The notes under the pieces: model-generated
The model's database searches: none
Seen by the model: the letters and a program-made list of their open reading frames with translations, nothing else
What the model was told of the DNA's origin: nothing
DNA from: Rhizobium sp. AC27/96
GTDB taxonomy: Bacteria; Pseudomonadota; Alphaproteobacteria; Rhizobiales; Rhizobiaceae
Assembly: GCF_001692325.1 (NCBI RefSeq)
Contig: NZ_LXKN01000001.1
Coordinates: forward strand, 744,001-808,000
Length of the DNA stretch: 64,000 nucleotides
Direction: 5' to 3'
Part shown: piece by piece, positions 1 through 64,000 of the stretch
Position numbering within the stretch: position 1 is the first letter of the stretch
How the letters are laid out: each line of letters begins with the position of its first letter
Position numbers and translations under genes: made by a program

Positions 1-62
1 CAATGGATCAAGAGCAACAACGGCCATTTCGACGGTTTCGTGCGATTGGAGGGGATACGCTG

Positions 63-989
63 ATGGCCGGAACCGAGGCGCGATACGTCATTCGAGACTA
101 CGGGCCGATGGTGCTCTTCGCCTCCACTACCATCGGCGGCATGATCTTCATCTGGTCGTCGAAACTCCTGGGGTGGTCGCTGCCGATCGTCACCGGCGTG
201 CCGCTGCTGCTGATGGGAGTTTACTTTGTGGCTTCGCTGGCCTTCGCCGGATTTCGGCTGCACAACGAGCAGACCGGCGACAATCTCTATTACATGGGCT
301 TTCTCTTCACCCTGTCGAGCCTGGGCGTATCGCTTTATCTCTTTGCCGGCGAAACATCGATCGAGACCATCGTCCGCAATTTCGGTATCGCCGTCACATC
401 GACCATCGCCGGCGTGACGCTGCGCATCCTCTTCAACCAGATGCGGCGCGACCCGATCGATATCGAACGCAGCGTGCGCCACGAGCTTGCGGAGATGACG
501 CGGAGGGTGCGCACCGAGCTCGATTCCTCGTCGCGCGAGTTCTCGCATTATCGGCGGGTCAGCAATCAGATGCTGTCGGAAGGATTCGAGGAGATCGCGC
601 ACCAGGCCGAGCGCAACGGCGAGGAGATCAACAAGATCCTGGAGACACTGGCGAAACAGGCAGTGACCCCGATCAACGACGCAGCGGCGCAGCTGACGGC
701 GACGACATCGCAGCTATCGGAGATCATCGGCAAGTTCGGCACCGCCGTCGAAAGCGTCGGCCGGAAGCTTGAGGAGATTCGCTCGCCTGAGGACGTCGTC
801 CGCTCCGAGCTCGCCCCGGCGATCAGCGCCATCAAGGAGATGTCGGAGGCGCAATTGCAGCCGCTGCGCAACATCGAAGAGGCGCTTGGCCGCATGGCGG
901 AGGCCATGGGGCAAGCGCCGTTGCCGAAGCGGAAAGGCGATGGGGATGATGAAGCCGTGCCCCGAAAACGCTGGTGGCATCTATGGTAA
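63..989 (+). CDS. MotA/TolQ-like inner-membrane protein, first of a stator-like pair
   Basis: 308 residues from the ATG at 63, which has a strong Shine-Dalgarno (GGAGGGG, 48-54) eight bases upstream; the frame is open to an ATG at 3 and the window edge. Four hydrophobic segments are visible (about residues 15-33, 42-63, 75-95 and 104-124), then a long charged, heptad-like cytoplasmic tail (about 125-250) and a basic tryptophan-rich end. The last two segments have the small-residue, Ser/Thr-rich pattern of the pore helices of MotA/ExbB/TolQ/ZorA proteins. The stop overlaps the start of the next gene, whose product is MotB/OmpA-like, so the two very likely form one complex. Function unknown; a proton-driven stator is inferred from architecture only. 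Confidence 0.7.
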   Translation: MAGTEARYVIRDYGPMVLFASTTIGGMIFIWSSKLLGWSLPIVTGVPLLLMGVYFVASLAFAGFRLHNEQTGDNLYYMGFLFTLSSLGVSLYLFAGETSIETIVRNFGIAVTSTIAGVTLRILFNQMRRDPIDIERSVRHELAEMTRRVRTELDSSSREFSHYRRVSNQMLSEGFEEIAHQAERNGEEINKILETLAKQAVTPINDAAAQLTATTSQLSEIIGKFGTAVESVGRKLEEIRSPEDVVRSELAPAISAIKEMSEAQLQPLRNIEEALGRMAEAMGQAPLPKRKGDGDDEAVPRKRWWHLW

Positions 990-1996
990 AGGGGAGGCCG
1001 GACGGCGCGCCGAGACTGGAGCACAAGGGCTATAATCGCGGCCTTATTCTCGGTCTGACGATGGCCGAATCCATGCTGCTCCTGGTCTTCTGCCTGCTGC
1101 TGGTCGCCGCGGCCATGATTTCGGCGGAGAGAAGCCGCCGCTATGAGGTCGAGCGCAAGCTCGAGAAAGCCGAACAGCAGGTTGCCTTGCTGGAGAGGAA
1201 ACGATCGGAGCAGACGGCGCTGATCGTGCAATTGCAGTCCAAGCTTGTCTCGGGCAATCTCTCGGCGGCGGACAAGGCGGTCGTCGAGAAGCAATGGCGC
1301 GAATTGGTGCTGGCGCGCGAGACGCTTGACAACATAGTGGACGAAGGCGCGACGCCGGCCGATCTGCAGTCGCTTTCGAAGGTTGCCGCGGTGCTGAAAG
1401 AGCATAACATCGCGCTGGCGGCAGCACCGGACGAGGTGAACAAGCTGTTGGCGGGCGGTACAGGCGGGGGTGTCATGCATGACTGGCCGCCGATCATCAA
1501 TCTCGACGATGCCAAGAAGAACTATTTCCAGTCGGGCAGTGCCGAACTCACCGGCACCTTCGCCCAGCTGCTCGGCACGACGATAACGGACGAGATCGCC
1601 AGCAATCTGAGCCTCTACGGTGCCAATATCGTCGAAGTGATTGGCCATACAGACGAACAGCCGGTGGCGCGAGGGACGTCCAACCTCGACGATACGATTA
1701 TCAATGCGATGGATGGCAAGCTGCCGGTATCGTCCCTGCAGCCCGCCGACAATGCCGGTCTTGGGCTTGCCCGCGCCATCGCGGTTGCCAACGTGCTCAA
1801 GGCCAATCCCAAGCTGAAGGATGCCACCATCCTGCCGATGTCGGCCGCCCAGCTAATCCTGCCCGGCGATACCGTTACCTCGGGCCAGCGCGGCGCCGTG
1901 GAGTCACGCCGCCGCATCGAGATCCGCGTGCGCGGCAGAACCGCGCCGGTTGCCGTCATCAATGCCGGAACCACATTGCCCGCCGACGTGCACTGA
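983..1996 (+). CDS. MotB/OmpA-like membrane-anchored protein, partner of the upstream gene
   Basis: 337 residues from the ATG at 983, overlapping the upstream stop codon by seven bases; a GTG at 974 is an alternative. It has a short cytoplasmic N-terminus, one membrane helix (about residues 21-43) with a glutamate (E29) just before its hydrophobic core where MotB-type proteins carry the ion-binding acid, a coiled coil (about 45-90), a linker, and a C-terminal OmpA-like peptidoglycan-binding domain (GHTD at about 221-224, SRRRIEI near the end). A 20-30-residue insert follows GHTDEQ compared with ordinary OmpA domains. This is the architecture of MotB, ZorB and similar stator B subunits. No flagellar or Zorya effector gene lies downstream. 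Confidence 0.72.
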   Translation: MVKGRPDGAPRLEHKGYNRGLILGLTMAESMLLLVFCLLLVAAAMISAERSRRYEVERKLEKAEQQVALLERKRSEQTALIVQLQSKLVSGNLSAADKAVVEKQWRELVLARETLDNIVDEGATPADLQSLSKVAAVLKEHNIALAAAPDEVNKLLAGGTGGGVMHDWPPIINLDDAKKNYFQSGSAELTGTFAQLLGTTITDEIASNLSLYGANIVEVIGHTDEQPVARGTSNLDDTIINAMDGKLPVSSLQPADNAGLGLARAIAVANVLKANPKLKDATILPMSAAQLILPGDTVTSGQRGAVESRRRIEIRVRGRTAPVAVINAGTTLPADVH

Positions 1997-2014
1997 CGGC
2001 GGCGGACAAGAGCG

Positions 2015-3637
2015 TCAGCCATGCAGGCCGGGCGCCTCGTGGCCGGTACGTGCCACATATTCGGTATAGCCGCCGGCATATTGATGGATGCCTTCGGGCG
2101 TCAGCTCCAGAACACGATTGGAGAGTGCCGCAAGGAAATGCCGGTCGTGCGAGACGAACAGCATGGTGCCCTCATATTGCGACAGAGCCTTGATGAGCAT
2201 TTCCTTCGTGTCGAGATCGAGATGGTTCGTCGGCTCGTCGAGCACGAGGAGGTTCGGCGGGTTGAAGAGCATGATCGCCATGACCAGCCGCGCCTTTTCG
2301 CCACCGGACAGTACCCGGCATCTCTTCTCGACATCATCGCCGGAAAAGCCGAAGCAGCCGGCAAGTGCCCGCAGCGAGCCTTGGCCTGCCTGCGGAAAAT
2401 CATGTTCGAGTTGCTGAAACACGGTGCGCTCGCCGTCGAGAAGATCCATGGCGTGCTGGGCGAAATAACCCATCTTGACGCTGGCGCCCAAGGCTACACT
2501 GCCTTCGTCCGGTTGCGCCGAGCCTGCCACCAGCTTCAGCAAGGTGGACTTGCCGGCGCCGTTTATGCCCATGATGCACCAGCGCTCGCGGCGACGCACC
2601 ACGAAATCAAGCCCTTCATAGATGACGCGGCTGCCGTATTTTTTATGGACGTTTTTCAGGTTGACCACGTCTTCGCCCGAGCGTGGCGCCGGCTGGAATT
2701 CGAAGGCGACAGTCTGGCGCCGCTTCGGCGGCTCGACTCGATCGATCTTTTCCAGCTTCTTCACGCGGCTCTGCACCTGCGATGCATGCGAGGCGCGCGC
2801 CTTGAAGCGCTCGATGAACTTGATTTCCTTGGCGAGCATGGCCTGCTGGCGTTCGAACTGTGCCTGCTGCTGCTTCTCGTTCTGGGCGCGCTGCTGCTCA
2901 TAGAACTCATAGTCGCCCGAATAGCTGGTCAGGTTGCCGCCGTCGATTTCGATGATCTTGGTGACGATGCGGTTCATGAACTCGCGGTCGTGCGAGGTCA
3001 TCAACAATGCGCCTTCATAGCCCTTCAGGAAGGACTCCAGCCAGATCAGGCTTTCGAGGTCCAGATGGTTGCTTGGCTCGTCGAGCAGCATCACATCGGG
3101 GCGCATGAGCAGGATGCGGGCAAGCGCCACGCGCATCTTCCATCCGCCGGATAGCGCGCCGACATCGCCGTCCATCATCTCCTGGCTGAAGCTCAGGCCG
3201 TCCAGCACCTCGCGGGCGCGTCCCTCGAGAGCATAGCCATCCAGTTCCTCGTAGCGCGCCTGTACCTCGCCGTAGCGCTCGATGATCTCATCCATCCTGT
3301 CGGCCTGGTCGGGATCGATCATGGCTGCCTCGAGCTCGCGCAATTCGGCAGCGACGACGCTGACGGGGCCGGCGCCTTCCATCACTTCGGCAACGGCACT
3401 GCGCCCGGCCATCTCGCCGACATCCTGGTTGAAGTAGCCGATGGTCACGCCCTTGTCGGCCGAGACTTGGCCTTCGTCAGGCTGTTCCTGCCCGGTTATC
3501 ATCCGGAAAAGCGTCGTCTTGCCGGCGCCGTTAGGCCCGACAAGCCCGACGCTCTCGCCCCTGTTGAGCGCGGCGGATGCCTCGATGAAGAGGATGCGAT
3601 GGCTGTTCTGCTTGCTGATGTTTTCGATACGGATCAT
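2015..3637 (-). CDS. ABC-F family ATPase (YbiT/Uup type)
   Basis: 540 residues, two ABC ATPase domains in one chain and no membrane segment, so an ABC-F protein that acts on ribosomes rather than a transporter. The first Walker A is GPNGAGKT (34-41) with signature LSGGWKMR and DEPSNHLD; the second is GINGAGKS with LSGGEKAR and DEPTNHLD. Between them lies the charged, glutamine-rich linker (EQQRAQNEKQQQAQFERQQ) that in this family reaches the peptidyl-tRNA site. Length and linker suit the YbiT-like branch better than EttA or Uup, but I cannot separate them by eye. It converges on the stator-like pair with an 18-bp gap. Confidence 0.88.
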   Translation of the reverse strand: MIRIENISKQNSHRILFIEASAALNRGESVGLVGPNGAGKTTLFRMITGQEQPDEGQVSADKGVTIGYFNQDVGEMAGRSAVAEVMEGAGPVSVVAAELRELEAAMIDPDQADRMDEIIERYGEVQARYEELDGYALEGRAREVLDGLSFSQEMMDGDVGALSGGWKMRVALARILLMRPDVMLLDEPSNHLDLESLIWLESFLKGYEGALLMTSHDREFMNRIVTKIIEIDGGNLTSYSGDYEFYEQQRAQNEKQQQAQFERQQAMLAKEIKFIERFKARASHASQVQSRVKKLEKIDRVEPPKRRQTVAFEFQPAPRSGEDVVNLKNVHKKYGSRVIYEGLDFVVRRRERWCIMGINGAGKSTLLKLVAGSAQPDEGSVALGASVKMGYFAQHAMDLLDGERTVFQQLEHDFPQAGQGSLRALAGCFGFSGDDVEKRCRVLSGGEKARLVMAIMLFNPPNLLVLDEPTNHLDLDTKEMLIKALSQYEGTMLFVSHDRHFLAALSNRVLELTPEGIHQYAGGYTEYVARTGHEAPGLHG

Positions 3638-4178
3638 GTCTATGCGAGGCCCACAAATAAGTTTTCGGGGGCCTTATGCCACGGGTTATCCGTTCTGTCG
3701 CAGGTTTTTGACGACATCTTCGGGAACAGGGGACTCCGTAGGTCGATCGATGGATACCCATCCATGCAGACCAGCCGGCGTTTCCGCCATGCCGATCGTA
3801 AAATCGCGCAAAAGCGGCATCAACCAAGGCACTTTTACAGACTATACGCTCTGAAAACGGACGATAGAGAGTTTTGACTGGTAATTCTGTCACAATAACC
3901 GAATTTCCGGAAAATATTACCGGTATGCCCGAATACGTACAAGCCAGACGGTTTCTGGCTGGCACCAGGGGAATATTGCCTTCTAGCTTGCGGGCGTGGT
4001 CGACGCTTGGCCGATTTGGTTACCCAGGCTCTCTCTTGGAAAATGCGGGTTCCAGGACGAGGGATTTCACCGGGTAATCGAGAGCGGTCTTGAACAGACA
4101 TCGGAGCTTTTAGCGATCGGAGCGCACACCCGACGGGTTTCGCTCATTCTTTAACTCGATGATAATAGGGGGCGAAAA
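3638..4178. other. Intergenic region, no supported gene
   Basis: 541 bp between the divergent ABC-F and methyltransferase genes. Short frames on both strands lack ribosome sites and look random. Two small inverted repeats are visible: ATGGAT-ACCC-ATCCAT near 3748-3763 and AGCCAGA-CGGTT-TCTGGCT at 3942-3960. Neither is followed by a T run, so they are not clear terminators. The region must hold both promoters. Confidence 0.5.
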
Positions 4179-4943
4179 ATGCAGATGGCTGCGGTGTCAG
4201 GTGATGTCGATGTCCTGGATGTAACTCTGAGAAAGGCTTGGAGTGAAGTTCATGGATGGGTTGGCGACAGAATTCCGCATATCTTGAAATTTGTTCGTGA
4301 GCTGCATAATGCCGACAAGGTCACCGGTGACATCCTGGAGATCGGCGTTCATCACGGCAAGCTGTTCTTCCTGCTTGCGGCAGCATCGAGAGACGATGAA
4401 CACTGTGTGGCGGTCGACCTCTTCGAGGATCAGCAGAAGAATCTGGATCATAGCGGGAAGGGGTCGCTGAGCATATTCAGCCAGCACCTGGAGAACCTTT
4501 TCCCCGAATATGCATCGAGGGTCACCGCCATTTCCGCTGACAGCATGTCTTTGACGCCGGCCACGGCGCGGGAAAAGCTTGGTGTGACGGGAGTGCGGTT
4601 GATGTCGGTCGACGGAGGGCACACGATCGCTCACGTCGTCAACGATATGCACATTGCTCAAGAACTCCTCGTTCCGGGAGGCGTCGTGCTGCTCGATGAC
4701 TTTATGGGCGTGCATTGGCCGACGGTGACGGAAGGGTTCTACAGATACATGCAGGTTGCCAACCGACGGCTTGCTCCCTTCCTGATTTTCCAGAACAAGC
4801 TGTTCCTGACGACCTTTTCGGAACAGCCTACAACCTTGACAAAATTGCGTAGCTACCTGGATCGAACTCTGCCCACCGAGATCCATTCCGGACGCTGGCG
4901 CTACACCACGGTCGGCGAACACACCGTCCTTTCCTTCGCATAG
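4179..4943 (+). CDS. Class I SAM-dependent methyltransferase
   Basis: 254 residues. The SAM-binding motif I is DILEIGVHHGK (about 51-61), followed by an acidic motif II (CVAVDLFEDQQ) and a motif containing MSVDGGHT, which fits the Methyltransf_24/macrocin-O-methyltransferase-like group. The GGVVLLDDFMG segment matches the metal- or substrate-binding aspartates of that group. It stands alone between a 541-bp spacer and a terminator, with no glycan or antibiotic genes beside it, so the substrate is unknown. Base composition is slightly lower in GC than its neighbours, compatible with later acquisition. Confidence 0.75.
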   Translation: MQMAAVSGDVDVLDVTLRKAWSEVHGWVGDRIPHILKFVRELHNADKVTGDILEIGVHHGKLFFLLAAASRDDEHCVAVDLFEDQQKNLDHSGKGSLSIFSQHLENLFPEYASRVTAISADSMSLTPATAREKLGVTGVRLMSVDGGHTIAHVVNDMHIAQELLVPGGVVLLDDFMGVHWPTVTEGFYRYMQVANRRLAPFLIFQNKLFLTTFSEQPTTLTKLRSYLDRTLPTEIHSGRWRYTTVGEHTVLSFA

Positions 4944-5005
4944 TTCCCTGGACCGCCGGCGGTAAAGCCGGAGCGAATACCCGCGCTCAAGAGCACTTCA
5001 AATCA

Positions 5006-5036
5006 AAAGGCCCCGCGACTTTCGTCCGGGGCCTTT
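5006..5036. terminator. Bidirectional intrinsic terminator
   Basis: Perfect 10-bp stem AAAGGCCCCG / CGGGGCCTTT with an 11-nt loop, located between the convergent methyltransferase and nrdJ genes. The A-rich and T-rich ends let it serve both strands. Confidence 0.85.
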
Positions 5037-5062
5037 CCAAGTGATCAGTCAAATTCCAGCGC

Positions 5063-8000
5063 TCAGCTGCAGCCACTCGTTGCGCCACAAGTGTCGCACT
5101 TTTCGCAGGTGCCATTGCGAACCATCGTGAAGTTCTGGCATTCCGTGCACATGTTGCCGGTGTAGCCCTGCATGATGGAGCGGGCCCGGCGTTCGGATTC
5201 CAGTTTCTTGGCGTCCGTCTTGGCGGATGCGGCGTCGCTGGCGGCCTTGTCGGTGAAGAGGCCGGTGGAGGATTCGGCGGTTTCGCTCACCAGTTCCTCT
5301 GCGATCTCTTCGGCCAGTTCCTTCGCGCGCTCCTCATAATCGCGCTTGAAGGCGACGACTTCGGAGGTGGAGATGGCGCTGGTCGGCTCCAGCTTGCGCA
5401 CGGTATTACCGGCAAATGACGTCACCGTGGCTATTGAGGCGGCGCGTGCCGGAGCGGCTGTGGCCGCGCCCTTGACCTGCTCGCCGCTGGTGGGAACCAG
5501 CGTTGGCTTGTAGCCGCGGGTCAGGCCCTTCGAGACGACATCGGCCTTGCCTTCGGAAACACCACGGCCAAGCGCCGTGTTGTTGAAGTCGGAGGTGTCG
5601 ACATGGGCGAGGTCGTGGCGGCCGAGATAGGAGATGGCCAGTTCACGGAACACGTAGTCGAGGATCGATGTCGCGTTCTTGATGGCGTCGTTGCCGGTGA
5701 CGATGCCGGCCGGCTCAAACTTGGTGAAGGTGAACGCGTCGACATATTCCTCGAGCGGCACGCCATATTGCAGGCCAAGCGAGACCGAGATCGCGAAGTT
5801 GTTGATGAAGGCGCGCAGGGCCGAGCCTTCCTTGTTCATGTCAAGGAAGATTTCGCCGAGGCGGCCGTCGTCATATTCGCCGGTGCGCAGGAAGATCGTG
5901 TGTCCGCCGATCTTTGCCTTCTGGGTATAGCCCTTGCGGCGGCCCGGCAGCTTCTCCTGCGTGCGGATGACCTTTTCGATCACGCGCTCGACGATCTTCT
6001 CGGTGATGGTGACGGCCTGGGCAGCAGCCGGAGCCTGCAGGAATTCTTCCAGCGCATCTTCGTCATTGTCGTCTTCGATCAGCGACGAGTTGAGCGGCTG
6101 GCTGAGCTTGGAGCCGTCACGATAGAGTGCATTGGCCTTGAGGCCAAGCTTCCAGGAGAGCATGTAGGCGTTCTTGCAATCTTCGACGGTTGCTTCGTTC
6201 GCCATGTTGATGGTCTTGGAGATCGCGCCGGAGATGAACGGCTGGGCTGCCGCCATCATGCGGATGTGGCTCTCGACCGAGAGGTAGCGCTTGCCGATCT
6301 TGCCGCAGGGGTTGGCGCAATCGAAGACGGCCAGGTGCTCGTTCTTCAGGAACGGAGCGCCTTCGAGCGTCATCGCACCGCAGACATGGATGTTGGCGGC
6401 CTCAATGTCCTTCTTGGAGAAGCCGAGGTGATCAAGCAGGTTGAAGCTGATATCGGCCATCTGTTCGTCGGAAACCTTCAGCGTTCCCTTCAGGAAGTCG
6501 GCACCAAGCGTCCACTGGTTGAAGACGAACTTGATGTCGAAGGCGCTCTTCAGCGCGGCGTTGACCGCTTCGACCTTATCGTCCGTGAAGCCCTTGGCCT
6601 TCAGCGTCGAGGAGTTGATGGCCGGAGCCTGGTTCAGATTGCCGTGGCCGACGGCATAGGCCTCGATTTCGGCGATCTGGCTTTCGGAATAGCCCAGTGC
6701 ACGCAGCGCTTCCGGAACGGCGCGGTTGATGATCTTGAAGTAGCCGCCGCCGGCGAGCTTCTTGAACTTCACCAGAGCGAAGTCTGGCTCAATACCGGTC
6801 GTGTCGCAATCCATGACGAGGCCGATCGTGCCGGTCGGCGCGATAACGGTGGCCTGGGCGTTGCGGTAGCCGTGCTTTTCACCGAGATCCAGAGCCTTGT
6901 CCCAGGCAGCCTTGGCATGGGCGACGAGATCCTGATCCGGATTTTCGGAGTGGATCAGCGCCACCGGATTGACCGACAGGCCTTCATAGCCCGTGGTCTC
7001 GCCATAGGCGGCGCGACGATGGTTGCGGATGACGCGCAGCATGTTCTCGCGGTTCGGCTGGAACATCGGGAACGTCCCGAGCTCGGAGGCCATTTCCGCC
7101 GAGGTTGCGTAGGAGATGCCGGTCATGATGGCGGTCAGCGAGCCGGCGATGGCGCGGGCTTCGTCGCTGTCATAAGGAATGCCCGATGACATCAGCAGGC
7201 CACCGATATTGGCGTAGCCAAGGCCGAGCGTGCGGTATTCGTAGGAAAGCTCGGCAATGCGGCGCGACGGAAACTGCGCCATCATCACGGAGACTTCGAG
7301 AACGACGGTCCAGAGGCGGACGGCATGTTCGTAGTCAGCAATATTGATGCGCTTCGTCGCCGCGTCCTTGAAGGTCATCAGGTTCAGCGAAGCGAGGTTG
7401 CAGGCCGTGTCGTCGAGGAACATGTATTCCGAGCACGGGTTGGATGCGCGGATCGGGCCGGCCGCCGGGCTGGTGTGCCAGTCGTTCATCGTGGTGTTGA
7501 AATGCAGGCCCGGATCGGCCGATGCCCAGGCGGCGTAGGAAATCGACTCCCAGAGGTCGCGTGCCTTCAGCGTCTTGATGACCTTGCCATCCTTGCGGGC
7601 GGTCAGGTTCCAGTCGCCATCGGCCTCGACGGCGCGCAGGAAGTCATCCTTGATGGAGACCGAATTGTTGGAATTCTGGCCCGATACGGTGAGATAGGCT
7701 TCCGAATCCCAGTCGGTGTCGTAGGTCTTGAATTCCAGATCCTTATAGCCCTGGCGAGCGAACTGGATGACGCGCTGAACGTAGTTTTCCGGAACCTGGT
7801 CCTTCTTGGCAGCGCGGATCTCGCGCTTCAGGGCAGGGTTCTTGGCCGGGTCGAAGCAATCGTCATTGTCACCCTCGCAATTGACGGTGGCCTTCATGAT
7901 CGCCTTCAGGTGCTTGGCGACGATCTTCGAACCGGTAACGAGGGCAGCAACCTTCTGCTCTTCCTTGACCTTCCAGTTGATGTAGTCCTCGATGTCAGGA

Positions 8001-8860
8001 TGGTCGATGTCGACGACGACCATCTTGGCGGCGCGGCGCGTCGTGCCGCCCGACTTAATGGCGCCGGCAGCGCGGTCGCCGATCTTGAGGAAGCTCATAA
8101 GGCCGGACGAACGGCCGCCGCCGGAGAGCTTTTCGCCTTCGCCACGCAGCAGCGAGAAGTTGGAGCCGGTGCCGGAGCCATACTTGAACAGACGGGCTTC
8201 GCGAACCCAGAGATCCATGATGCCGCCTTCGTTGACGAGATCGTCTTCGACGGACTGGATGAAGCAGGCATGCGGCTGCGGGTGCTCATAGGCCGACTTG
8301 GACTTGGTGAGCTTGCCGGTGAAGGGGTCGACGTAATAGTGGCCCTGGCCGGGGCCATCGATGCCGTAGGCCCAGTGCATGCCGGTGTTGAACCACTGCG
8401 GCGAATTCGGAGCGACGCGCTGGGTGGCGAGCATATAGGCAAGTTCGTCACGGAAGGCGGAGGCGTCTTCTTCCGACGAGAAATAGCCGCCTTTCCAGCC
8501 CCAGTAGGTCCAGGTGCCGGCCAGGCGATCGAAGACCTGTCGCGCATCGATTTCGGAGCCGGTCTGCTGCTCCTTGGGAAGATCCTTCAGCGCCGCATCG
8601 TCAGGCACGGAGCGCCAGAGGAAGGAAGGAACGTCGTTTTCCTCAACCTTCTTGAGCTTGGCGGGAACGCCGGCCTTGCGGAAATATTTCTGTGCCAGGA
8701 TATCGGCGGCGACCTGCGAGAACTGCGCGGGCACGTCAATATTTTCGAGGCGGAAGACGATCGACCCATCGGGGTTCTTGATCTCGCTAGTCGCCTTGCG
8801 GAATTCGATATCCGCGTAAGCTGACTGGCCGGCCTTCGTAAAGCGACGTTCGATGCGCAT
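5063..8860 (-). CDS. nrdJ: Vitamin B12-dependent ribonucleotide reductase (class II)
   Basis: 1265 residues from the ATG at 8860, chosen because the family begins [11 protein letters not shown] and GAGG lies nine bases upstream; ATGs at 8875 and 8908 are in frame. The enzyme reduces ribonucleotides to deoxyribonucleotides using adenosylcobalamin. Visible are [25 protein letters not shown], the [20 protein letters not shown] active-site region, APTGTIG, and a C-terminal cysteine cluster ([20 protein letters not shown]). The length matches the long alphaproteobacterial form. A candidate NrdR box lies 160 bp upstream. No cobalamin riboswitch was recognised in the leader. Confidence 0.97.
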
Positions 8861-9021
8861 GGTCCCAATCCTCATTCGTTGGCGCGCCCGTGAGGGGAAA
8901 GGGCGCAAAAATCCCTATCCGGCCTCGCGATTTCAACGCGCAGCCAGTCTTCAATCCGCTTTCTGACAGGAGGTGTCACCCGGAGATGGCTTCCTGTATC
9001 TTGTGGTGATGGTGGCTGCAA

Positions 9022-9037
9022 ACACTAAATATAGTAT
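9022..9037. promoter_or_regulatory. Candidate NrdR box of nrdJ
   Basis: ACACTAAATATAGTAT is a near-palindrome very close to the NrdR repressor consensus (acaCwAtATaTwgtg type). On the minus strand it contains a TATATT -10-like element, so bound NrdR would cover the nrdJ promoter. It lies 160 bp before the nrdJ start. NrdR boxes usually come in pairs about 30 bp apart; no second box is seen at that distance. Confidence 0.55.
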
Positions 9038-9513
9038 TAACAGCTTATTGCCGCCAGTCCCCGCATGTGTTTTTTCGGCAGCATCGGCATCGGCACAAAA
9101 AGCCCCACGGCGGCCACTACCATGAGTGTATCGCCCTGAATCCAAATCCGATTTCGAATTGAGAACCAGCCCTCATAAAATCGCCTGGTCCAGTCGCCGC
9201 CGCAACGTCGTCCATTAACTTTGAAAGACATGAGTCCGTCAAGGGGTGGTTTGAGATGGATTGTTAACCACAATATCTTGTGGGCTCATCTGTGGAAATT
9301 GGGGAAACGTCAGGAGGGTAGAAGATTCAAGAACTTGACGGGAGATGCTCGTGCTTGCTGCGATGATGAATAGGGCGAATGTCATCACTGCCGGAGTCAA
9401 AAGCGACAAAATTGTGACCGTGACCCTCAAGCCATTGGCAGCGAGGCAAAACCATGCCGTGGCGGATTATGATTCGTTCGGAACGCCTTGAATCTCACAC
9501 GTTCTCGTCAGAT

Positions 9514-9539
9514 GGCGCCCACTAAATATAGCGGGCGCC
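9514..9539. repeat. GC-rich hairpin with NrdR-box-like loop
   Basis: Seven-bp perfect arms GGCGCCC / GGGCGCC enclose ACTAAATATAGC. The loop repeats the 11-mer ACTAAATATAG of the candidate NrdR box at 9022. It lies 87 bp downstream of the gpt stop, so it could also act as a gpt mRNA 3' structure, though there is no T run. Confidence 0.45.
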
Positions 9540-9626
9540 GCAGCGCCCACCTCTATTATGACTGTCCCGGCTCGCTTTGACGCCTTGCGCCGAATCAATG
9601 CTGATTCGCGCAACGGCCATGCAGCT

Positions 9627-10124
9627 TCAGCCGCGATGACCCTTGGCAATTGGCTCCTGATAGGTGAAGCCCATGTCCCAGGGAAAGTAGATCCAGGTGT
9701 CCTGGCTGACCTCGGTGATAAAGGTATCGATTGTGGGAACACCGGTCGGTTTGGCGTAGACACAGGCGAAATGCGCCTTCGGCAGCAGCGCGCGGACCTC
9801 GAGGGCCGTCTTGCCGGTATCCGTCAGATCGTCGACGACGAGAACGCCTTCGCCGCCATTGACGGAAAGTTCGGGTGCGATGCCCTTGAGCAGGTTCATT
9901 TCACCCTGGCTGGAATAGTCGTGATAGGAGGCGACGCAGACAGTCTCAATCAGCCGGATATTGAGTTCTCGCGAGATGATGGCGGCAGGCACGAGGCCGC
10001 CACGGGTGATACAGACGATCGCCTTGAATTCGCGGTTAAGGCCAGCAAGCCGCCAGGCAAGCGCGCGGGCATCGCGATGGAACTGATCCCAGGATACGGG
10101 AAAGGCTTTATCGGGCAGGGACAT
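9627..10124 (-). CDS. gpt: Xanthine (xanthine-guanine) phosphoribosyltransferase
   Basis: 165 residues from the ATG at 10124, preceded by GGAG ten bases upstream. It salvages xanthine and guanine by transferring them to PRPP in the cytoplasm. The PRPP-binding motif [14 protein letters not shown] is clear, and the N-terminal [16 protein letters not shown] is typical of the type I PRTase fold. The length is near that of E. coli Gpt (152). The frame continues upstream to 10430 but that extension has no family resemblance. It appears monocistronic. Confidence 0.93.
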
Positions 10125-10439
10125 GGCAACAGGCTCCGGGGCATGGAATAATGACGCACCGGCGCGCCGGCGACCCTGAGCAGACCCCGCGGCGGGCGCG
10201 GACCATGAACCAAATCCGGAACGCGATTCGCTGCTATCTGCTTGAACAGGATCTCGTCCGGGAAAGAACTGGATGTCTTTCGGGATCATGTTCCATCGAC
10301 CGCGCGAACGGTTCCCTGGCGGGAATTCTGTCATCGGTCGCTGCTTTCTGCTGGATTTACCGTCAAAAGGCAAGAGCGGCAAAGCAACGGACCGGTGCAC
10401 ATCCCCGCCGGAAACCATCGCTTCCGGCATTCTCGCCTG
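10125..10439. other. Intergenic region, no gene seen
   Basis: 315 bp between two leftward genes. It holds a 7-bp-arm hairpin GCCGGAA / TTCCGGC (10407-10428) just past the stop of the Usp gene, without a T run, and presumably the gpt promoter. Overlapping open frames here have no ribosome sites. Confidence 0.5.
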
Positions 10440-11285
10440 TTACCGGGCGAGAAGCGTCATTGCCGTCATGGATTGCAGCAATGTCCGTGTCGTGCCGCCG
10501 AAGATCATCTGCCAGAGCCAGGAATGCGTATAGGCACCCATGACAAGCAGATCGATGCTGTTGTCGGCAAGACGATTTTCGATGACCTGCGAGGGCGTTG
10601 ACTTGCCGGAGCAGGCGGCCGTTTCGAAGGTTGCCCGAACGCCGTGACGCGTCAGGGCGGCTGCAATCTGAACGCCGCTTTCCTTGGAGGGATGGGTTTC
10701 CTTTTCCGAGGTGCTGACCGAGAGGATTTCCACGGAATCGGCAGCCTTCAGGAAGGGCAGGGCATCGAAGGTGGCGCGCGCCACTTCCTTGGAGCCATTC
10801 CATGCGATCAGCACGCGACGAACGGGCTTCGGTTCCTTCAGGATATAGGGGATCAGCAGGACCGGGCGGCCGCTATCGAACAGGAAGGTTTCGACATCGA
10901 CCTGAGTATCGGCATATTTGGACGGGTCGGGCTGCACGGCAACCAGCAGGTCGGCGCTGCGGGCGCTTTCGATCAGCGGCTCGGTGCCGTAGCCGACGGT
11001 GCTGGTGAAGCTGTGCCAGTCATAATCGAGGCCCGCACCTTCCATTTTCGTGCGGAACAACCGTTCAACTTCGATCGCCTGGTTATGGGCGACATCCTGA
11101 AGCGCCTGAACGGCGACAGGGTCCGGGATTTCCATCGGCGCCACCAGTGGCACGGTGGAGACGACTTCCGCATGCAGGCCGACAATGTGGGCGCCATGCT
11201 CCTTGGCAAAGGCCGCCGCAAAATCGGCGGCGACGCGCGTGTTGTCGGGATTGTCGAGGACGGTCACTATGGTTTTATAGGACAT
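10440..11285 (-). CDS. Tandem universal stress protein (UspA family)
   Basis: 281 residues from the ATG at 11285 (GGGAG nine bases upstream); an ATG at 11300 is in frame. Two Usp domains are fused: an N-terminal one beginning YKTIVTVLDNPDN and a C-terminal one beginning VRRVLIAWNGS. The C-terminal domain keeps an ATP-loop-like segment GAYTHSWLWQMIFGGTTRTL, close to the G-x2-G-x9-G(S/T) pattern of ATP-binding Usps; the N-terminal half lacks it. Tandem Usps of this size are common in rhizobia and have been linked to stress and low-oxygen survival. No operon partner is evident. Confidence 0.9.
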   Translation of the reverse strand: MSYKTIVTVLDNPDNTRVAADFAAAFAKEHGAHIVGLHAEVVSTVPLVAPMEIPDPVAVQALQDVAHNQAIEVERLFRTKMEGAGLDYDWHSFTSTVGYGTEPLIESARSADLLVAVQPDPSKYADTQVDVETFLFDSGRPVLLIPYILKEPKPVRRVLIAWNGSKEVARATFDALPFLKAADSVEILSVSTSEKETHPSKESGVQIAAALTRHGVRATFETAACSGKSTPSQVIENRLADNSIDLLVMGAYTHSWLWQMIFGGTTRTLLQSMTAMTLLAR

Positions 11286-11400
11286 GACGTGATCTCCCAT
11301 GCGGAAGGGTTGGATCGTTTCATTATATCAGCATTCCGCTTCAGAATAATGCGCCGAGATCGTTCCGGTTCCACAACAAAATGCACGCCGCCGTTGAAGG

Positions 11401-12174
11401 TTACGCTTCAGCGGACTGATTTTCCTTGGCTTTCGACTGCCGGATCGTTTCGATCATCGCCCGCACTTCGGCAGCGACGCTTTCAACAAGCTCGGCGGAG
11501 CGGCCCCTTACGACGATTTCCGTCGAGAAGAATTGGCCGACATAGCGCGGATATGAGCCGATGCTGGTATCCGGATGCGCCTTCTGGATAAGGCCGAGCA
11601 GCGTGCCGATTTCGCCTTCGCCATAAGGGCAGGAAATCGCCGTCGACAGCATGCGCACGCCGGTTCGAAGCGTCGGGATGACATTGTCGAGCATGGCCTG
11701 GAAAACCTGCGGTACGCCGGCCATCACATAGACGTTGCCGATGTTGAAGCCGGGAGCGGTCGAGACCGGATTGGGGATATGCTTCGATCCCACGGGCATG
11801 CGCGCCATGCGCTGGCGGGCTTCGGTGAATTCCATCTCGCGCCTTGCATACATTTCACCCATCAGCCGCATGGCTTCGGCATCATGTTCGCAAGCCACGC
11901 CGAACGCCTTGGCGATGGCATCGGCGGTAATGTCGTCATGCGTCGGGCCGATACCGCCTGACGTGAAGATATAGTCGTACTGGCTGCGCAGCGCGTTCAG
12001 CGCCGAGACGATGGCATCCTCATCGTCGGCGACGATCCGGACTTCCTTCAGATCGATCCCGGCGAGCAGCAGCACATCGGCGAGGTGGCCGATATTCTTG
12101 TCCTTGGTGCGGCCGGAGAGCAGTTCGTCGCCGATGGCCAGCATGGCGGCGGTGACAATGGTATTGTTGGTCAT
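11401..12174 (-). CDS. CinA-N/MoaB-like molybdopterin-binding domain protein
   Basis: 257 residues consisting of a single MoCF_biosynth (MoaB/MogA-fold) domain with the CinA-type start AAMLAIGDELLSGRTKDKN and the loop FTSGGIGPTHDDIT. It lacks the C-terminal nicotinamide-nucleotide amidase domain of full CinA (about 400 residues), which places it with the short alphaproteobacterial competence/damage-inducible-A family. The actual substrate is unknown; ADP-ribose or pterin compounds are possible. It ends 115 bp before the Usp start, so joint transcription is possible but not shown. Confidence 0.87.
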   Translation of the reverse strand: MTNNTIVTAAMLAIGDELLSGRTKDKNIGHLADVLLLAGIDLKEVRIVADDEDAIVSALNALRSQYDYIFTSGGIGPTHDDITADAIAKAFGVACEHDAEAMRLMGEMYARREMEFTEARQRMARMPVGSKHIPNPVSTAPGFNIGNVYVMAGVPQVFQAMLDNVIPTLRTGVRMLSTAISCPYGEGEIGTLLGLIQKAHPDTSIGSYPRYVGQFFSTEIVVRGRSAELVESVAAEVRAMIETIRQSKAKENQSAEA

Positions 12175-12413
12175 GAAAACATCCGTGAGGTTGCGCAGCG
12201 GCGCGTTCGCAAAAGCTTTGAAATAGGTAACGCCGTTTTCTGCGAATGCAAACCATGGTTTTCGCGTCGCCGTCGGTCACTGCAGAGCGCCACAAATGAA
12301 TTTTCGTCTACAGGGGATGAACAGTGCGTTCTGGGCATGGGGGCTGCGCTGCTATCGCATCGCTGCTAGAACTTCCCTCGACACTCAACGCGTCCAAAAA
12401 ACAGGAGACGTTC

Positions 12414-13013
12414 ATGGCTAAGGTTCTGGTTCTCTACTATTCGGCTTACGGTCACATCGAGAAGATGGCCTATGCCGTCGCAGAAGGCGCAAAGTCCGCT
12501 GGCGCCGAAGTCACCGTGAAGCGCGTGCCCGAACTCGTGCCGGAAGAGGTCGCAAAGGCCTCCTATTTCAAGCTCGATCAGGAAGCACCTGTCGCAACGC
12601 CTGACGAACTGGCCGAGTATGATGCCATCATCGTCGGCGCCGGCACCCGCTTCGGCACGGTCGCCTCGCAGATGCGCAATTTCTGGGATCAGACCGGCGG
12701 CCTCTGGTTCGGCGGCAAGCTCGTCGGCAAGGTCGGCTCGGTCTTCACATCCTCCGCCACCCAGCACGGCGGCCAGGAATCCACCATCCTCGGCTTCATC
12801 CCGACCCTGCTGCACCACGGCATGGCTGTCGTCGGCCTTCCCTATGCGTTCCAGGGCCAGATGGGCACCGAGGAAGTCAAGGGCGGCTCGCCCTACGGCG
12901 CTTCCACCATCACCAACGGCGACGGATCGCGCCAGCCTTCGGAAATCGAACTGGAAGCAGCAAAATTCCAGGGCGCCCACGTCGCCAAGATCGCTGCCAA
13001 GCTGACCGCCTAA
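12414..13013 (+). CDS. wrbA: NAD(P)H:quinone oxidoreductase, flavodoxin-like WrbA
   Basis: 199 residues from the ATG at 12414 with AGGAGA upstream. WrbA binds FMN and reduces quinones by two electrons, protecting membranes from redox cycling. The flavin phosphate loop is near the N-terminus ([14 protein letters not shown]), and [20 protein letters not shown] and [11 protein letters not shown] are signature WrbA segments. Length agrees with E. coli WrbA (198). Single gene followed by an intrinsic terminator. Confidence 0.96.
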
Positions 13014-13034
13014 ATCGAGCTTTGCATATTGAGG

Positions 13035-13063
13035 AAAAGGCGCGGCGAAAGCTGCGCCTTTTT
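13035..13063 (+). terminator. Intrinsic terminator of wrbA
   Basis: AAAAGGCGC / GCGCCTTTT stem with a 10-nt loop, followed by T residues, 22 bp past the wrbA stop. Confidence 0.85.
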
Positions 13064-13088
13064 CGTTGAGTCTATAGGGATTTGTCTT

Positions 13089-13173
13089 TGGTGCGGACGA
13101 CGGGGGTCGAACCCGTACGGATCACTCCGAGGGATTTTAAGTCCCTTGCGTCTACCAGTTTCGCCACGTCCGC
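13089..13173 (-). tRNA. tRNA-Leu (UAA)
   Basis: 85 nt including an encoded CCA. Acceptor arms GCGGACG / CGTCCGC pair perfectly; the anticodon stem AGGGA / TCCCT encloses CTTAAAA with anticodon TAA. The T arm contains GGTTCGACCCC, and the long variable arm is typical of tRNA-Leu. Confidence 0.97.
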
Positions 13174-13276
13174 GTGCCTTTCCCCTTCAAGCACTTGAGC
13201 GATTCAGTCAAGGAAATGTTTTCGCAGAAACGGGCTGCCTTGCCTCGACGTGCCCGACGCATCCGGTGCGATCAGC

Positions 13277-13618
13277 TCAACGCCCTTTGAGAACGGCGAT
13301 GAGTGCCGGGGTTACCTTCTTCTGTTGGAAGAGGGCTTTGAAATCCGCATAGCTTATTTTTCCGAAAGCGAGGCCGTTCGTCAGCCGTTGGCAAAAAAGC
13401 CGCTTCGCGTCGCTTTTCTGCGATTTCACATAAAAGGCGATCTCATCCAGCGTTTCGGAAGGCAGGTGCTGCGACATGCACTTTTCGACGACCAGCGCAC
13501 GGGCGCTCGGGCTTTCCTTCATGATCGGGATCGCCTTCTCGAAGCTTTCCTTCTGCGGTGTGCAGGAGGCCAGAATGGCGAGAGTGAAGACGAATGACGC
13601 GGATCGGATCAGGCGCAT
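13277..13618 (-). CDS. Small predicted lipoprotein
   Basis: 113 residues. A basic N-terminus, hydrophobic stretch and lipobox LASC with the lipidated cysteine at residue 19 indicate export and lipid attachment. The mature part is helical and charged, with two further cysteines (in VEKCMSQ and LFCQR). I do not recognise a family. It lies between tRNA-Leu and the ilvA leader and is transcribed away from ilvA. Confidence 0.72.
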   Translation of the reverse strand: MRLIRSASFVFTLAILASCTPQKESFEKAIPIMKESPSARALVVEKCMSQHLPSETLDEIAFYVKSQKSDAKRLFCQRLTNGLAFGKISYADFKALFQQKKVTPALIAVLKGR

Positions 13619-13986
13619 GATGATGGTCTCCCTAGAATAATATCGGGATAAACACCTTTCGCGCGATTCTCAATCGCAAGCGCAATTATGAAGTTAATTC
13701 TTGCGCTATCGCTGATAGGCGAAGCCCGCCTGAGCCGACGGGTCGGTTCTTGGACGGGCCTCTAACCATCATCATGATGGCTGTCCCGTATTGGAGAGAG
13801 GCAGGTCCGTGCTGTCAATTCGCAGATTTCGGGGGGATTTCGGTGGCGAAAGCTACCTATCCTCGGTTCGCACGATTCTTCGTGAACAATATCGGTCCTG
13901 CGGGTCGGAAAGGGTGCTAAACAGGCTTTCTTTAGTCATCTTTCCTGTGCCATAGCGGGAATGGATTGAAGAAGGACGAATAAGCC
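13619..13986. other. Intergenic region between lipoprotein gene and ilvA
   Basis: 368 bp holding the divergent promoters. A perfect palindrome CCATCAT-C-ATGATGG sits at 13766-13780 and could be an operator. No leader-peptide attenuator rich in branched-chain codons was recognised. Confidence 0.45.
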
Positions 13987-15237
13987 GTGGACAAACAAAC
14001 TGTTCTCGAAGCCACCGAGGCCATGCGTGGCCTCTTTCCCGCAACGCCGCTGCAGCTGAACGAGCATCTTTCGGCGCGCTATGGCGCCGAGATCTGGCTG
14101 AAGCGCGAGGATCTGACGCCGGTCCGTTCCTACAAGATTCGTGGCGCCTTCAACTTCTTCCGCAAGGTGATTGCCGAGGGCGGCACGGAGAAGACCTTCG
14201 TGTGCGCATCCGCCGGCAATCATGCCCAGGGCTTTGCTTTCGTCTGCCGGCACTTCGGCGTGCCGGGCGTTGTCTACATGCCAGTAACGACGCCGCAGCA
14301 GAAGATCGACAAGACGCGTATCTTCGGTGGCGAATTCATCACCATCAAGCTCTTCGGCGATTTCTTCGACCAATGCTATCAGGCGGCGCGCGAGCATGTC
14401 GAAAAGATCGACGGCGTCATGGTGCCGCCCTTCGATCATGTCGATATCATCGAGGGACAGGCAACCGTTGCCGCCGAAATCGCCGAGCAGCTGCCTGAAG
14501 GTGTCGTGCCCGACCGTATCCTTCTGCCTGTGGGCGGCGGCGGTCTTGCGGCCGGCATCACCAGCTATTTTGCCGATCGGCTTGGCCGTGACGCTTTCGT
14601 CTTCGCCGAGCCGGCCGGCGCGCCGAGCCTCAGGCGCAGCATCGAGGCGGGGCAGGTGGTCACACTCACCAAGGTCGACAACTTCGTCGATGGCGCCGCC
14701 GTCGGACGCATTGGCGATCTGAACTTTGCAGCGCTGAAGGGATTTGCCGCCGAGCAGGTCCAGCTCATCGACGAAAATGCCATCTGCGTCACCATCGCCG
14801 ACATGCTGAATGTCGAGGGTGTGGTGCTGGAGCCCGCCGGCGCGCTGGCGATCACAGCGCTCGAGACCCTGGATCGTGACAGCATCCGCGGCAAGACCAT
14901 CGTCGCCGTCGTCTCCGGTGGCAATTTCGACTTCGAGCGCCTGCCTGATGTCAAGGAGCGGGCCATGCGCTACGCCGGGCTGAAGAAATACTTCATCCTG
15001 CGCCTCGCGCAGCGCCCCGGCGCGCTGAGGGATTTCCTCAACATGCTCGGGCCGGAGGATGACATCGCGCGTTTCGAATATCTGAAGAAGAGCGCCCGCA
15101 ATTTCGGCTCGATCCTGATCGGCATCGAGACGAAGAATCCGGACAACTTCAAGGAGCTGATCGCCCAGTTCGAAAAGTCGGGCATGGGCTATGAGGACAT
15201 TACCGAAAACGACATCCTCGCAAACCTGATCATTTGA
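13987..15237 (+). CDS. ilvA: Threonine ammonia-lyase (threonine dehydratase)
   Basis: 416 residues from a GTG at 13987 with AAGGA nine bases upstream. This PLP enzyme deaminates threonine to 2-oxobutanoate, the first step of isoleucine synthesis. The PLP lysine is in SYKIRGAFNFF; SAGNHAQG and the glycine loop GGGGLAAG bind the cofactor phosphate. A single ACT-like regulatory domain (about 335-416, from YFILRLAQRPGAL) places it with the shorter Corynebacterium-type enzymes rather than the 514-residue E. coli form. It is followed after 37 bp by the HlyU gene. Confidence 0.95.
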   Translation: MDKQTVLEATEAMRGLFPATPLQLNEHLSARYGAEIWLKREDLTPVRSYKIRGAFNFFRKVIAEGGTEKTFVCASAGNHAQGFAFVCRHFGVPGVVYMPVTTPQQKIDKTRIFGGEFITIKLFGDFFDQCYQAAREHVEKIDGVMVPPFDHVDIIEGQATVAAEIAEQLPEGVVPDRILLPVGGGGLAAGITSYFADRLGRDAFVFAEPAGAPSLRRSIEAGQVVTLTKVDNFVDGAAVGRIGDLNFAALKGFAAEQVQLIDENAICVTIADMLNVEGVVLEPAGALAITALETLDRDSIRGKTIVAVVSGGNFDFERLPDVKERAMRYAGLKKYFILRLAQRPGALRDFLNMLGPEDDIARFEYLKKSARNFGSILIGIETKNPDNFKELIAQFEKSGMGYEDITENDILANLII

Positions 15238-15274
15238 CTTTGCGAGCCTGCAACCTTCGTGCTAAAGGCGATCC

Positions 15275-15613
15275 ATGGCTTCGTTCTTTTCAAATATCAT
15301 CTCGATCTTCACCGGTGGCGCGTCGCAGGCGGGCTCCGAAAAGTCCGGCGGTTCGACTGTCAGCGCCGAGCCGCAGATGCATGCCGGTTGCACGATCCAT
15401 GCGACGCCGCAGCGCGAAGGCAATCAGTTCCGCCTCATGGGCCGGATCGAGAAGGACGTGAACGGCGAGATCCTGGTGCGCAACTTCATTCGCGCCGATG
15501 TTTTCAGCTCGTCGGACGATGCCGTAGAATCGACCTTCCGCAAGGCGCAGCAGATCATCGATCAGAACGGTACCGGTCTCTTCGGCGATGGCGAAAAAGT
15601 TCGCCAAGTCTGA
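15275..15613 (+). CDS. HlyU family protein
   Basis: 112 residues. The segment FRLMGRIEKDVNGEILVRNFIRADV followed by SSSDDAVESTFRKAQQIID is recognisable as the HlyU family (small beta-rich proteins named after the Vibrio haemolysin activator); only parts are quoted as key positions about 53-95. The first 35 residues are low-complexity and poorly conserved. In alphaproteobacteria there is no haemolysin partner and the role is unknown. It lies 37 bp after ilvA and may share its transcript; a terminator follows at once. Confidence 0.8.
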   Translation: MASFFSNIISIFTGGASQAGSEKSGGSTVSAEPQMHAGCTIHATPQREGNQFRLMGRIEKDVNGEILVRNFIRADVFSSSDDAVESTFRKAQQIIDQNGTGLFGDGEKVRQV

Positions 15614-15643
15614 TCTCAAACCGATTTACGCTTGGTATTCCTG

Positions 15644-15672
15644 AAAAGGCCGCTCTAAAGGAGCGGCCTTTT
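15644..15672 (+). terminator. Intrinsic terminator after HlyU gene
   Basis: Perfect 12-bp stem AAAAGGCCGCTC / GAGCGGCCTTTT with loop TAAAG, 30 bp past the stop. It can also end the convergent SDR transcript. Confidence 0.88.
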
Positions 15673-15725
15673 GCATGACTGGACATCTAAGACCTGATTT
15701 TTGCAGACCTGTCCGATTTTCTCGC

Positions 15726-16502
15726 TCAACCCTGACGGAATATCTTGGCGCCCGAAGGGGCGTTGATGGCGCCGCCGTCGACGGTGATTTCGATCGCCGT
15801 GACATTGACGGAATCGTCCGATGCGAGATAGAGGGCGGCCCTGGCAAGCTCGTCGGCCTCGCTCATGCGGCCGAGCGGGCTCAAGCTGCCGAGATAGGTT
15901 TCAAGTGCGTCCTTGGCATCGGGCGTTGCCGATCGCGAATCCCAGATGGGGGTTCTGGTGGCGCCCGGTGTCACCTGGTTGACGCGGATGCCGCGTGGCG
16001 CAAGTTCTGAAGCCAAATTGCGGACCATGGCGCGCACGGCGCCCTTTGTGCCCGCATAGGCCGAATAGCCGGGAATGCCGAGTACGGCATGTACGGAGCC
16101 GTTCAGGATCACCGAGGAGCCATCGTTCAGATAGGGCAGAGCGGCCTGAACGGTAAAGAAGACACCGGTGAAGTTGATGCGCACGATGTTTTCAAATTGC
16201 TCGAGCGTCGTTCCGCCCAGGGCGGTTTCGCCTGCAATGCCGGCGTTTGCGAAAACCACGTCGAATTTTCCGAATTTCTCCGCGGCTTCGGCGAAAGCTT
16301 TCTCCATTGCGGGAATGTCTGTCGTGTCGGCCTGCAAGGCCAGAACGTTGTCACCCAGTTCCTTTGCGACCGCTGCAAGCGTTTGCAGGTTGCGGCCTGT
16401 TATGACGACCTTCGCACCCTCTGCGAGGAAGAGACGGGCTGTAGCGAGGCCGATGCCGCTGTTTCCGCCCGTGATGACGGCGACCTTGTTCTTGAGACGC
16501 AT
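15726..16502 (-). CDS. SDR family NAD(P)-dependent oxidoreductase
   Basis: 258 residues from the ATG at 16502, preferred over the ATG at 16508 because AGGAG lies eight bases before it but only two before the other. A classical short-chain dehydrogenase: cofactor loop TGGNSGIG, NAG motif (FANAGIAG), catalytic serine in LNGSVH and YxxxK in YAGTK, ending with the substrate-side ITVDGG. The substrate cannot be told. It is divergent from a TetR gene with shared operators, so it is probably induced by a small molecule that the TetR protein senses. Confidence 0.92.
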   Translation of the reverse strand: MRLKNKVAVITGGNSGIGLATARLFLAEGAKVVITGRNLQTLAAVAKELGDNVLALQADTTDIPAMEKAFAEAAEKFGKFDVVFANAGIAGETALGGTTLEQFENIVRINFTGVFFTVQAALPYLNDGSSVILNGSVHAVLGIPGYSAYAGTKGAVRAMVRNLASELAPRGIRVNQVTPGATRTPIWDSRSATPDAKDALETYLGSLSPLGRMSEADELARAALYLASDDSVNVTAIEITVDGGAINAPSGAKIFRQG

Positions 16503-16535
16503 ATTCATAGCTCCTGTTGGCTTTTCTCACGATCT

Positions 16536-16575
16536 GGATTATGATCGTTCTCTATAAGGATTATGTTCGTAATCC
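16536..16575. promoter_or_regulatory. Candidate TetR operators between SDR and tetR genes
   Basis: GGATTATG occurs at 16536 and again at 16558, 22 bp apart (two helical turns). The second copy is part of the inverted repeat GGATTA-TGTTCG-TAATCC (16558-16575). The position between divergent starts suits autoregulation plus control of the SDR gene. Confidence 0.6.
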
Positions 16576-16607
16576 ATTTTGTCAAGGCTGAGCGGAAAGG
16601 AATCTCG

Positions 16608-17189
16608 ATGGGCCGTTCACAATTGGAAAAACAGAAGACGCATGAACGCATCGTCGAGCTTGCCGCGAGACGCCTGCGAGAGGAGGGGCTGGACGGGATC
16701 GGCGTCGCGGATCTGATGAAGGAGGCCGGGCTAACCGTCGGCGGCTTCTACAAGCATTTTGCCTCCCGCGATGAGCTGGTGGCGGAGGCGGTGCAATCGG
16801 CTGTCGAATCTTGGCGGAAGCAGCAGGAAGAGAAAGGCATCGATCCCGCACTGATACCGCTGGATGAGTATGTCGATATCTATCTCAGCGAAAATCATCG
16901 GGATCATTGCGGTGAGGGCTGTGCCTACGCCGCATTGACGGCAGACATGGCCCGCAGCAGCGAGGCTGTCCGCACCATCGCAACGGAAGGGCTACGGAAG
17001 AATTTCGATGCCATGACGGCGCGTATGCCGCAGCCGGAAACGATCGATGCCAGGCAGAAGGCGATTATCGCATCCTGCCTGATGACCGGCGCCGTAGGTC
17101 TCGCGCGCGTGGCCAACGACGAAACGCTCTCCAGTGAAATTCTGGAGACGGTGAACCAGTTCGTGAAGAGTTTGGCGAAGGCCGAATGA
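16608..17189 (+). CDS. TetR/AcrR family transcriptional regulator
   Basis: 193 residues from the ATG at 16608 (GGAAAGG upstream). The N-terminal helix-turn-helix spans about residues 9-55 and includes IVELAARRLREEG, GVADLMKEAGLTVGGFYKHF, the standard TetR recognition helix ending. The C-terminal ligand domain contains GCAYAALTADMA, typical of the TetR_C group that includes regulators of oxidoreductases. Divergent from the SDR gene with palindromic operators between them. Confidence 0.93.
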   Translation: MGRSQLEKQKTHERIVELAARRLREEGLDGIGVADLMKEAGLTVGGFYKHFASRDELVAEAVQSAVESWRKQQEEKGIDPALIPLDEYVDIYLSENHRDHCGEGCAYAALTADMARSSEAVRTIATEGLRKNFDAMTARMPQPETIDARQKAIIASCLMTGAVGLARVANDETLSSEILETVNQFVKSLAKAE

Positions 17190-17196
17190 AAATGAA

Positions 17197-17224
17197 AAGG
17201 CGGCCGACAAATGCCGACCGCCTT
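17197..17224 (-). terminator. Intrinsic terminator of azoR
   Basis: AAGGCGG / CCGCCTT stem with a partly paired interior; on the minus strand it is followed by a TTTT run, 23 bp past the azoR stop. It may also serve the TetR gene. Confidence 0.7.
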
Positions 17225-17247
17225 CAATGCTTGGGTAGCGCCGTCGA

Positions 17248-17862
17248 TTAGGCAGCAAGCGCCAATTCGGATGCGCGGGCCTGAGCGGCACCGATTGCCT
17301 TCTCGACTGCTTCCGGACCAAAGGCAATGCCTTCGACATAGACGGTCTCGACTTCGGTGATGCCGATGAAAGCGAGAACCGACTTCAGATAGGGAACGGC
17401 GTGGTTCAGCGGAGCGGCCGGGCCTTCGGAATAAACGCCGCCGGATGCGAGAACGATGTAGGCCTTCTTGCCGGTAGCCAGGCCCTTTGGGCCGGTTTCG
17501 GTGTAGGTGAAGGTACGGCCAGCGCGGGCGATGTTATCGATCCAGGTCTTCAGCGACGAATAGATGTTGAAGTTGATGAGGCCAGTGCCGATGACCACTG
17601 TGTCGGCAGCGAGCAGTTCGTCGACGAGCGCGTCGGAAACCTTCACCAGTTCGTTCTGCTCAGGTGTGCGAGCGTCAACGGGCGTGCGGATCGCGGCCGT
17701 GAAAGGGCCGTCGATATGCGGCAGCGCGTCGGCGGCGAGGTCGCGGTGAACGATGGTCTTGCCCGGGTTGTTTGCCTTGATCTTCTCGGCAAGTTCGGTG
17801 GCGATCTTGGTGGAGAGCGAGTCAGTGCGCGGGCTGGATGTCAGAAGCAGAATGGAGGACAT
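17248..17862 (-). CDS. azoR: FMN-dependent NADH-azoreductase
   Basis: 204 residues from the ATG at 17862 (AGGA eight bases upstream). Flavodoxin-like fold with LLTSSPRTDSLS at the flavin phosphate site and the AzoR signatures FNIYSSLKTWIDNIARAGRTF and LASGGVYSEG; these lie at about residues 98-145. The enzyme reduces azo bonds and quinones using NADH. Length matches E. coli AzoR (201). It is divergent from a LysR gene, a common arrangement for quinone- or electrophile-induced azoreductases. Confidence 0.94.
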   Translation of the reverse strand: MSSILLLTSSPRTDSLSTKIATELAEKIKANNPGKTIVHRDLAADALPHIDGPFTAAIRTPVDARTPEQNELVKVSDALVDELLAADTVVIGTGLINFNIYSSLKTWIDNIARAGRTFTYTETGPKGLATGKKAYIVLASGGVYSEGPAAPLNHAVPYLKSVLAFIGITEVETVYVEGIAFGPEAVEKAIGAAQARASELALAA

Positions 17863-17959
17863 GTCGTTATTCCTTTTCAATGAGTTGCGAAATCGGGCGG
17901 GAGAACCCGATGACCTTCCCCCAAAGAGATAAGTCCTCAGTGCCATCGAGAAAAACTGT

Positions 17960-17981
17960 GATAATATGGATCATAGTTATC
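17960..17981. promoter_or_regulatory. Candidate LysR operator between azoR and lysR gene
   Basis: GATAA-N12-TTATC inverted repeat, in an AT-rich stretch ending 17 bp before the LysR start. The T-N11-A-like symmetry is typical of LysR recognition sites. Confidence 0.5.
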
Positions 17982-17998
17982 GATAGAATGGATGGCAG

Positions 17999-18967
17999 AT
18001 GCTCCCCAATCCCACCCTCGACCAATTGCAGGTCTTTCTGACCGTTGCGGAATCCGGCAGTTTTTCGGCTGCCTCACGCGTGCTCAACCGTGCCCAGTCG
18101 GTGATTAGCTATACGATCGCCAATCTGGAGGCGCAGCTTGAAATGCCGCTGTTCGAGCGCTCCGGCTCGCGCCAGCCGAAATTGACGGATGCGGGCAGGG
18201 TGATGCTAGAGGATGCGCGGCGCATCCTGTCGGACCTTCAGGTGATGCGCGCCAGGGTGAAGGGCTTGAAGACCGGGCTCGAGGCCGAAGTGTCCGTTGC
18301 CATCAGCGTCATGGTGCCGGTCCATGCCACCGTCGACGTGCTGCGGGAATTCCGTGACCGCTTCCCCTTTGTGTCGCTGCGTCTTGATACCGGTGAGCTT
18401 GGTTCGATGCTGGAGCTGGTTACCAGCGGCAAATCGACGATCGGTATTGGCGGCTCGATATTGAAGCAGGATGATGCATTGGTCATCGAGCGCATCGGCC
18501 ATTCCTTCATGTTGCCGGTCGCAGCGCCCACGCATCCGCTCGCCCGTCTCGGGCGGCCGCTGGCGCTGGCCGATGTGCGCGAGGAAGTGCAGCTGGTCGT
18601 CACCGATGCCTCAAGCCTCACGAACGGCAAGGATTTCAATGTCCTGTCCTACAAGATCTGGCATGTCAGCGATATCGCCACCAAGCATCAGTTGATCCGC
18701 GGCGGGCTTGGTTGGGGTGGGCTACCGGCCTCGTTCATCATGGAGGATTTGCAGAAGGGGCGTCTGGTGCCGCTGGCGCTCGATGCCTACGACCAGAGCG
18801 AATATCCGATCTATGCGGTTCGCAAGCTCGATAACCCTCCCGGTCCGGCTGCGGCCTGGATGATCGAAGCCTTCAGCTCACGCCTTTCCCGCTGCCCGAA
18901 CCAGGCGGATTTCAAGGCGGCGGTCGAGATGTTTCATCCGGAAGAGACGCAGCTGGCAGCCGAATGA
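17999..18967 (+). CDS. LysR family transcriptional regulator
   Basis: 322 residues. The winged helix-turn-helix is at residues 7-65 (LDQLQVFLTVAESGSFSAAS, then LNRAQSVISYTIANLEAQL), followed by the periplasmic-binding-protein-like effector domain. Divergent from azoR with a palindrome in the 136-bp gap, so it is likely the activator or repressor of azoR. The effector is unknown; quinones or electrophiles are plausible from the target gene. Confidence 0.93.
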   Translation: MLPNPTLDQLQVFLTVAESGSFSAASRVLNRAQSVISYTIANLEAQLEMPLFERSGSRQPKLTDAGRVMLEDARRILSDLQVMRARVKGLKTGLEAEVSVAISVMVPVHATVDVLREFRDRFPFVSLRLDTGELGSMLELVTSGKSTIGIGGSILKQDDALVIERIGHSFMLPVAAPTHPLARLGRPLALADVREEVQLVVTDASSLTNGKDFNVLSYKIWHVSDIATKHQLIRGGLGWGGLPASFIMEDLQKGRLVPLALDAYDQSEYPIYAVRKLDNPPGPAAAWMIEAFSSRLSRCPNQADFKAAVEMFHPEETQLAAE

Positions 18968-18970
18968 GGA

Positions 18971-18995
18971 CCCTCTCCCCGAGACGGGGAGAGGG
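18971..18995. repeat. CCCTCTCCCCG palindrome
   Basis: Perfect 11-bp arms CCCTCTCCCCG / CGGGGAGAGGG around AGA, between the convergent lysR and cpdB genes. This sequence is a very common dispersed intergenic palindrome in rhizobial and other proteobacterial genomes (from memory). It lacks a T run and may stabilise 3' ends. Confidence 0.7.
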
Positions 18996-19010
18996 CGATG
19001 TTCTGCAGTC

Positions 19011-20999
<1,989 letters not shown>

Positions 21000-21136
21000 G
21001 AAACACTCCTTCTACAATGGGGCTATGGTCCCGCGATCATCTCTCGGGTGAGGGAGATTAGGACGATTTGCGAAGGTGTGCACCAGTAATGTGACAGGCT
21101 TATTGTGGATGGCGGGCGGCAGCTTTCCGCCGCCTG

Positions 21137-21514
21137 TCAGCGTTTCAGAACCGGCTTTATGTCCTTGTGGAAAAAGCGGAAATAGGAAGCGACCTTTGCC
21201 GAGGCGTTGGACGAGCGATCGAATTCGATGCCGATGCGGCCGTTATGGGCCCAGCGCACGAAGCCATCCAGCAGGCCGATATCGTCGCATTCGACGCGAA
21301 CCTTGCTGCCCGCGGCCGCATAGAGCGGTCCCTGCAGATCGAGAGCGATTCCACTCGTAGAAATGTTGACGACCCGCCCTGCGACAAGCTTGGTGAAATA
21401 CCGCACCTGGCCGGTTAGCCGGGCATATTGGCGCGGCGAACCTCGGGACTTGATCTTGAGATTGTCTTGAACGAGAGATTTGGAAGAGAGCTGCATGATG
21501 TTATCCCGGCTCAT
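21137..21514 (-). CDS. PilZ domain protein
   Basis: 125 residues from the ATG at 21514; ATGs at 21547 and 21496 are alternatives and no start has a strong ribosome site. The c-di-GMP-binding signature is present: RQYAR (RxxxR) followed by NISTSGIAL (NxSxxG) about 20 residues later. The rest is a single beta-barrel, so it is probably a c-di-GMP receptor or adaptor. It is 138 bp downstream of the cpdB start on the same strand, so it is upstream of cpdB in transcription order but separated by a promoter-sized gap. Confidence 0.85.
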   Translation of the reverse strand: MSRDNIMQLSSKSLVQDNLKIKSRGSPRQYARLTGQVRYFTKLVAGRVVNISTSGIALDLQGPLYAAAGSKVRVECDDIGLLDGFVRWAHNGRIGIEFDRSSNASAKVASYFRFFHKDIKPVLKR

Positions 21515-21697
21515 ACACTTTTCTCTTTCGGGATAGCAGGCTTGCATTGAAACATGCTTAGCATAATCGCTAAAATTGTAGACGGTCGTATCGAATCGGT
21601 ACCGAAGTGACGATAGTCAGGTCGATACTTTGCCGGATGTCCCGCGGGTTTGAGCATCGGATGTCAGCGCGGATGGATGATATAAGGAAGCAGGATT

Positions 21698-22501
21698 TTG
21701 CGTATCGTTTCGCTAAATGCTTGGGGCGGGCTGCTGCATGAGCGGCTGATGCCGTATTTGGTCGGCATCGATGCGGATGTTCTTTGCCTTCAAGAGGTGG
21801 GCCAGACACCGGGATCCCAAGCCGAATGGTTGACCTACCGCGATCACGGCGTCGAGCTTCAGCAACGGGTTAATCTGTTCGAGGAGCTGAAGGCCGCCTT
21901 GCCGGGCCATGATGGGACCTTTCTCCCGTTTGCACGCGGCGATCTTTTCGATGGAGATCGGCGAATTACCTCCGAATTCGGCCTGGCAACCTTTGTGCGC
22001 AAAACATATCCGGTCATCGCTCAGGTGGCGGGTTTCGTCCATGGAGAGTTTTCGCCGGATGGCTGGGGAGAGCATCCGCGGCCCCGCAATGCGCATTGCA
22101 TCCGCCTTTTCGACTACGATCGCGGGTGCCCCATCACCATCACTCAGATGCACGGCCTTCGGGACACAGTCGGCAAAGGCGATACGCCAGCCCGCCGTCA
22201 TCAGGCAAATGCGCTGGTCGAAATCATCCAACAGGTGAGGCGGGAGGGGGACCGGTTGGTCGTTTGCGGCGATTTCAACCTGCTGCCCGGCAGCGAGACA
22301 TTCGATATCCTCGGCGCTCTTGGTCTTACCGATCTCGTCACCTCGCGGGGGCATGACGATACCCGCACATCTTACTACAAAAAACAGCCGCGCTTTGCCG
22401 ACTACATGCTGGTGACACCTGATGTCGAGGTAATCAATTTCGACCCCGTGGCCGAGCCCGAAGTGTCGGATCACCGCGCATTGCTGCTGGATCTGCGCTG
22501 A
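21698..22501 (+). CDS. Endonuclease/exonuclease/phosphatase family protein
   Basis: 267 residues from a TTG at 21698 with AAGGA nine bases upstream. The EEP fold is shown by MRIVSLNAWGG at the start, CLQEV (metal-binding Glu), CGDFNLLPGS (catalytic Asp/Asn) and SDHRALLLDLR at the end (catalytic Asp-His). There is no signal peptide. Substrate could be DNA, a phospholipid or a nucleotide; it is not XthA, which is encoded at 53.8 kb. It converges on the Lrp/AsnC gene with a 6-bp gap. Confidence 0.85.
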   Translation: MRIVSLNAWGGLLHERLMPYLVGIDADVLCLQEVGQTPGSQAEWLTYRDHGVELQQRVNLFEELKAALPGHDGTFLPFARGDLFDGDRRITSEFGLATFVRKTYPVIAQVAGFVHGEFSPDGWGEHPRPRNAHCIRLFDYDRGCPITITQMHGLRDTVGKGDTPARRHQANALVEIIQQVRREGDRLVVCGDFNLLPGSETFDILGALGLTDLVTSRGHDDTRTSYYKKQPRFADYMLVTPDVEVINFDPVAEPEVSDHRALLLDLR

Positions 22502-22507
22502 TAGGGG

Positions 22508-22969
22508 TCAGAGACCGACATTCGGCCGGTCGATGATTTCGCGCAGGGCGAAGCTGGAATTGATCTTCACGACATGCGGCAGCGCCGAAAGCCAGTCGCG
22601 GTGGATGCGCTCATAGTCTTCGAGATCGCGCGTGGCGACGCGCAATATGTAGTCGTATTCCCCCGACATGAGGTAGCAGGAGAGCACGTTCGGACAGCGC
22701 TTCACGGCCGTTTCGAACTCCGAAAGCGTCTTGGCGAACTGGCCGGACAGCGAGATATGCACGAAGGCGATCATCTTGTAGTCCAGAGCCTTGTGCGACA
22801 GATGCGCATGATAGCCGTCGATGACACCATTCTTTTCCAGGATATCGAGCCGGCGCGAGCAGGCCGATGGCGACAGGCCGACCTTCTCGGCGAGTTCCGA
22901 ATTGGTCATCCGCGCATTCTGCTGCAGTATCCGCAGAATCGAATGATCTATGGCGTCGAGGTCGGACAT
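22508..22969 (-). CDS. Lrp/AsnC family regulator, probable regulator of ald
   Basis: 153 residues: an N-terminal helix-turn-helix (about 5-50, LDAIDHSILRILQQNARMTN, then LAEKVGLSPSACSRRL) and a RAM/AsnC ligand domain (about 65-145, FVHISLSGQF, YLMSGEYDYILRV). It is divergent from alanine dehydrogenase with a 151-bp gap that contains two copies of GCGCAA in AT-rich surroundings (22999 and 23028 areas), possible binding sites. AldR-type regulators in alphaproteobacteria activate ald in response to alanine; that role is inferred here from position. Confidence 0.93.
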   Translation of the reverse strand: MSDLDAIDHSILRILQQNARMTNSELAEKVGLSPSACSRRLDILEKNGVIDGYHAHLSHKALDYKMIAFVHISLSGQFAKTLSEFETAVKRCPNVLSCYLMSGEYDYILRVATRDLEDYERIHRDWLSALPHVVKINSSFALREIIDRPNVGL

Positions 22970-23120
22970 TCGAAGATCCTTCGAAAAAACTCTTGTTGGC
23001 GCAATAATTCACGAAAAATGATGGTAGCGCAAATCGTCTTTGCAAGGACATTGCAGAGCGGAGGTGGTCTGATTTCCCCTGGAGAGATTGCAGACGCAAA
23101 ACCATTCGAGGAGGAATGAA

Positions 23121-24239
23121 ATGCGCGTTGGTTGCCCCAAGGAAATCAAGAACCACGAATATCGCGTCGGCCTGACGCCGGCATCCGTTCGTGAATATGT
23201 CGCCCATGGCCACGAGGTCTGGGTCGAGACGAAGGCCGGTGCCGGCATCGGTGCCGACGATCATGCCTATATTGCCGCCGGCGCCAAGATCGCCGCCAGC
23301 GCCAAGGATATTTTCGACAAGTGCGACATGATCGTGAAGGTCAAGGAGCCGCAACCCTCCGAATGGGCGCAGCTTCGTGAGGGCCAGCTTCTCTACACCT
23401 ATCTGCATCTGGCGCCGGATCCGGAGCAGACCAAGGGACTGCTCGCTTCGGGCGTGACCGCAATTGCCTATGAGACCGTCACCGACGAGCGTGGCGGCCT
23501 GCCGCTGCTGGCGCCGATGTCCGAGGTTGCCGGCCGCCTGTCGATTCAGGCGGGTGCCACGGCCCTGCAGAAGGCCAATGGCGGCCTCGGCATCCTGCTC
23601 GGCGGCGTGCCGGGCGTTCTGCCGGCCAAGGTCACCATCATCGGCGGTGGTGTCGTCGGCCTGCATGCGGCCAAGATGGCGGCCGGCCTCGGTGCCGACG
23701 TCAGCATCCTCGACCGCTCGTTGCCGCGCCTGCGCCAGCTGGACGATATCTTCAACGGCCGCGTCCACACCCGCTATTCCAGCATTCAGGCGCTGGAAGA
23801 GGAAGTCTTCTCCGCCGACCTGGTCATCGGCGCAGTTCTGATCCCCGGTGCCGCCGCGCCGAAACTCGTCACGCATGAGATGCTGTCCGGCATGAAGAAA
23901 GGCTCGGTCATTGTCGACGTCGCCATCGATCAGGGCGGCTGCTTCGAAACCTCGCATGCGACGACCCATTCCGACCCGACTTACGTGGTCGAGGGCGTCG
24001 TGCACTATTGTGTCGCCAACATGCCGGGCGCTGTTCCGGTCACCTCGGCGCACGCGCTGAATAACGCCACCATCTATCACGGTCTGGCCTTGGCCGATCG
24101 CGGCTTGCGCGCCATCGCGGAAGACAAGCACCTCCGCAATGGCCTCAATGTGCACAAGGGCCGCGTCACCAACAAGCCGGTGGCCGAAGCCTTGGGTTAC
24201 GAGGCTGTAGCGCCCGAAAGCATTCTGAACGTCGCGTAA
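23121..24239 (+). CDS. ald: Alanine dehydrogenase
   Basis: 372 residues from the ATG at 23121 with GGAGG upstream. It converts L-alanine to pyruvate and ammonia with [23 protein letters not shown] is the family start; the substrate lysine lies in VKVKEPQ, the catalytic histidine in YTYLHLA, the NAD loop in [15 protein letters not shown], and [13 protein letters not shown] follows. In rhizobia the enzyme matters for bacteroid alanine export. Divergent from an Lrp/AsnC gene and ended by a 13-bp-stem terminator. Confidence 0.97.
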
Positions 24240-24256
24240 AGCCCATCGCGCGTACG

Positions 24257-24766
24257 TCAGATGGAAACGCCGGCATCTGTGTATGCCGGCGTTTCGGTTT
24301 TATCGATCCGGCACTGATAGCAGTTGTTGCGCGCCGAGCGGACGTGGACATAGGCGATGTCAGGACGTTCGAGCAGCGTGGCGGCATAGGCAGGAATATC
24401 CCCTGTCGGCGTTACAGCGCCGGTGCCATAGACGATGCGGTTGTTCTTCCCATAACCACGCACGATGAAGTCGCGGCTGGTCGCCAGCACCGGCGGCAGG
24501 ATTTCTGCCGCTTCGTATCGCTTGCAGGGCGTCTTGTGCAGGAAGATCGGGCCGGTTTCGGCGTAGGGCTGCAATTCCGGGAAGGGCCGGTAGGCAAAGA
24601 CGAAAAGCTCTTCGCCGGCCGCGATATTGTGCAGGCAATGGCGGCAGGGATGGCCAGGGCCATCGGAGATCATGGTCTCCGGCTGGTGACCATAGGCGTC
24701 GGCACCACCGTTCCAGAGAATTTCGGCATCGGATGTGGGCATGGCTGCAAAGGTGACGGAAGGCAT
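24257..24766 (-). CDS. DUF1203 domain protein
   Basis: 169 residues from the ATG at 24766 (GGAG eight bases upstream). The core GHPCRHCLHNIAAGEELFVF, followed by YAETGPIFLH and a C-terminal VRSARNNCYQC, is the DUF1203 pattern, at about residues 37-58, 68-78 and 147-157. Cysteines in HPCRHC and NNCYQC could bind metal. Function unknown. The last codons lie inside the ald terminator hairpin. It starts 81 bp after the GNAT stop and may be the last gene of the cysK operon. Confidence 0.82.
   Translation of the reverse strand: MPSVTFAAMPTSDAEILWNGGADAYGHQPETMISDGPGHPCRHCLHNIAAGEELFVFAYRPFPELQPYAETGPIFLHKTPCKRYEAAEILPPVLATSRDFIVRGYGKNNRIVYGTGAVTPTGDIPAYAATLLERPDIAYVHVRSARNNCYQCRIDKTETPAYTDAGVSI
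24264..24302 (+). terminator. Intrinsic terminator of ald
   Basis: Perfect 13-bp stem GAAACGCCGGCAT / ATGCCGGCGTTTC with loop CTGTGT, followed by GG and a T run. It overlaps the 3' coding end of the convergent DUF1203 gene. Confidence 0.9.
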
Positions 24767-24847
24767 GGCAAAGCTCCTTTTGAGGTTTACCATGTGATGC
24801 TCCGGACCAGCGCGGGAAGCCACCCGATTCCTGCCGTCGCAAATGCG

Positions 24848-25405
24848 CTAACCCTTCTTGGAAAGCTCCAGCAATTCCTTGTCGCTCATTGGGCGGACGA
24901 TGCCTTCGCCGGTTGACGTCGGCGAGAAGCCGAACATCTGGTAGAGCTGCAGGGCTCGCGGATGGTCGAGATTGTTCGTCGTCGTCACGATGCGTTGCGG
25001 GTTCAGCGCCCAGATCGCGTAGAGCGACTGGAGCAGGAACCATTTGCCGATGCCGAGGCCGAGCGCATTTTCGATGAGGCCGAAATGGCTGAGCTCGATC
25101 GTCTCTTCATCCTGACGGAAATATTCGAAGAAGCCGCCCGGTGCGCCGTTGACGTAGAGCACGCTGATGTCATTGCGCGGGTCGTGGAGGGCCGACGCCA
25201 ATTCCTCGTCGGAGAGGCGAAGCCGGTCGACCCAATGCCAGCGAGCGCCGACCTGGCGATAGAGATAACGATAGAAGGGCAGCGGAATGCCCGGAGAACG
25301 CATGATGGCCGTCTGGATGTTGACCGGCACCGCCAGACTGGTCTTGGGCGGCGCCGTCATTTCCAGACGGGTGATATGGACCTTGATCGATGAAGGGGTT
25401 TTCAC
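24848..25405 (-). CDS. GNAT family N-acetyltransferase
   Basis: 185 residues if started at the GTG at 25405. A TTG at 25420 overlaps the stop of sseA, and an ATG at 25360 is also possible; none has a clear ribosome site, so translation is probably coupled to sseA. The acetyl-CoA motif is weakly visible as LGIGKWFLLQSLYAIWAL, with the GFSPTSTG segment near the end; SVLYVNGAPGGFFEYF and IELSHFGLIE are the central strands. The substrate is unknown. Position in a cysteine/sulfur operon suggests a sulfur-linked or amino-acid target, by inference only. Confidence 0.8.
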   Translation of the reverse strand: MKTPSSIKVHITRLEMTAPPKTSLAVPVNIQTAIMRSPGIPLPFYRYLYRQVGARWHWVDRLRLSDEELASALHDPRNDISVLYVNGAPGGFFEYFRQDEETIELSHFGLIENALGLGIGKWFLLQSLYAIWALNPQRIVTTTNNLDHPRALQLYQMFGFSPTSTGEGIVRPMSDKELLELSKKG

Positions 25406-25416
25406 GACCGCGCTGC

Positions 25417-26274
25417 TCAATCTTGACCGGTAACGATGGGCGTATCTGGGCGGCTGCCCCATTCCGACCAGGAGCCGTCATAGAGCTTGTTGTCGCCATG
25501 GCCGAGCGATTCGAGCGCCAGCGTGATGATTGCTGCGGTAATGCCCGAGCCGCAGGTGGTGACGACAGGCTTGTCGAGATCGATGCCGGCCTTCTCGATC
25601 GTCTCGCGCAGTTCCGGCAAGGACTTGAACTTGCCGTTCGTGGCAAACACACCCGATGGCAGGTTACGAGCTCCCGGCATATGGCCCGAGCGCATGCCTT
25701 CGCGCGGCTCCGGCTCTGCGGCTGCAAAGCGGCCGGCGCTGCGTGCGTCTGCGATCTGCAGGGCGTGGCTGTCGACGATGCCACGCATCTCTTCAAGGGA
25801 AACGACACGGCTGCCGTTGAACTTCGGCTTGAAGGTCGCCGCTTCGAAGGCAGGTAGCGCTGTTTCCAGCGGACGTCCCTCGGCCTTCCAGCCATCCAGG
25901 CCGCCGTCTAGCACGAACACGTTCCGAGCACCCATGACGATGTGGAATAGCCACCAGACGCGCGGCGAGGCAAACAGACCCGGGCCGTCATAAATGACGA
26001 TGCGGTCGGTCTCGCTGATGCCGAGCTTGCCGACTTCCGTGGCAAAGAATTCGGGTGAGGGCACCATATGCGGCAGGTTGGTCGAATGATCCGATATCTT
26101 GTCCTGATCGAAGCGGATGGCGCCCGGAATATGGCCGCTGGCATATTCGGCGTCGGCATTGCGCTTCTGCGCCGGCAGATAGAAGGACGCGTCGAGGATG
26201 CGCAGGTCCTTGGCACCCAACTCGCTCTGCAGCCAGTCGGCGGATACGACGAAACGGCTCTTGTCCGCTGCCAT
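25417..26274 (-). CDS. sseA: 3-mercaptopyruvate sulfurtransferase
   Basis: 285 residues, GGAGA upstream of the ATG. Two rhodanese domains: the first (about 8-135) is catalytically empty and the second (about 160-280) carries the active cysteine C241 in CGSGITAAI, the loop form typical of mercaptopyruvate rather than thiosulfate enzymes. The enzyme moves sulfur from 3-mercaptopyruvate to thiol acceptors or cyanide. It sits downstream of cysK and alaX on the same strand and overlaps the GNAT frame. Confidence 0.94.
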   Translation of the reverse strand: MAADKSRFVVSADWLQSELGAKDLRILDASFYLPAQKRNADAEYASGHIPGAIRFDQDKISDHSTNLPHMVPSPEFFATEVGKLGISETDRIVIYDGPGLFASPRVWWLFHIVMGARNVFVLDGGLDGWKAEGRPLETALPAFEAATFKPKFNGSRVVSLEEMRGIVDSHALQIADARSAGRFAAAEPEPREGMRSGHMPGARNLPSGVFATNGKFKSLPELRETIEKAGIDLDKPVVTTCGSGITAAIITLALESLGHGDNKLYDGSWSEWGSRPDTPIVTGQD

Positions 26275-26328
26275 GATGATCTCTCCTGCTGTGGTTATTT
26301 GTGTGGGGATTATCGGCGCTTGCCCGTG

Positions 26329-27066
26329 TCAGTTTTCGTCGGTTGGCGTACCGAAGCGAATGCGGAAGCGGCGGTTTTCCTTGCCCTTCTTTTCGATCTT
26401 GGCGATGTGGATCGCCCCGACTTCCTGTGTCTCGGACACATGTGTGCCGCCGCAGGGCTGGCTGTCAACGGCGGAATCTTCGCCGATGCAGACAAGACTG
26501 ACGCGGCCAAGCCCCATCGGCGGCCGCACATTCTTGGATTTGACGATGCCGGGGTTGGCCGCCAGCTCCTCGTCGGTGATCCACTGGAGGAACACGGGAT
26601 GGTTCTCATTGATGAGCGCCATCATCTTGGCCGTCACTTCGTCCTTGTCGATCGTCTCGCTCATGTCGAAATCGACGCGGCTTTCTTCCTCGCCGACCGC
26701 CGCGCCGGTGATGGGGTAGGGGCAGACAACCGAGAGCAGGTGACAGGCCGTGTGCATGCGCATCAGCTTGTAGCGTCGCGGCCAGTCGATATGCAGCACC
26801 AGCTTTTCGCCGAGGATGGGCAAGGGCTCGCCTTCGAGCGGCACATGGATGATGATGTCCTTGATCGGACCATGCTTCGTCTGCCCAAGCATGATCCTGG
26901 AACCGTCACCGCGTTCCAGGAAGCCGGTATCACCAGGCTGTCCGCCCGAGGTTGCGTAAAAGCAGGTCTGGTCGAGCTCGATGCCCCCGTCTTCGTGGAT
27001 CGCGGTTACCACCGCCTCTGCGGTCGAGAGGTAGAAATCGTCACGGTAGAGGGCATTCACGGTCAT
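26329..27066 (-). CDS. Alanyl-tRNA editing protein AlaX
   Basis: 245 residues. It contains the zinc-binding HxxxH (H105, H109 in MHTACHLL) and CxxxH (C205, H209 in CGGTH) of the AlaRS editing domain, but no aminoacylation domain, so it is a free-standing trans-editing protein. The family hydrolyses Ser- or Gly-tRNA-Ala. The length and an N-terminal barrel-like part suit AlaX-M. It begins four bases after the cysK stop with no separate ribosome site, so translation is likely coupled to cysK. Confidence 0.92.
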   Translation of the reverse strand: MTVNALYRDDFYLSTAEAVVTAIHEDGGIELDQTCFYATSGGQPGDTGFLERGDGSRIMLGQTKHGPIKDIIIHVPLEGEPLPILGEKLVLHIDWPRRYKLMRMHTACHLLSVVCPYPITGAAVGEEESRVDFDMSETIDKDEVTAKMMALINENHPVFLQWITDEELAANPGIVKSKNVRPPMGLGRVSLVCIGEDSAVDSQPCGGTHVSETQEVGAIHIAKIEKKGKENRRFRIRFGTPTDEN

Positions 27067-27070
27067 GAGA

Positions 27071-28111
27071 TCACGCTACTGTTTCATAGGGGACGGAAAT
27101 ATCCGTCCGCTTTGCAAGATAGGATGGCAGCGGCAGGCCCTTCGACTTTAGGAAGTCCGGATTGAAGAGCTTGGACTGATAGCGATTGCCGTAATCGCAC
27201 AGGATCGTCACCACCGTATGTCCCGGGCCAAGGTCTCTCGCGAGGCGTACGGCGCCGGCAATGTTGATGGCTGTCGAGCCGCCAAGGCACAGGCCTTCAT
27301 ATTCGACCAGATCGAAAAGATAGGGCAGGGCTTCGGCATCGGTAACTTGATAGGCGAAGTCTGGCGTGAAACCTTCCAGATTGGCCGTTACGCGACCCTG
27401 GCCGATGCCTTCGGTGATCGAAGAACCGGACGATTTCAGCTCGCCGTTTTTGTAGAACTCATAAAGTGCGGCGCCTTCCGGGTCGGCGATGCCGATCTTG
27501 ATGTCCTTGTTGAAGCCATGCAGGCCCATGGCGACGCCCGCCAATGTGCCGCCGGAGCCGACCGAGCAGATGAAGCCGTCGATCTTGCCAGACGTATCGT
27601 CCCAGATTTCCTTGGCGGTCGTCTCGATATGCGCTTGCCGATTGGCAACGTTGTCGAACTGGTTCGCCCAGATCGCGCCGTTCGGCTCGGTCTTCGCCAG
27701 TTGCTCGGCCAGTCGACCCGAGACCTTCACATAGTTGTTCGGGTTCTTGTAGGGAACGGCGGGAACCTCGACCAGCTCAGCGCCGAGCAGCTTCAGCGCA
27801 TCCTTCTTTTCCTGGCTCTGGGTTTCCGGAATGACGATGACCGTGCGATAGCCGAGTGCCTTGGCGACCAGCGTCAGACCGATGCCGGTATTGCCGGCCG
27901 TGCCCTCGACGATGACGCCGCCAGGCCTCAGCAGCCCCTTCTTCTCGGCATCGCGAATGATATAGAGCGCGGCGCGGTCCTTGACCGACTGACCGGGGTT
28001 CAGGAATTCGGCCTTGCCAAGGATGGTCGAGCCCGTCGCCTCGGAGGCGCCCTTGAGCTTGATCAGCGGCGTATTGCCAATTGCTTCGAGGACGGACGGA
28101 TGGACGGTCAT
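27071..28111 (-). CDS. cysK: Cysteine synthase A (O-acetylserine sulfhydrylase)
   Basis: 346 residues from the ATG at 28111. A PLP enzyme that makes cysteine from O-acetylserine and sulfide. The PLP lysine is in NPGQSVKDRAA, the substrate loop is EGTAGNTGIGL, and the phosphate loop is SVGSGGTLAG. It is 20-30 residues longer than E. coli CysK at the C-terminus (LPLPSYLAKRTDISVPYETV), as in the alphaproteobacterial long form. It heads the leftward operon cysK-alaX-sseA-GNAT(-DUF1203). Confidence 0.94.
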   Translation of the reverse strand: MTVHPSVLEAIGNTPLIKLKGASEATGSTILGKAEFLNPGQSVKDRAALYIIRDAEKKGLLRPGGVIVEGTAGNTGIGLTLVAKALGYRTVIVIPETQSQEKKDALKLLGAELVEVPAVPYKNPNNYVKVSGRLAEQLAKTEPNGAIWANQFDNVANRQAHIETTAKEIWDDTSGKIDGFICSVGSGGTLAGVAMGLHGFNKDIKIGIADPEGAALYEFYKNGELKSSGSSITEGIGQGRVTANLEGFTPDFAYQVTDAEALPYLFDLVEYEGLCLGGSTAINIAGAVRLARDLGPGHTVVTILCDYGNRYQSKLFNPDFLKSKGLPLPSYLAKRTDISVPYETVA

Positions 28112-28403
28112 GGAATCTGCCTTCTGTTCGCAACTACTGTAAGAACGGTCTTTTCCCTTCACAAGGCGATATAGGCAAGAAATTCTGTTCCTCGCTCTTT
28201 GTTCGGCCCGCAAAATTCGTCTTGGGCGACATTCTTCGGGGCATCACCGGGTCCAATAATAGTCTCCGATAAGTGACATCGATTTCCGCGCCGAACCGAT
28301 AGACTGGCCGAAAGCGGCCACAATGATACGCTATTTCTAAAATGCCACGGACGGCCGCGATTGAGCGTTTGATATAGGCGGTCGCCAGCCAAGGAGAAGA
28401 GCC

Positions 28404-29234
28404 ATGAGCCCGTTCATCGCACGTCCTGAACATGGAGTCGTCTGGATCACCGGCGCAAGTTCCGGCATCGGCCGTGCGCTGGCGCTGAAGCTGGCGGAAG
28501 AAGGCTACAAGGTGGCCGTCACGGCCCGTAGCCACGACAAGCTTCTGGCATTGCAGGCCGAGGCAAACGGCCTTCCCGGCAGCATCGTCGTGGTGGATGG
28601 CGACGTCACCAATGCCGAGGATATGGAACACACCATTGCGGCCATCGAATATCAGCACGGCGCGGTCGCGCTGGTAGTCCTCAATGCGGGCATCTATCTG
28701 CCGGCGCGCGGCGAGGATCTGAACCATGAAGTTTTCGACCGCAGTTTTGCCGTCAATCTCCATGGCGTGGTCAATTGTCTCATTCCGGCGGTGCGGCATA
28801 TGCGGGCGAGGGGCTATGGCCAGGTCGCGCTCGTGTCCTCCCTTGCGGGCTATGCCGGCCTTCCTGGTTGTGCAGCCTATGGCGCCACCAAAGCTGCCCT
28901 CATCAACATGGCAGAAAGCCTGAACTTCGAGCTTGATCGCATGGGCATCCATATCCAGCTCATAACCCTCGGCTATGTCGAAACGCCGCTGACGGCGAAC
29001 AACAAATTCGCCATGCCCGGCATTCTGTCCGCTAAAGAAGCGGCAGAGGTGATCGCTACCGGATTGAAATCAGCGGCTTTCGACATCAGTTTCCCGAAGA
29101 GCATGGTCTATCGGGCAAAGCTCCTGAGGCTGCTGCCCTATAGCCTTTATTTCCGTATGGTCCGATATTTTCTGGGAAGCGGCGGCAAGCGGCAGTCCGT
29201 CGGCACACGGGCAACGCCGCACCCGGCGGAATAG
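28404..29234 (+). CDS. SDR family NAD(P)-dependent oxidoreductase
   Basis: 276 residues with AAGGAGA before the ATG. The cofactor loop is TGASSGIGRAL, the NAG motif is VLNAGIYLP, the catalytic serine lies in LVSSLAGYAG and YxxxK is YGATK. The C-terminal part (AKLLRLLPYSLYFRMVRYF) is hydrophobic, suggesting membrane contact as in lipid- or sterol-acting SDRs. The substrate is unknown. It ends six bases before the convergent photolyase stop. Confidence 0.9.
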   Translation: MSPFIARPEHGVVWITGASSGIGRALALKLAEEGYKVAVTARSHDKLLALQAEANGLPGSIVVVDGDVTNAEDMEHTIAAIEYQHGAVALVVLNAGIYLPARGEDLNHEVFDRSFAVNLHGVVNCLIPAVRHMRARGYGQVALVSSLAGYAGLPGCAAYGATKAALINMAESLNFELDRMGIHIQLITLGYVETPLTANNKFAMPGILSAKEAAEVIATGLKSAAFDISFPKSMVYRAKLLRLLPYSLYFRMVRYFLGSGGKRQSVGTRATPHPAE

Positions 29235-29240
29235 CGCTTA

Positions 29241-30695
29241 TCATTCAGTCTTCAGTGATGCATGCGCTTCAAGCGCGCGTCGCCGTGCAACGGCATGATC
29301 GACGATTGGCCGTGGATAATGCTCACCAAGCCTTATCCCTGCGCGCTTCAGCACATCGTCAGGCGCCTCGAAGGGCCGATGGATATATTTGCCGTCGAGG
29401 TCGGCCAGTTCCGGCACGAAGGTTCGGATATAGCCGCCATCGGCATCGAATTTTTCGCCCTGCAGCACCGGATTGAAGATGCGGAAGAAGGGTGAGGCAT
29501 CGGCGCCGGACCCCGCCACCCACTGCCAGTTTGCGGCATTGGCCGCCGGATCTGCATCCACAAGCGTGTCCCGAAACCAGGTCTCGCCTTCGCGCCAGTC
29601 GATCAGCAGATCCTTGATCAGGAAGGAGGCGACGATCATGCGGACGCGATTGTGCATCCAGCCATGGCGCCAGAGCTGCCGCATGCCGGCATCGACGATC
29701 GGATATCCCGTTTGCCCGCGCCGCCAGCTGTCGAACAGCGTCGCATCCGAGCGCCATGGGAAATCGTCATAGCGATCGTTCCAGTTGGCCGAATTGAGTT
29801 TGGGGAAATGGAAGAGCTGGTGATAGCAGAATTCCCGCCACGCCAGTTCCTTGCGAAAGCGAACGATATTGTCTGTCGGAATATGTTTGGGAAGACCGCG
29901 CGTGGCGTGCCAGATCCTTGCAGGCGAGATCTCGCCGAGCGCCAGATGTGGCGACAGAAGCGATGTTGCCGGCTTGTCGGGAAAATCGCGATCGACGGCG
30001 TAGCTGTCGAGTGAAGACTCGATGAAATCGGTGAGTTTCTCGCGCGCCGCAGCCTCGCCCGGTGTCCACATATCGTAGAAATCGGAGGCCCAGTTCGGCT
30101 TGGTGGGCAATAGCCCCCATGAGCCCAACGAATCCGATTGGGGCCAGCGGCTGGGTGCCTCCAGTGTTTCCGGGGCATCGATCGGAAAGGGTGGCTCGCC
30201 GGATTGCTCCAGCGCCCGCCAGAAGGGCGTATAGGTCTTGTAGGGATTGCCCGTGCCGGTGCGCACGCGGGACGGTTCGTGCAGCAGCTGGCCCGCAAAG
30301 CTGTTTGCCTCGAAACCGGCATCCCGCAAGCTCTTCTTGATGTCCATATCCACAGCCATGCCTGCGGGATCATAGCGGCGGTTCCAGACGATCGCCTCCG
30401 CATCGGTTTCCTCGGCAAGCTTTTGGATGACCGACAGGGCATCGCCCGTTCGTAGAACAAGCTTGCTGCCAAGCTCGTGGAGACTTTTCTCCAAGGCGGC
30501 GAGAGAATGATGCAGCCACCATTGTTGTGCAGCCCCGAGCGGCCCACAGCCTTTTGCTTCCGGCTCCTGGATATAGATGGGAACGATAGGCCGCCCGGAT
30601 GTCACCGCTGCCCGCAGAGCGTGATTGTCGTCGAGGCGGAGATCCTTGCGAAACCATAGGAGGACGGGTTTCGGCTCGCTCTTGGATGATGTCAT
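29241..30695 (-). CDS. phrB: Deoxyribodipyrimidine photolyase (class I)
   Basis: 484 residues. The N-terminal antenna domain starts LLWFRKDLRLDDNHAL; the C-terminal FAD domain has GQTGYPIVDAGMRQLWRHGW, MHNRVRMIVASFL and DADPAANAANWQWVAGSG, all diagnostic of light-driven CPD photolyases. It repairs UV-induced cyclobutane dimers. The length matches E. coli PhrB (472). The tryptophan-rich C-terminal domain is intact. Confidence 0.96.
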   Translation of the reverse strand: MTSSKSEPKPVLLWFRKDLRLDDNHALRAAVTSGRPIVPIYIQEPEAKGCGPLGAAQQWWLHHSLAALEKSLHELGSKLVLRTGDALSVIQKLAEETDAEAIVWNRRYDPAGMAVDMDIKKSLRDAGFEANSFAGQLLHEPSRVRTGTGNPYKTYTPFWRALEQSGEPPFPIDAPETLEAPSRWPQSDSLGSWGLLPTKPNWASDFYDMWTPGEAAAREKLTDFIESSLDSYAVDRDFPDKPATSLLSPHLALGEISPARIWHATRGLPKHIPTDNIVRFRKELAWREFCYHQLFHFPKLNSANWNDRYDDFPWRSDATLFDSWRRGQTGYPIVDAGMRQLWRHGWMHNRVRMIVASFLIKDLLIDWREGETWFRDTLVDADPAANAANWQWVAGSGADASPFFRIFNPVLQGEKFDADGGYIRTFVPELADLDGKYIHRPFEAPDDVLKRAGIRLGEHYPRPIVDHAVARRRALEAHASLKTE

Positions 30696-30936
30696 GGTTC
30701 TTGTCGGTCGCCTGTATGGTTTTTCAAATGCTGTGTTGCCGCCGAACCAGTATACGATGCGGGTAGCGGATTGGTTCCACCACCGCCCGTTTCATAAGAA
30801 AATTCTACACGCAACTCTCGTGAAGGAATCTGGTCACTGCCTGTGATATAAGGTTCCTTGTCACTGTTCTGTAATGCAAATTCGCTAGCAGTCCAGCCGA
30901 TTGACGGCCCAGAATTGACAGACGGGGAAAATTGAT

Positions 30937-32049
30937 ATGGCGGAAATTCGGATCGAACAAGTTCGCAAGGCCTATGGACGCAATGAGGTCGTTCATGGTG
31001 TCGACCTGAATTTCCGATCGGGCGAGTTCGTCGTTATTCTCGGGCCTTCCGGCTGTGGCAAGTCCACGCTGCTGCGCATGATTGCCGGCCTCGAGGATAT
31101 TTCGTCCGGCGAGATCGTCATCGACGGCAAGGTCGTCAACCAGCTTGAGCCGCGCGAGCGCGGCTGCGCCATGGTCTTCCAGAACTACGCGCTCTATCCG
31201 CACATGGATGTTGCCGCCAACATGGGCTACGCGCTGAAGGTTGCCGGCGTGCCGCGCGCCGAGCGCGATCGCCGCATCAAGGAAACCGCCAAGATCGTCG
31301 GCCTGGAGGATTTCCTTGCCCGCAAGCCGGCCGAGCTTTCCGGCGGCCAGCGCCAGCGTGTCGCCATGGGTCGCGCCATCATCCGCGAACCGAAGGTCTT
31401 CCTCTTCGACGAACCGCTATCCAACCTCGATGCCAAGCTGCGCGTACAGATGCGCGTCGAGATCCGCCGCCTGCACAAGCGCCTGTCGGCCACCTCGGTT
31501 TTCGTGACCCACGACCAGGTCGAAGCAATGACGCTCGCCGACAAGCTCGTCGTCATGTACAAGGGCAATGTCGAGCAGGTCGGCACTCCCCTTGAAATCT
31601 ACAACACACCGCGCACCCGTTTCGTCGGCTCCTTTATCGGCTCGCCCGCCATGAATTTCCTGGAAGGCTCATTCTCGGCCAACGGCGAGCAGTTCAACTT
31701 CGATGGCCTGCCGATCGGCATTGATGCCAATATCGGCAAGCGTCACGCCGGCCAGCCGGTTGCCCTCGGCATCCGTCCGGAACATGCTCGTCTCGTGCCG
31801 GCAGGCACGCCCGGCGCCATTCCGGCTACCGTTGATTTCGTCGAAGAACTCGGCGCCGGCCGTGTCATCCATTGCGATATCAACGGATCGAGCTTCGCCG
31901 TCGCTGTATCGGACCACACGACCGGCCAGACCGGCCAGTCCGTTGGTCTCGACCTGCCGCAGCAGCACACGCACCTCTTCGCCCAGGATACCGGCCTGCG
32001 GCTCGACGCCGTTGCCTCCGTCACGCCGCTTAAGGTGATGGCGCACTAA
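30937..32049 (+). CDS. ugpC: ABC transporter ATP-binding protein, sn-glycerol-3-phosphate type
   Basis: 370 residues of the MalK/UgpC group. Walker [10 protein letters not shown] (about 37-45), signature [14 protein letters not shown], Walker [16 protein letters not shown], and a C-terminal OB-like TOBE domain from about 240 ([10 protein letters not shown]). The protein energises import together with two permeases. The likely partners UgpBAE are encoded 2.2 kb away on the other strand, past an esterase gene. It could also serve other sugar permeases, as MsmK-like ATPases do. A strong terminator follows. Confidence 0.88.
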
Positions 32050-32076
32050 TTTCAGACATCAATTTTCAGCAGGCAT

Positions 32077-32109
32077 GCCCGGAAGTCTCTAAGACTTCCG
32101 GGCTTTTTT
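32077..32109 (+). terminator. Intrinsic terminator of ugpC
   Basis: Perfect 12-bp stem GCCCGGAAGTCT / AGACTTCCGGGC with loop CTA and six T residues, 28 bp past the stop. Confidence 0.92.
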
Positions 32110-32163
32110 ATGCGGAGTTGCCATCGATTATGGCAGCGTCCTAGCTCTTGACCCGCCGGCGAG

Positions 32164-33780
32164 TCATTTGGCGCATTCGAAATTCTCCGCCTTGTTCGGA
32201 TCGGTCGCGCCGGCCTTATATTTCGGATAAGAGGGGTATTCGCACATGGGCCGCGTGCGGCCGGCGCCGTCATTGCCGGCGTCGCCGACGATCAGATTTT
32301 CAGGGGCTTTTCCTTTTTCCACCCAATTCTCCAATGCGCTCAGCGGATCCCAGGCGGCGATGAACTTGCCGCTGCCATGGCCGAAGCCGGGCACGAGATA
32401 GAAGCGCATGAAGCCGCGGACATTCTCCGCCCCCATCGTTTTGACCACGCGCTCATAATAGGAAACCGTATTGTAGGGCGAGATCGCGAAATCGATGGTG
32501 CCGTGCATCAGCAACATCTTGCCGCCGCGCTTTTCGAATGCGGACAGGTCGGCGCTGTTCGCATCGATCAGCTTGGAAACCTCCGCGATACGCTTTGCAT
32601 ATTTCGGGGGATCGAAAGTCATGGTGTCGAACTTCGGATCGCGCACGATCGCGTAGCGGATCAATGGGTCCGCAAGGACGGCAAGACCGAAATTGGCAAC
32701 GGGAGTTGGCGGATTTGTCAGCTCCGGCGACAGGCCGAAACCCCAGAGACCATAGAGATCGCCACCTTGAAAGATCGGCCAGCGTGGGAAGCCTTCGACA
32801 CCGTCCTGCAGCTTGACCGGAGACTTGTAGGGCGTGTTGATCGTCTTCAGCACTGCGATCTGGGTGTCTGAAAGGCATGTATCGCCTTCATCCTTTCCGC
32901 TTGCGCAGCGAAGGTCCTCGATCTTGAAGGTCGCGTCGCAGGCCGCCGTATTCGAGATGAGACCGTCTTCAACGCCGTCGAGCTTGTCGCACGCTTTGGT
33001 GACGGCAGAATTGAGCAGTTCGACCTTGGCGGGGCTTAGATAGCCGCCGTTTCGATAGAAAGCCTTCGCGAGATGATTGCCGGAAAGCTGCAAGGCAGAG
33101 AAGGGGTTTGCCGGATGAGTGACGATGGCGCCATCGTAATCGGCCGGCCAGCGCTGGATCGCGATCAGGGATTCGTGTCCGCCCTGCGAATTGCCTTGAA
33201 TATAGGTCTTCTGCTGCTTCCTGCCGTAATAGTCGGAGACCACGGCGATTGCGGCATCGTGGGTCTTCTTGATTTGCAGGCCGCCGAAATTGGCCAGGGC
33301 CTCATTGTTCAGGAGGAATTTGCCGTCGAGCACCGATGGCGACTGGTGGCCGCTATCGCTGCCGAAGGTGACATAGCCGCGCTGCAGAGGCGTCTGGACG
33401 GCATCTGAGCCAAAGGAAACGTTCTTGACCGCCTCGATCAGGGTTCCGTCATAGCCACCGCCACCATACTGGATGATCTTGTCGTTCCAGGTCAGCGGCA
33501 GATTGACTTGGAAATTGATGTTCGGCGCCTTGGGATCGATGGGCTCGATCCCGCCCAGCACCTTGCAGAAGCCGCCGCCAGCGGCTTGGTCGCCCTTGAG
33601 AAGATCGGCGGAATAGACGACGGCGCGACGAGCCGGCTCGCCGATCTCGTCCGGGGAAATCAGCATCCCGCGCAGAGCCATGCAATGGGCTTCTTCGGGT
33701 GTTGGCATGTCTTGAGCGGCGCTGACACCCGCGCTCAGGAAAACTACCGCATTCGCCAAGATGAATTGCCAAAGTCTCAT
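32164..33780 (-). CDS. Tannase/feruloyl esterase family protein, secreted
   Basis: 538 residues from the ATG at 33780 (GGAGGAGG upstream). A signal peptide spans about residues 1-22. The alpha/beta-hydrolase core with YIQGNSQGGHESL (nucleophile S198), MHGTIDFAISP (Asp about 430) and YLVPGFGHGSG (His about 468) matches the tannase/FaeB family of polyphenol esterases. In the family's CS-D-HC motif the cysteines next to Ser and His form a disulfide; here both are replaced (N197 and G469). Other cysteines remain (for example in TKACDKLD and AACDATF, the lid/calcium-loop region). A plant phenolic ester substrate is inferred. Confidence 0.85.
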   Translation of the reverse strand: MRLWQFILANAVVFLSAGVSAAQDMPTPEEAHCMALRGMLISPDEIGEPARRAVVYSADLLKGDQAAGGGFCKVLGGIEPIDPKAPNINFQVNLPLTWNDKIIQYGGGGYDGTLIEAVKNVSFGSDAVQTPLQRGYVTFGSDSGHQSPSVLDGKFLLNNEALANFGGLQIKKTHDAAIAVVSDYYGRKQQKTYIQGNSQGGHESLIAIQRWPADYDGAIVTHPANPFSALQLSGNHLAKAFYRNGGYLSPAKVELLNSAVTKACDKLDGVEDGLISNTAACDATFKIEDLRCASGKDEGDTCLSDTQIAVLKTINTPYKSPVKLQDGVEGFPRWPIFQGGDLYGLWGFGLSPELTNPPTPVANFGLAVLADPLIRYAIVRDPKFDTMTFDPPKYAKRIAEVSKLIDANSADLSAFEKRGGKMLLMHGTIDFAISPYNTVSYYERVVKTMGAENVRGFMRFYLVPGFGHGSGKFIAAWDPLSALENWVEKGKAPENLIVGDAGNDGAGRTRPMCEYPSYPKYKAGATDPNKAENFECAK

Positions 33781-34205
33781 TGCATCCTCCTCCTTGCAAT
33801 TTCGATGCGCACGCGTGGTTGGATTTGTCGCTTGGCCAGTTTCATGTTCCTGTCCGAAACTGCGCGCATGCAGTTTCGTTTCGCGACGAAGCCCCGCTGT
33901 GCTCATGGGACACGTAGCGAGATCATGGCGAAAAACACGCAATTGGCTGAAGCTTGACGAATCCCCCAATCAGGCCCTCCAGCCGATTGGGTCAGTGAAA
34001 AATGAAGGCAACGGAGTGCTGTCACAATGCATTTTTCGGGCAATAAATTGCATTAATCGAACATCGCCGCAGGCGCGCGTGCAGGGGCGTGTATAGCGAG
34101 ACAGCGGTAAAAGCGCAGAGGCGGATGAGGGAGGGGATTAAATGTCCTTGGCGCCGAGGGCGCGGGCAGCTGCCGCGCCCGAGTGGGGCGAGGCAGGCTA
34201 TCCTA
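33781..34205. other. Intergenic region between the esterase gene and ugpE
   Basis: 425 bp. It contains an inverted repeat CCCAATC-N13-GATTGGG at 33965-33991, a possible operator for the esterase gene, and a GC-rich hairpin GGGCGCG / CGCGCCC at 34158-34180 that lies 26 bp past the ugpE stop and may close the ugp transcript. No gene is supported. Confidence 0.5.
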
Positions 34206-35120
34206 TCACTTTTCGGTGGCGATCAGGCCGCGAACGAACCAGCGCTGCATCAGGACAACGACGGTGAGCGGCGGCAGCATCACGATCAGCGTGCCGGCCA
34301 TGGCGATATGCCATTCAGGAAGGCCGCCGATATTCGGAATGAGCTGCTTGAGTTCGGTCACCGCAGTCATATGCGCTGGGTCGGTGGTGACGAGCAGCGG
34401 CCAGAGATACTGGTTCCAGGCCCAGAGGAACATGATGGTGCCGAGGGCTGCCATGTTGGTGCGCGACAGTGGCAGCAGGATATCGATGAAGAAACGCAGC
34501 GATCCCGCGCCATCCATGCGCGCGGCCTCGGTCAGCTCGTCCGGTATTGTCAGGAAGAACTGACGATAGAGGAACGTACCCGTCGCCGTCGCGACCAATG
34601 GCAGGATCAGGCCGATCGAGGAGTTGAGCAGCCCAAGGTTCAGCGCGACTTCAACGCCTGTAACCTTCTGGATGAGCCAGCTGATGCCGGTAATGTCGAG
34701 AATCCCCTGATAGGGAGACAGGACGTTCGCTGCGACCGCATAGGTTGGCACGATGCGTACTTCGAGTGGCAGCATCAGCGTCACGAAGATCAGCCAGAAG
34801 ATGAAGTGGCGGCCAGGATAGCGGAAGTAGACCAGCGAAAAGGCTGTTATCGCCGAAATCAGCACTTTTCCCACCGCAACGCCGGTGGCGAAGATCAGGC
34901 TGTTCAGCAGCTTTGGACCAAGATTGGCGGTCGTCCAAGCTGTCTGCAGATTGACCCAGAAATCCGAGCCGGGGATCAGCGACATCGGCACCTTGTTGAC
35001 GTCGGCCAGATTATGGGATGCGGCGATGGCGACGATTGTCAAAGGTCCCACCGCCACCACGAAACCGATGAACAGGATCAGATGGGTGAAGAAATTCAGT
35101 ATTGGTGTGCGCTCGACCAT
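34206..35120 (-). CDS. ugpE: sn-glycerol-3-phosphate ABC transporter permease
   Basis: 304 residues with six predicted membrane helices, starting at about residues 12-32 (FFTHLILFIGFVVAVGPLTI). The cytoplasmic EAA loop that contacts the ATPase reads ELTEAARMDGAGSLRFFIDI at about 212-231. The MalG/UgpE family partner of UgpA. Slightly longer than E. coli UgpE (281). The start lies seven bases after the ugpA stop, so translation is probably coupled. Confidence 0.92.
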   Translation of the reverse strand: MVERTPILNFFTHLILFIGFVVAVGPLTIVAIAASHNLADVNKVPMSLIPGSDFWVNLQTAWTTANLGPKLLNSLIFATGVAVGKVLISAITAFSLVYFRYPGRHFIFWLIFVTLMLPLEVRIVPTYAVAANVLSPYQGILDITGISWLIQKVTGVEVALNLGLLNSSIGLILPLVATATGTFLYRQFFLTIPDELTEAARMDGAGSLRFFIDILLPLSRTNMAALGTIMFLWAWNQYLWPLLVTTDPAHMTAVTELKQLIPNIGGLPEWHIAMAGTLIVMLPPLTVVVLMQRWFVRGLIATEK

Positions 35121-35127
35121 GGCAGCC

Positions 35128-36012
35128 TCAACGGTAATGAACGCGCCGCTCGATGAAGCGGAACTGGAAGATGGTAAGCACGATGATCAGCAGCATCAGG
35201 ATGATGCTCTGTGCCGCCGCACCGGAAAAGTCGAGGCCTTTGAAGCCGTCGGAATAGATCTTGTAGACCATGAGGTTAGTCGAGTTGTGTGGCCCGCCTG
35301 ACGTCATGATGTCGACGATGCCGAAGGAATCCTGGAAGCTTTCGGTGATGTTGATGACCAGCAGGAAGAAGATCGTCGGCGTGATCAACGGGAACTGGAT
35401 ATCCCAGAACCGCCGGAGCACGCTGGAGCCATCCATGGCGGCCGCTTCGATCAGCGAGCGCGGGATGCCCTGGAAAGCAGCCAGGAAGAAGATGAAGCTA
35501 TAGCCGATATATTTCCACGAGAAGGCGGCGATGATGCAGGCCATGGCCGCGTTGCCGTCAAGGCCCGGATCCCAAATGCCCGGCCACCACTGATTGACCA
35601 CGGCGATGAGGCCGGCTTCCGGCGCCAGGATGAAGCGGAAGGCCATTGCCGAGGCGGGGGCCGCGATGCCATAGGGCCAGATCAGCACGACGCGGTAGAG
35701 TTTCGAGCCGCGCAGCTGTCGATCGGTCAGGGCTGCGAGTATAAGGCCGCCCCCCATGGCAATGGCAGTGCTGATAGCGGCGAAAATGATGCTGATCGTG
35801 ACCGAGTTCCAGTAATCGGAACTGGCGAGGATGGCTTTGAAATTGTCGAGCCCGACCCAGATGTTGCCGCCGCCCCAGGGCTGCTGCAGCGTCAACGACC
35901 AGAAGACCGCTTGACCGGCCGGCCAATAGAAAAAAGTGAAGATGAGGAGCAACTGCGGCACTGCGAACAGGATGCCGACACTCCATTTGTTGAAAGTTAT
36001 GCGCTTTTCCAT
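35128..36012 (-). CDS. ugpA: sn-glycerol-3-phosphate ABC transporter permease
   Basis: 294 residues with six predicted membrane helices; the first (about 12-32) follows MEKRITFNKW. The EAA loop is SLIEAAAMDGSSVLRRFWDI. MalF/UgpA family; the length matches E. coli UgpA (295). It is preceded by a strong hairpin in the gap after ugpB and followed directly by ugpE. Confidence 0.93.
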   Translation of the reverse strand: MEKRITFNKWSVGILFAVPQLLLIFTFFYWPAGQAVFWSLTLQQPWGGGNIWVGLDNFKAILASSDYWNSVTISIIFAAISTAIAMGGGLILAALTDRQLRGSKLYRVVLIWPYGIAAPASAMAFRFILAPEAGLIAVVNQWWPGIWDPGLDGNAAMACIIAAFSWKYIGYSFIFFLAAFQGIPRSLIEAAAMDGSSVLRRFWDIQFPLITPTIFFLLVINITESFQDSFGIVDIMTSGGPHNSTNLMVYKIYSDGFKGLDFSGAAAQSIILMLLIIVLTIFQFRFIERRVHYR

Positions 36013-36061
36013 GGTCTCTTCCGGCTTGCGATCCCGATGCCATTCTTGCTCTCATAACGAA

Positions 36062-36087
36062 CGTCCGCCGGGAAACCCCGGCGGACG
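36062..36087 (-). promoter_or_regulatory. Stable hairpin between ugpB and ugpA
   Basis: Perfect 11-bp arms CGTCCGCCGGG / CCCGGCGGACG with a 4-nt loop, 24 bp past the ugpB stop, without a T run. Hairpins at this place in binding-protein operons usually protect the upstream mRNA so that the binding protein is made in excess of the permeases. Confidence 0.75.
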
Positions 36088-36110
36088 CTGCCTGTCATGA
36101 GTTTTGCTGC

Positions 36111-37463
36111 TTACGGCAGCTGCTTGCCCTTGTAGGTCGCTTCGAAGCGATCGAGAACGGTGTCGCCATTCTTGACGAGATTGTCGATGCCTTCCTGGAC
36201 GCTGACCTTGTTGGCGAAAATGGCCTGCATCTGGTTGCCGAATTCAGCGCGGATCTGCGTGAAGTTGCCGAGGCGAACGCCACGGGTGATCGGGGTCGGC
36301 TCGGAAGCGGTCAAGCTGGCGATTGCGATTTCACGGCCCTTATAGGGAGCCTTGTCGTAGAAGCCGGAGGACTTCATGAAGTTGAAGCCAGCCTTGGTGA
36401 CCGGAATATAGCCGGTGTTGGTCGACCAGAAGAGAGCTGTTTCTGGCTTGGCGATGAAGGCGAGGAACGCGGCAGCGCCCTTGTATTCATCAGCCGACTT
36501 GCCGGAGAGAACCCAGAGCGATGCGCCGCCGACGAGCGAATTCTTGCGCTCGGTGCCGGCATAGACCGGAAGTTCGGCAACATCCCAGTTCAGGCCGGCC
36601 TTCTGGGTCTTGGTGATCGAGCCGTGATCGCCGACCGAGGTGAGGATCATCTGGCAATCGCCCGAAGCGAAGGCCTGAACCATATCCTGGCCAAGATCCT
36701 TGGACTTGATCTTGATGAGGCCCTGGTCGTACCAGCTCTTGAGGTCGGTAACGTACTTGACGAACTTGGTCTTGTTGACGGTCAGGCGAGCGTCGAGGCC
36801 GTCATAACCGTTGTTCTTCGTGGCAACCGGCTGGTCGTGGATGGCAGAGAACTGCTCCATCAGCTGCCAGCTTTCGTTGCCGGAGATGTTGATGGCCATC
36901 GGGCAATCATAGCCAGCGCCCTTCAGCGCCTTCATTTCGGCAGCGGCATCTTCCCAGGTCTTCGGAGCTTCGGTCTTGCCGATCTTGGCAAAAGCGTCCT
37001 TGTTCCAATAGAGCAGGGCGGTCGAGGAGTTGAACGGGAAGGACAGCAGCTCGCCCTTGGACGTTGCGTAATAGCGGGCGATACCCGGGAAATAGTCGTT
37101 CCAGTCGACCTTGTAGCCGTTTTCAGCCATCAGCTTGGTGACGGAGTGATAGGCGCCCGAAAGCATCATGGTCGCGGTGCCGACGTCATAGACCTGAACG
37201 ATCGTCGGCTGCTTGCCGGCGCGGAAGGCGGCAATGGTGTTCTGCAGAGCGGCGTCGTAGCTGCCCTGGCTGACGCAGGAGACTTCATAGTCCTTCTGCG
37301 AGTCGTTGAAGTTCTTGCAGAGCGTCTGAACGACGCGTTCCAGGTCGCCCGACAGGCCGAACCAGAAATCGAACTTGGTCGGAGCGGCAGCAGCAGGCAG
37401 GGCCAGCGCTAAGCTCATGACGCCGGCGGCGGCAGCCGAAATGCAGTTTTTAAGTTTCGACAT
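36111..37463 (-). CDS. ugpB: sn-glycerol-3-phosphate ABC transporter substrate-binding protein
   Basis: 450 residues with a signal peptide of about 27 residues ending ALPAAAA. The mature start PTKFDFWFGLSGDLERVVQT and the later YNGLDARLTVNK-like and WALSSVGDHGS-like regions fit the UgpB family of type 1 binding proteins (seen here as NNGYDGLDARLTVNK and MILTSVGDHGSI). It captures glycerol-3-phosphate or its diesters in the periplasm. A candidate Pho box lies 66-85 bp upstream, matching known PhoB control of ugp. Confidence 0.93.
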   Translation of the reverse strand: MSKLKNCISAAAAGVMSLALALPAAAAPTKFDFWFGLSGDLERVVQTLCKNFNDSQKDYEVSCVSQGSYDAALQNTIAAFRAGKQPTIVQVYDVGTATMMLSGAYHSVTKLMAENGYKVDWNDYFPGIARYYATSKGELLSFPFNSSTALLYWNKDAFAKIGKTEAPKTWEDAAAEMKALKGAGYDCPMAINISGNESWQLMEQFSAIHDQPVATKNNGYDGLDARLTVNKTKFVKYVTDLKSWYDQGLIKIKSKDLGQDMVQAFASGDCQMILTSVGDHGSITKTQKAGLNWDVAELPVYAGTERKNSLVGGASLWVLSGKSADEYKGAAAFLAFIAKPETALFWSTNTGYIPVTKAGFNFMKSSGFYDKAPYKGREIAIASLTASEPTPITRGVRLGNFTQIRAEFGNQMQAIFANKVSVQEGIDNLVKNGDTVLDRFEATYKGKQLP

Positions 37464-37528
37464 TATCCCTATTTCCTTTTTGAAAGCTCGGAACCGGTGG
37501 TCTTGCGCAAGTCCGCGGTAGCGGCGTT

Positions 37529-37548
37529 ATAGACAAGCTGTGTGACAG
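37529..37548 (-). promoter_or_regulatory. Candidate Pho box upstream of ugpB
   Basis: On the minus strand CTGTCAC-ACAGC-TTGTCTAT: the first half matches the CTGTCAT Pho-box repeat at six of seven positions, and the second half is weak and shifted by one base. The site is 66-85 bp before the ugpB start. The rest of the 326-bp gap (37464-37789) shows no gene. Confidence 0.4.
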
Positions 37549-37789
37549 TTTGTTGAGGGCGAGAATCCCGTGTTACCGGGCATTTTCAGTCGAAGTGAGG
37601 GGTTGCGGGGGCGCGCGCTTCAATCGATTATACATTTGAGAAAAGGCTAATCAAGGTGGGCAATATTCGGTGGCTCTGGCCACGCTTGTCGCCTGTTCGC
37701 AAGTGGCCGATTACCTTTCTTGCTGGTGGCCCGGGCGATGATGCATGATCTCCCGCGGCGAATCCTGAAAGCAGTGGAGGAGGGGATCG

Positions 37790-38347
37790 ATGGGTCTCAG
37801 CGAAAGACAGAAGATGGCGGCCGGGGAGTGGTATTGCTGCTTCGATGCGGAGCTTGATGGCCTGCGTTGGCGCGCGCGTGACGCCGTGCATCAGCATAAT
37901 ACCATGCCGCCGTCCCAGCGCGGCAATATGGGGCCTGCCTTGTCGGCGCTCTTTGCCGACGCCGGAGAGAACGTTTTCATCGAAGCCCCGTTCCACTGCT
38001 CCTACGGCATGAATATTTCACTCGGAAGCCGGGTCTATCTGAATGCCGGCTGCATTATTCTCGATAGCGCCAGCGTGCGCATCGGCGACGGCAGCATGCT
38101 CGGGCCGGGCGTCCATATATATTGTGCCGAACATCACAAGGATGCGGATCTGCGTGGGCAGGGTGTGGAAATCGCGCGGCCGGTCACGATCGGCCGGAGG
38201 GTATGGATTGGCGGCGGTGCGATCGTCGTCGGCGGCGTGACGATCGGTGACGGCGCAATCATCGGCGCTGGCGCTGTCGTGAACAGGGATGTCGCGCCGG
38301 GTGCGACCGTTGTCGGCAATCCCGCTCGTCCGGTCGGCGCGAGATAA
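37790..38347 (+). CDS. Sugar O-acetyltransferase (maltose acetyltransferase/NodL type)
   Basis: 185 residues. An N-terminal Mac domain (LSERQKMAAGEWYCCFDAEL) is followed by left-handed beta-helix hexapeptide repeats (VYLNAGCIILDSASVRIGDG, VTIGDGAIIGAGAVV) and the catalytic histidine in YCAEHHKD. The family acetylates sugars with acetyl-CoA; NodL acts on Nod-factor chitin backbones. No nod genes are nearby, so a general maltose/galactoside acetyltransferase is as likely. Confidence 0.9.
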   Translation: MGLSERQKMAAGEWYCCFDAELDGLRWRARDAVHQHNTMPPSQRGNMGPALSALFADAGENVFIEAPFHCSYGMNISLGSRVYLNAGCIILDSASVRIGDGSMLGPGVHIYCAEHHKDADLRGQGVEIARPVTIGRRVWIGGGAIVVGGVTIGDGAIIGAGAVVNRDVAPGATVVGNPARPVGAR

Positions 38348-38354
38348 ATTGGGG

Positions 38355-38666
38355 CTAGTTTGCCGGACGGCGCCTTTTTGTCCACCACACGGCAAAGCGA
38401 CGGCGCCAGCGGCGCACGGTGGGCATATCATGCGATAGCACGATGAAGCCCAATGGCAGCATCCAGAAGCCGAGCACCGGCAGGAAACCAAGCAGTCCGC
38501 CGAAAATAAGGGCGATGCCCACGCCGACGCGCGCAAGCCGCGACCGGGGCAGGGGAATTCTCACAGAGCCGAAAACAAGTTCGCGAGTTGAGGGATCAAT
38601 GCCGAAACGGCGGGTTTTCCGGCCATTTCGATCGGCATTTGCTGTCGTTCCGCTTTGATCAGTCAT
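38355..38666 (-). CDS. Small membrane protein of unknown function
   Basis: 103 residues from the ATG at 38666; no strong ribosome site. A hydrophilic N-terminus is followed by a paired hydrophobic region (about 46-77, GVGIALIFGGLLGFLPVLGF and MLPLGFIVLS) and a very basic tail (RRWRRRFAVWWTKRRR). The layout resembles PGPGW-type transmembrane proteins, but the motif itself is not clear. It converges on the acetyltransferase with a 7-bp gap. Confidence 0.7.
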   Translation of the reverse strand: MTDQSGTTANADRNGRKTRRFGIDPSTRELVFGSVRIPLPRSRLARVGVGIALIFGGLLGFLPVLGFWMLPLGFIVLSHDMPTVRRWRRRFAVWWTKRRRPAN

Positions 38667-38782
38667 CCACAGGAAATGGTGAGGCGGCGAAATAATGCAA
38701 GAGAATTCGATTTTTTTGAAAAAACCGCTTGGCAAATCGGGCAAGCATTTGTATTAGCCCACTCACACCGCGCCAAGCGCAT

Positions 38783-38857
38783 TCCCTGGTAGCTCAGCGG
38801 TAGAGCATTCGACTGTTAATCGACAGGTCGCCGGTTCGAATCCGGCCCGGGGAGCCA
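38783..38857 (+). tRNA. tRNA-Asn (GUU)
   Basis: 75 nt including CCA. Acceptor TCCCTGG / CCGGGGA pair with one T-G wobble; anticodon loop CTGTTAA gives GTT; T arm GCCGGTTCGAATCCGGC. D arm AGCTCAGCGGTAGAGC. Confidence 0.97.
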
Positions 38858-39108
38858 CTCTTTCTCAAAGAGTTGGTTTTGGCTAAATCAAAAAAAGTAC
38901 AGATATTATTTCTTCAACGCTTTTGCCGTCGTCGTTACTGCGCGCAAATTGCGGGCGTTGTCTCCCCTTATCGCGCCTATTCCGAGGGCGCCATCGTTTT
39001 GCATGCCCACGCGAATCGACGGGATGGCCATGGCACTGTTTTCAGTTGCGAAGTCAGGCCGTTTGGGCTTGTGTCAGGCAAGAGCTTGAATCTAAGGAAC
39101 TGTAGAGA

Positions 39109-39447
39109 ATGATGGGCCGATTGGTGGTTTTGGCTTTAAGCGTATCGATCAGCGCCGGACAGGCATTGGCTGATGATGATGCCGTCTCGAATGCGGAAAT
39201 GCTTTGCCGCGCAGTCGATACGACGATCTCGCTGTCTCCCTGCACATATTCCGAAGAAGCTAAAACGGTGACCGTCTCCGTCGCGACGGCGGGCGGGGAC
39301 GCTCAAGCCCTTTGCCAGACTATCAGGAGCTCGCTCGTCGAAAAGCAGATATATTTCGGTGCCGATCCCTGGAAGCTCGATCTGAAGTCGCCCGCCAGCG
39401 GCGACAGCACGATCGCATCTTGCGATTTGCCGCAAACTCCTCATTGA
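39109..39447 (+). CDS. Small secreted protein of unknown function
   Basis: 112 residues. A signal peptide (LVVLALSVSISAGQALA, cleavage after about residue 21) leads to a mature domain of about 90 residues with four cysteines (EMLCRAV, SPCTYSE, ALCQTIR, ASCDLPQ), consistent with two disulfides in the periplasm. AGGA lies upstream of the start. No family recognised. It precedes another small gene by 25 bp. Confidence 0.72.
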   Translation: MMGRLVVLALSVSISAGQALADDDAVSNAEMLCRAVDTTISLSPCTYSEEAKTVTVSVATAGGDAQALCQTIRSSLVEKQIYFGADPWKLDLKSPASGDSTIASCDLPQTPH

Positions 39448-39472
39448 AGGGGGACGCCGGCCGGATCGGTGG

Positions 39473-39730
39473 ATGAAACGAGAGCTGGGTGCGATGTCGA
39501 AAGTCAATGATCTGATAGCGTCGGCAAAGAGCGTCTGCGACCGATACGATAAAGGACGCATGGAGAGGGAAACTGTCCGTGAATGGGTCCTGCGCCTCGG
39601 AGCCTATCCGACGCCGCATGGTGAGCGCGTACGGGAAGCCGCGGAGTGGTTCAGGGCCCATTCGGAGGCCGAAGTGGCGAGCGATATCCGAAAAATCGAT
39701 CTGGACAGATTGAGGGCAATCTTTTCTTAG
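39473..39730 (+). CDS. Small hypothetical protein
   Basis: 85 residues from the ATG at 39473; an ATG at 39494 with GAGAGC upstream is an alternative start. Mostly helical and charged, no membrane segment, no recognised motif (key pieces VREWVLRLGAYPTPHGERVR and VASDIRKIDLDRLRAIF). The codon pattern looks coding. Possibly co-transcribed with the secreted protein gene 25 bp upstream. Confidence 0.6.
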   Translation: MKRELGAMSKVNDLIASAKSVCDRYDKGRMERETVREWVLRLGAYPTPHGERVREAAEWFRAHSEAEVASDIRKIDLDRLRAIFS

Positions 39731-39983
39731 CCAGCCGATCGCACTTGATTGTCCTTGCGAATGCGATAGAGACCAGAGAAGAACGCGACTGCCGTTAATC
39801 TAGAACGGGGTCGGGCGGCCGATTGACGTCACGCTGCTGCTGCGAGATCACGCAGCCGTTCTTGATGCCGATTGCGGCGTAGTTGACCTGTCTTTCCCAC
39901 CCATGCCAGATTGCCGCCGTTCTTGCGACTGCCGATGGGGCGTGCGGGGAACATGGGCCGCGTTCGGCATGTTGGGGGATACA

Positions 39984-40388
39984 ATGGTTGAGACGACAAG
40001 CTCTCGCACGGGAGCAGTGGTGGGTTGGGTTCTTAGCGCAATCGTGATTCTGGTGCTGGCGGCCGATGCCGCTGTCGATCTGTTTTCGCCGTCGCTGATC
40101 AGCGCGGAAATGGAGGCGACCGGCTTTCCGACCAGCCAGGCAACATTGCTGGGTCTGATCATCCTCGTCTGTGCGGTTCTTTATGCGATTCCGCGCACCG
40201 CCGTTCTCGGAGCCATCCTGACGACGGGCTTCTTCGGCGGCGCCATCTGCACCCATTTCCGCCTCGGAGAAGTAGGGTCTCCGCCACAACTTATCAGTTT
40301 GGTCCTGGGCATCATGGCCTGGGGCGGTCTCTATCTCCGTGACAGGCGGATTCGCGACCTTCTGCCCATTCGCGCCGCGGCTGGCTGA
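39984..40388 (+). CDS. DoxX-like membrane protein
   Basis: 134 residues from the ATG at 39984 (GGGGG upstream). Four hydrophobic segments (about 10-30, 52-72, 75-95 and 100-118) with MEATGFPTSQATLLGLIILVC and GAILTTGFFGGAICTHFRLG, the pattern of the short DoxX-like family in which a GGA-T-R/H motif ends the third helix. The role is unknown; relatives are linked to quinone or thiosulfate chemistry. Followed by an intrinsic terminator. Confidence 0.82.
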   Translation: MVETTSSRTGAVVGWVLSAIVILVLAADAAVDLFSPSLISAEMEATGFPTSQATLLGLIILVCAVLYAIPRTAVLGAILTTGFFGGAICTHFRLGEVGSPPQLISLVLGIMAWGGLYLRDRRIRDLLPIRAAAG

Positions 40389-40394
40389 AAAACG

Positions 40395-40419
40395 AAAGCC
40401 ACGGCGCCGTGGCTTTTTT
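40395..40419 (+). terminator. Intrinsic terminator of the DoxX-like gene
   Basis: AAAGCCACGGC / GCCGTGGCTTT perfect palindrome followed by more T, seven bases past the stop. Confidence 0.9.
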
Positions 40420-40613
40420 GTGCTGCAACAACAGTATGTTGCACCTGCTCTGATTCATCGCCTGCCAACCATGGCTCTCACGGCGGCAAGAGCCATGCCG
40501 TTGCAATACGGCTGTGAATCCGCACGCCGTTATCGACAGTTTTCGTGCAGATGTATGTGGTATTTCGACGAATTTTGGTTCAAGGTATGGTTGCTCTCGT
40601 GAATGTGAGAAAA

Positions 40614-40650
40614 TGTTCATGTGGCGTTAATATGAACCGGCGCATGAACA
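40614..40650. promoter_or_regulatory. TGTTCAT/ATGAACA inverted repeat, candidate operator
   Basis: TGTTCAT at 40614-40620 is matched by ATGAACA at 40644-40650, with an extra ATGAAC at 40632-40637, making three half-sites upstream of the 57-residue histidine-rich gene. The rest of the 310-bp gap (40389-40698) shows only the terminator above. Confidence 0.4.
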
Positions 40651-40698
40651 TAGTGCGCGATCCGCGCAGCATAGTCCCCCAATGCTTAGAGGTTCGAC

Positions 40699-40872
40699 AT
40701 GAAAAACCTGATTCTTGCTTCTGCATTTGCCTTGGCATCGGTCGTTGCCGTCAGCGCATCGGCCGAGGCAGCTCCGATGCATCATCGTCACCATCAACAT
40801 TGCCACATTAAGAAGGTGAAGCATAAGGTTCATGGCCACTGGGTCGTACGCAAGGTACGCGTCTGCCGTTAA
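40699..40872 (+). CDS. Histidine-rich small secreted peptide
   Basis: 57 residues. A signal peptide of about 25 residues (MKNLILASAFALASVV, ending SAEAA) is followed by a mature peptide of about 32 residues that is rich in His, Lys and Arg: MHHRHHQHCHIKKVKHKV, then HGHWVVRKVRVCR, with two cysteines. Such peptides may bind metal in the periplasm; similar small proteins are common in Rhizobium (from memory). GAGG-like AGAGG lies upstream. Followed by a strong bidirectional terminator. Confidence 0.8.
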   Translation: MKNLILASAFALASVVAVSASAEAAPMHHRHHQHCHIKKVKHKVHGHWVVRKVRVCR

Positions 40873-40920
40873 TCGGTAGAAGCTTCGAACTATCGGAAAT
40901 TCCGTTTTTGACAGCAAGTC

Positions 40921-40949
40921 GGCCGCTACCGGTGATTTCGGTAGCGGCC
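40921..40949. terminator. Bidirectional hairpin terminator
   Basis: Perfect 11-bp stem GGCCGCTACCG / CGGTAGCGGCC with a 7-nt loop, between the convergent His-rich and Arg/Trp-rich genes. Confidence 0.8.
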
Positions 40950-41054
40950 GTTAGCTTTTGGGCGTCAGGGCCCAGGTATAGCGTCGCAGGCTCGATGCGG
41001 GCGGCTTGAGCCGATCGGCCGATCTTTTATCCGAAGATCCGCGCGCCAGAGGCG

Positions 41055-41387
41055 TCAGGGGCGGATTTCGAATATGACGCCGCTGTGGTGGCGATGGCGG
41101 TAGCGCCTGTCGTCGGACCAGTAGCGGCCTCTGTCGCGCCGCTCCCAGCCTCGCCGTTCCCAGCCGCGGTCGCCACGCCAATGGCGGCGGTCACGATCAC
41201 GCCAATGACGGCGATCGTCATAGGAGTCCGGGTGCCAGCGCGTCCCGTGGTCCTGGACCAGAATGATGTTTGAGCTGTTTGGCGCCGATGGGCTGCCGAA
41301 TGGTGCTGCCGAGGCGGGCATGGTAACGGACAGCAAAGACCCCACGGCCAAAGCGGCGGTCAAGGCGATTGAAGCAAGATGTTTCAA
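41055..41387 (-). CDS. Secreted Arg/Trp-rich repeat protein
   Basis: 110 residues from a TTG at 41387, chosen because AGGAGT lies seven bases upstream. A signal peptide runs to about residue 28 (SVTMPASAAP). The mature part is a run of short degenerate repeats rich in Arg, Asp and Trp (DRRHWRDRDRRHWRG, GWERRGWERRDRG) ending in GVIFEIRP. Proteins of this look are frequent in rhizobia and often annotated BA14K-like or hypothetical; I do not assign a function. It shares a terminator with the convergent His-rich gene. Confidence 0.78.
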   Translation of the reverse strand: MKHLASIALTAALAVGSLLSVTMPASAAPFGSPSAPNSSNIILVQDHGTRWHPDSYDDRRHWRDRDRRHWRGDRGWERRGWERRDRGRYWSDDRRYRHRHHSGVIFEIRP

Positions 41388-41532
41388 GTCGGTAACTCCT
41401 TCTTAGGCACGTCCCTTTCATCCTAAACGCTGCGGGTGCGACAAGGTTCCCCTTTCTGGTTGATCGGGATCTGTCGCGGCACGCGGTGATGGAAGGTCGG
41501 GCTTGCGATTTCAGGAGTTCAAGGCACAAAAA

Positions 41533-41563
41533 AAGGGGGCCGGCAGGGAAAGCCGGCCCCCTT
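41533..41563 (-). terminator. Intrinsic terminator of ropA
   Basis: GGGGGCCGGC / GCCGGCCCCC stem with a 7-nt loop; on the minus strand it is followed by a run of seven T, 33 bp past the porin stop. Confidence 0.92.
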
Positions 41564-41595
41564 CCTTCTCTGATCGGAGGTCAAATCTGATCAGG

Positions 41596-42702
41596 TTAGA
41601 AGTTGCGTTCGAAACGCAGGATGCCCGAAACGGTGTCGTCGTGGGCATAGTCGTAATGAACGTAGGTCAGTTCCGGCTCGACCAGGAGGTTCTTAACCGG
41701 GTTGAACTTCAGGTTCGTGGTGGCTTCGAACATCTTCGAGTCGGTGTAGGCGAGCTGGAGGTTCCACTTCAGCTTGTCGTTGACCGGAACGCCAACGCCA
41801 CCCCAAACTGCCCAGTCACCCCAACCGCACTTGGATGCGTTGACGGTGCCGTTCGGCGCCGTGCAGGCCGAAACGTCCTGGTTGGTGCCGGCATACTTGT
41901 TCAGCTTGTCGCCGTCGGTGTTGTAGCCGCCCATCAAGAAGGCCGTGAATGCGCCGAAGTCAGCGTCTACGCGAGCCTTGATGGCGCCTTCCTTGACGAT
42001 CGAGTCATAACCGCCAACGACCTTGAAGCCCCATGCACCGGACTTGAAGCCGAGACCGCCAACAACGTCAGGAGCGTAGTGGTTGGTTCTGTCGTCCGTC
42101 CACCAGCTTGCACCGTAAGATGCCGAGCCGGTCGTTGCAGAGTTGGAATCTTCGAGCGAGATCACAGCCGAGAAGCCGTTGCCACCGTCATATTCGTAGG
42201 TCAACTGGTTGAGTTCGTACGGGCCGTCATAGATCACGTCGTCGTTGATGACGTCGCCGGCATAACCCATGTACAGGTTGTACTGCGAGTCTTTCTTACC
42301 GACCGTGAAGCCGCCGAGGCTGATGTAGGACCACAGCAGGTTGGTGCTGGTGGAGCCGCCGTCATTCCAGTCCCAACGAACGATGGTTTCGGTCTTCAGC
42401 GGACCGTATTCGGTGTCGGTTGCGGTGTCGACGTTCAGCTCAGCACGAGTGTGCCACAGCGTGCCCTGATGGCTGTCACGGTTATAGGCGTTGTACCATT
42501 CACCTTCCGTACGAACCTTGCCGCCGATCTTGAGGCAGGTTTCCGTACCCGGGATGAAGAAGTAGCCTGCACCGTAGGCGTCGCAGATGCGAACGTATTC
42601 CAGCGGCTCGGGCTCAGCAGCAACGATAGCGTCAGCTGCATGAGCACCGGATACTGCTGCCAAGGCAGCAGCGGAGCCGAGAAGAAGGCTCTTGATGTTC
42701 AT
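41596..42702 (-). CDS. ropA: Outer-membrane porin, RopA/Omp2b type
   Basis: 368 residues. Signal peptide of 22 residues ending SGAHA, then ADAIVAAEPEPLEYVRICDAYG, the characteristic start of rhizobial and Brucella porins (about residues 23-44), with a conserved CDAYG and ETCLKIGG disulfide pair. Alternating beta strands fill the rest, and it ends RFERNF with the C-terminal aromatic residue required for outer-membrane insertion. A general diffusion trimeric porin. The leader contains a hairpin that overlaps the ribosome site. Confidence 0.95.
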   Translation of the reverse strand: MNIKSLLLGSAAALAAVSGAHAADAIVAAEPEPLEYVRICDAYGAGYFFIPGTETCLKIGGKVRTEGEWYNAYNRDSHQGTLWHTRAELNVDTATDTEYGPLKTETIVRWDWNDGGSTSTNLLWSYISLGGFTVGKKDSQYNLYMGYAGDVINDDVIYDGPYELNQLTYEYDGGNGFSAVISLEDSNSATTGSASYGASWWTDDRTNHYAPDVVGGLGFKSGAWGFKVVGGYDSIVKEGAIKARVDADFGAFTAFLMGGYNTDGDKLNKYAGTNQDVSACTAPNGTVNASKCGWGDWAVWGGVGVPVNDKLKWNLQLAYTDSKMFEATTNLKFNPVKNLLVEPELTYVHYDYAHDDTVSGILRFERNF

Positions 42703-42709
42703 AATAACT

Positions 42710-42727
42710 CCAATCTTTCTTGATTGG
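42710..42727 (-). promoter_or_regulatory. Leader hairpin overlapping the ropA ribosome site
   Basis: On the minus strand CCAATC-AAGAAA-GATTGG, with the final GG forming part of the GGAG Shine-Dalgarno that precedes the ropA start by seven bases. This could modulate translation or be an sRNA target. Confidence 0.5.
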
Positions 42728-42793
42728 GCCTGAGATTTCGCGCCGCCAAAGCGGCGTGCCCAACCCCATCCCGTTCATGTTCCCTATCAGTAG

Positions 42794-43330
42794 GTGCGAA
42801 GTAATAAGCTCCGCGAACTATTTCCTGAACCTGCTTCACTGATTTGGCAAGATACTAAGACTGGCGAACTATATGTGCGCTATCCGAAAAAAAAGTTTGT
42901 TGCAAAAATGACGCAATTCGCCGACTGGGCCGACTATGCGGCCATTTTGCGCCCAATTCGGGACGCTGAAAACACGGAGCTTGCTGAAGGTTGGGAACCG
43001 GAAATCGTAGCTTCGAGCCGATGTCGGGACGGCGAGTCGGAGGCGCTCGACCATCGCATTGTGTCGCTAAATGCGATGCGCGACAGCGTAAGTGCGTCCG
43101 ATGAGACTACTGGGGGCGTAGTCTCATCGGACGCGGTACTGTCCGGTTCAGGGGTGGCATCCAAACCGGTAGCAATGAGGCTAACATCTACCGTAGGTGT
43201 GTATAACCTACCTGAATGGGCTGGCCACGAGCGCAGCTCCATGAAGAAACGCGGCTTCGTAATGACCGCTGTTTCAAAATGGTATGAAAAGGGATCGATT
43301 CCGTTATCCAGCTGGATTGGCTCAAGATAG
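42794..43330 (+). CDS. Orphan reading frame, doubtful
   Basis: 178 codons from a GTG at 42794 without a good ribosome site. The first 80 residues look protein-like (RELFPEPASLIWQDTKTGEL, KMTQFADWADYAAILRPIRD); the remainder is less so and includes a segment encoded by a 17-bp perfect inverted repeat. GC and codon use are lower than in the neighbours. I recognise no family. It may be a degraded or recently acquired gene; the first half may be the only real part. Confidence 0.35.
   Translation: MRSNKLRELFPEPASLIWQDTKTGELYVRYPKKKFVAKMTQFADWADYAAILRPIRDAENTELAEGWEPEIVASSRCRDGESEALDHRIVSLNAMRDSVSASDETTGGVVSSDAVLSGSGVASKPVAMRLTSTVGVYNLPEWAGHERSSMKKRGFVMTAVSKWYEKGSIPLSSWIGSR
43094..43134. repeat. 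17-bp perfect inverted repeat
   Basis: GCGTCCGATGAGACTAC at 43094-43110 and its exact complement at 43118-43134, with the 7-nt loop TGGGGGC. It lies inside the orphan frame. No T run follows on either strand, so it is not a normal terminator. Confidence 0.85.
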
Positions 43331-43400
43331 GGACCGTCGTCGGCATTCTGCGATCTGTTGTGACAAGGGATCTAAGCTTCGAATCTCTCAAGGCAGCGGT

Positions 43401-43853
43401 TCACGTCGTCGCCGCTCTTTCCCATCGCATGTGAAGGATCGGGAAGGGACGGCCCTGGTCGTCAAGCTCCGAACGGCCCGTCACCTTGAACCCCAACTTT
43501 TCGTAGAAGCCCGCCGCCGTCGGATTCTGCTCGTTGACATCGACGGTAACGACGTCTTTTCCCGTTCGGAAGCTGTCCAGAAGAAGACGCCCCAAGCCCG
43601 CACCCCTGCTGTCCGCATGAACGAAAAGCGCGTCGATATGGTTTTCCGAGGTTCCCAGGAAGGCGTGGGATAGATCGTCACCATCGACAGCTACCGTGAA
43701 TTCGGCATTCGGCAGGTAATCCTCCAGCACCATCTTCCCGATCGACTCCAGATCCGGGTCGCTGAGAAAATGGTGGGTGGCTTCGACGGCCGTCCGCCAT
43801 ACCTCATAGTTACGCGCTATGTCGGCCGGTTTGGCTTGCCGCAACTGGAACAT
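43401..43853 (-). CDS. GNAT family N-acetyltransferase (YjaB-like)
   Basis: 150 residues from the ATG at 43853, favoured over 43868 because GAGAGG lies just upstream. Acetyl-CoA motif A is VHADSRGAGLGRLLLDSF; the GFYEKLGFKVTGRSELDDQG segment is motif B and matches the YjaB/PhnO-like group. The central ENHIDALFV strand is typical. The substrate is unknown. It is divergent from a hexapeptide acetyltransferase gene. Confidence 0.9.
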   Translation of the reverse strand: MFQLRQAKPADIARNYEVWRTAVEATHHFLSDPDLESIGKMVLEDYLPNAEFTVAVDGDDLSHAFLGTSENHIDALFVHADSRGAGLGRLLLDSFRTGKDVVTVDVNEQNPTAAGFYEKLGFKVTGRSELDDQGRPFPILHMRWERAATT

Positions 43854-43983
43854 GTCAGCCTCTCTCATGTCTTTTTATGATTCTCAGGTGCTCGTTTAGG
43901 ATCTCCGCCGGAGTGCGTAAAGACTGCTTTCGCGTGTAGTTCGTGTCACGGGGGCTTCACAAGGAGCCGCTAGACGGCAACTC

Positions 43984-44625
43984 ATGACCCATGCTTCCGA
44001 CAAGACCCAGCCGAAAATCGCCAAGTCGATCATTGACCCTACCGCAAGGATCAGGGAGTCGATCATCGGCGATCGTTGCGAGGTTCTCGCAGATACGTCT
44101 CTGCATTCTACGCAACTCGGTGATTTCTCTTATCTCGGGCCTCGTTGCACGGTTGCGGATGCCGAGATAGGGCGGTTCTGCGCTATTGCCGCCGAGGTGA
44201 GAATCGGTGCGCCCAACCATCCGATCGATCGTCCCTCGATGCATCGCTTCACCTATTGCCCGGAATATTATTCGGCAGACGCGACACGCGATCTCGCTTT
44301 CTTTGAAGAACGCCATGCCGATCGAGTGACTATCGGCCACGATGTTTGGATTGGGCACGGCGTGATCGTTCTGCCCGGTGTCACCGTTGGGAACGGAGCG
44401 GTACTGGCGGCCGGAGCCGTCGTCACCAAGGACGTCGAACCCTATACGATCGTTGGGGGCGTCCCGGCTCGCTTGATCCGTGAGCGGTTCAGTGCGGCCG
44501 TCGCGGCGAAGCTGAATGAAATTGCGTGGTGGGACTGGCCGTTTGAAACCATAATGGAGCGGCTTGAAGACTTCCAATCCACAGATATTGAAGCCTTCTG
44601 CGATCGCTGGTCGAAAACCGGCTGA
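43984..44625 (+). CDS. Hexapeptide acetyltransferase of the phosphonate-metabolism/xenobiotic type
   Basis: 213 residues. Left-handed beta-helix repeats ([36 protein letters not shown]), then [20 protein letters not shown], a feature of the family often found in phn operons and related to streptogramin/chloramphenicol acetyltransferases, then [20 protein letters not shown] and [12 protein letters not shown]. The catalytic histidine is in GAPNHP or MHRF. No phn genes are present in the window, so the link to phosphonates is by family only. Confidence 0.85.
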
Positions 44626-44737
44626 TAGGGCAGATAACCCAAAGTCGAACGACATTCTCCAGGAGAAAGCGTCAAGCTTTGCTGCGTCCAGGAATACGAC
44701 CAGTATTCAATTGGTTACACAGCTGGAGAAGGGGAAT

Positions 44738-44811
44738 TGGAGGCCTCGCCCGGAATCGAACCGGGATGCAAGGATTTGCAGTCCTCTGCGTAACCACTCC
44801 GCCACGAGGCC
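44738..44811 (-). tRNA. tRNA-Cys (GCA)
   Basis: 74 nt including CCA. Acceptor GGCCTCG / CGAGGCC perfect; anticodon loop CTGCAAA gives GCA; T arm CCCGGTTCGATTCCGGG. Confidence 0.97.
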
Positions 44812-44959
44812 ATCCGATTTATAAAGGCGAGTGATGCCGGGCGTTTAGAACGAATCTTGAATTGGCGCAAGAGCTTCAATTTGAATATCGCTCTTTTTTC
44901 AACACCGCTGGCAATTCCTGGGCGATGCAGATCCCCTTCGTAGGGTCTGCGCAGGATGC

Positions 44960-45385
44960 TTATTCTTCCAGGCAGGGAAAGGCGAACTTGAAGGAACGTG
45001 CGATCAGTGAACTTGCGGGCCGCTCGAGCTGCCAGGAATGTTCCGCCATCCACTTGCATGCGATAGCCGTCGCCTTCGTGTTGCTGAGATCGGGCGGAAG
45101 ACAGAATGCCCCCACGAACTGCTGAAGGTAATGCGTATAGCGCGATGAGTTTTTCGGTGTCTGCTTCGTGGCGCGGATGGTCAGGTTCTTCGTGCGCTGC
45201 GCTTCATCGAGAATTCCCTGCACATAGACCGAGGCCAGCGTCCGGTCCTCTTCGCACCATTCATCGAGCTGTTTGCCGGTGACGACATGCCCGATGATCG
45301 GTGCCGCGGTTTCCGGCGCTTCATCGCTCAATGCGATCTGGGGTATGAGAAAGACGGATACTACGACGAAGAGCGGAATCCGCAT
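44960..45385 (-). CDS. Rap1a/Tai family-like secreted protein
   Basis: 141 residues with a signal peptide of about 20 residues (LFVVVSVFLIPQIALS). The mature part has the Rap1a/Tai pattern: GKQLDEWCEED, SVYVQGILDEA, GAFCLPPDLS, a central ACKWMAEH, and FAFPCLEE at the end, with four cysteines that would make two disulfides. Family members include immunity proteins against T6SS amidases, but many are stand-alone envelope proteins. No amidase effector is seen nearby. It starts nine bases after a 27-residue peptide gene and probably depends on it for translation. Confidence 0.75.
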   Translation of the reverse strand: MRIPLFVVVSVFLIPQIALSDEAPETAAPIIGHVVTGKQLDEWCEEDRTLASVYVQGILDEAQRTKNLTIRATKQTPKNSSRYTHYLQQFVGAFCLPPDLSNTKATAIACKWMAEHSWQLERPASSLIARSFKFAFPCLEE

Positions 45386-45394
45386 TCGGGGGGC

Positions 45395-45478
45395 CTACAT
45401 CATTGAGGACAGACTGGCGGCCAGAAAAACCACCAGCGGCAACGAGGTTGCTACAAAAAGAACGAGAGAGATAGACAT
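45395..45478 (-). CDS. 27-residue membrane peptide upstream of the Rap1a-like gene
   Basis: 27 codons, too short for usual gene callers. It begins MSISLVLFVATSLPLVVFLA and is almost wholly hydrophobic, one transmembrane helix. AAGGTGA lies five to six bases before the ATG at 45478, a good ribosome site, whereas the downstream Rap1a-like gene has none, so the peptide frame may be the translation entry for both. Function unknown. Confidence 0.55.
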   Translation of the reverse strand: MSISLVLFVATSLPLVVFLAASLSSMM

Positions 45479-45874
45479 CCCAGTCACCTTCTATTCAATT
45501 TTAATCTTAACCCGAATAATTTCGGGCCGGAAGGTTGATTGGTCACCACGTTCATGCGGTCCAATATCGGCAAGCCTGTTCCCGGGAGGTTAACATTTGA
45601 CTAACAAATGTGCCGCTTTGAGCCAGCTTCCATTCGTTCTCCACCGAGATTATCGCTTGGTGTCGGCGCCTTCTTCTCAGAAACAAATCTGCGGCAGCGA
45701 CTTCGGTTGATGTGGCGAGACCGCGGGCAGGGACCGTTTTGGTTGTTGTTCCCCGGCGACGCATTGCCAGGAATCTCGATGCCGCGTGCAGCGATGCCTT
45801 GAAAGCGTAGCAACAGGCGATTAAGACACGGATAGCAGTGAAGCAAAGCCGGCCTCAAAAAGGCGCAAGAGGAT
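45479..45874. other. Intergenic region between small peptide gene and pcm
   Basis: 396 bp between divergent genes. Short frames on both strands lack ribosome sites. I see no repeats or terminators. It should carry the promoters of both transcripts. Confidence 0.45.
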
Positions 45875-46546
45875 ATGATGGATTTCGAAGCAGCACGCGT
45901 GAAGATGGTCGAGAACCAGATCCGCACGACGGATGTCACCTCCCATTCCGTGTTGAATGCATTTTTCACGGTACCGCGCGAAAATTTCGTGCCGGAGAAG
46001 TCGACGCTCCTGGCCTATGTCGACAATGACATCGAGATTGCCCCGGCAGCCTCGGGCAAGCCCGCCCGGTTCCTGATGGAAGCTTCCCCCTTGGCGAAGC
46101 TGCTGCAGCTCGGTGTCATCACCAAGGACGACAAGGTCCTCGATGTCGGCTGTGGTACGGGTTATGTATCGGCCGTGCTGTCGCTCATTGCCGGTCAGGT
46201 GGTTGCCCTGGAATCAGACGAAGAGCTTGCCGGTCAGGCCAAGACCAATCTCGCGGCGCTCGGCTATGGAAATGTCACCGTTGTCACCGGCGATCTGGAA
46301 AAGGGTCATGCGGGCAATGGCCCTTATGATGTCATTTTCCTCAATGGCTCGATCGAGCAGCTGCCGCAGGCGCTGCTGGAGCAGCTTGGTGAAGATGGGC
46401 GCCTGATCACGGTGCTTGGCTATGGCCACGCCGCACGCGCCACGGTTTTCATGAAGGAGCGCGGCGCCTTCTCGGAAAACGTTTTCTTCAACGCATCGAT
46501 CAAGCCGCTGCCCGGCTTTGCCAAGGCCAAGGAATTCGTGTTCTGA
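45875..46546 (+). CDS. pcm: Protein-L-isoaspartate O-methyltransferase family protein
   Basis: 223 residues, GAGG upstream of the ATG; a second ATG at 45878. SAM motif I is VLDVGCGTGYVSAVLSL, preceded by the PCMT N-terminal ARVKMVENQIRTTDV and FTVPRENFVPE. Rhizobial members are more divergent than E. coli Pcm; the usual substrate-side threonine/serine-rich loop (GxGxxT) is changed to EASPLAKLLQ, so true isoaspartate repair is not assured. It is followed by a strong terminator. Confidence 0.9.
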   Translation: MMDFEAARVKMVENQIRTTDVTSHSVLNAFFTVPRENFVPEKSTLLAYVDNDIEIAPAASGKPARFLMEASPLAKLLQLGVITKDDKVLDVGCGTGYVSAVLSLIAGQVVALESDEELAGQAKTNLAALGYGNVTVVTGDLEKGHAGNGPYDVIFLNGSIEQLPQALLEQLGEDGRLITVLGYGHAARATVFMKERGAFSENVFFNASIKPLPGFAKAKEFVF

Positions 46547-46575
46547 TCGTTTGAACGATCAGTGACGTGTTTGTG

Positions 46576-46603
46576 ACAGGCGCCTTCAGGCGCCTGTTTT
46601 TTT
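46576..46603 (+). terminator. Intrinsic terminator of pcm
   Basis: ACAGGCGCC / GGCGCCTGT stem with a 4-nt loop and seven T, 29 bp past the stop. Confidence 0.92.
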
Positions 46604-46791
46604 ATGCGCCCGCATGTGTCAGAATCAGAGATAGCAGGGCGATTCGCTGTGATCGTAACAAAACTGTGCATCACCGGGTTTAGTGCTTTCCAGGTGATTT
46701 TTTTCCCGAGGACAGTCATCTAGGGTGGCCCTGATTCGGGTGCCGCGTTGGCGAGTTTCCGGTCATCGGATATGGGAAAACGGGGATGAAT

Positions 46792-47664
46792 ATGGCTCAG
46801 CCAAGTGTAGTGCGTGAACCGTCCATGGAAGAGATCCTGGCATCGATCCGCCGGATCATCGAAAGTAACGAACCCGTCGTCGGAAAGCCGATGTCAGCGA
46901 CACATTTTGGCGCGTCCAACGGTCGTGACGATGACATTCAATTGACTGTCGACGAGGAATTCGCGGCTGCCGATCGCGCCCGTGCCGCTGATCAGGAGCC
47001 TCGCTTCGTTGCCGCAAACTCGCAAATGCCCGTTGCCGAGCCTGAAAGCGCCAATCGTGGCCTGTCGCTTGCCGATGTCGCTGCGCGTGTTCGCGCCGCC
47101 TCCGAGCGCAACGCCGCAATGCTGAGTGCCGGTCGCGAATTGCCGCTGCCGCGCGAGCTGCCGCCGGTCATGGCTGCGCGCCTTGCCGAAGCTCATGTCG
47201 AGCCGGTCAGCAACTTCCCGCTGCGCAATACCGTTGTCGAGGCGCTAGCGCCGGCGGTCCAGCCCGTCGCGGAAGTATTATCCGTGAGCGAAGCGGAATC
47301 TGCGATAGAGGAAGCCATAGTGCGGCAGGCAGCTCCCGCTCCGCAGACGGCTGCCCCGGTCGAAACGCCGATTTTCCACGCGCCGGAAGCGCATCGGTCC
47401 ATCGCCAGCGAAACCGAGCTGTCTCTGGCTGCGTCCGAGCCATCCTCGCCATTGATGTCTGAAGCTGCGGGCGCACAAGTCTCTCGTTCGTTTGAAGAGC
47501 TTGCAGCCATGGTTGATGGCGGCCCGCGCCGCTCGCTCGATGAATTGGCTCAGGAAATGCTGCGCCCGATGCTGCAGGAATGGCTCGACGACAATTTGCC
47601 AACCCTGGTCGAGCGTCTCGTGCGCGAAGAGATCGAACGAGTGGCACGCGGCCCGCGCCGCTGA
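46792..47664 (+). CDS. PopZ-like polar organising protein (DUF2497)
   Basis: 290 residues from the ATG at 46792 (GGGG upstream; ATG at 46786 also possible). The conserved N-terminal helix EPSMEEILASIRRIIE and C-terminal LRPMLQEWLDDNLPTLVERL plus VREEIERVARG bracket a long, low-complexity, acidic and proline/alanine-rich middle, exactly the PopZ layout: the ends recruit clients and oligomerise, and the middle is disordered. PopZ marks growing or new poles and anchors the ParB-origin complex in alphaproteobacteria. Located directly upstream of valS. Confidence 0.9.
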   Translation: MAQPSVVREPSMEEILASIRRIIESNEPVVGKPMSATHFGASNGRDDDIQLTVDEEFAAADRARAADQEPRFVAANSQMPVAEPESANRGLSLADVAARVRAASERNAAMLSAGRELPLPRELPPVMAARLAEAHVEPVSNFPLRNTVVEALAPAVQPVAEVLSVSEAESAIEEAIVRQAAPAPQTAAPVETPIFHAPEAHRSIASETELSLAASEPSSPLMSEAAGAQVSRSFEELAAMVDGGPRRSLDELAQEMLRPMLQEWLDDNLPTLVERLVREEIERVARGPRR

Positions 47665-47692
47665 AAAGCCTCGAGCTTCGGGTAACCGATCC

Positions 47693-47721
47693 GCCGCTCC
47701 GGGCTCCGGGGCGGCTTTTTT
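47693..47721 (+). terminator. Intrinsic terminator of popZ
   Basis: GCCGCTCC / GGGGCGGC stem (one T-G pair) with loop GGGCTCC and six T, 28 bp past the stop. valS must therefore have its own promoter or rely on read-through. Confidence 0.85.
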
Positions 47722-47787
47722 ATTGACTTGCCCACAGCCATCCTATTTACAACCCGCATCACCCAATCCTCTAGATCCGGTCAAAAA

Positions 47788-50631
47788 ATGCTCGACAAAA
47801 CATATGATTCCGCCACCGTCGAACCGAAGATCGCCCAAAAATGGGATGAGGCCGACGCTTTTCGCGCCGGTGCGAACGCCAAGCCGGGCGCCGAAACCTT
47901 TACGATCGTCATCCCGCCGCCGAACGTGACCGGTTCGCTGCACATGGGCCATGCGCTGAACAACACGCTGCAGGACATCATGGTGCGGTTCGAGCGCATG
48001 CGCGGCAAGGACGTTCTCTGGCAGCCGGGCATGGACCATGCCGGCATTGCCACGCAGATGGTTGTCGAACGCCGCCTCGCTGAACGCCAGCAGCCGGATC
48101 GACGCAAGATGGGCCGCGAAGCCTTCATCGAGAAGATCTGGGAATGGAAGGCTGAATCGGGTGGCCTGATCTTCAACCAGCTGAAGCGCCTCGGCGCGTC
48201 CTGCGATTGGTCGCGCGAGCGCTTCACGATGGACGAGGGGCTGTCCAAGGCCGTTCTTGAAGTCTTCGTTACGCTCTACAAGGAGGGCCTGATCTACAAG
48301 GACAAGCGCCTCGTCAATTGGGACCCGAAGCTGTTGACGGCCATCTCCGATATGGAAGTCGAGCAGCATGAGCTGAAGGGTAATCTCTGGCATCTGCGTT
48401 ATCCGCTGGAGCCGGGCGTTACCTATGAATATCCGATCGCCTTCGATGAGGAAGGCAAGCCGACTGAGTTCGAGACGCGTGATTATATTGTCGTTGCGAC
48501 AACACGTCCGGAAACGATGCTCGGTGATACCGGTATCGCGGTCAATCCGGAAGACGAGCGTTATCGTGGCATCGTCGGCAAGCATGTTATCCTGCCGATC
48601 GTCGGTCGCCGCATCCCGATCGTCGCCGATTCCTATGCCGATCCGACCGCCGGTACCGGCGCGGTGAAGATCACCCCCGCGCATGACTTCAACGACTTCG
48701 AAGTCGGAAAGCGGGCAGGGCTGCGTTCGATCAATGTCATGAACATTGATGCCTCCATCACCATCAAGGAAAACGAGGATTTCCTCGAAGGCCTCGATAA
48801 TCCCGCAGCGCTGCATGGCGCCTGGGACGAGCTGGAAGGCAAGGATCGCTTCGAGGCACGCAAGATCATCGTCCGCATCTTCGAAGAGGCGGGTCTGCTC
48901 GACAAGATCGAGCCGCATACACATGCTGTGCCGCATGGCGATCGTGGCGGTGTGCCGATCGAGCCGCGCCTGACCGAACAGTGGTTCGTCGACAATAAGA
49001 CACTGGGGCAGCCTGCGCTGGAATCCGTCCGCGAAGGAAGAACCAAATTCGTCCCCAGGAACTGGGAAAACACCTATTTCAACTGGCTTGAGAATATCGA
49101 GCCGTGGTGCATCTCCCGCCAGCTTTGGTGGGGCCACCAGATTCCGGCATGGTACGGACCGGATGGCCAGGTTTTCGTCGAGAAGACCGAGGAAGAGGCA
49201 CTTCAGGCGGCGATCCAGCATTATCTCTCGCATGAAGGCCCGATGAAGGCCTATGTCGAGGACCTGCTGGAGAACTTCAAGCCGGGCGAAATTCTGACGC
49301 GCGACGAAGACGTGCTCGACACCTGGTTCTCCTCCGCTCTCTGGCCGTTCTCGACTCTCGGCTGGCCGGATGAGACGCCGGAGCTGGCCCGCTATTATCC
49401 GACGAACGTCCTCGTGACCGGCTTCGATATCATCCCGTTCTGGGTCGTTCGCATGATGCAGATGGGTCTGCATTTCATGAAGGACGAGAACGGCAATCCA
49501 GTCGAGCCGTTCAGCACGGTCTATATTCACGCCCTGGTGCGCGACAAGAACGGGCAGAAGATGTCGAAGTCCAAGGGCAACGTCATCGATCCGCTTGAAC
49601 TGATCGATCAGTACGGTGCCGATTCGCTGCGTTTCACGCTGGCAATCATGGCGGCGCAGGGCCGCGACGTGAAGCTCGATCCGGCCCGCATCGCCGGCTA
49701 CCGTAATTTCGGTACCAAGCTCTGGAACGCCACGCGCTTCGCCGAGATGAACGGTGCCAAGAGCGATCCGCATTTCGTGCCGGAGGCCGCCGAACTCACC
49801 GTCAACCGCTGGATCCTCACGGAACTTGCCCGGGCGGAACGTGACGTCACCGAAGCGCTGGAAAGCTTCCGCTTCAACGATGCGGCAAGCGCGCTCTATC
49901 GCTTTACCTGGAATCAGTTTTGCGACTGGTATCTCGAGTTATTGAAGCCGATCTTCATCGGCGAAGACGAGGGCGCAAAGGCGGAAGCCCAGTCCTGCGC
50001 GGCCTATGTTCTCGAAGAGACCTACAAGCTGCTGCATCCGTTCATGCCGTTCATGACCGAGGAGCTTTGGGCACATACGGCAGGCGAGGGCCAGGAGCGT
50101 GAAGGCTTGATCTGCCATGCTGACTGGCCGGCACCGTCCTATGCGGACGATGTTGCCGCTGACGAGATCAATTGGCTGATCGACCTCGTTACCGGCCTTC
50201 GCTCGGTTCGCTCGGAGATGAACGTCCCGCCGGCCGCTACCGCGCCGCTGGTCGTTGTCGGGGCGAACAGCTTGACGCGCGAACGCCTGTTCCGCCATGA
50301 CGCCGCCATCAAGCGGCTGGCACGCGTCGAAGCGATTTCGCTTGCCGATACCGCGCCGAAGGGTGCCGCGCAGATCGTTGTCGGCGAGGCGACGGTGTGC
50401 CTGCCGCTCGGCAGCCTTATCGATCTGTCCGTTGAAAAGGCCCGCCTTGAAAAGGCGATTGCCAAGAACGACCAGGAGATGGCACGCATCGTCGGCAAGC
50501 TCTCGAACGAAAAGTTCGTCGCCAACGCCAATCCGGATGTTGTTGCCGCTGAGCGCGAACGTCTGAGCGAACTTGAGGGACAGCAGGCCAGCCTTAAGGT
50601 GGCCCTGGCCCGCGTCAGCGAAGTGGGCTGA
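47788..50631 (+). CDS. valS: Valyl-tRNA synthetase
   Basis: 947 residues from the ATG at 47788, matching the family start MLDKTYDSATVEPKIAQKWD. Class I synthetase: HIGH motif variant GSLHMGHALNNTL, KMSKSKGN, the CP1 editing domain with TTRPETMLGDT, the WWGHQIPAWY segment, and a C-terminal coiled-coil arm (about 880-947, VEKARLEKAIAKNDQEMARI). Charges tRNA-Val and edits threonyl products. Followed by a strong terminator. Confidence 0.98.
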   Translation: MLDKTYDSATVEPKIAQKWDEADAFRAGANAKPGAETFTIVIPPPNVTGSLHMGHALNNTLQDIMVRFERMRGKDVLWQPGMDHAGIATQMVVERRLAERQQPDRRKMGREAFIEKIWEWKAESGGLIFNQLKRLGASCDWSRERFTMDEGLSKAVLEVFVTLYKEGLIYKDKRLVNWDPKLLTAISDMEVEQHELKGNLWHLRYPLEPGVTYEYPIAFDEEGKPTEFETRDYIVVATTRPETMLGDTGIAVNPEDERYRGIVGKHVILPIVGRRIPIVADSYADPTAGTGAVKITPAHDFNDFEVGKRAGLRSINVMNIDASITIKENEDFLEGLDNPAALHGAWDELEGKDRFEARKIIVRIFEEAGLLDKIEPHTHAVPHGDRGGVPIEPRLTEQWFVDNKTLGQPALESVREGRTKFVPRNWENTYFNWLENIEPWCISRQLWWGHQIPAWYGPDGQVFVEKTEEEALQAAIQHYLSHEGPMKAYVEDLLENFKPGEILTRDEDVLDTWFSSALWPFSTLGWPDETPELARYYPTNVLVTGFDIIPFWVVRMMQMGLHFMKDENGNPVEPFSTVYIHALVRDKNGQKMSKSKGNVIDPLELIDQYGADSLRFTLAIMAAQGRDVKLDPARIAGYRNFGTKLWNATRFAEMNGAKSDPHFVPEAAELTVNRWILTELARAERDVTEALESFRFNDAASALYRFTWNQFCDWYLELLKPIFIGEDEGAKAEAQSCAAYVLEETYKLLHPFMPFMTEELWAHTAGEGQEREGLICHADWPAPSYADDVAADEINWLIDLVTGLRSVRSEMNVPPAATAPLVVVGANSLTRERLFRHDAAIKRLARVEAISLADTAPKGAAQIVVGEATVCLPLGSLIDLSVEKARLEKAIAKNDQEMARIVGKLSNEKFVANANPDVVAAERERLSELEGQQASLKVALARVSEVG

Positions 50632-50661
50632 AGCGGAAAGTAAAATCGTTTCAAGTAGTTG

Positions 50662-50691
50662 AAAGGCACGCGACATGGGTCGCGTGCCTTT
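50662..50691 (+). terminator. Intrinsic terminator of valS
   Basis: Perfect 13-bp stem AAAGGCACGCGAC / GTCGCGTGCCTTT with a 4-nt loop and T run, 30 bp past the stop. Confidence 0.93.
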
Positions 50692-50848
50692 TTATTTGCC
50701 CGGTCGATTCGGGATCGATTGATCGGATGGGAGGATTTCGCGCGCCGCCAGTTTCGCGCAGGCGAAGCGGAATACACTCAAAATTAGTAGTTATTTTCGA
50801 AAAGCGCGACTGTTGTCAGATTGTAACAGAATTGTTGCTATGAAGAAT

Positions 50849-50913
50849 GAAAATCTACGCGGGGATGAAAATGTTATTTAAAAAGCAAAAACTATCTAAA
50901 CTTGTAGATTTTC
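50849..50913 (+). promoter_or_regulatory. AT-rich leader with distant inverted repeat upstream of fadL
   Basis: GAAAATCTAC (50849-50858) is the exact complement of GTAGATTTTC (50904-50913), 45 nt apart, in a region of unusually low GC within the 413-bp gap between valS and fadL. It could form a leader structure. An in-frame ATG at 50847 would extend fadL by 66 residues without a signal peptide and is not favoured. No other gene is seen in the gap. Confidence 0.4.
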
Positions 50914-51044
50914 GGAGGCCGAGCTCACATCCTTACGTAAATCAATCACTATCTCCCTCGGTTGCAACTGTGCCGGGACACATTGCTAATTCAATCGATC
51001 GTGACAACAATCGAGGAAATGAATGCACCAGTGGGGGAGACACA

Positions 51045-52298
51045 ATGGCATTTTCCGTTGCGCTGAGGGGCGCACTTGCAGTCGTCATCGGTTCATCTTT
51101 CGCGAGCGCCGCCTTTGCTGGTGGTCTTGATCGCGGCGGTTACGATATCGACCTGCTCTTCGACAAGGGACGTTATGTTTTCGAGTCCGGCGTTACCTAT
51201 GTCATGCCCGACCGCAAGCTGAAGAATGCGAAGGACACCGATCCGACCGACGGCAATCTCAATGGCCGTAGCCATTCGACGGATGCATCGGAAAATTACG
51301 CGATCCCTTATGGCGCCTTCAAGATTGGCATCACCGACAATATCGACTGCATGGCTGACTATTCGCAGCCGTTCGGTGGGCATCTGAACGAAGGCCAGAA
51401 CTGGGCCGGCGCCAATAACGAAATCGAGGTCAAGGTACGCACCAACAATTATGGCGCCACCTGCTCGTACAAGTTCGATGCAGGCCCGGGCGAATTCCGC
51501 GTCATTGGTGGCGGCTTCTATCAGGAAGTCAGCGGTTTCAAGTCGCGTCTCGTCTCTGCCATTCCGGCTCCGCTTTCCTCCATCTATGATGGCGTCGGTT
51601 CGCTGGATGTGGACGGTCACGGCTGGGGCTGGCGCGCCGGTCTCGCCTACGAAATTCCGGAATATGCCTTCCGCACGAGCCTCGTCTATAACAGCCGGGT
51701 CAAGTACGACAACCTCAAGGGCACTGTCGATCTGACGGAGCTTCCGCCGATCCGGCCGTTCTTTGGCAAGGTGACGTCGGTGTTCGGTTCGGCTGATGCG
51801 CCCGATTCGCTGGAATGGAAAGTACAGAGCGGCATCGCGCCGGATTGGCTTGCCTTCGGCTCGGTGAAGTGGACGAACTGGAGCATCCTCCAGAGCATCG
51901 CGCTTTGCCCGACCTCGACACGTGGCATCTCCTGCAAGACCGGCAGCGCGACGGAGCTGACCTCGCTGGATCTGCTCTATCGTGACGGCTGGACCATCAC
52001 CGGTGGCATTGGACATAAGTTCAATGACAAGTGGAGCGGTGCTGTCAGCCTCACCTGGGACCGTGGCACGAGCGACGGCTATGGCATGAATTCCGACACC
52101 TGGACGCTTGGCGCAGGTGTAGCCTACAAGGCAACGGAACATGTTCAGTTCAACTTCGGCGGCGCGCTTGGCCTGATGACATCAGGCAAATCCGGACCGA
52201 TCACCCGTGGCGGCGTAGTCTATGGTGACGATGCCAGCTACAGCTTCGGCAACGATTTGGTCGCTGCTCTTCAAACGTCGGTGAAGGTAAGCTTCTGA
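51045..52298 (+). CDS. FadL/OmpP1-type outer-membrane transport protein
   Basis: 417 residues from the ATG at 51045 (GGGGGAGA upstream). Signal peptide about 25 residues (VVIGSSFASAAFA). The mature start GGLDRGGYDIDLLFDKGRYV, then VTYVMPDRKLKN, is the alphaproteobacterial FadL-like pattern. Beta strands follow throughout, with GYGMNSDTWTLGAGVAYK and a C-terminal VSF ending, as needed for outer-membrane insertion. It probably takes up long-chain fatty acids or other hydrophobic compounds. A lone cysteine pair (ALCPTSTRGISCK) sits in a loop. Confidence 0.87.
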   Translation: MAFSVALRGALAVVIGSSFASAAFAGGLDRGGYDIDLLFDKGRYVFESGVTYVMPDRKLKNAKDTDPTDGNLNGRSHSTDASENYAIPYGAFKIGITDNIDCMADYSQPFGGHLNEGQNWAGANNEIEVKVRTNNYGATCSYKFDAGPGEFRVIGGGFYQEVSGFKSRLVSAIPAPLSSIYDGVGSLDVDGHGWGWRAGLAYEIPEYAFRTSLVYNSRVKYDNLKGTVDLTELPPIRPFFGKVTSVFGSADAPDSLEWKVQSGIAPDWLAFGSVKWTNWSILQSIALCPTSTRGISCKTGSATELTSLDLLYRDGWTITGGIGHKFNDKWSGAVSLTWDRGTSDGYGMNSDTWTLGAGVAYKATEHVQFNFGGALGLMTSGKSGPITRGGVVYGDDASYSFGNDLVAALQTSVKVSF

Positions 52299-52980
52299 CC
52301 ATAACCCATTGAGATGAAGGGCTTATCGACTGTCCCTTCATGTATCTTCCGACGCCGCGGCGCTTCCGAGCTTCGCGGCGTTTCTTTGCGAGGCGGCTGG
52401 CTGCGTCGGCGCAAAAGCGCTTGATTTGCCGTATTCATGGTTAAGGAAATCTCAAGGTCGGTAAAATTTTTGTGACGAATTAGCAACACTCTATTTCAAC
52501 GTATTGCAGGCCCGTGATCAGATTACAATTTGTCCATTTCCCGCCACAAATGGGGAGCAGCGATTACACGGGCACAGGGGCAAGCCTTGTAGAAAGTGCG
52601 TAAGCGGTCGATGGGTGAACTTCCACTTTGGCATAAACGAAAAATCCGGATCGGAGCGGCAGCGCTTCCGATGCAGCGAAAAAGTCTTTGTGTCTCAGGG
52701 GAAGTCGCCAGCCCGGCGATGTTCGATTTCAATTATCGAAAAGCAAATATGGGCGCCGCCTTGGTAAAGCCATGTGCTGATAACCGCACAAATGCTGGTT
52801 TGGACATAATTGCAAGCTATGCTCGCAATTGTGGCAAACAGCCTTCGTTGAATGCCGCAGGGACCTTCGTTTCGGAGGGTCATTCAGTCTTGTGTGCCAT
52901 CAGGGAAAACATTCGCAAATCTGATGGCGTGTATGCGAACGCCGCGGCAAATGCGGATGGAGCGAAAGAAATCGACTGCT
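52299..52980. other. Long leader/intergenic region upstream of exoR
   Basis: 682 bp, AT-richer than its surroundings. A hairpin ACGCCGCG / CGCGGCGT with trailing T-rich sequence at 52352-52387 probably ends the fadL transcript. An inverted repeat AATTGC-N11-GCAATT lies at 52808-52830, 150 bp before exoR. Frames in this stretch (for example 52504-52767 and 52596-52988) have no ribosome site and the second overlaps exoR; I do not call them. Confidence 0.5.
52352..52387 (+). terminator. Probable terminator of fadL
   Basis: ACGCCGCG / CGCGGCGT stem with a 14-nt loop, then TTTCTTT, 54 bp past the stop. Confidence 0.6.
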
Positions 52981-53784
52981 ATGTTTAGGTCCGAGTTCAT
53001 ATCAGCGAGAGTCATGATGCTCAGCCTGTGTCTGGCCACTGCGGTGGGACTGGCAGGCCAGGCCCGCGCATTCGATATCAATGCCGGCGTCAGCAAGGAA
53101 TCAGGTCCGTTCGACCTCTTCAAATTCGGCTTCAGGGCCTACAAGAACGGACAGAAGGAAGAAGCGGTCGAAGCCTACCGCTATGCCGCCGAAAAGGGTC
53201 ATACCGGCTCGCGCTGGGCGCTCGCCAACATGTATGCGGATGGTGACGGCGTCGCCCAGAATGATTTCGAAGCCTTCAAGATCTATAGCGAGATCGCGCA
53301 GCAGGGTGTCGAGCCGGGTTCCGAGGACACCGGCTTTTTCATCAATGCGCTGCTTGCTCTTGCCAGCTACTACAAGACCGGCATTGCCAACAGTCCGGTG
53401 AAAGTCGATCTCAATCAGGCCCGCCAGCTCTATTTCCAGGTTGCCTCGACCTTTGGCGTGCCGGAAGCACAGTTCCAGCTCGCGCAGATGATGCTGTCAG
53501 GCGAGGGTGGCGCGGCCAATGTGCAGCAGGCCAAGAAGTGGCTCAATCAGGCCCGCAAGAGCGGCCACCCGGGCGCCATGGCCGTTTTCGGCAATCTCCT
53601 GTTCCAGGAAGGCCAGTCCATTCGTGGCCTGGCATTCATGACGGCGGCGCTCGACAAGTGCAAGCCGCAGGATTGCGGCTGGATGGAAGACATTCAGGAA
53701 CAGGCTTTCTCGCTGGCCAACGAGAATGACCGCCGTGTCGCGGTATCAATGGCGCACCAGCTCGACGTCGCAGGCTCTGATTGA
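52981..53784 (+). CDS. exoR: Exopolysaccharide regulator ExoR, periplasmic Sel1-repeat protein
   Basis: 267 residues from the ATG at 52981. Signal peptide of about 30 residues ending GQARA, then FDINAGVSKESGPFDLFKFG, very close to Sinorhizobium meliloti ExoR. Sel1-like repeats follow (AVEAYRYAAEKGHTGSRWAL, then AQFQLAQMMLSGEGG and AKKWLNQARKSGHPGAMAVF). ExoR binds and inhibits the ExoS sensor kinase in the periplasm; its proteolysis at acid pH or in the host releases ExoS/ChvI to raise succinoglycan and lower motility. The ribosome site is weak. It starts the conserved block that runs to scpB. Confidence 0.95.
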   Translation: MFRSEFISARVMMLSLCLATAVGLAGQARAFDINAGVSKESGPFDLFKFGFRAYKNGQKEEAVEAYRYAAEKGHTGSRWALANMYADGDGVAQNDFEAFKIYSEIAQQGVEPGSEDTGFFINALLALASYYKTGIANSPVKVDLNQARQLYFQVASTFGVPEAQFQLAQMMLSGEGGAANVQQAKKWLNQARKSGHPGAMAVFGNLLFQEGQSIRGLAFMTAALDKCKPQDCGWMEDIQEQAFSLANENDRRVAVSMAHQLDVAGSD

Positions 53785-53840
53785 TCGGCACTCCCCGCCA
53801 GATTGATGGCAGGGCAGCCGGGCCTGTTCGGGATTAAAGC

Positions 53841-54632
53841 TTAATTGCTGAAATCAAGATGCGCGATGACCGGGACGTGGTCCGAAGGCTTTTCCCAGGC
53901 GCGTACATGCTTTTCGATCGCAGTCGACGTCAGGCGATCGGCAGCTTCCGGCGACAGCATCAGGTGATCGATGCGGATGCCGTTATTCTTCGGCCAGGCG
54001 CCCGCCTGATAATCCCAGAATGAATAGAGCTTGACCGCATCCGTGGTGGCGCGAACCGCATCGGTAAAGCCGAGATGTTCGAGTTGGCGGAAAGCCCGTC
54101 GCGTTTGCGGCAGGAACAGCGCATCATTTTCCCATACCTTCGGGTCGAAGCAATCATGCGGCTCGGGAATGACGTTGTAGTCGCCGGCAAGGACGATCGG
54201 CTCTTCCAGCGCCAGACGATCTCCGGCGAATTTTCGCAGACGTTCCATCCAGGCAAGTTTGTAAGGATATTTTTCCGTATCGACCGGATTGCCGTTCGGC
54301 AGATAGAGGCAGCAGACCCGCAATGCGCCGCATCCTTCGATGGAAAACACCGCCTCCATGAAGCGGGATTGTTCATCGCTATCGTCACCGGGCAGGCCGC
54401 GTGTCACTTCGTCCGGCTTGGTGTTGGAGAGAATCGCAACGCCGTTGAAACCTTTTTGCCCGTGTGTCTCGACATGATAGCCGAGCGCTTCGATCTCCAG
54501 GCGCGGAAAGCCTTCGTCGACGGTCTTGATCTCCTGAAGGCAAACGATGTCCGGGCTCGAATCCTTCAGCCATTGGCAGAGGTTCTCGATACGCGCTTTG
54601 ACGCCGTTGATATTCCAGGTGGCGATTTTCAT
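53841..54632 (-). CDS. xthA: Exodeoxyribonuclease III
   Basis: 263 residues. The EEP-fold AP endonuclease: MKIATWNINGVKARI, the metal glutamate in CLQEIK, YLPNGNPVDTEKYPYK, LAGDYNVIPEP, RIDHLML and the catalytic SDHVPVIAHL. It cleaves abasic sites in base-excision repair. Length matches E. coli XthA (268). Convergent with exoR, 56-bp gap. Confidence 0.96.
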   Translation of the reverse strand: MKIATWNINGVKARIENLCQWLKDSSPDIVCLQEIKTVDEGFPRLEIEALGYHVETHGQKGFNGVAILSNTKPDEVTRGLPGDDSDEQSRFMEAVFSIEGCGALRVCCLYLPNGNPVDTEKYPYKLAWMERLRKFAGDRLALEEPIVLAGDYNVIPEPHDCFDPKVWENDALFLPQTRRAFRQLEHLGFTDAVRATTDAVKLYSFWDYQAGAWPKNNGIRIDHLMLSPEAADRLTSTAIEKHVRAWEKPSDHVPVIAHLDFSN

Positions 54633-54702
54633 GGACGGCTCATTCCTTTGCTTCGCCCTTTTGTATCCGCGGTCGATCGACTTGACTACAGCAGATATGA
54701 AA

Positions 54703-54732
54703 ACCGGCCCGGAGCAGAGGCTCCCGGCCGGT
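54703..54732 (-). terminator. Intrinsic terminator of erpA
   Basis: ACCGGCC-C-GGAG / CTCC-C-GGCCGGT stem with one mismatch and a 6-nt loop; followed on the minus strand by TTTT, 26 bp past the erpA stop. Confidence 0.85.
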
Positions 54733-54758
54733 AATCAAACTGTGGAAAAGAGGAGGGA

Positions 54759-55091
54759 TCAGATCGCGAAACTGGTGCCGCAGCCGCAGCTTGCGACTGC
54801 GTTCGGATTCTTGATCTGAAAGGATTGTCCAAGCAGATTGTCGACGAAATCGATCTCGGAGCCGGCCATATAGATCAGCGACATCTGATCGATCAGCACC
54901 TTGGCATCGCCTTTTTCGACAACGATATCATCGTCCTCTGGGCCTTCGGCAAGATCGAATTTATAGGAAAATCCGGAACAGCCACCGCCTTCGACGGCAA
55001 CGCGAAGTGCTTGTTTGCCGGATTCTGCACCGACGATCGCAGCGATTCGCTTGGCCGCGGCATCCGATAGGGTTACGCCTGTCTCAGTCAT
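54759..55091 (-). CDS. erpA: Iron-sulfur cluster insertion protein (A-type carrier)
   Basis: 110 residues with GGAAG before the ATG. The three cluster-binding cysteines of A-type carriers are present: C38 in GGGCSGFSYKF, C102 and C104 in SCGCGTSF. It passes Fe-S clusters to apo-enzymes. Position upstream of xthA and divergent from dgt matches related rhizobia. Could equally be named iscA; rhizobia usually have one erpA-like copy here. Confidence 0.95.
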   Translation of the reverse strand: MTETGVTLSDAAAKRIAAIVGAESGKQALRVAVEGGGCSGFSYKFDLAEGPEDDDIVVEKGDAKVLIDQMSLIYMAGSEIDFVDNLLGQSFQIKNPNAVASCGCGTSFAI

Positions 55092-55375
55092 GTCTTCCTC
55101 CTGCCGGGGTCAAGATCCGGAGAGAACCAATAGGCCGTCGAACTTTCAAACGGCTGATATCCATAGCCTTTATCATGAAAGTCAGGCTGGTGACAGCTAT
55201 GGTTTCACGGTTGAGCCGCGCACCATTTTGCTGTTTTGTTGTCTATAGGTATGAAGGCTGCAAAGCGGCGTCAATGGGCCGGCTCCTCCATATTGGAAGG
55301 AAAGCCATTGGTGGGGTGAAATGAAACGACCGTCGTGCGCCTGGATGCACGGGGGCGAAATGCCGAAATGGATTG

Positions 55376-56596
55376 ATGATGACGATCGATACGCATGCAT
55401 TGGGTTTCGGGTATGGTGAGAAGGCGGCTTATGCGACGGACCCATGGGCATCGCGGGGGCGGCTTTACGATGAGGGTTCTAGCCCGACGCGCTCCGAATT
55501 CCAGCGTGACCGCGATAGAATCGTCCATACGACCGCTTTCCGAAGGCTCAAGCACAAGACGCAGGTCTTCATCGCCCAGGATGGTGATCACTATCGCACC
55601 CGCCTGACGCATACGATCGAAGTCGCGCAGATTGCGCGTGCCCTGGCGCGCGCGCTGAAGCTGGATGAAGACTTGGCGGAAGGCGTGGCGCTGGTTCACG
55701 ATTTTGGCCACACACCTTTCGGGCACACCGGCGAGGACGCATTGCACGAGATGCTGCAGCCCTATGGCGGCTTCGATCACAATGCGCAGTCGCTCCGCAT
55801 CGTGACGAAGCTTGAGCGGCGCTATGCCGATTTCGATGGGCTTAATCTCACCTGGGAGACGCTCGAGGGTCTGGTCAAGCACAACGGTCCGCTGACGACG
55901 CCGGATGGCAAGGGCACCCGCGGGCCGGTGCCGCAGCCGATCCTGGACTATTGCGAAATCCACGACCTCGAAATTGCCTCCTATGCCAGCCTGGAGGCCC
56001 AGGTTGCGGCAATCGCCGATGACATCGCCTACAATACGCATGACATCGACGATGGTCTTCGCTCAGGTTACCTGACCTTCGACATGCTGGAGGAGGTGCC
56101 GTTTCTCTCAGGCCTCATGGCAGAGGTGAGGGCGCGCTATCCGCATCTGGAGCCGAGCCGCTTCACCCATGAAATCATGCGCCGCCAGATCACCCGGATG
56201 GTTGAGGACGTGATTGCGGTATCGCAGCGGGCGCTTGCCGAGATCAGACCGGGCAGCGTTGCCGATATTCGCGGCGCCGGCCGCGTCGTCGCGACTTTCT
56301 CGCCCGAAATGGCCGAAACCGACAAGCAGATCAAGCAGATGCTGTTCAAGCGCATCTATCGGCATCCCGATATCATGCGCATCCGCACCGGGGCAGCGCA
56401 GATCGTCACCGACCTGTTCCGCGCCTATATGGACAATCCCAAGGAGATGCAGAGCCACTATTGGGTCGATCATATCGCCGGCCTTGCCGTCGCCGCCAAG
56501 GCGCGTCATGTCGGCGACTATCTGGCCGGCATGACGGACACCTATGCCATCAGCGCCCATAAGCGCCTGTTTGACCAGACTCCCGATTTGCGCTAG
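55376..56596 (+). CDS. dgt: Deoxyguanosinetriphosphate triphosphohydrolase-like protein
   Basis: 406 residues from the ATG at 55376; 55373 (TTG) and 55379 are neighbours and no start has a strong ribosome site. HD-domain metal ligands are seen in [13 protein letters not shown] (His), [16 protein letters not shown] (His-Asp) and [19 protein letters not shown] (Asp). The N-terminal [20 protein letters not shown] is the dNTPase signature. It hydrolyses dNTPs to nucleosides and triphosphate. The length is the type 2 subfamily (about 400), not the 505-residue E. coli Dgt. argS follows after 55 bp, probably in one operon. Confidence 0.95.
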
Positions 56597-56651
56597 GCAG
56601 CGGCGGCGTCGGGCCGATAGCGGCTCGCCCAAGCTATACGTGGACGATATC

Positions 56652-58412
56652 ATGAACCTTTTCACCGACTTCGAAGTAAGAATTAAGAACGCTCTCGAGC
56701 AAATTGATATTGTGCGAGAAAAGCGATCTGAGCTTGACTTCAGTCGGGTCGGTGTCGAGCCGCCGCGAGACGCCAGTCATGGCGATGTCGCCACCAATGC
56801 GGCCATGGTGTTGTCGAAGGCGCTGGGCACAAATCCGCGCGCGCTGGCCGAGATTATCGTTGCCAAGCTGAAGGAAGATGCCGATGTCGCCGAGGTTTCG
56901 GTCGCGGGGCCGGGCTTCATCAATATCCGCCTTTCCGTCGGTTACTGGCAGCGCCTGCTGTCGACGATGATCTCTGAAGCAGGTCAATTCGGCCGTTCGA
57001 CGCTCGGCTTGGGTCAGAAGGTCAATGTCGAATACGTTTCCGCCAACCCGACGGGGCCGATGCATGTCGGCCATTGCCGTGGCGCGGTCGTGGGCGATGC
57101 GCTTGCCAACCTGCTGGGCTTTGCCGGCTATGAGGTCACCAAGGAATATTACATCAACGATGCCGGCTCGCAGATCGACGTGCTGGCGCGGTCCGTCTTC
57201 ATTCGGTATCGCGAGGCGCTTGGCGAACAGGTCGGCGAAATCCCGGCTGGTCTCTATCCGGGCGACTATCTGGTTCCGGTCGGCGAGGCGCTTGCCAAGG
57301 AATTCGGCACCAAGCTGCGCGGCATGCCGGAGGATCAATGGCTCCCCATCGTCAAGGATCGGGCTATCGATGCGATGATGGTGATGATCCGCGAGGATCT
57401 TGAAGCCCTGAACGTCCATCATGACGTTTTCTTTTCCGAGCGCACGCTGCATGCCAATGGCGCAGCCCTGATCCGTACAGCGATCAACGACCTGACCTTC
57501 AAGGGCTATGTCTACAAGGGCGCGCTGCCGCCGCCGAAGGGACAATTGCCTGAAGATTGGGAAGATCGCGAACAGACGCTCTTCCGCTCCACGGAAGTGG
57601 GCGATGATATCGATCGCCCGCTGATCAAGTCAGACGGCTCCTATACGTATTTTGCAGCCGACGTCGCCTACTTCAAGAACAAGTACGACCGTGGCTTCAA
57701 CGAGATGATCTATATTCTCGGCGCCGATCATGGCGGCTACGTCAAGCGGCTCGAAGCCGTCGCGCGCGGCGTTTCGGAGGGCAAGGCGAAGCTGACGGTG
57801 CTTCTGTGCCAGCTCGTCAAACTGTTCCGCAACGGCGAACCGGTGAAGATGTCGAAGCGGTCGGGCGATTTCGTCACGCTGCGGGAAGTCGTCGACGAGG
57901 TCGGTCGCGATTCCGTGCGTTTCATGATGCTCTACCGGAAGAGCTCCGAGCCGCTGGACTTCGACTTTGCCAAGGTCACGGAACAGTCCAAGGACAATCC
58001 GGTCTTCTACGTGCAGTATGCACACGCTCGCTGCATGTCGATCTTTCGGCAGGCCAAGGAAGCCTTCCCGGATCTCGATATTGCCTCGCTCGATCTGGCC
58101 AAGGCCGTTGTCGGCGCGATCTCCGATCCGGCCGAGCTGCAGCTGGTTGCCAAGATTGCGGAATTTCCGCGAATCGTTGAAGCTGCGGCACAGTCGCAGG
58201 AGCCCCATCGCATCGCGTTTTACCTTTACGATCTAGCAAGTTCCTTCCATGGACACTGGAATAAAGGTAAAGATTTACCTGAATTACGATTTGTTAACGA
58301 TAAGAACCGAGAATTGAGCATTGCCAGACTTGGGCTGGTGTACGCTGTCGCGTCGGTTTTGAAGTCGGGTCTTGGTATAACCGGGACCGCAGCACCGGAT
58401 GAAATGCGATAA
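56652..58412 (+). CDS. argS: Arginyl-tRNA synthetase
   Basis: 586 residues from the ATG at 56652. Class I synthetase: [20 protein letters not shown] contains the HIGH motif (HVGH), [12 protein letters not shown] the KMSKS motif, and the N-terminal additional domain (about 1-110) recognises the tRNA D-loop. The C-terminal helical anticodon domain ends with [20 protein letters not shown]. It charges tRNA-Arg. Placed between dgt and the SPOR-domain gene. Confidence 0.97.
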
Positions 58413-58474
58413 ACGTCACCATTTACCCACATTGCGCTGGCATTTAACTGTAGCGTTTGCGAGTGGAACGGGTG

Positions 58475-61183
58475 ATGGCAGAAAAACAGTTGGCGTATCG
58501 CGCAAGCGGAAACGACGAGCTCTTTGCGGATGATGATCCGCTCGCTGAACTCGCCCGAATCGTAGGTTTTGAGCCGCGTCCTGCTGCTCAGGCCGCTCCC
58601 GCAGCTCAACGGCAAGAACCCGCCTTCAATCTTGAGGATGAGCTTCTTCGCGAGTTCGAGCGGTACGATGCGCCTCGCATGAGCCCGGCAAATGACACTG
58701 CCGCTCCGACCGAGCAGGTGTCTCCCGTCGAGCAGGTTCAGGCTTCACTCCCCGCCGCAGAGCCGGTGCGGGTCGAGCCCGAGTTTGAAGAGCCGCAGCA
58801 GCCTGCGGCTCCGGTCAAGCCGAGCCTGGGTGCTCGCGATCTGATCGAAGAGCTTGAGATGTCGATAGCGCCGGCTATGCAGGCGGTGATCGCATCGCCT
58901 CCGCCAGCCGTGCCGGTAGCGCCCCCGGTCGCCAAGATACCGCAATCCGCCGCCGCCACCGTGCGGTTGCCGCTTGCCAATTTCACGCTGGCATCTGCGT
59001 CCGCCCAGCGCGAGCAGTCTCCGCCGGCCGTCGCCCGTCCTATTGCTCCTCCGGTGGCGACAGCTGCTCCCGTGGAAGCAATGTTCGATGAGATGGCTAT
59101 CGATTTCGCGCCAGCCAAAGCAGCAGAGCCGGTCTACCAGCCGCAGCCTGTCGTCGCGCCGCAACCTATTCCTGCGGTCGATAGGGCGCCTGAGCCGCTG
59201 AAGGCTCCGAATGTCGATGCGGCCGCGCTTTCTGCCGAGATAGATGCTCTGCTCGCGGATGTGGATCGCTATCCCGTGCCGCCGAGAGCGAATGCGCCGG
59301 CAGCGAATGTCGAGCCTGTTTTCGGGGATTTCCATCCCTCGTTCGATGAGCAGCCGGTTGCGCCTGCCGCCGCCGCTCCGCTGCATGAAGAGCCTGCGCC
59401 GATCACGTTCGGTGCCGAAGACCCCTTTGCGGGTCAGGACTTCGAGTTCGATCTTGCCGATATCGAGATGGAGCTTGCAGAGCTCGATTTCGCCGAAGCA
59501 AACAAGGCTCCTGCCGCTCCAGCTCCCGAGCCGGTGATTTCTCGTGCAACACCGGTCATCCCGGCTCCTGCCGCTCCTGTCGCCGCCGCTGTGGCGCCAC
59601 AGCAGCTCCAGGCAGCGCCGGCCGTTGCCATCGCGCACAGCGCTGCCCCTGCATTTGATGCTGATCAGGCGTTGCCCTTCGACCCGACGGAAATCTCCGA
59701 CACCGAGGAACGCGTCGAAACCTTCGAAGACTCGCACGTTCCGCACCTGCCGGCGATCGAGCACGAAGAGCCGATCGTCGTTCCGCCGGAATATGATTTC
59801 GACATCGATTCCGAAATGGCGAATTTTCTCGGTACGCCGAAGGAAGCAGCACAGGAGCCGTTCAAGCCTTCGGCCGCCGCTGCGTTCGGTGGTGCCGCCG
59901 CCGCTGCATCCTGGTCGAAGAATGCCGCCGCCCAGCCGGCAGCAACGGCTGCCAAGCAGCCGATCGAAGAATTCGACGAGTTCGAGCGTGCGCTTGAGGA
60001 AGATTTCCGCCGCAGCTATCGCGAGGCATCTGCCCCGGTTGAGAACGTTGCCCGGATGACGCTGAACCCGGCGGCTGGCAGCCGTCGCCCGGTCCGCTCG
60101 GTGCGCGGCATGGCAACCGCTGCTGCCGTCATCGTCGTGCTCGGCGTAGGCGCCTACGGTGCCTATAGCTGGGTTCGCCATGGTGCGCCGATCTCCAGCT
60201 TCTCAGGCGAGCCGCGTGTTATCACGGCCGATGCCGATCCGGTGAAGGTAGCCCCGGAAAATCCGGGTGGCACCGTTGTGCCGAATCAGGACAAGGCCGT
60301 TTATGACCGCGTGGCTGGCGACAGCACCGCTGCACCAAAGCAGAAAGAATTGGTCTCCTCCAACGAGCAGCCAGTCGATGTCGTGCAGAAGACGCTGATC
60401 CCCGAATCCATATCTCCGGATGATGGCAGCGCTGATCAGGTGACGCCGACCCCGGCCGGAGATACCCAGGATCCGCGCTTGCTGCCAAACCAGAATGGCG
60501 GCAATACCAACGTAGCGTCCAATGACGACGGTCAGGTGCCTGCCGTGTCGCCCCGCAAGGTGCGAACGATGATCGTCAAGCCTGACGGTTCGCTGGTTCC
60601 GCGTGACGAGCCGGCGCCTGCTGCCGTCGACAAGACGACGACCGCTGCAGCCAAGCCTGCAACGAACAATCAGGTCGCATTGGCCAATCCTACCCCGGCC
60701 AACGCAAATACGCAGCCGGCAGCGACGCAGCCTGCGAACGACGATGCGGCAAGTGCCGAAAGCACGCCGATCCGCGTCGTCAAGACGACTCCGCTGCCGA
60801 CCGCGCGTCCGGAGCCTGCTAAGGCGGCGAACACCGCAGTTGCACCGCGTGAGACGCCCGCCAAGGCTCAGCCGCAGCAGGTCGCCTCGGCTAGCCCGGC
60901 GACGAGCCAGGCCGCTCCGGCAGCTTCCGCTGGCAGCAGCGGCGCTTACGGTGTCCAGATCGCCTCGCTCCCGACTGAAGCCGACGCGCAGAAGTCGCAA
61001 GCTAACCTGAAGGTGAAGTTCGCCAGCGTCATCGGCAATCACCCGCTGGAAATCCGCAAGGCCGATATCGCCGGCAAGGGCACCTACTATCGTGTCCGCG
61101 TCGTCGCCGGCTCGAAGGATGAAGCTGCAGCCATTTGCGAACGGTACCGCACCGCTGGTGGCACCTGCCTGATTTCCAGGTAA
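58475..61183 (+). CDS. SPOR domain protein with long disordered region
   Basis: 902 residues from the ATG at 58475. A long cytoplasmic region rich in Ala, Pro, Glu and Val (about 20-540), one membrane helix at about 546-568 (MATAAAVIVVLGVGAYGAYS), a periplasmic Ala/Thr-rich linker, and a C-terminal SPOR domain (about 828-902, GAYGVQIASLPTEADAQKSQ to the end). SPOR domains bind denuded septal peptidoglycan, so a role in cell division or wall remodelling is likely. The cytoplasmic part is low-complexity and will diverge quickly. Lies between argS and nagZ. Confidence 0.93.
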   Translation: MAEKQLAYRASGNDELFADDDPLAELARIVGFEPRPAAQAAPAAQRQEPAFNLEDELLREFERYDAPRMSPANDTAAPTEQVSPVEQVQASLPAAEPVRVEPEFEEPQQPAAPVKPSLGARDLIEELEMSIAPAMQAVIASPPPAVPVAPPVAKIPQSAAATVRLPLANFTLASASAQREQSPPAVARPIAPPVATAAPVEAMFDEMAIDFAPAKAAEPVYQPQPVVAPQPIPAVDRAPEPLKAPNVDAAALSAEIDALLADVDRYPVPPRANAPAANVEPVFGDFHPSFDEQPVAPAAAAPLHEEPAPITFGAEDPFAGQDFEFDLADIEMELAELDFAEANKAPAAPAPEPVISRATPVIPAPAAPVAAAVAPQQLQAAPAVAIAHSAAPAFDADQALPFDPTEISDTEERVETFEDSHVPHLPAIEHEEPIVVPPEYDFDIDSEMANFLGTPKEAAQEPFKPSAAAAFGGAAAAASWSKNAAAQPAATAAKQPIEEFDEFERALEEDFRRSYREASAPVENVARMTLNPAAGSRRPVRSVRGMATAAAVIVVLGVGAYGAYSWVRHGAPISSFSGEPRVITADADPVKVAPENPGGTVVPNQDKAVYDRVAGDSTAAPKQKELVSSNEQPVDVVQKTLIPESISPDDGSADQVTPTPAGDTQDPRLLPNQNGGNTNVASNDDGQVPAVSPRKVRTMIVKPDGSLVPRDEPAPAAVDKTTTAAAKPATNNQVALANPTPANANTQPAATQPANDDAASAESTPIRVVKTTPLPTARPEPAKAANTAVAPRETPAKAQPQQVASASPATSQAAPAASAGSSGAYGVQIASLPTEADAQKSQANLKVKFASVIGNHPLEIRKADIAGKGTYYRVRVVAGSKDEAAAICERYRTAGGTCLISR

Positions 61184-61204
61184 GCATCAGGCGCTGAACT
61201 CTCA

Positions 61205-61234
61205 GAAAACGGCGGGTATAAACCCGCCGTTTTC
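61205..61234 (+). terminator. Intrinsic terminator of the SPOR gene
   Basis: Perfect 13-bp stem GAAAACGGCGGGT / ACCCGCCGTTTTC with loop ATAA. Confidence 0.9.
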
Positions 61235-61311
61235 ATTTGAGGTACCTTGTTCCTGTGTATCTCGGCTTGACCTCACTCGCGTTTCGCGGCGTCAGTCTCT
61301 ATGATTCGGAT

Positions 61312-62325
61312 ATGACCGAATCGAAATCCATGATCCTTGGCTGCAGCGGCCATGCCATCACGCCCGAAGAGCGTTCCTTCTATCAGGGGGAGCAGCCATG
61401 GGGCTTCATTCTGTTTGGACGCAATATTTCCGAGCCGGCGCAGATCGCCGATCTGGTTGCGTCCCTGCGTGAGAGTGTCGGACGCGACGCGCCGGTGTTT
61501 ATCGACCAGGAAGGGGGCAGGGTGCAGCGCATTCGCCCGCCGATCCTGCAGCATTATCCCTCGGGACAGGCGCTGGGTGATCTCTATCGGCAGGATCGCG
61601 GGCATGGTCTGCGCGCTGCCTGGCTGATGTCGCGGCTTCATGCCTTCGATTTGCTGAAGTTCGGCATCAATGTTGATTGCCTGCCAGTGCTGGATGTTCC
61701 GGTGGAGGGATCGAGCAATGTCATCGGCAATCGCGCCTATGGCGGCGATCCGGTGACGGTAACGGAAATGGGGCGTGCTGCGGCGGAGGGCCTGAAGGCC
61801 GGTGGCGTCCTGCCCGTGATGAAGCATATGCCCGGTCATGGCCGCGGCTTTGCGGATTCGCATCATGAATTGCCCGTGGTCTCCGTTCCGCGTGCGGAAC
61901 TGGAGGCGCATGACTTTGTGCCTTTCGTGGCACTGAAGGATGAGCTGATGGCGATGACGTGCCACGTCGTCTTCACCGATATCGATCCGACCAACCCTGC
62001 AACGACCTCTCGCAAGGTGATCGAAGAGATCATTCGCAGCCATATTGGCTTCCAGGGCCTGCTCTTGTCGGATGATACATCGATGAACGCGCTGAAGGGC
62101 ACGATCGGCGAGCGTGCGGCAAATATTATTGCCGGCGGCTGCGATATCGTGCTGCATTGCAATGGCGTCATGAACGAGATGCTAGAGGTCGTGCGCAACG
62201 TTCCGCCTTTGGCCGGTGCGGCGCTTGCAAGGGTCAAGGCAGTGGAAGCAGCATTCGGCCATGCCGACAACGCGGACGAGGCGGTGATTCGCGCCGAATT
62301 TGACGCAATGTTTGCGGTGGCGTAA
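61312..62325 (+). CDS. nagZ: Beta-N-acetylhexosaminidase
   Basis: 337 residues from the ATG at 61312, weak ribosome site. Family GH3: VFIDQEGGRVQRIRPP, the substrate loop KHMPGHGRGFADSHHELP with the catalytic histidine, and LLSDDTSMNAL with the nucleophile aspartate. It removes GlcNAc from anhydromuropeptides during peptidoglycan recycling in the cytoplasm. Length matches NagZ (341). scpA follows after 22 bp, so it probably heads a nagZ-scpA-scpB transcript. Confidence 0.96.
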   Translation: MTESKSMILGCSGHAITPEERSFYQGEQPWGFILFGRNISEPAQIADLVASLRESVGRDAPVFIDQEGGRVQRIRPPILQHYPSGQALGDLYRQDRGHGLRAAWLMSRLHAFDLLKFGINVDCLPVLDVPVEGSSNVIGNRAYGGDPVTVTEMGRAAAEGLKAGGVLPVMKHMPGHGRGFADSHHELPVVSVPRAELEAHDFVPFVALKDELMAMTCHVVFTDIDPTNPATTSRKVIEEIIRSHIGFQGLLLSDDTSMNALKGTIGERAANIIAGGCDIVLHCNGVMNEMLEVVRNVPPLAGAALARVKAVEAAFGHADNADEAVIRAEFDAMFAVA

Positions 62326-62347
62326 CCGAACTCCGAGGATCTGACGA

Positions 62348-63193
62348 GTGAACAAGGTGAGCGGCACGGAAAAGCTTCAGCAGGCGGCAACGCCGATGGA
62401 CAAGATCTGGCAGGAAGGCGAGGGAGAGCGCGGCTCGCACGAGCCGGCTCTGGTCGTCGACATCGCCGGCTTCGAAGGGCCGCTGGATCTGCTGTTGCAT
62501 CTGGCTCGTACGCAGAAAGTCGATCTCTCGCGCATTTCCGTCGTGGCGCTCGTCGAGCAATATCTGCAGTTCATCGAGACTGCCCGGCGCATCCGCATCG
62601 AGCTTGCGGCCGATTATCTCGTCATGGCCGCGTGGCTCGCCTATCTCAAATCCAAGTTGCTCATTCCGCAGCAGAGCAAGGAGGACGGCCCGACGGGTGA
62701 GGAGATGGCGGCAACGCTTGCCTTCCGCCTGAAGCGCCTCGAAGCCATGCGCGATGCTGCATCCAATCTTGTCAACCGCAATCGCCTCGGCCGCGATATC
62801 TTTGCTCGCGGCGCGCCCGAACATATTCCCGATCGGCGTCAATCCGCCTTCGATGCCAGCCTTTACGACCTCCTGACGGCCTATGCCGGCCTGCGCCAGC
62901 GGCAGGCCGTCACGCAGGTGACGATCGAAAAGCGTAGTGTCTGGTCGCTTGCCGATGCGCGGGTGATCCTGGACCGGATGATCGGAGAAATCACCGATTG
63001 GACGGCCTTGGAGCATTATCTGCTGCGCTATATGGCCAGCCCCGGCGACCGTGTAACGGCCATCGCCAGCGCCTTTGCAGCCTCGCTTGAGCTGGTGCGC
63101 GAAGGGCAGCTGGAGATACGCCAGGAAGGCGCCTTTCAGCCGCTCTATATGCGGCGCGGGCCGAAGCATGGTTCGCTCGAAGCGGCGGAATAG
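62348..63193 (+). CDS. scpA: Segregation and condensation protein A
   Basis: 281 residues from a GTG at 62348 with GAGGA eight bases upstream; an ATG at 62396 is a shorter option. The kleisin N-terminal motif FEGPLDLLLHLARTQKVDLS and the following YLVMAAWLAYLKSKLLIP are diagnostic of ScpA. It bridges the two SMC heads, together with ScpB, in chromosome condensation. scpB starts 13 bp downstream. Confidence 0.95.
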   Translation: MNKVSGTEKLQQAATPMDKIWQEGEGERGSHEPALVVDIAGFEGPLDLLLHLARTQKVDLSRISVVALVEQYLQFIETARRIRIELAADYLVMAAWLAYLKSKLLIPQQSKEDGPTGEEMAATLAFRLKRLEAMRDAASNLVNRNRLGRDIFARGAPEHIPDRRQSAFDASLYDLLTAYAGLRQRQAVTQVTIEKRSVWSLADARVILDRMIGEITDWTALEHYLLRYMASPGDRVTAIASAFAASLELVREGQLEIRQEGAFQPLYMRRGPKHGSLEAAE

Positions 63194-63206
63194 GTAGGAT
63201 ACAGGC

Positions 63207-63929
63207 GTGACCGAGCCGCAGGACGATCAGCAGAACATGGAATACGAGGCGACCACGCCCGAAATCGACGATCGTCGCGCCAGCGAGGCCGAACGCATTG
63301 CCGAAGCGCTGGTTTTCGCCTCGGCCCAACCCGTCTCCGAGGCATTCATTGCCGAGCGTGTTGGCGGTGGCATTGATGTTGCTGCCGTGATGCAGAAACT
63401 CAAGACAGATTATGCGATGCGCGGCGTCAACCTCGTGCAGGTGGATGGTGCCTGGGCGTTCCGGACGGCGGCCGATCTCTCATTTGTGATCCGCCGCGAT
63501 GAAAGCGAGGTGCGCAAGCTCTCCCGCGCCGCCCTGGAAGTGCTTGCTATCATCGCCTATCACCAGCCGGTGACGCGCGCTGAGATCGAAGATATCAGAG
63601 GCGTACAGACGTCGAAGGGTACGCTCGACGTCTTGATGGAATCGGGCTGGGTTCGGTTCCGTGGCCGCCGACGCACCCCTGGTCGGCCGGTTACGCTCGG
63701 CACCACGCGCGATTTTCTCGATCATTTCGGCCTAGAGGAGCTGCGCGATCTGCCCGGTCTCGAAGAGTTGAAGGGCGCGGGGCTCCTGTCTGGCCGCATC
63801 CCCGCCAATTTCAATATCCCGTCCCCATTGATGAGCGACGAACTCACAGAGGATGAAGATCCGATCACGCATCTGGATCTGGAGGAGCTCGGTCTTCTGC
63901 CGCCAAGCGGAGCGACTTCGGGCGATTGA
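63207..63929 (+). CDS. scpB: Segregation and condensation protein B
   Basis: 240 residues from a GTG at 63207 preceded by TAGGAT. Tandem winged helices: EAERIAEALVFASAQPVSEA and LSRAALEVLAIIAYHQPVTR, with RAEIEDIRGVQTSKGTLDVL, all conserved in ScpB. It dimerises and binds ScpA. The C-terminal tail (about 200-240) is acidic and variable. In relatives tatA follows; only 71 bp of spacer remain in the window. Confidence 0.95.
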   Translation: MTEPQDDQQNMEYEATTPEIDDRRASEAERIAEALVFASAQPVSEAFIAERVGGGIDVAAVMQKLKTDYAMRGVNLVQVDGAWAFRTAADLSFVIRRDESEVRKLSRAALEVLAIIAYHQPVTRAEIEDIRGVQTSKGTLDVLMESGWVRFRGRRRTPGRPVTLGTTRDFLDHFGLEELRDLPGLEELKGAGLLSGRIPANFNIPSPLMSDELTEDEDPITHLDLEELGLLPPSGATSGD

Positions 63930-64000
63930 CGCTGATATCGGCGCTTCCGGCAGTTGATCGCGCCGGGTTTGGCTTCAGCGAATTTCTTTCAGGAACCGGT

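Follow-up and report, generated by a model that had tools for sequence, protein, structure and literature searches.

A putative exported esterase of Rhizobium in a widespread, disulfide-free branch of the tannase family

We identified, in a 64,000-nucleotide stretch of the Rhizobium sp. AC27/96 genome (the window), a protein of the tannase/feruloyl esterase family (PF07519) that has neither cysteine of the family's active-site disulfide, and which is most likely an active, exported esterase from a widespread disulfide-free branch of that family. The CS-D-HC motif, in which these cysteines adjoin the catalytic serine and histidine, reportedly goes back to Suzuki et al. 2014. Translation of the minus-strand gene (32164-33780) gave GNSQGG at N197-S198, HGTID at D430, and GFGHGSG at H468-G469, and with the alignment described below confirmed the original prediction's reading of GNSQGG and FGHGSG without the family cysteines. 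The features of the gene are as follows.

32164..33780, minus strand: PF07519 (tannase/feruloyl esterase) protein of 538 aa, with the triad S198-D430-H468, and N197 and G469 at the family's active-site cysteine positions
33715..33780, minus strand: putative N-terminal signal sequence, ~residues 1-22 of the esterase, judged by eye
33187..33192, minus strand: codons of N197-S198 (Cys-Ser in the family), computed from residue numbers
32491..32493, minus strand: codon of the catalytic D430, computed from the residue number
32374..32379, minus strand: codons of H468-G469 (His-Cys in the family), computed from residue numbers

The protein matched the PF07519 Tannase profile throughout (profile positions 1-490 of 490; E 4.5e-126; 422 bits against a gathering cut-off of 29.8), passing the Pfam cut-off without needing the active-site disulfide, and an NCBIfam search of the same protein assigned no family. 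Its nearest solved sequence is Ideonella sakaiensis MHETase (6qg9, 6qga; E 5.7e-50), and alignment of the two places N197/S198, D430, and H468/G469 at MHETase C224/S225, D492, and H528/C529. The Ser, Asp, and His are retained, and N197 and G469 stand where MHETase has its C224-C529 pair, leaving the esterase with no CS-D-HC disulfide; the coordinated replacement of both cysteines around an intact triad, as originally proposed, is borne out in this alignment. Because the same NS/HG residues occur in six orthologues (L125, L126, L128, L129, L130, and L004, with L127 not counted separately as its core is identical to that of L004), we rejected sequencing error as their source. TAL effector chains also matched weakly in a profile search (E 7e-6 to 9e-4), which was taken as chance. 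The genome's other PF07519 match (L002, G000:C1:453545-454000; 32 bits, within a 701-residue frame) was rejected as a second tannase, since by eye it looks to be of prolyl-oligopeptidase type.

Apart from the active-site pair, the esterase keeps the columns of the family's other four disulfides. Its eight cysteines (33, 72, 264, 281, 292, 302, 513, and 536) occupy columns in which 38-53 of 54 cysteine-pair members also have cysteine. Seven of the eight align with MHETase C92, C303, C320, C340, C348, C577, and C599; the first precedes the part of MHETase used in the alignment, so that seven disulfide columns are comparable, and all seven are shared. We looked for compensating cysteines and for loss of triad residues and found neither: by alignment column, none of the eight compensates at the clamp, because all stand in columns of the other disulfides. 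The esterase residues D265, D268, and D272 fall at the columns of MHETase D304, D307, and D311, which we take to be calcium-binding. A Sec-type signal sequence was read by eye over the first ~22 residues and, together with the retained disulfide columns, argues against the "intracellular-like" variant suggested earlier.

An AlphaFold2 model built on 30 aligned relatives reached a mean pLDDT of 92.0 and a pTM of 0.90, with ten-residue blocks over 191-210 and 461-480 at pLDDT 91-96. In VIA-align 2, the model matched Aspergillus oryzae FaeB (3wmt_B; Z 37.4, rmsd 2.5, 461 residues), Fusarium oxysporum FaeC (6fat_A; Z 36.9, rmsd 2.2, 458 residues), and MHETase (6qga_A; Z 36.8, rmsd 2.7, 481 residues), these three enzymes giving Z 36-37 over 455-483 residues, as well as A. 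niger tannase (7k4o_A; Z 29.1). The next fold after the PF07519 chains stood at Z 18, with ~245 residues aligned at ~12% identity. Given these Z scores to family structures, the predicted architecture is the normal one for the family, a hydrolase core with a large inserted lid. The lid fold is common to FaeB (3wmt) and FaeC (6fat, 8bhh), which align with the model at Z 36.7-37.4 and rmsd 2.2-2.5 over 455-461 residues and share 24-26% identity with the window esterase. FaeB has a Ser-Asp-His triad, as does the window esterase, and a Cys-Cys clamp where the esterase has Asn and Gly (PMC6461665). Among the solved family entries matched (MHETase, fungal feruloyl/carboxylic esterases, and A. niger tannase), no structure of a disulfide-free member was found, the cysteine pair having been read in sequence for MHETase only.

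The absence of the pair is common in the family and is all-or-none. Of 158 distinct full-length PF07519 proteins, 64 have both cysteines, 94 have neither, and none has only one (Fisher p 7e-46, with relatedness ignored); among ten further fully readable proteins, weaker matches or ones skipped at first, seven have both and three neither, again with no single-cysteine intermediate. The two positions thus behave as one unit, as a disulfide would predict. For the frequency of the pair we use the order and phylum surveys alone, in which 60 of 109 proteins have both cysteines and 49 neither, with the window's own order over-represented and with one of the 49 (L004) coming from a genome-sample search with the esterase protein. 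In these surveys, the PF07519 profile matched at E 0.001 or lower in 56 of the 397 order genomes. It also matched in 51 of 398 genomes of the phylum (a set that overlaps the order set), in four of 249 genomes from the Bacillus timonensis phylum (two over the cut-off), and in 20 of 246 from that of Actinocorallia. Five of these last were stronger than E 1e-90 and the others were short, at E 1e-8 to 1e-15; some weak matches within the Rhizobium family were short pieces of other proteins. To the surveys were added 33 loci from a scan of named genomes, and nine plasmid records. Of the counted rows, 31 from the named-genome scan and nine from the plasmid search bias the total towards the disulfide-free state, because they were found with queries made from the window protein itself or from close relatives. 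Five of 173 open frames, all of them pieces of L087, L089, or L090, were dropped for having fewer than 400 aligned columns, and the 168 rows kept became 158, including the window protein, once identical cores were counted once.

Several broken or partial genes show one side of the active site. L240, L241, and L242 show the His side (HC), the broken gene L090 shows the Ser side as GFSTGG, and the broken frames L087 and L089 carry GCS and HC on separate pieces. A 197-residue frame, L243, has HC with GKSRDG at the Ser-side columns and was taken as a misplaced fragment and left uncounted. In six genomes (G099, G288, G091, G411, G286, and G716), a stop codon falls inside the matched PF07519 stretch. 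A bin of Fredinandcohnia onubensis (L147) has two PF07519 genes on the same strand ~2.4 kb apart, both GS/HG. The divergent L085, L086, L088, L236, L237, and L090, whose nucleophile motif is GHSQGG or GFSTGG without a cysteine, are possibly a separate subfamily.

Palm et al. describe the disulfide as typical of the family in ESTHER, with ">80%" conservation (PMC6461665), and Knott et al., from 6,671 aligned family sequences, describe the ten MHETase cysteine positions as highly conserved (PMC7568301). Given the figure of ">80%", members without the disulfide are implicitly known, and its absence is not itself new. The tannase of Lactobacillus plantarum (4J0K, ESTHER block H) is likewise described as a serine hydrolase without the disulfide, with a very different sequence and lid fold (PMC6461665). 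We treat the CS-D-HC disulfide as a hallmark in the literature and not as defining PF07519 membership, because 94 of the 158 family proteins have neither cysteine. The disulfide-free clade described below and the all-or-none pattern seem undescribed so far: we recognised no description of such a PF07519 clade in the open-licence literature, mostly in the form of titles and the starts of abstracts.

To place the window protein, 159 sequences, MHETase among them, were reduced at a 70% identity cut to 105 representatives, from which a tree was computed after the motif columns had been taken out; it is of a quick kind, unrooted, with SH-aLRT support only. The window protein (P0001) falls within a disulfide-free clade of 42 rows (99, starred), and within a 37-row subset of it (99, starred), the nearest cysteine-pair row to the clade being L104. 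Members of the clade come from Pseudomonadota, Bacillota, Actinomycetota, and an Acidobacteria bin. A search with the clade alignment found disulfide-free rows from Rhodobacteraceae and Caulobacteraceae, from Rhizobium, Rahnella, Bacillus, Clostridium, and Actinocorallia, and from one bin each of Burkholderiales and Acidobacteria. Relatives such as those of Limimaricola (L131), Rahnella (L138), Microvirga (L116), Agrobacterium fabrum C58 pAt (L119), Bacillus timonensis (L149), and Clostridium beijerinckii (L154) have no cysteine pair, keep Ser, Asp, and His, share 39-57% identity with the window esterase, and fall, themselves or through their 70%-identity representatives, in its clade. A second disulfide-free clade of seven rows (98, starred) is nested among cysteine-pair rows (98 and 99, both starred), within a wider group that holds MHETase, and the pair is also missing in two isolated rows, L166 and L085, the latter on a long branch. 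The state of the pair needs at least four changes on this tree, and starred branches force all four. A single origin of the 49 rows in the two main clades was rejected (p-AU 3.2e-99), the tested group having been named after seeing the quick tree and the stray rows L085 and L166 excluded.

Within the 42-row clade, the residues at the two cysteine positions vary (G/S/N/A/T and G/A/V/Y/S/N), and the Ser, Asp, and His are kept in every row. Cysteine is found at each of the other disulfide columns in 38-41 of the 42 rows, 38 rows have no extra cysteine outside those columns (counted from the first disulfide column on), and the three calcium-site aspartates are present in all 42. Comparison with 54 cysteine-pair rows brought out columns that go with the missing pair. 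N164 is present in 42 of 42 clade rows, where 49 of the 54 cysteine-pair rows have Asp; D175 is likewise in all 42, K171, K172, E160, and G107 are each in 41, and P86 is in 40. The clade mostly lacks the usual Trp at two further columns. At the column of MHETase residue 263, Trp is present in 41 of 54 cysteine-pair rows and Arg in 24 of 42 clade rows, and at that of residue 394, Trp is present in 42 of 54 cysteine-pair rows versus four of 42 clade rows. These signature columns are candidates for supporting a clamp-free active site, though some may mark ancestry.

Three double variants of MHETase without the clamp ended in inclusion bodies or were not expressed, according to Knott et al. (PMC7568301), which argues that a clamp-free fold needs other support. 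We tentatively hypothesize that the 42-row clade is part of a large, old branch of PF07519 in which means other than the disulfide may hold the triad in register, the pair switching all-or-none several times; a KKT.D stretch, N164, P86, and altered lid residues may, on the same tentative footing, be marks of the clamp-free branch. A rather unlikely rival reading is that the disulfide-free state is ancestral for the clade, with the cysteine pair gained elsewhere and nothing lost in the window's lineage. Most alpha/beta-hydrolases, to our knowledge, have no such cysteine pair. PETase, for example, has Trp/Ser at the clamp positions (PMC7568301). For the large clade, gain and loss are not separable from an unrooted tree, and the counts cannot separate them either; the nested seven-row clade nevertheless suggests that loss does happen, and a midpoint root, used for drawing only, puts the window's clade inside cysteine-pair rows. 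Of the original claim that the cysteines were "lost", the absence of the pair stands, while the loss does not follow, the state being common to the whole clade on an unrooted tree.

The esterase gene lies between genes for a glycerol-3-phosphate-type importer and not in an aromatic pathway.

34206..37463, minus strand: ugpB-ugpA-ugpE-like ABC importer genes on the upstream flank, with UgpE over the NCBIfam cut-off and UgpA and UgpB below it
30937..32049, plus strand: ugpC-like ABC ATPase gene, convergent, on the other flank, over the NCBIfam cut-off
32077..32103, plus strand: strong terminator-like hairpin of 12 pairs with a T-run in the gap between ugpC and the esterase gene, by consensus match only

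A ugpE at least 77% identical to that of the window was found in 20 of 60 sampled genomes of the genus (L196-L215), in 18 of which ugpBAE is followed directly by a convergent ugpC; in the other two, which are G019 and the genome of the window, ugpE is adjoined by the esterase gene. The best named matches to the esterase, at 88-91% identity, are from Rhizobium sp. ICMP 5592, R. tropici PTD1, R. multihospitium, two R. rhizogenes, and R. hainanense, which makes a Rhizobium close to R. tropici the most probable identity of the genome. In all six named loci (L125-L130, the L127 genome being G019) the gene lies between ugpE and ugpC. A protein search of 61 genomes found the esterase in its own genome and in one other of 37 in the genus, with a 32%-identity match in one genome of another family. 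The gene is therefore either a one-site insertion inherited in one species group or one lost in the others. Composition does not mark it as foreign, since at 0.586 its GC content matches the 0.584-0.587 of ugpBAE, with a GC3 (0.727) that is slightly lower (0.767-0.814 for ugpBAE, with 0.695 for a nearby photolyase gene). The gene is under purifying selection (dN/dS 0.069-0.132 in 21 pairs among seven Rhizobium genes).

We conclude with good confidence that the gene encodes an exported serine carboxylic-ester hydrolase of PF07519 from a widespread disulfide-free clade. Family membership, the triad, and export together indicate an enzyme that hydrolyses esters beyond the cytoplasm. The kept triad and purifying selection support the earlier proposal of an active enzyme as probable. 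In the mechanism that we envisage, S198 would attack the ester carbonyl, with H468 and D430 as the charge relay. The backbone amides of G109 and Q199, which align with MHETase G132 and E226, would form the oxyanion hole, and Ser and His would be kept in register by the alpha/beta-hydrolase core alone, with no covalent clamp. On weaker grounds, the substrate is probably an aromatic ester from plants, of the hydroxybenzoate or hydroxycinnamate type, which would be cleaved in the periplasm to free an acid that may then enter the beta-ketoadipate route.

The identity of the substrate is not readable from homology, because the MHETase pocket is changed in part: R411, F415, S416, and F495 of MHETase correspond to G365, L369, A370, and I433 in the esterase, in a lid whose alignment is less certain, and W397 and H488 are retained as W346 and H426. 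Lacking all four of those substrate-binding residues, the esterase gives no reason to expect MHET activity. The altered substrate range raised in the original prediction is plausible, since several lid positions differ. Tan410, a bacterial PF07519 esterase with the clamp, hydrolyses many phenolic esters (PMC7936011), which makes broad phenolic-ester activity a fair first guess by analogy. In the portions of the literature available to our search, we met no reported activity of, and no substrate assigned to, a disulfide-free PF07519 member.

That the enzyme is a tannase in the strict sense, specific for gallate esters, is suggested by the family name and by the setting of a 40%-identical disulfide-free relative in Agrobacterium vaccinii, four genes downstream of a gene for 4-oxalomesaconate tautomerase, an enzyme placed in gallate breakdown. 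We consider this unlikely: the esterase's own genome has no match to LigB, which we take to be the family of known gallate dioxygenases, and the neighbours of the relatives viewed are varied. The genome has four matches to the intradiol dioxygenase family PF00775, two of them adjacent on C32, and with PF00775 present and LigB absent, a protocatechuate-type acid is a likelier product than gallate. On this circumstantial evidence, a protocatechuate- or hydroxybenzoate-type acid could be used, and gallate could not be used by the usual dioxygenase. The neighbourhoods viewed were nine of 164 matching plasmid records, one without annotation, and their variety does not settle the substrate. Two of the nine have a sugar-type ABC importer near the esterase relative, and in three, carrying disulfide-free tannase-family genes of Rhizobium daejeonense (L118), Agrobacterium fabrum C58 pAt (L119), and A. 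vaccinii (L124), the next gene downstream, on the same strand, is one for a "serine hydrolase". In A. vaccinii, an ABC importer as well as the tautomerase gene lies upstream.

L111 (G568), from the second disulfide-free clade, has GQANGG with Ala at the catalytic Ser column and is perhaps a pseudoenzyme. This relative is what would favour regarding the window protein, too, as a pseudoenzyme or a non-hydrolytic binding protein, a highly improbable reading given that the triad is kept in 42 of 42 rows of its own clade and the gene is under purifying selection. The picture in the original prediction, that this one Rhizobium gene recently and privately lost both cysteines to give an unusual enzyme, would accord with the replacement of both positions around a kept triad, but is scarcely credible when the whole surrounding 42-row clade is without the pair and none of the 158 rows has a single cysteine.

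For this one gene, the meaning is modest: it is an uncharacterised esterase gene that Rhizobium either acquired at this position or has retained there patchily. For the family, absence of the clamp is natural variation in a widespread branch and not an oddity of one gene, and the disulfide-free proteins (49 of 109 in the order and phylum surveys) offer ready comparisons for the role of the clamp. If the hypothesis of a branch that holds its triad in another way is true, natural sequences may show a route to clamp-free tannase-family enzymes, where the engineering of MHETase failed.
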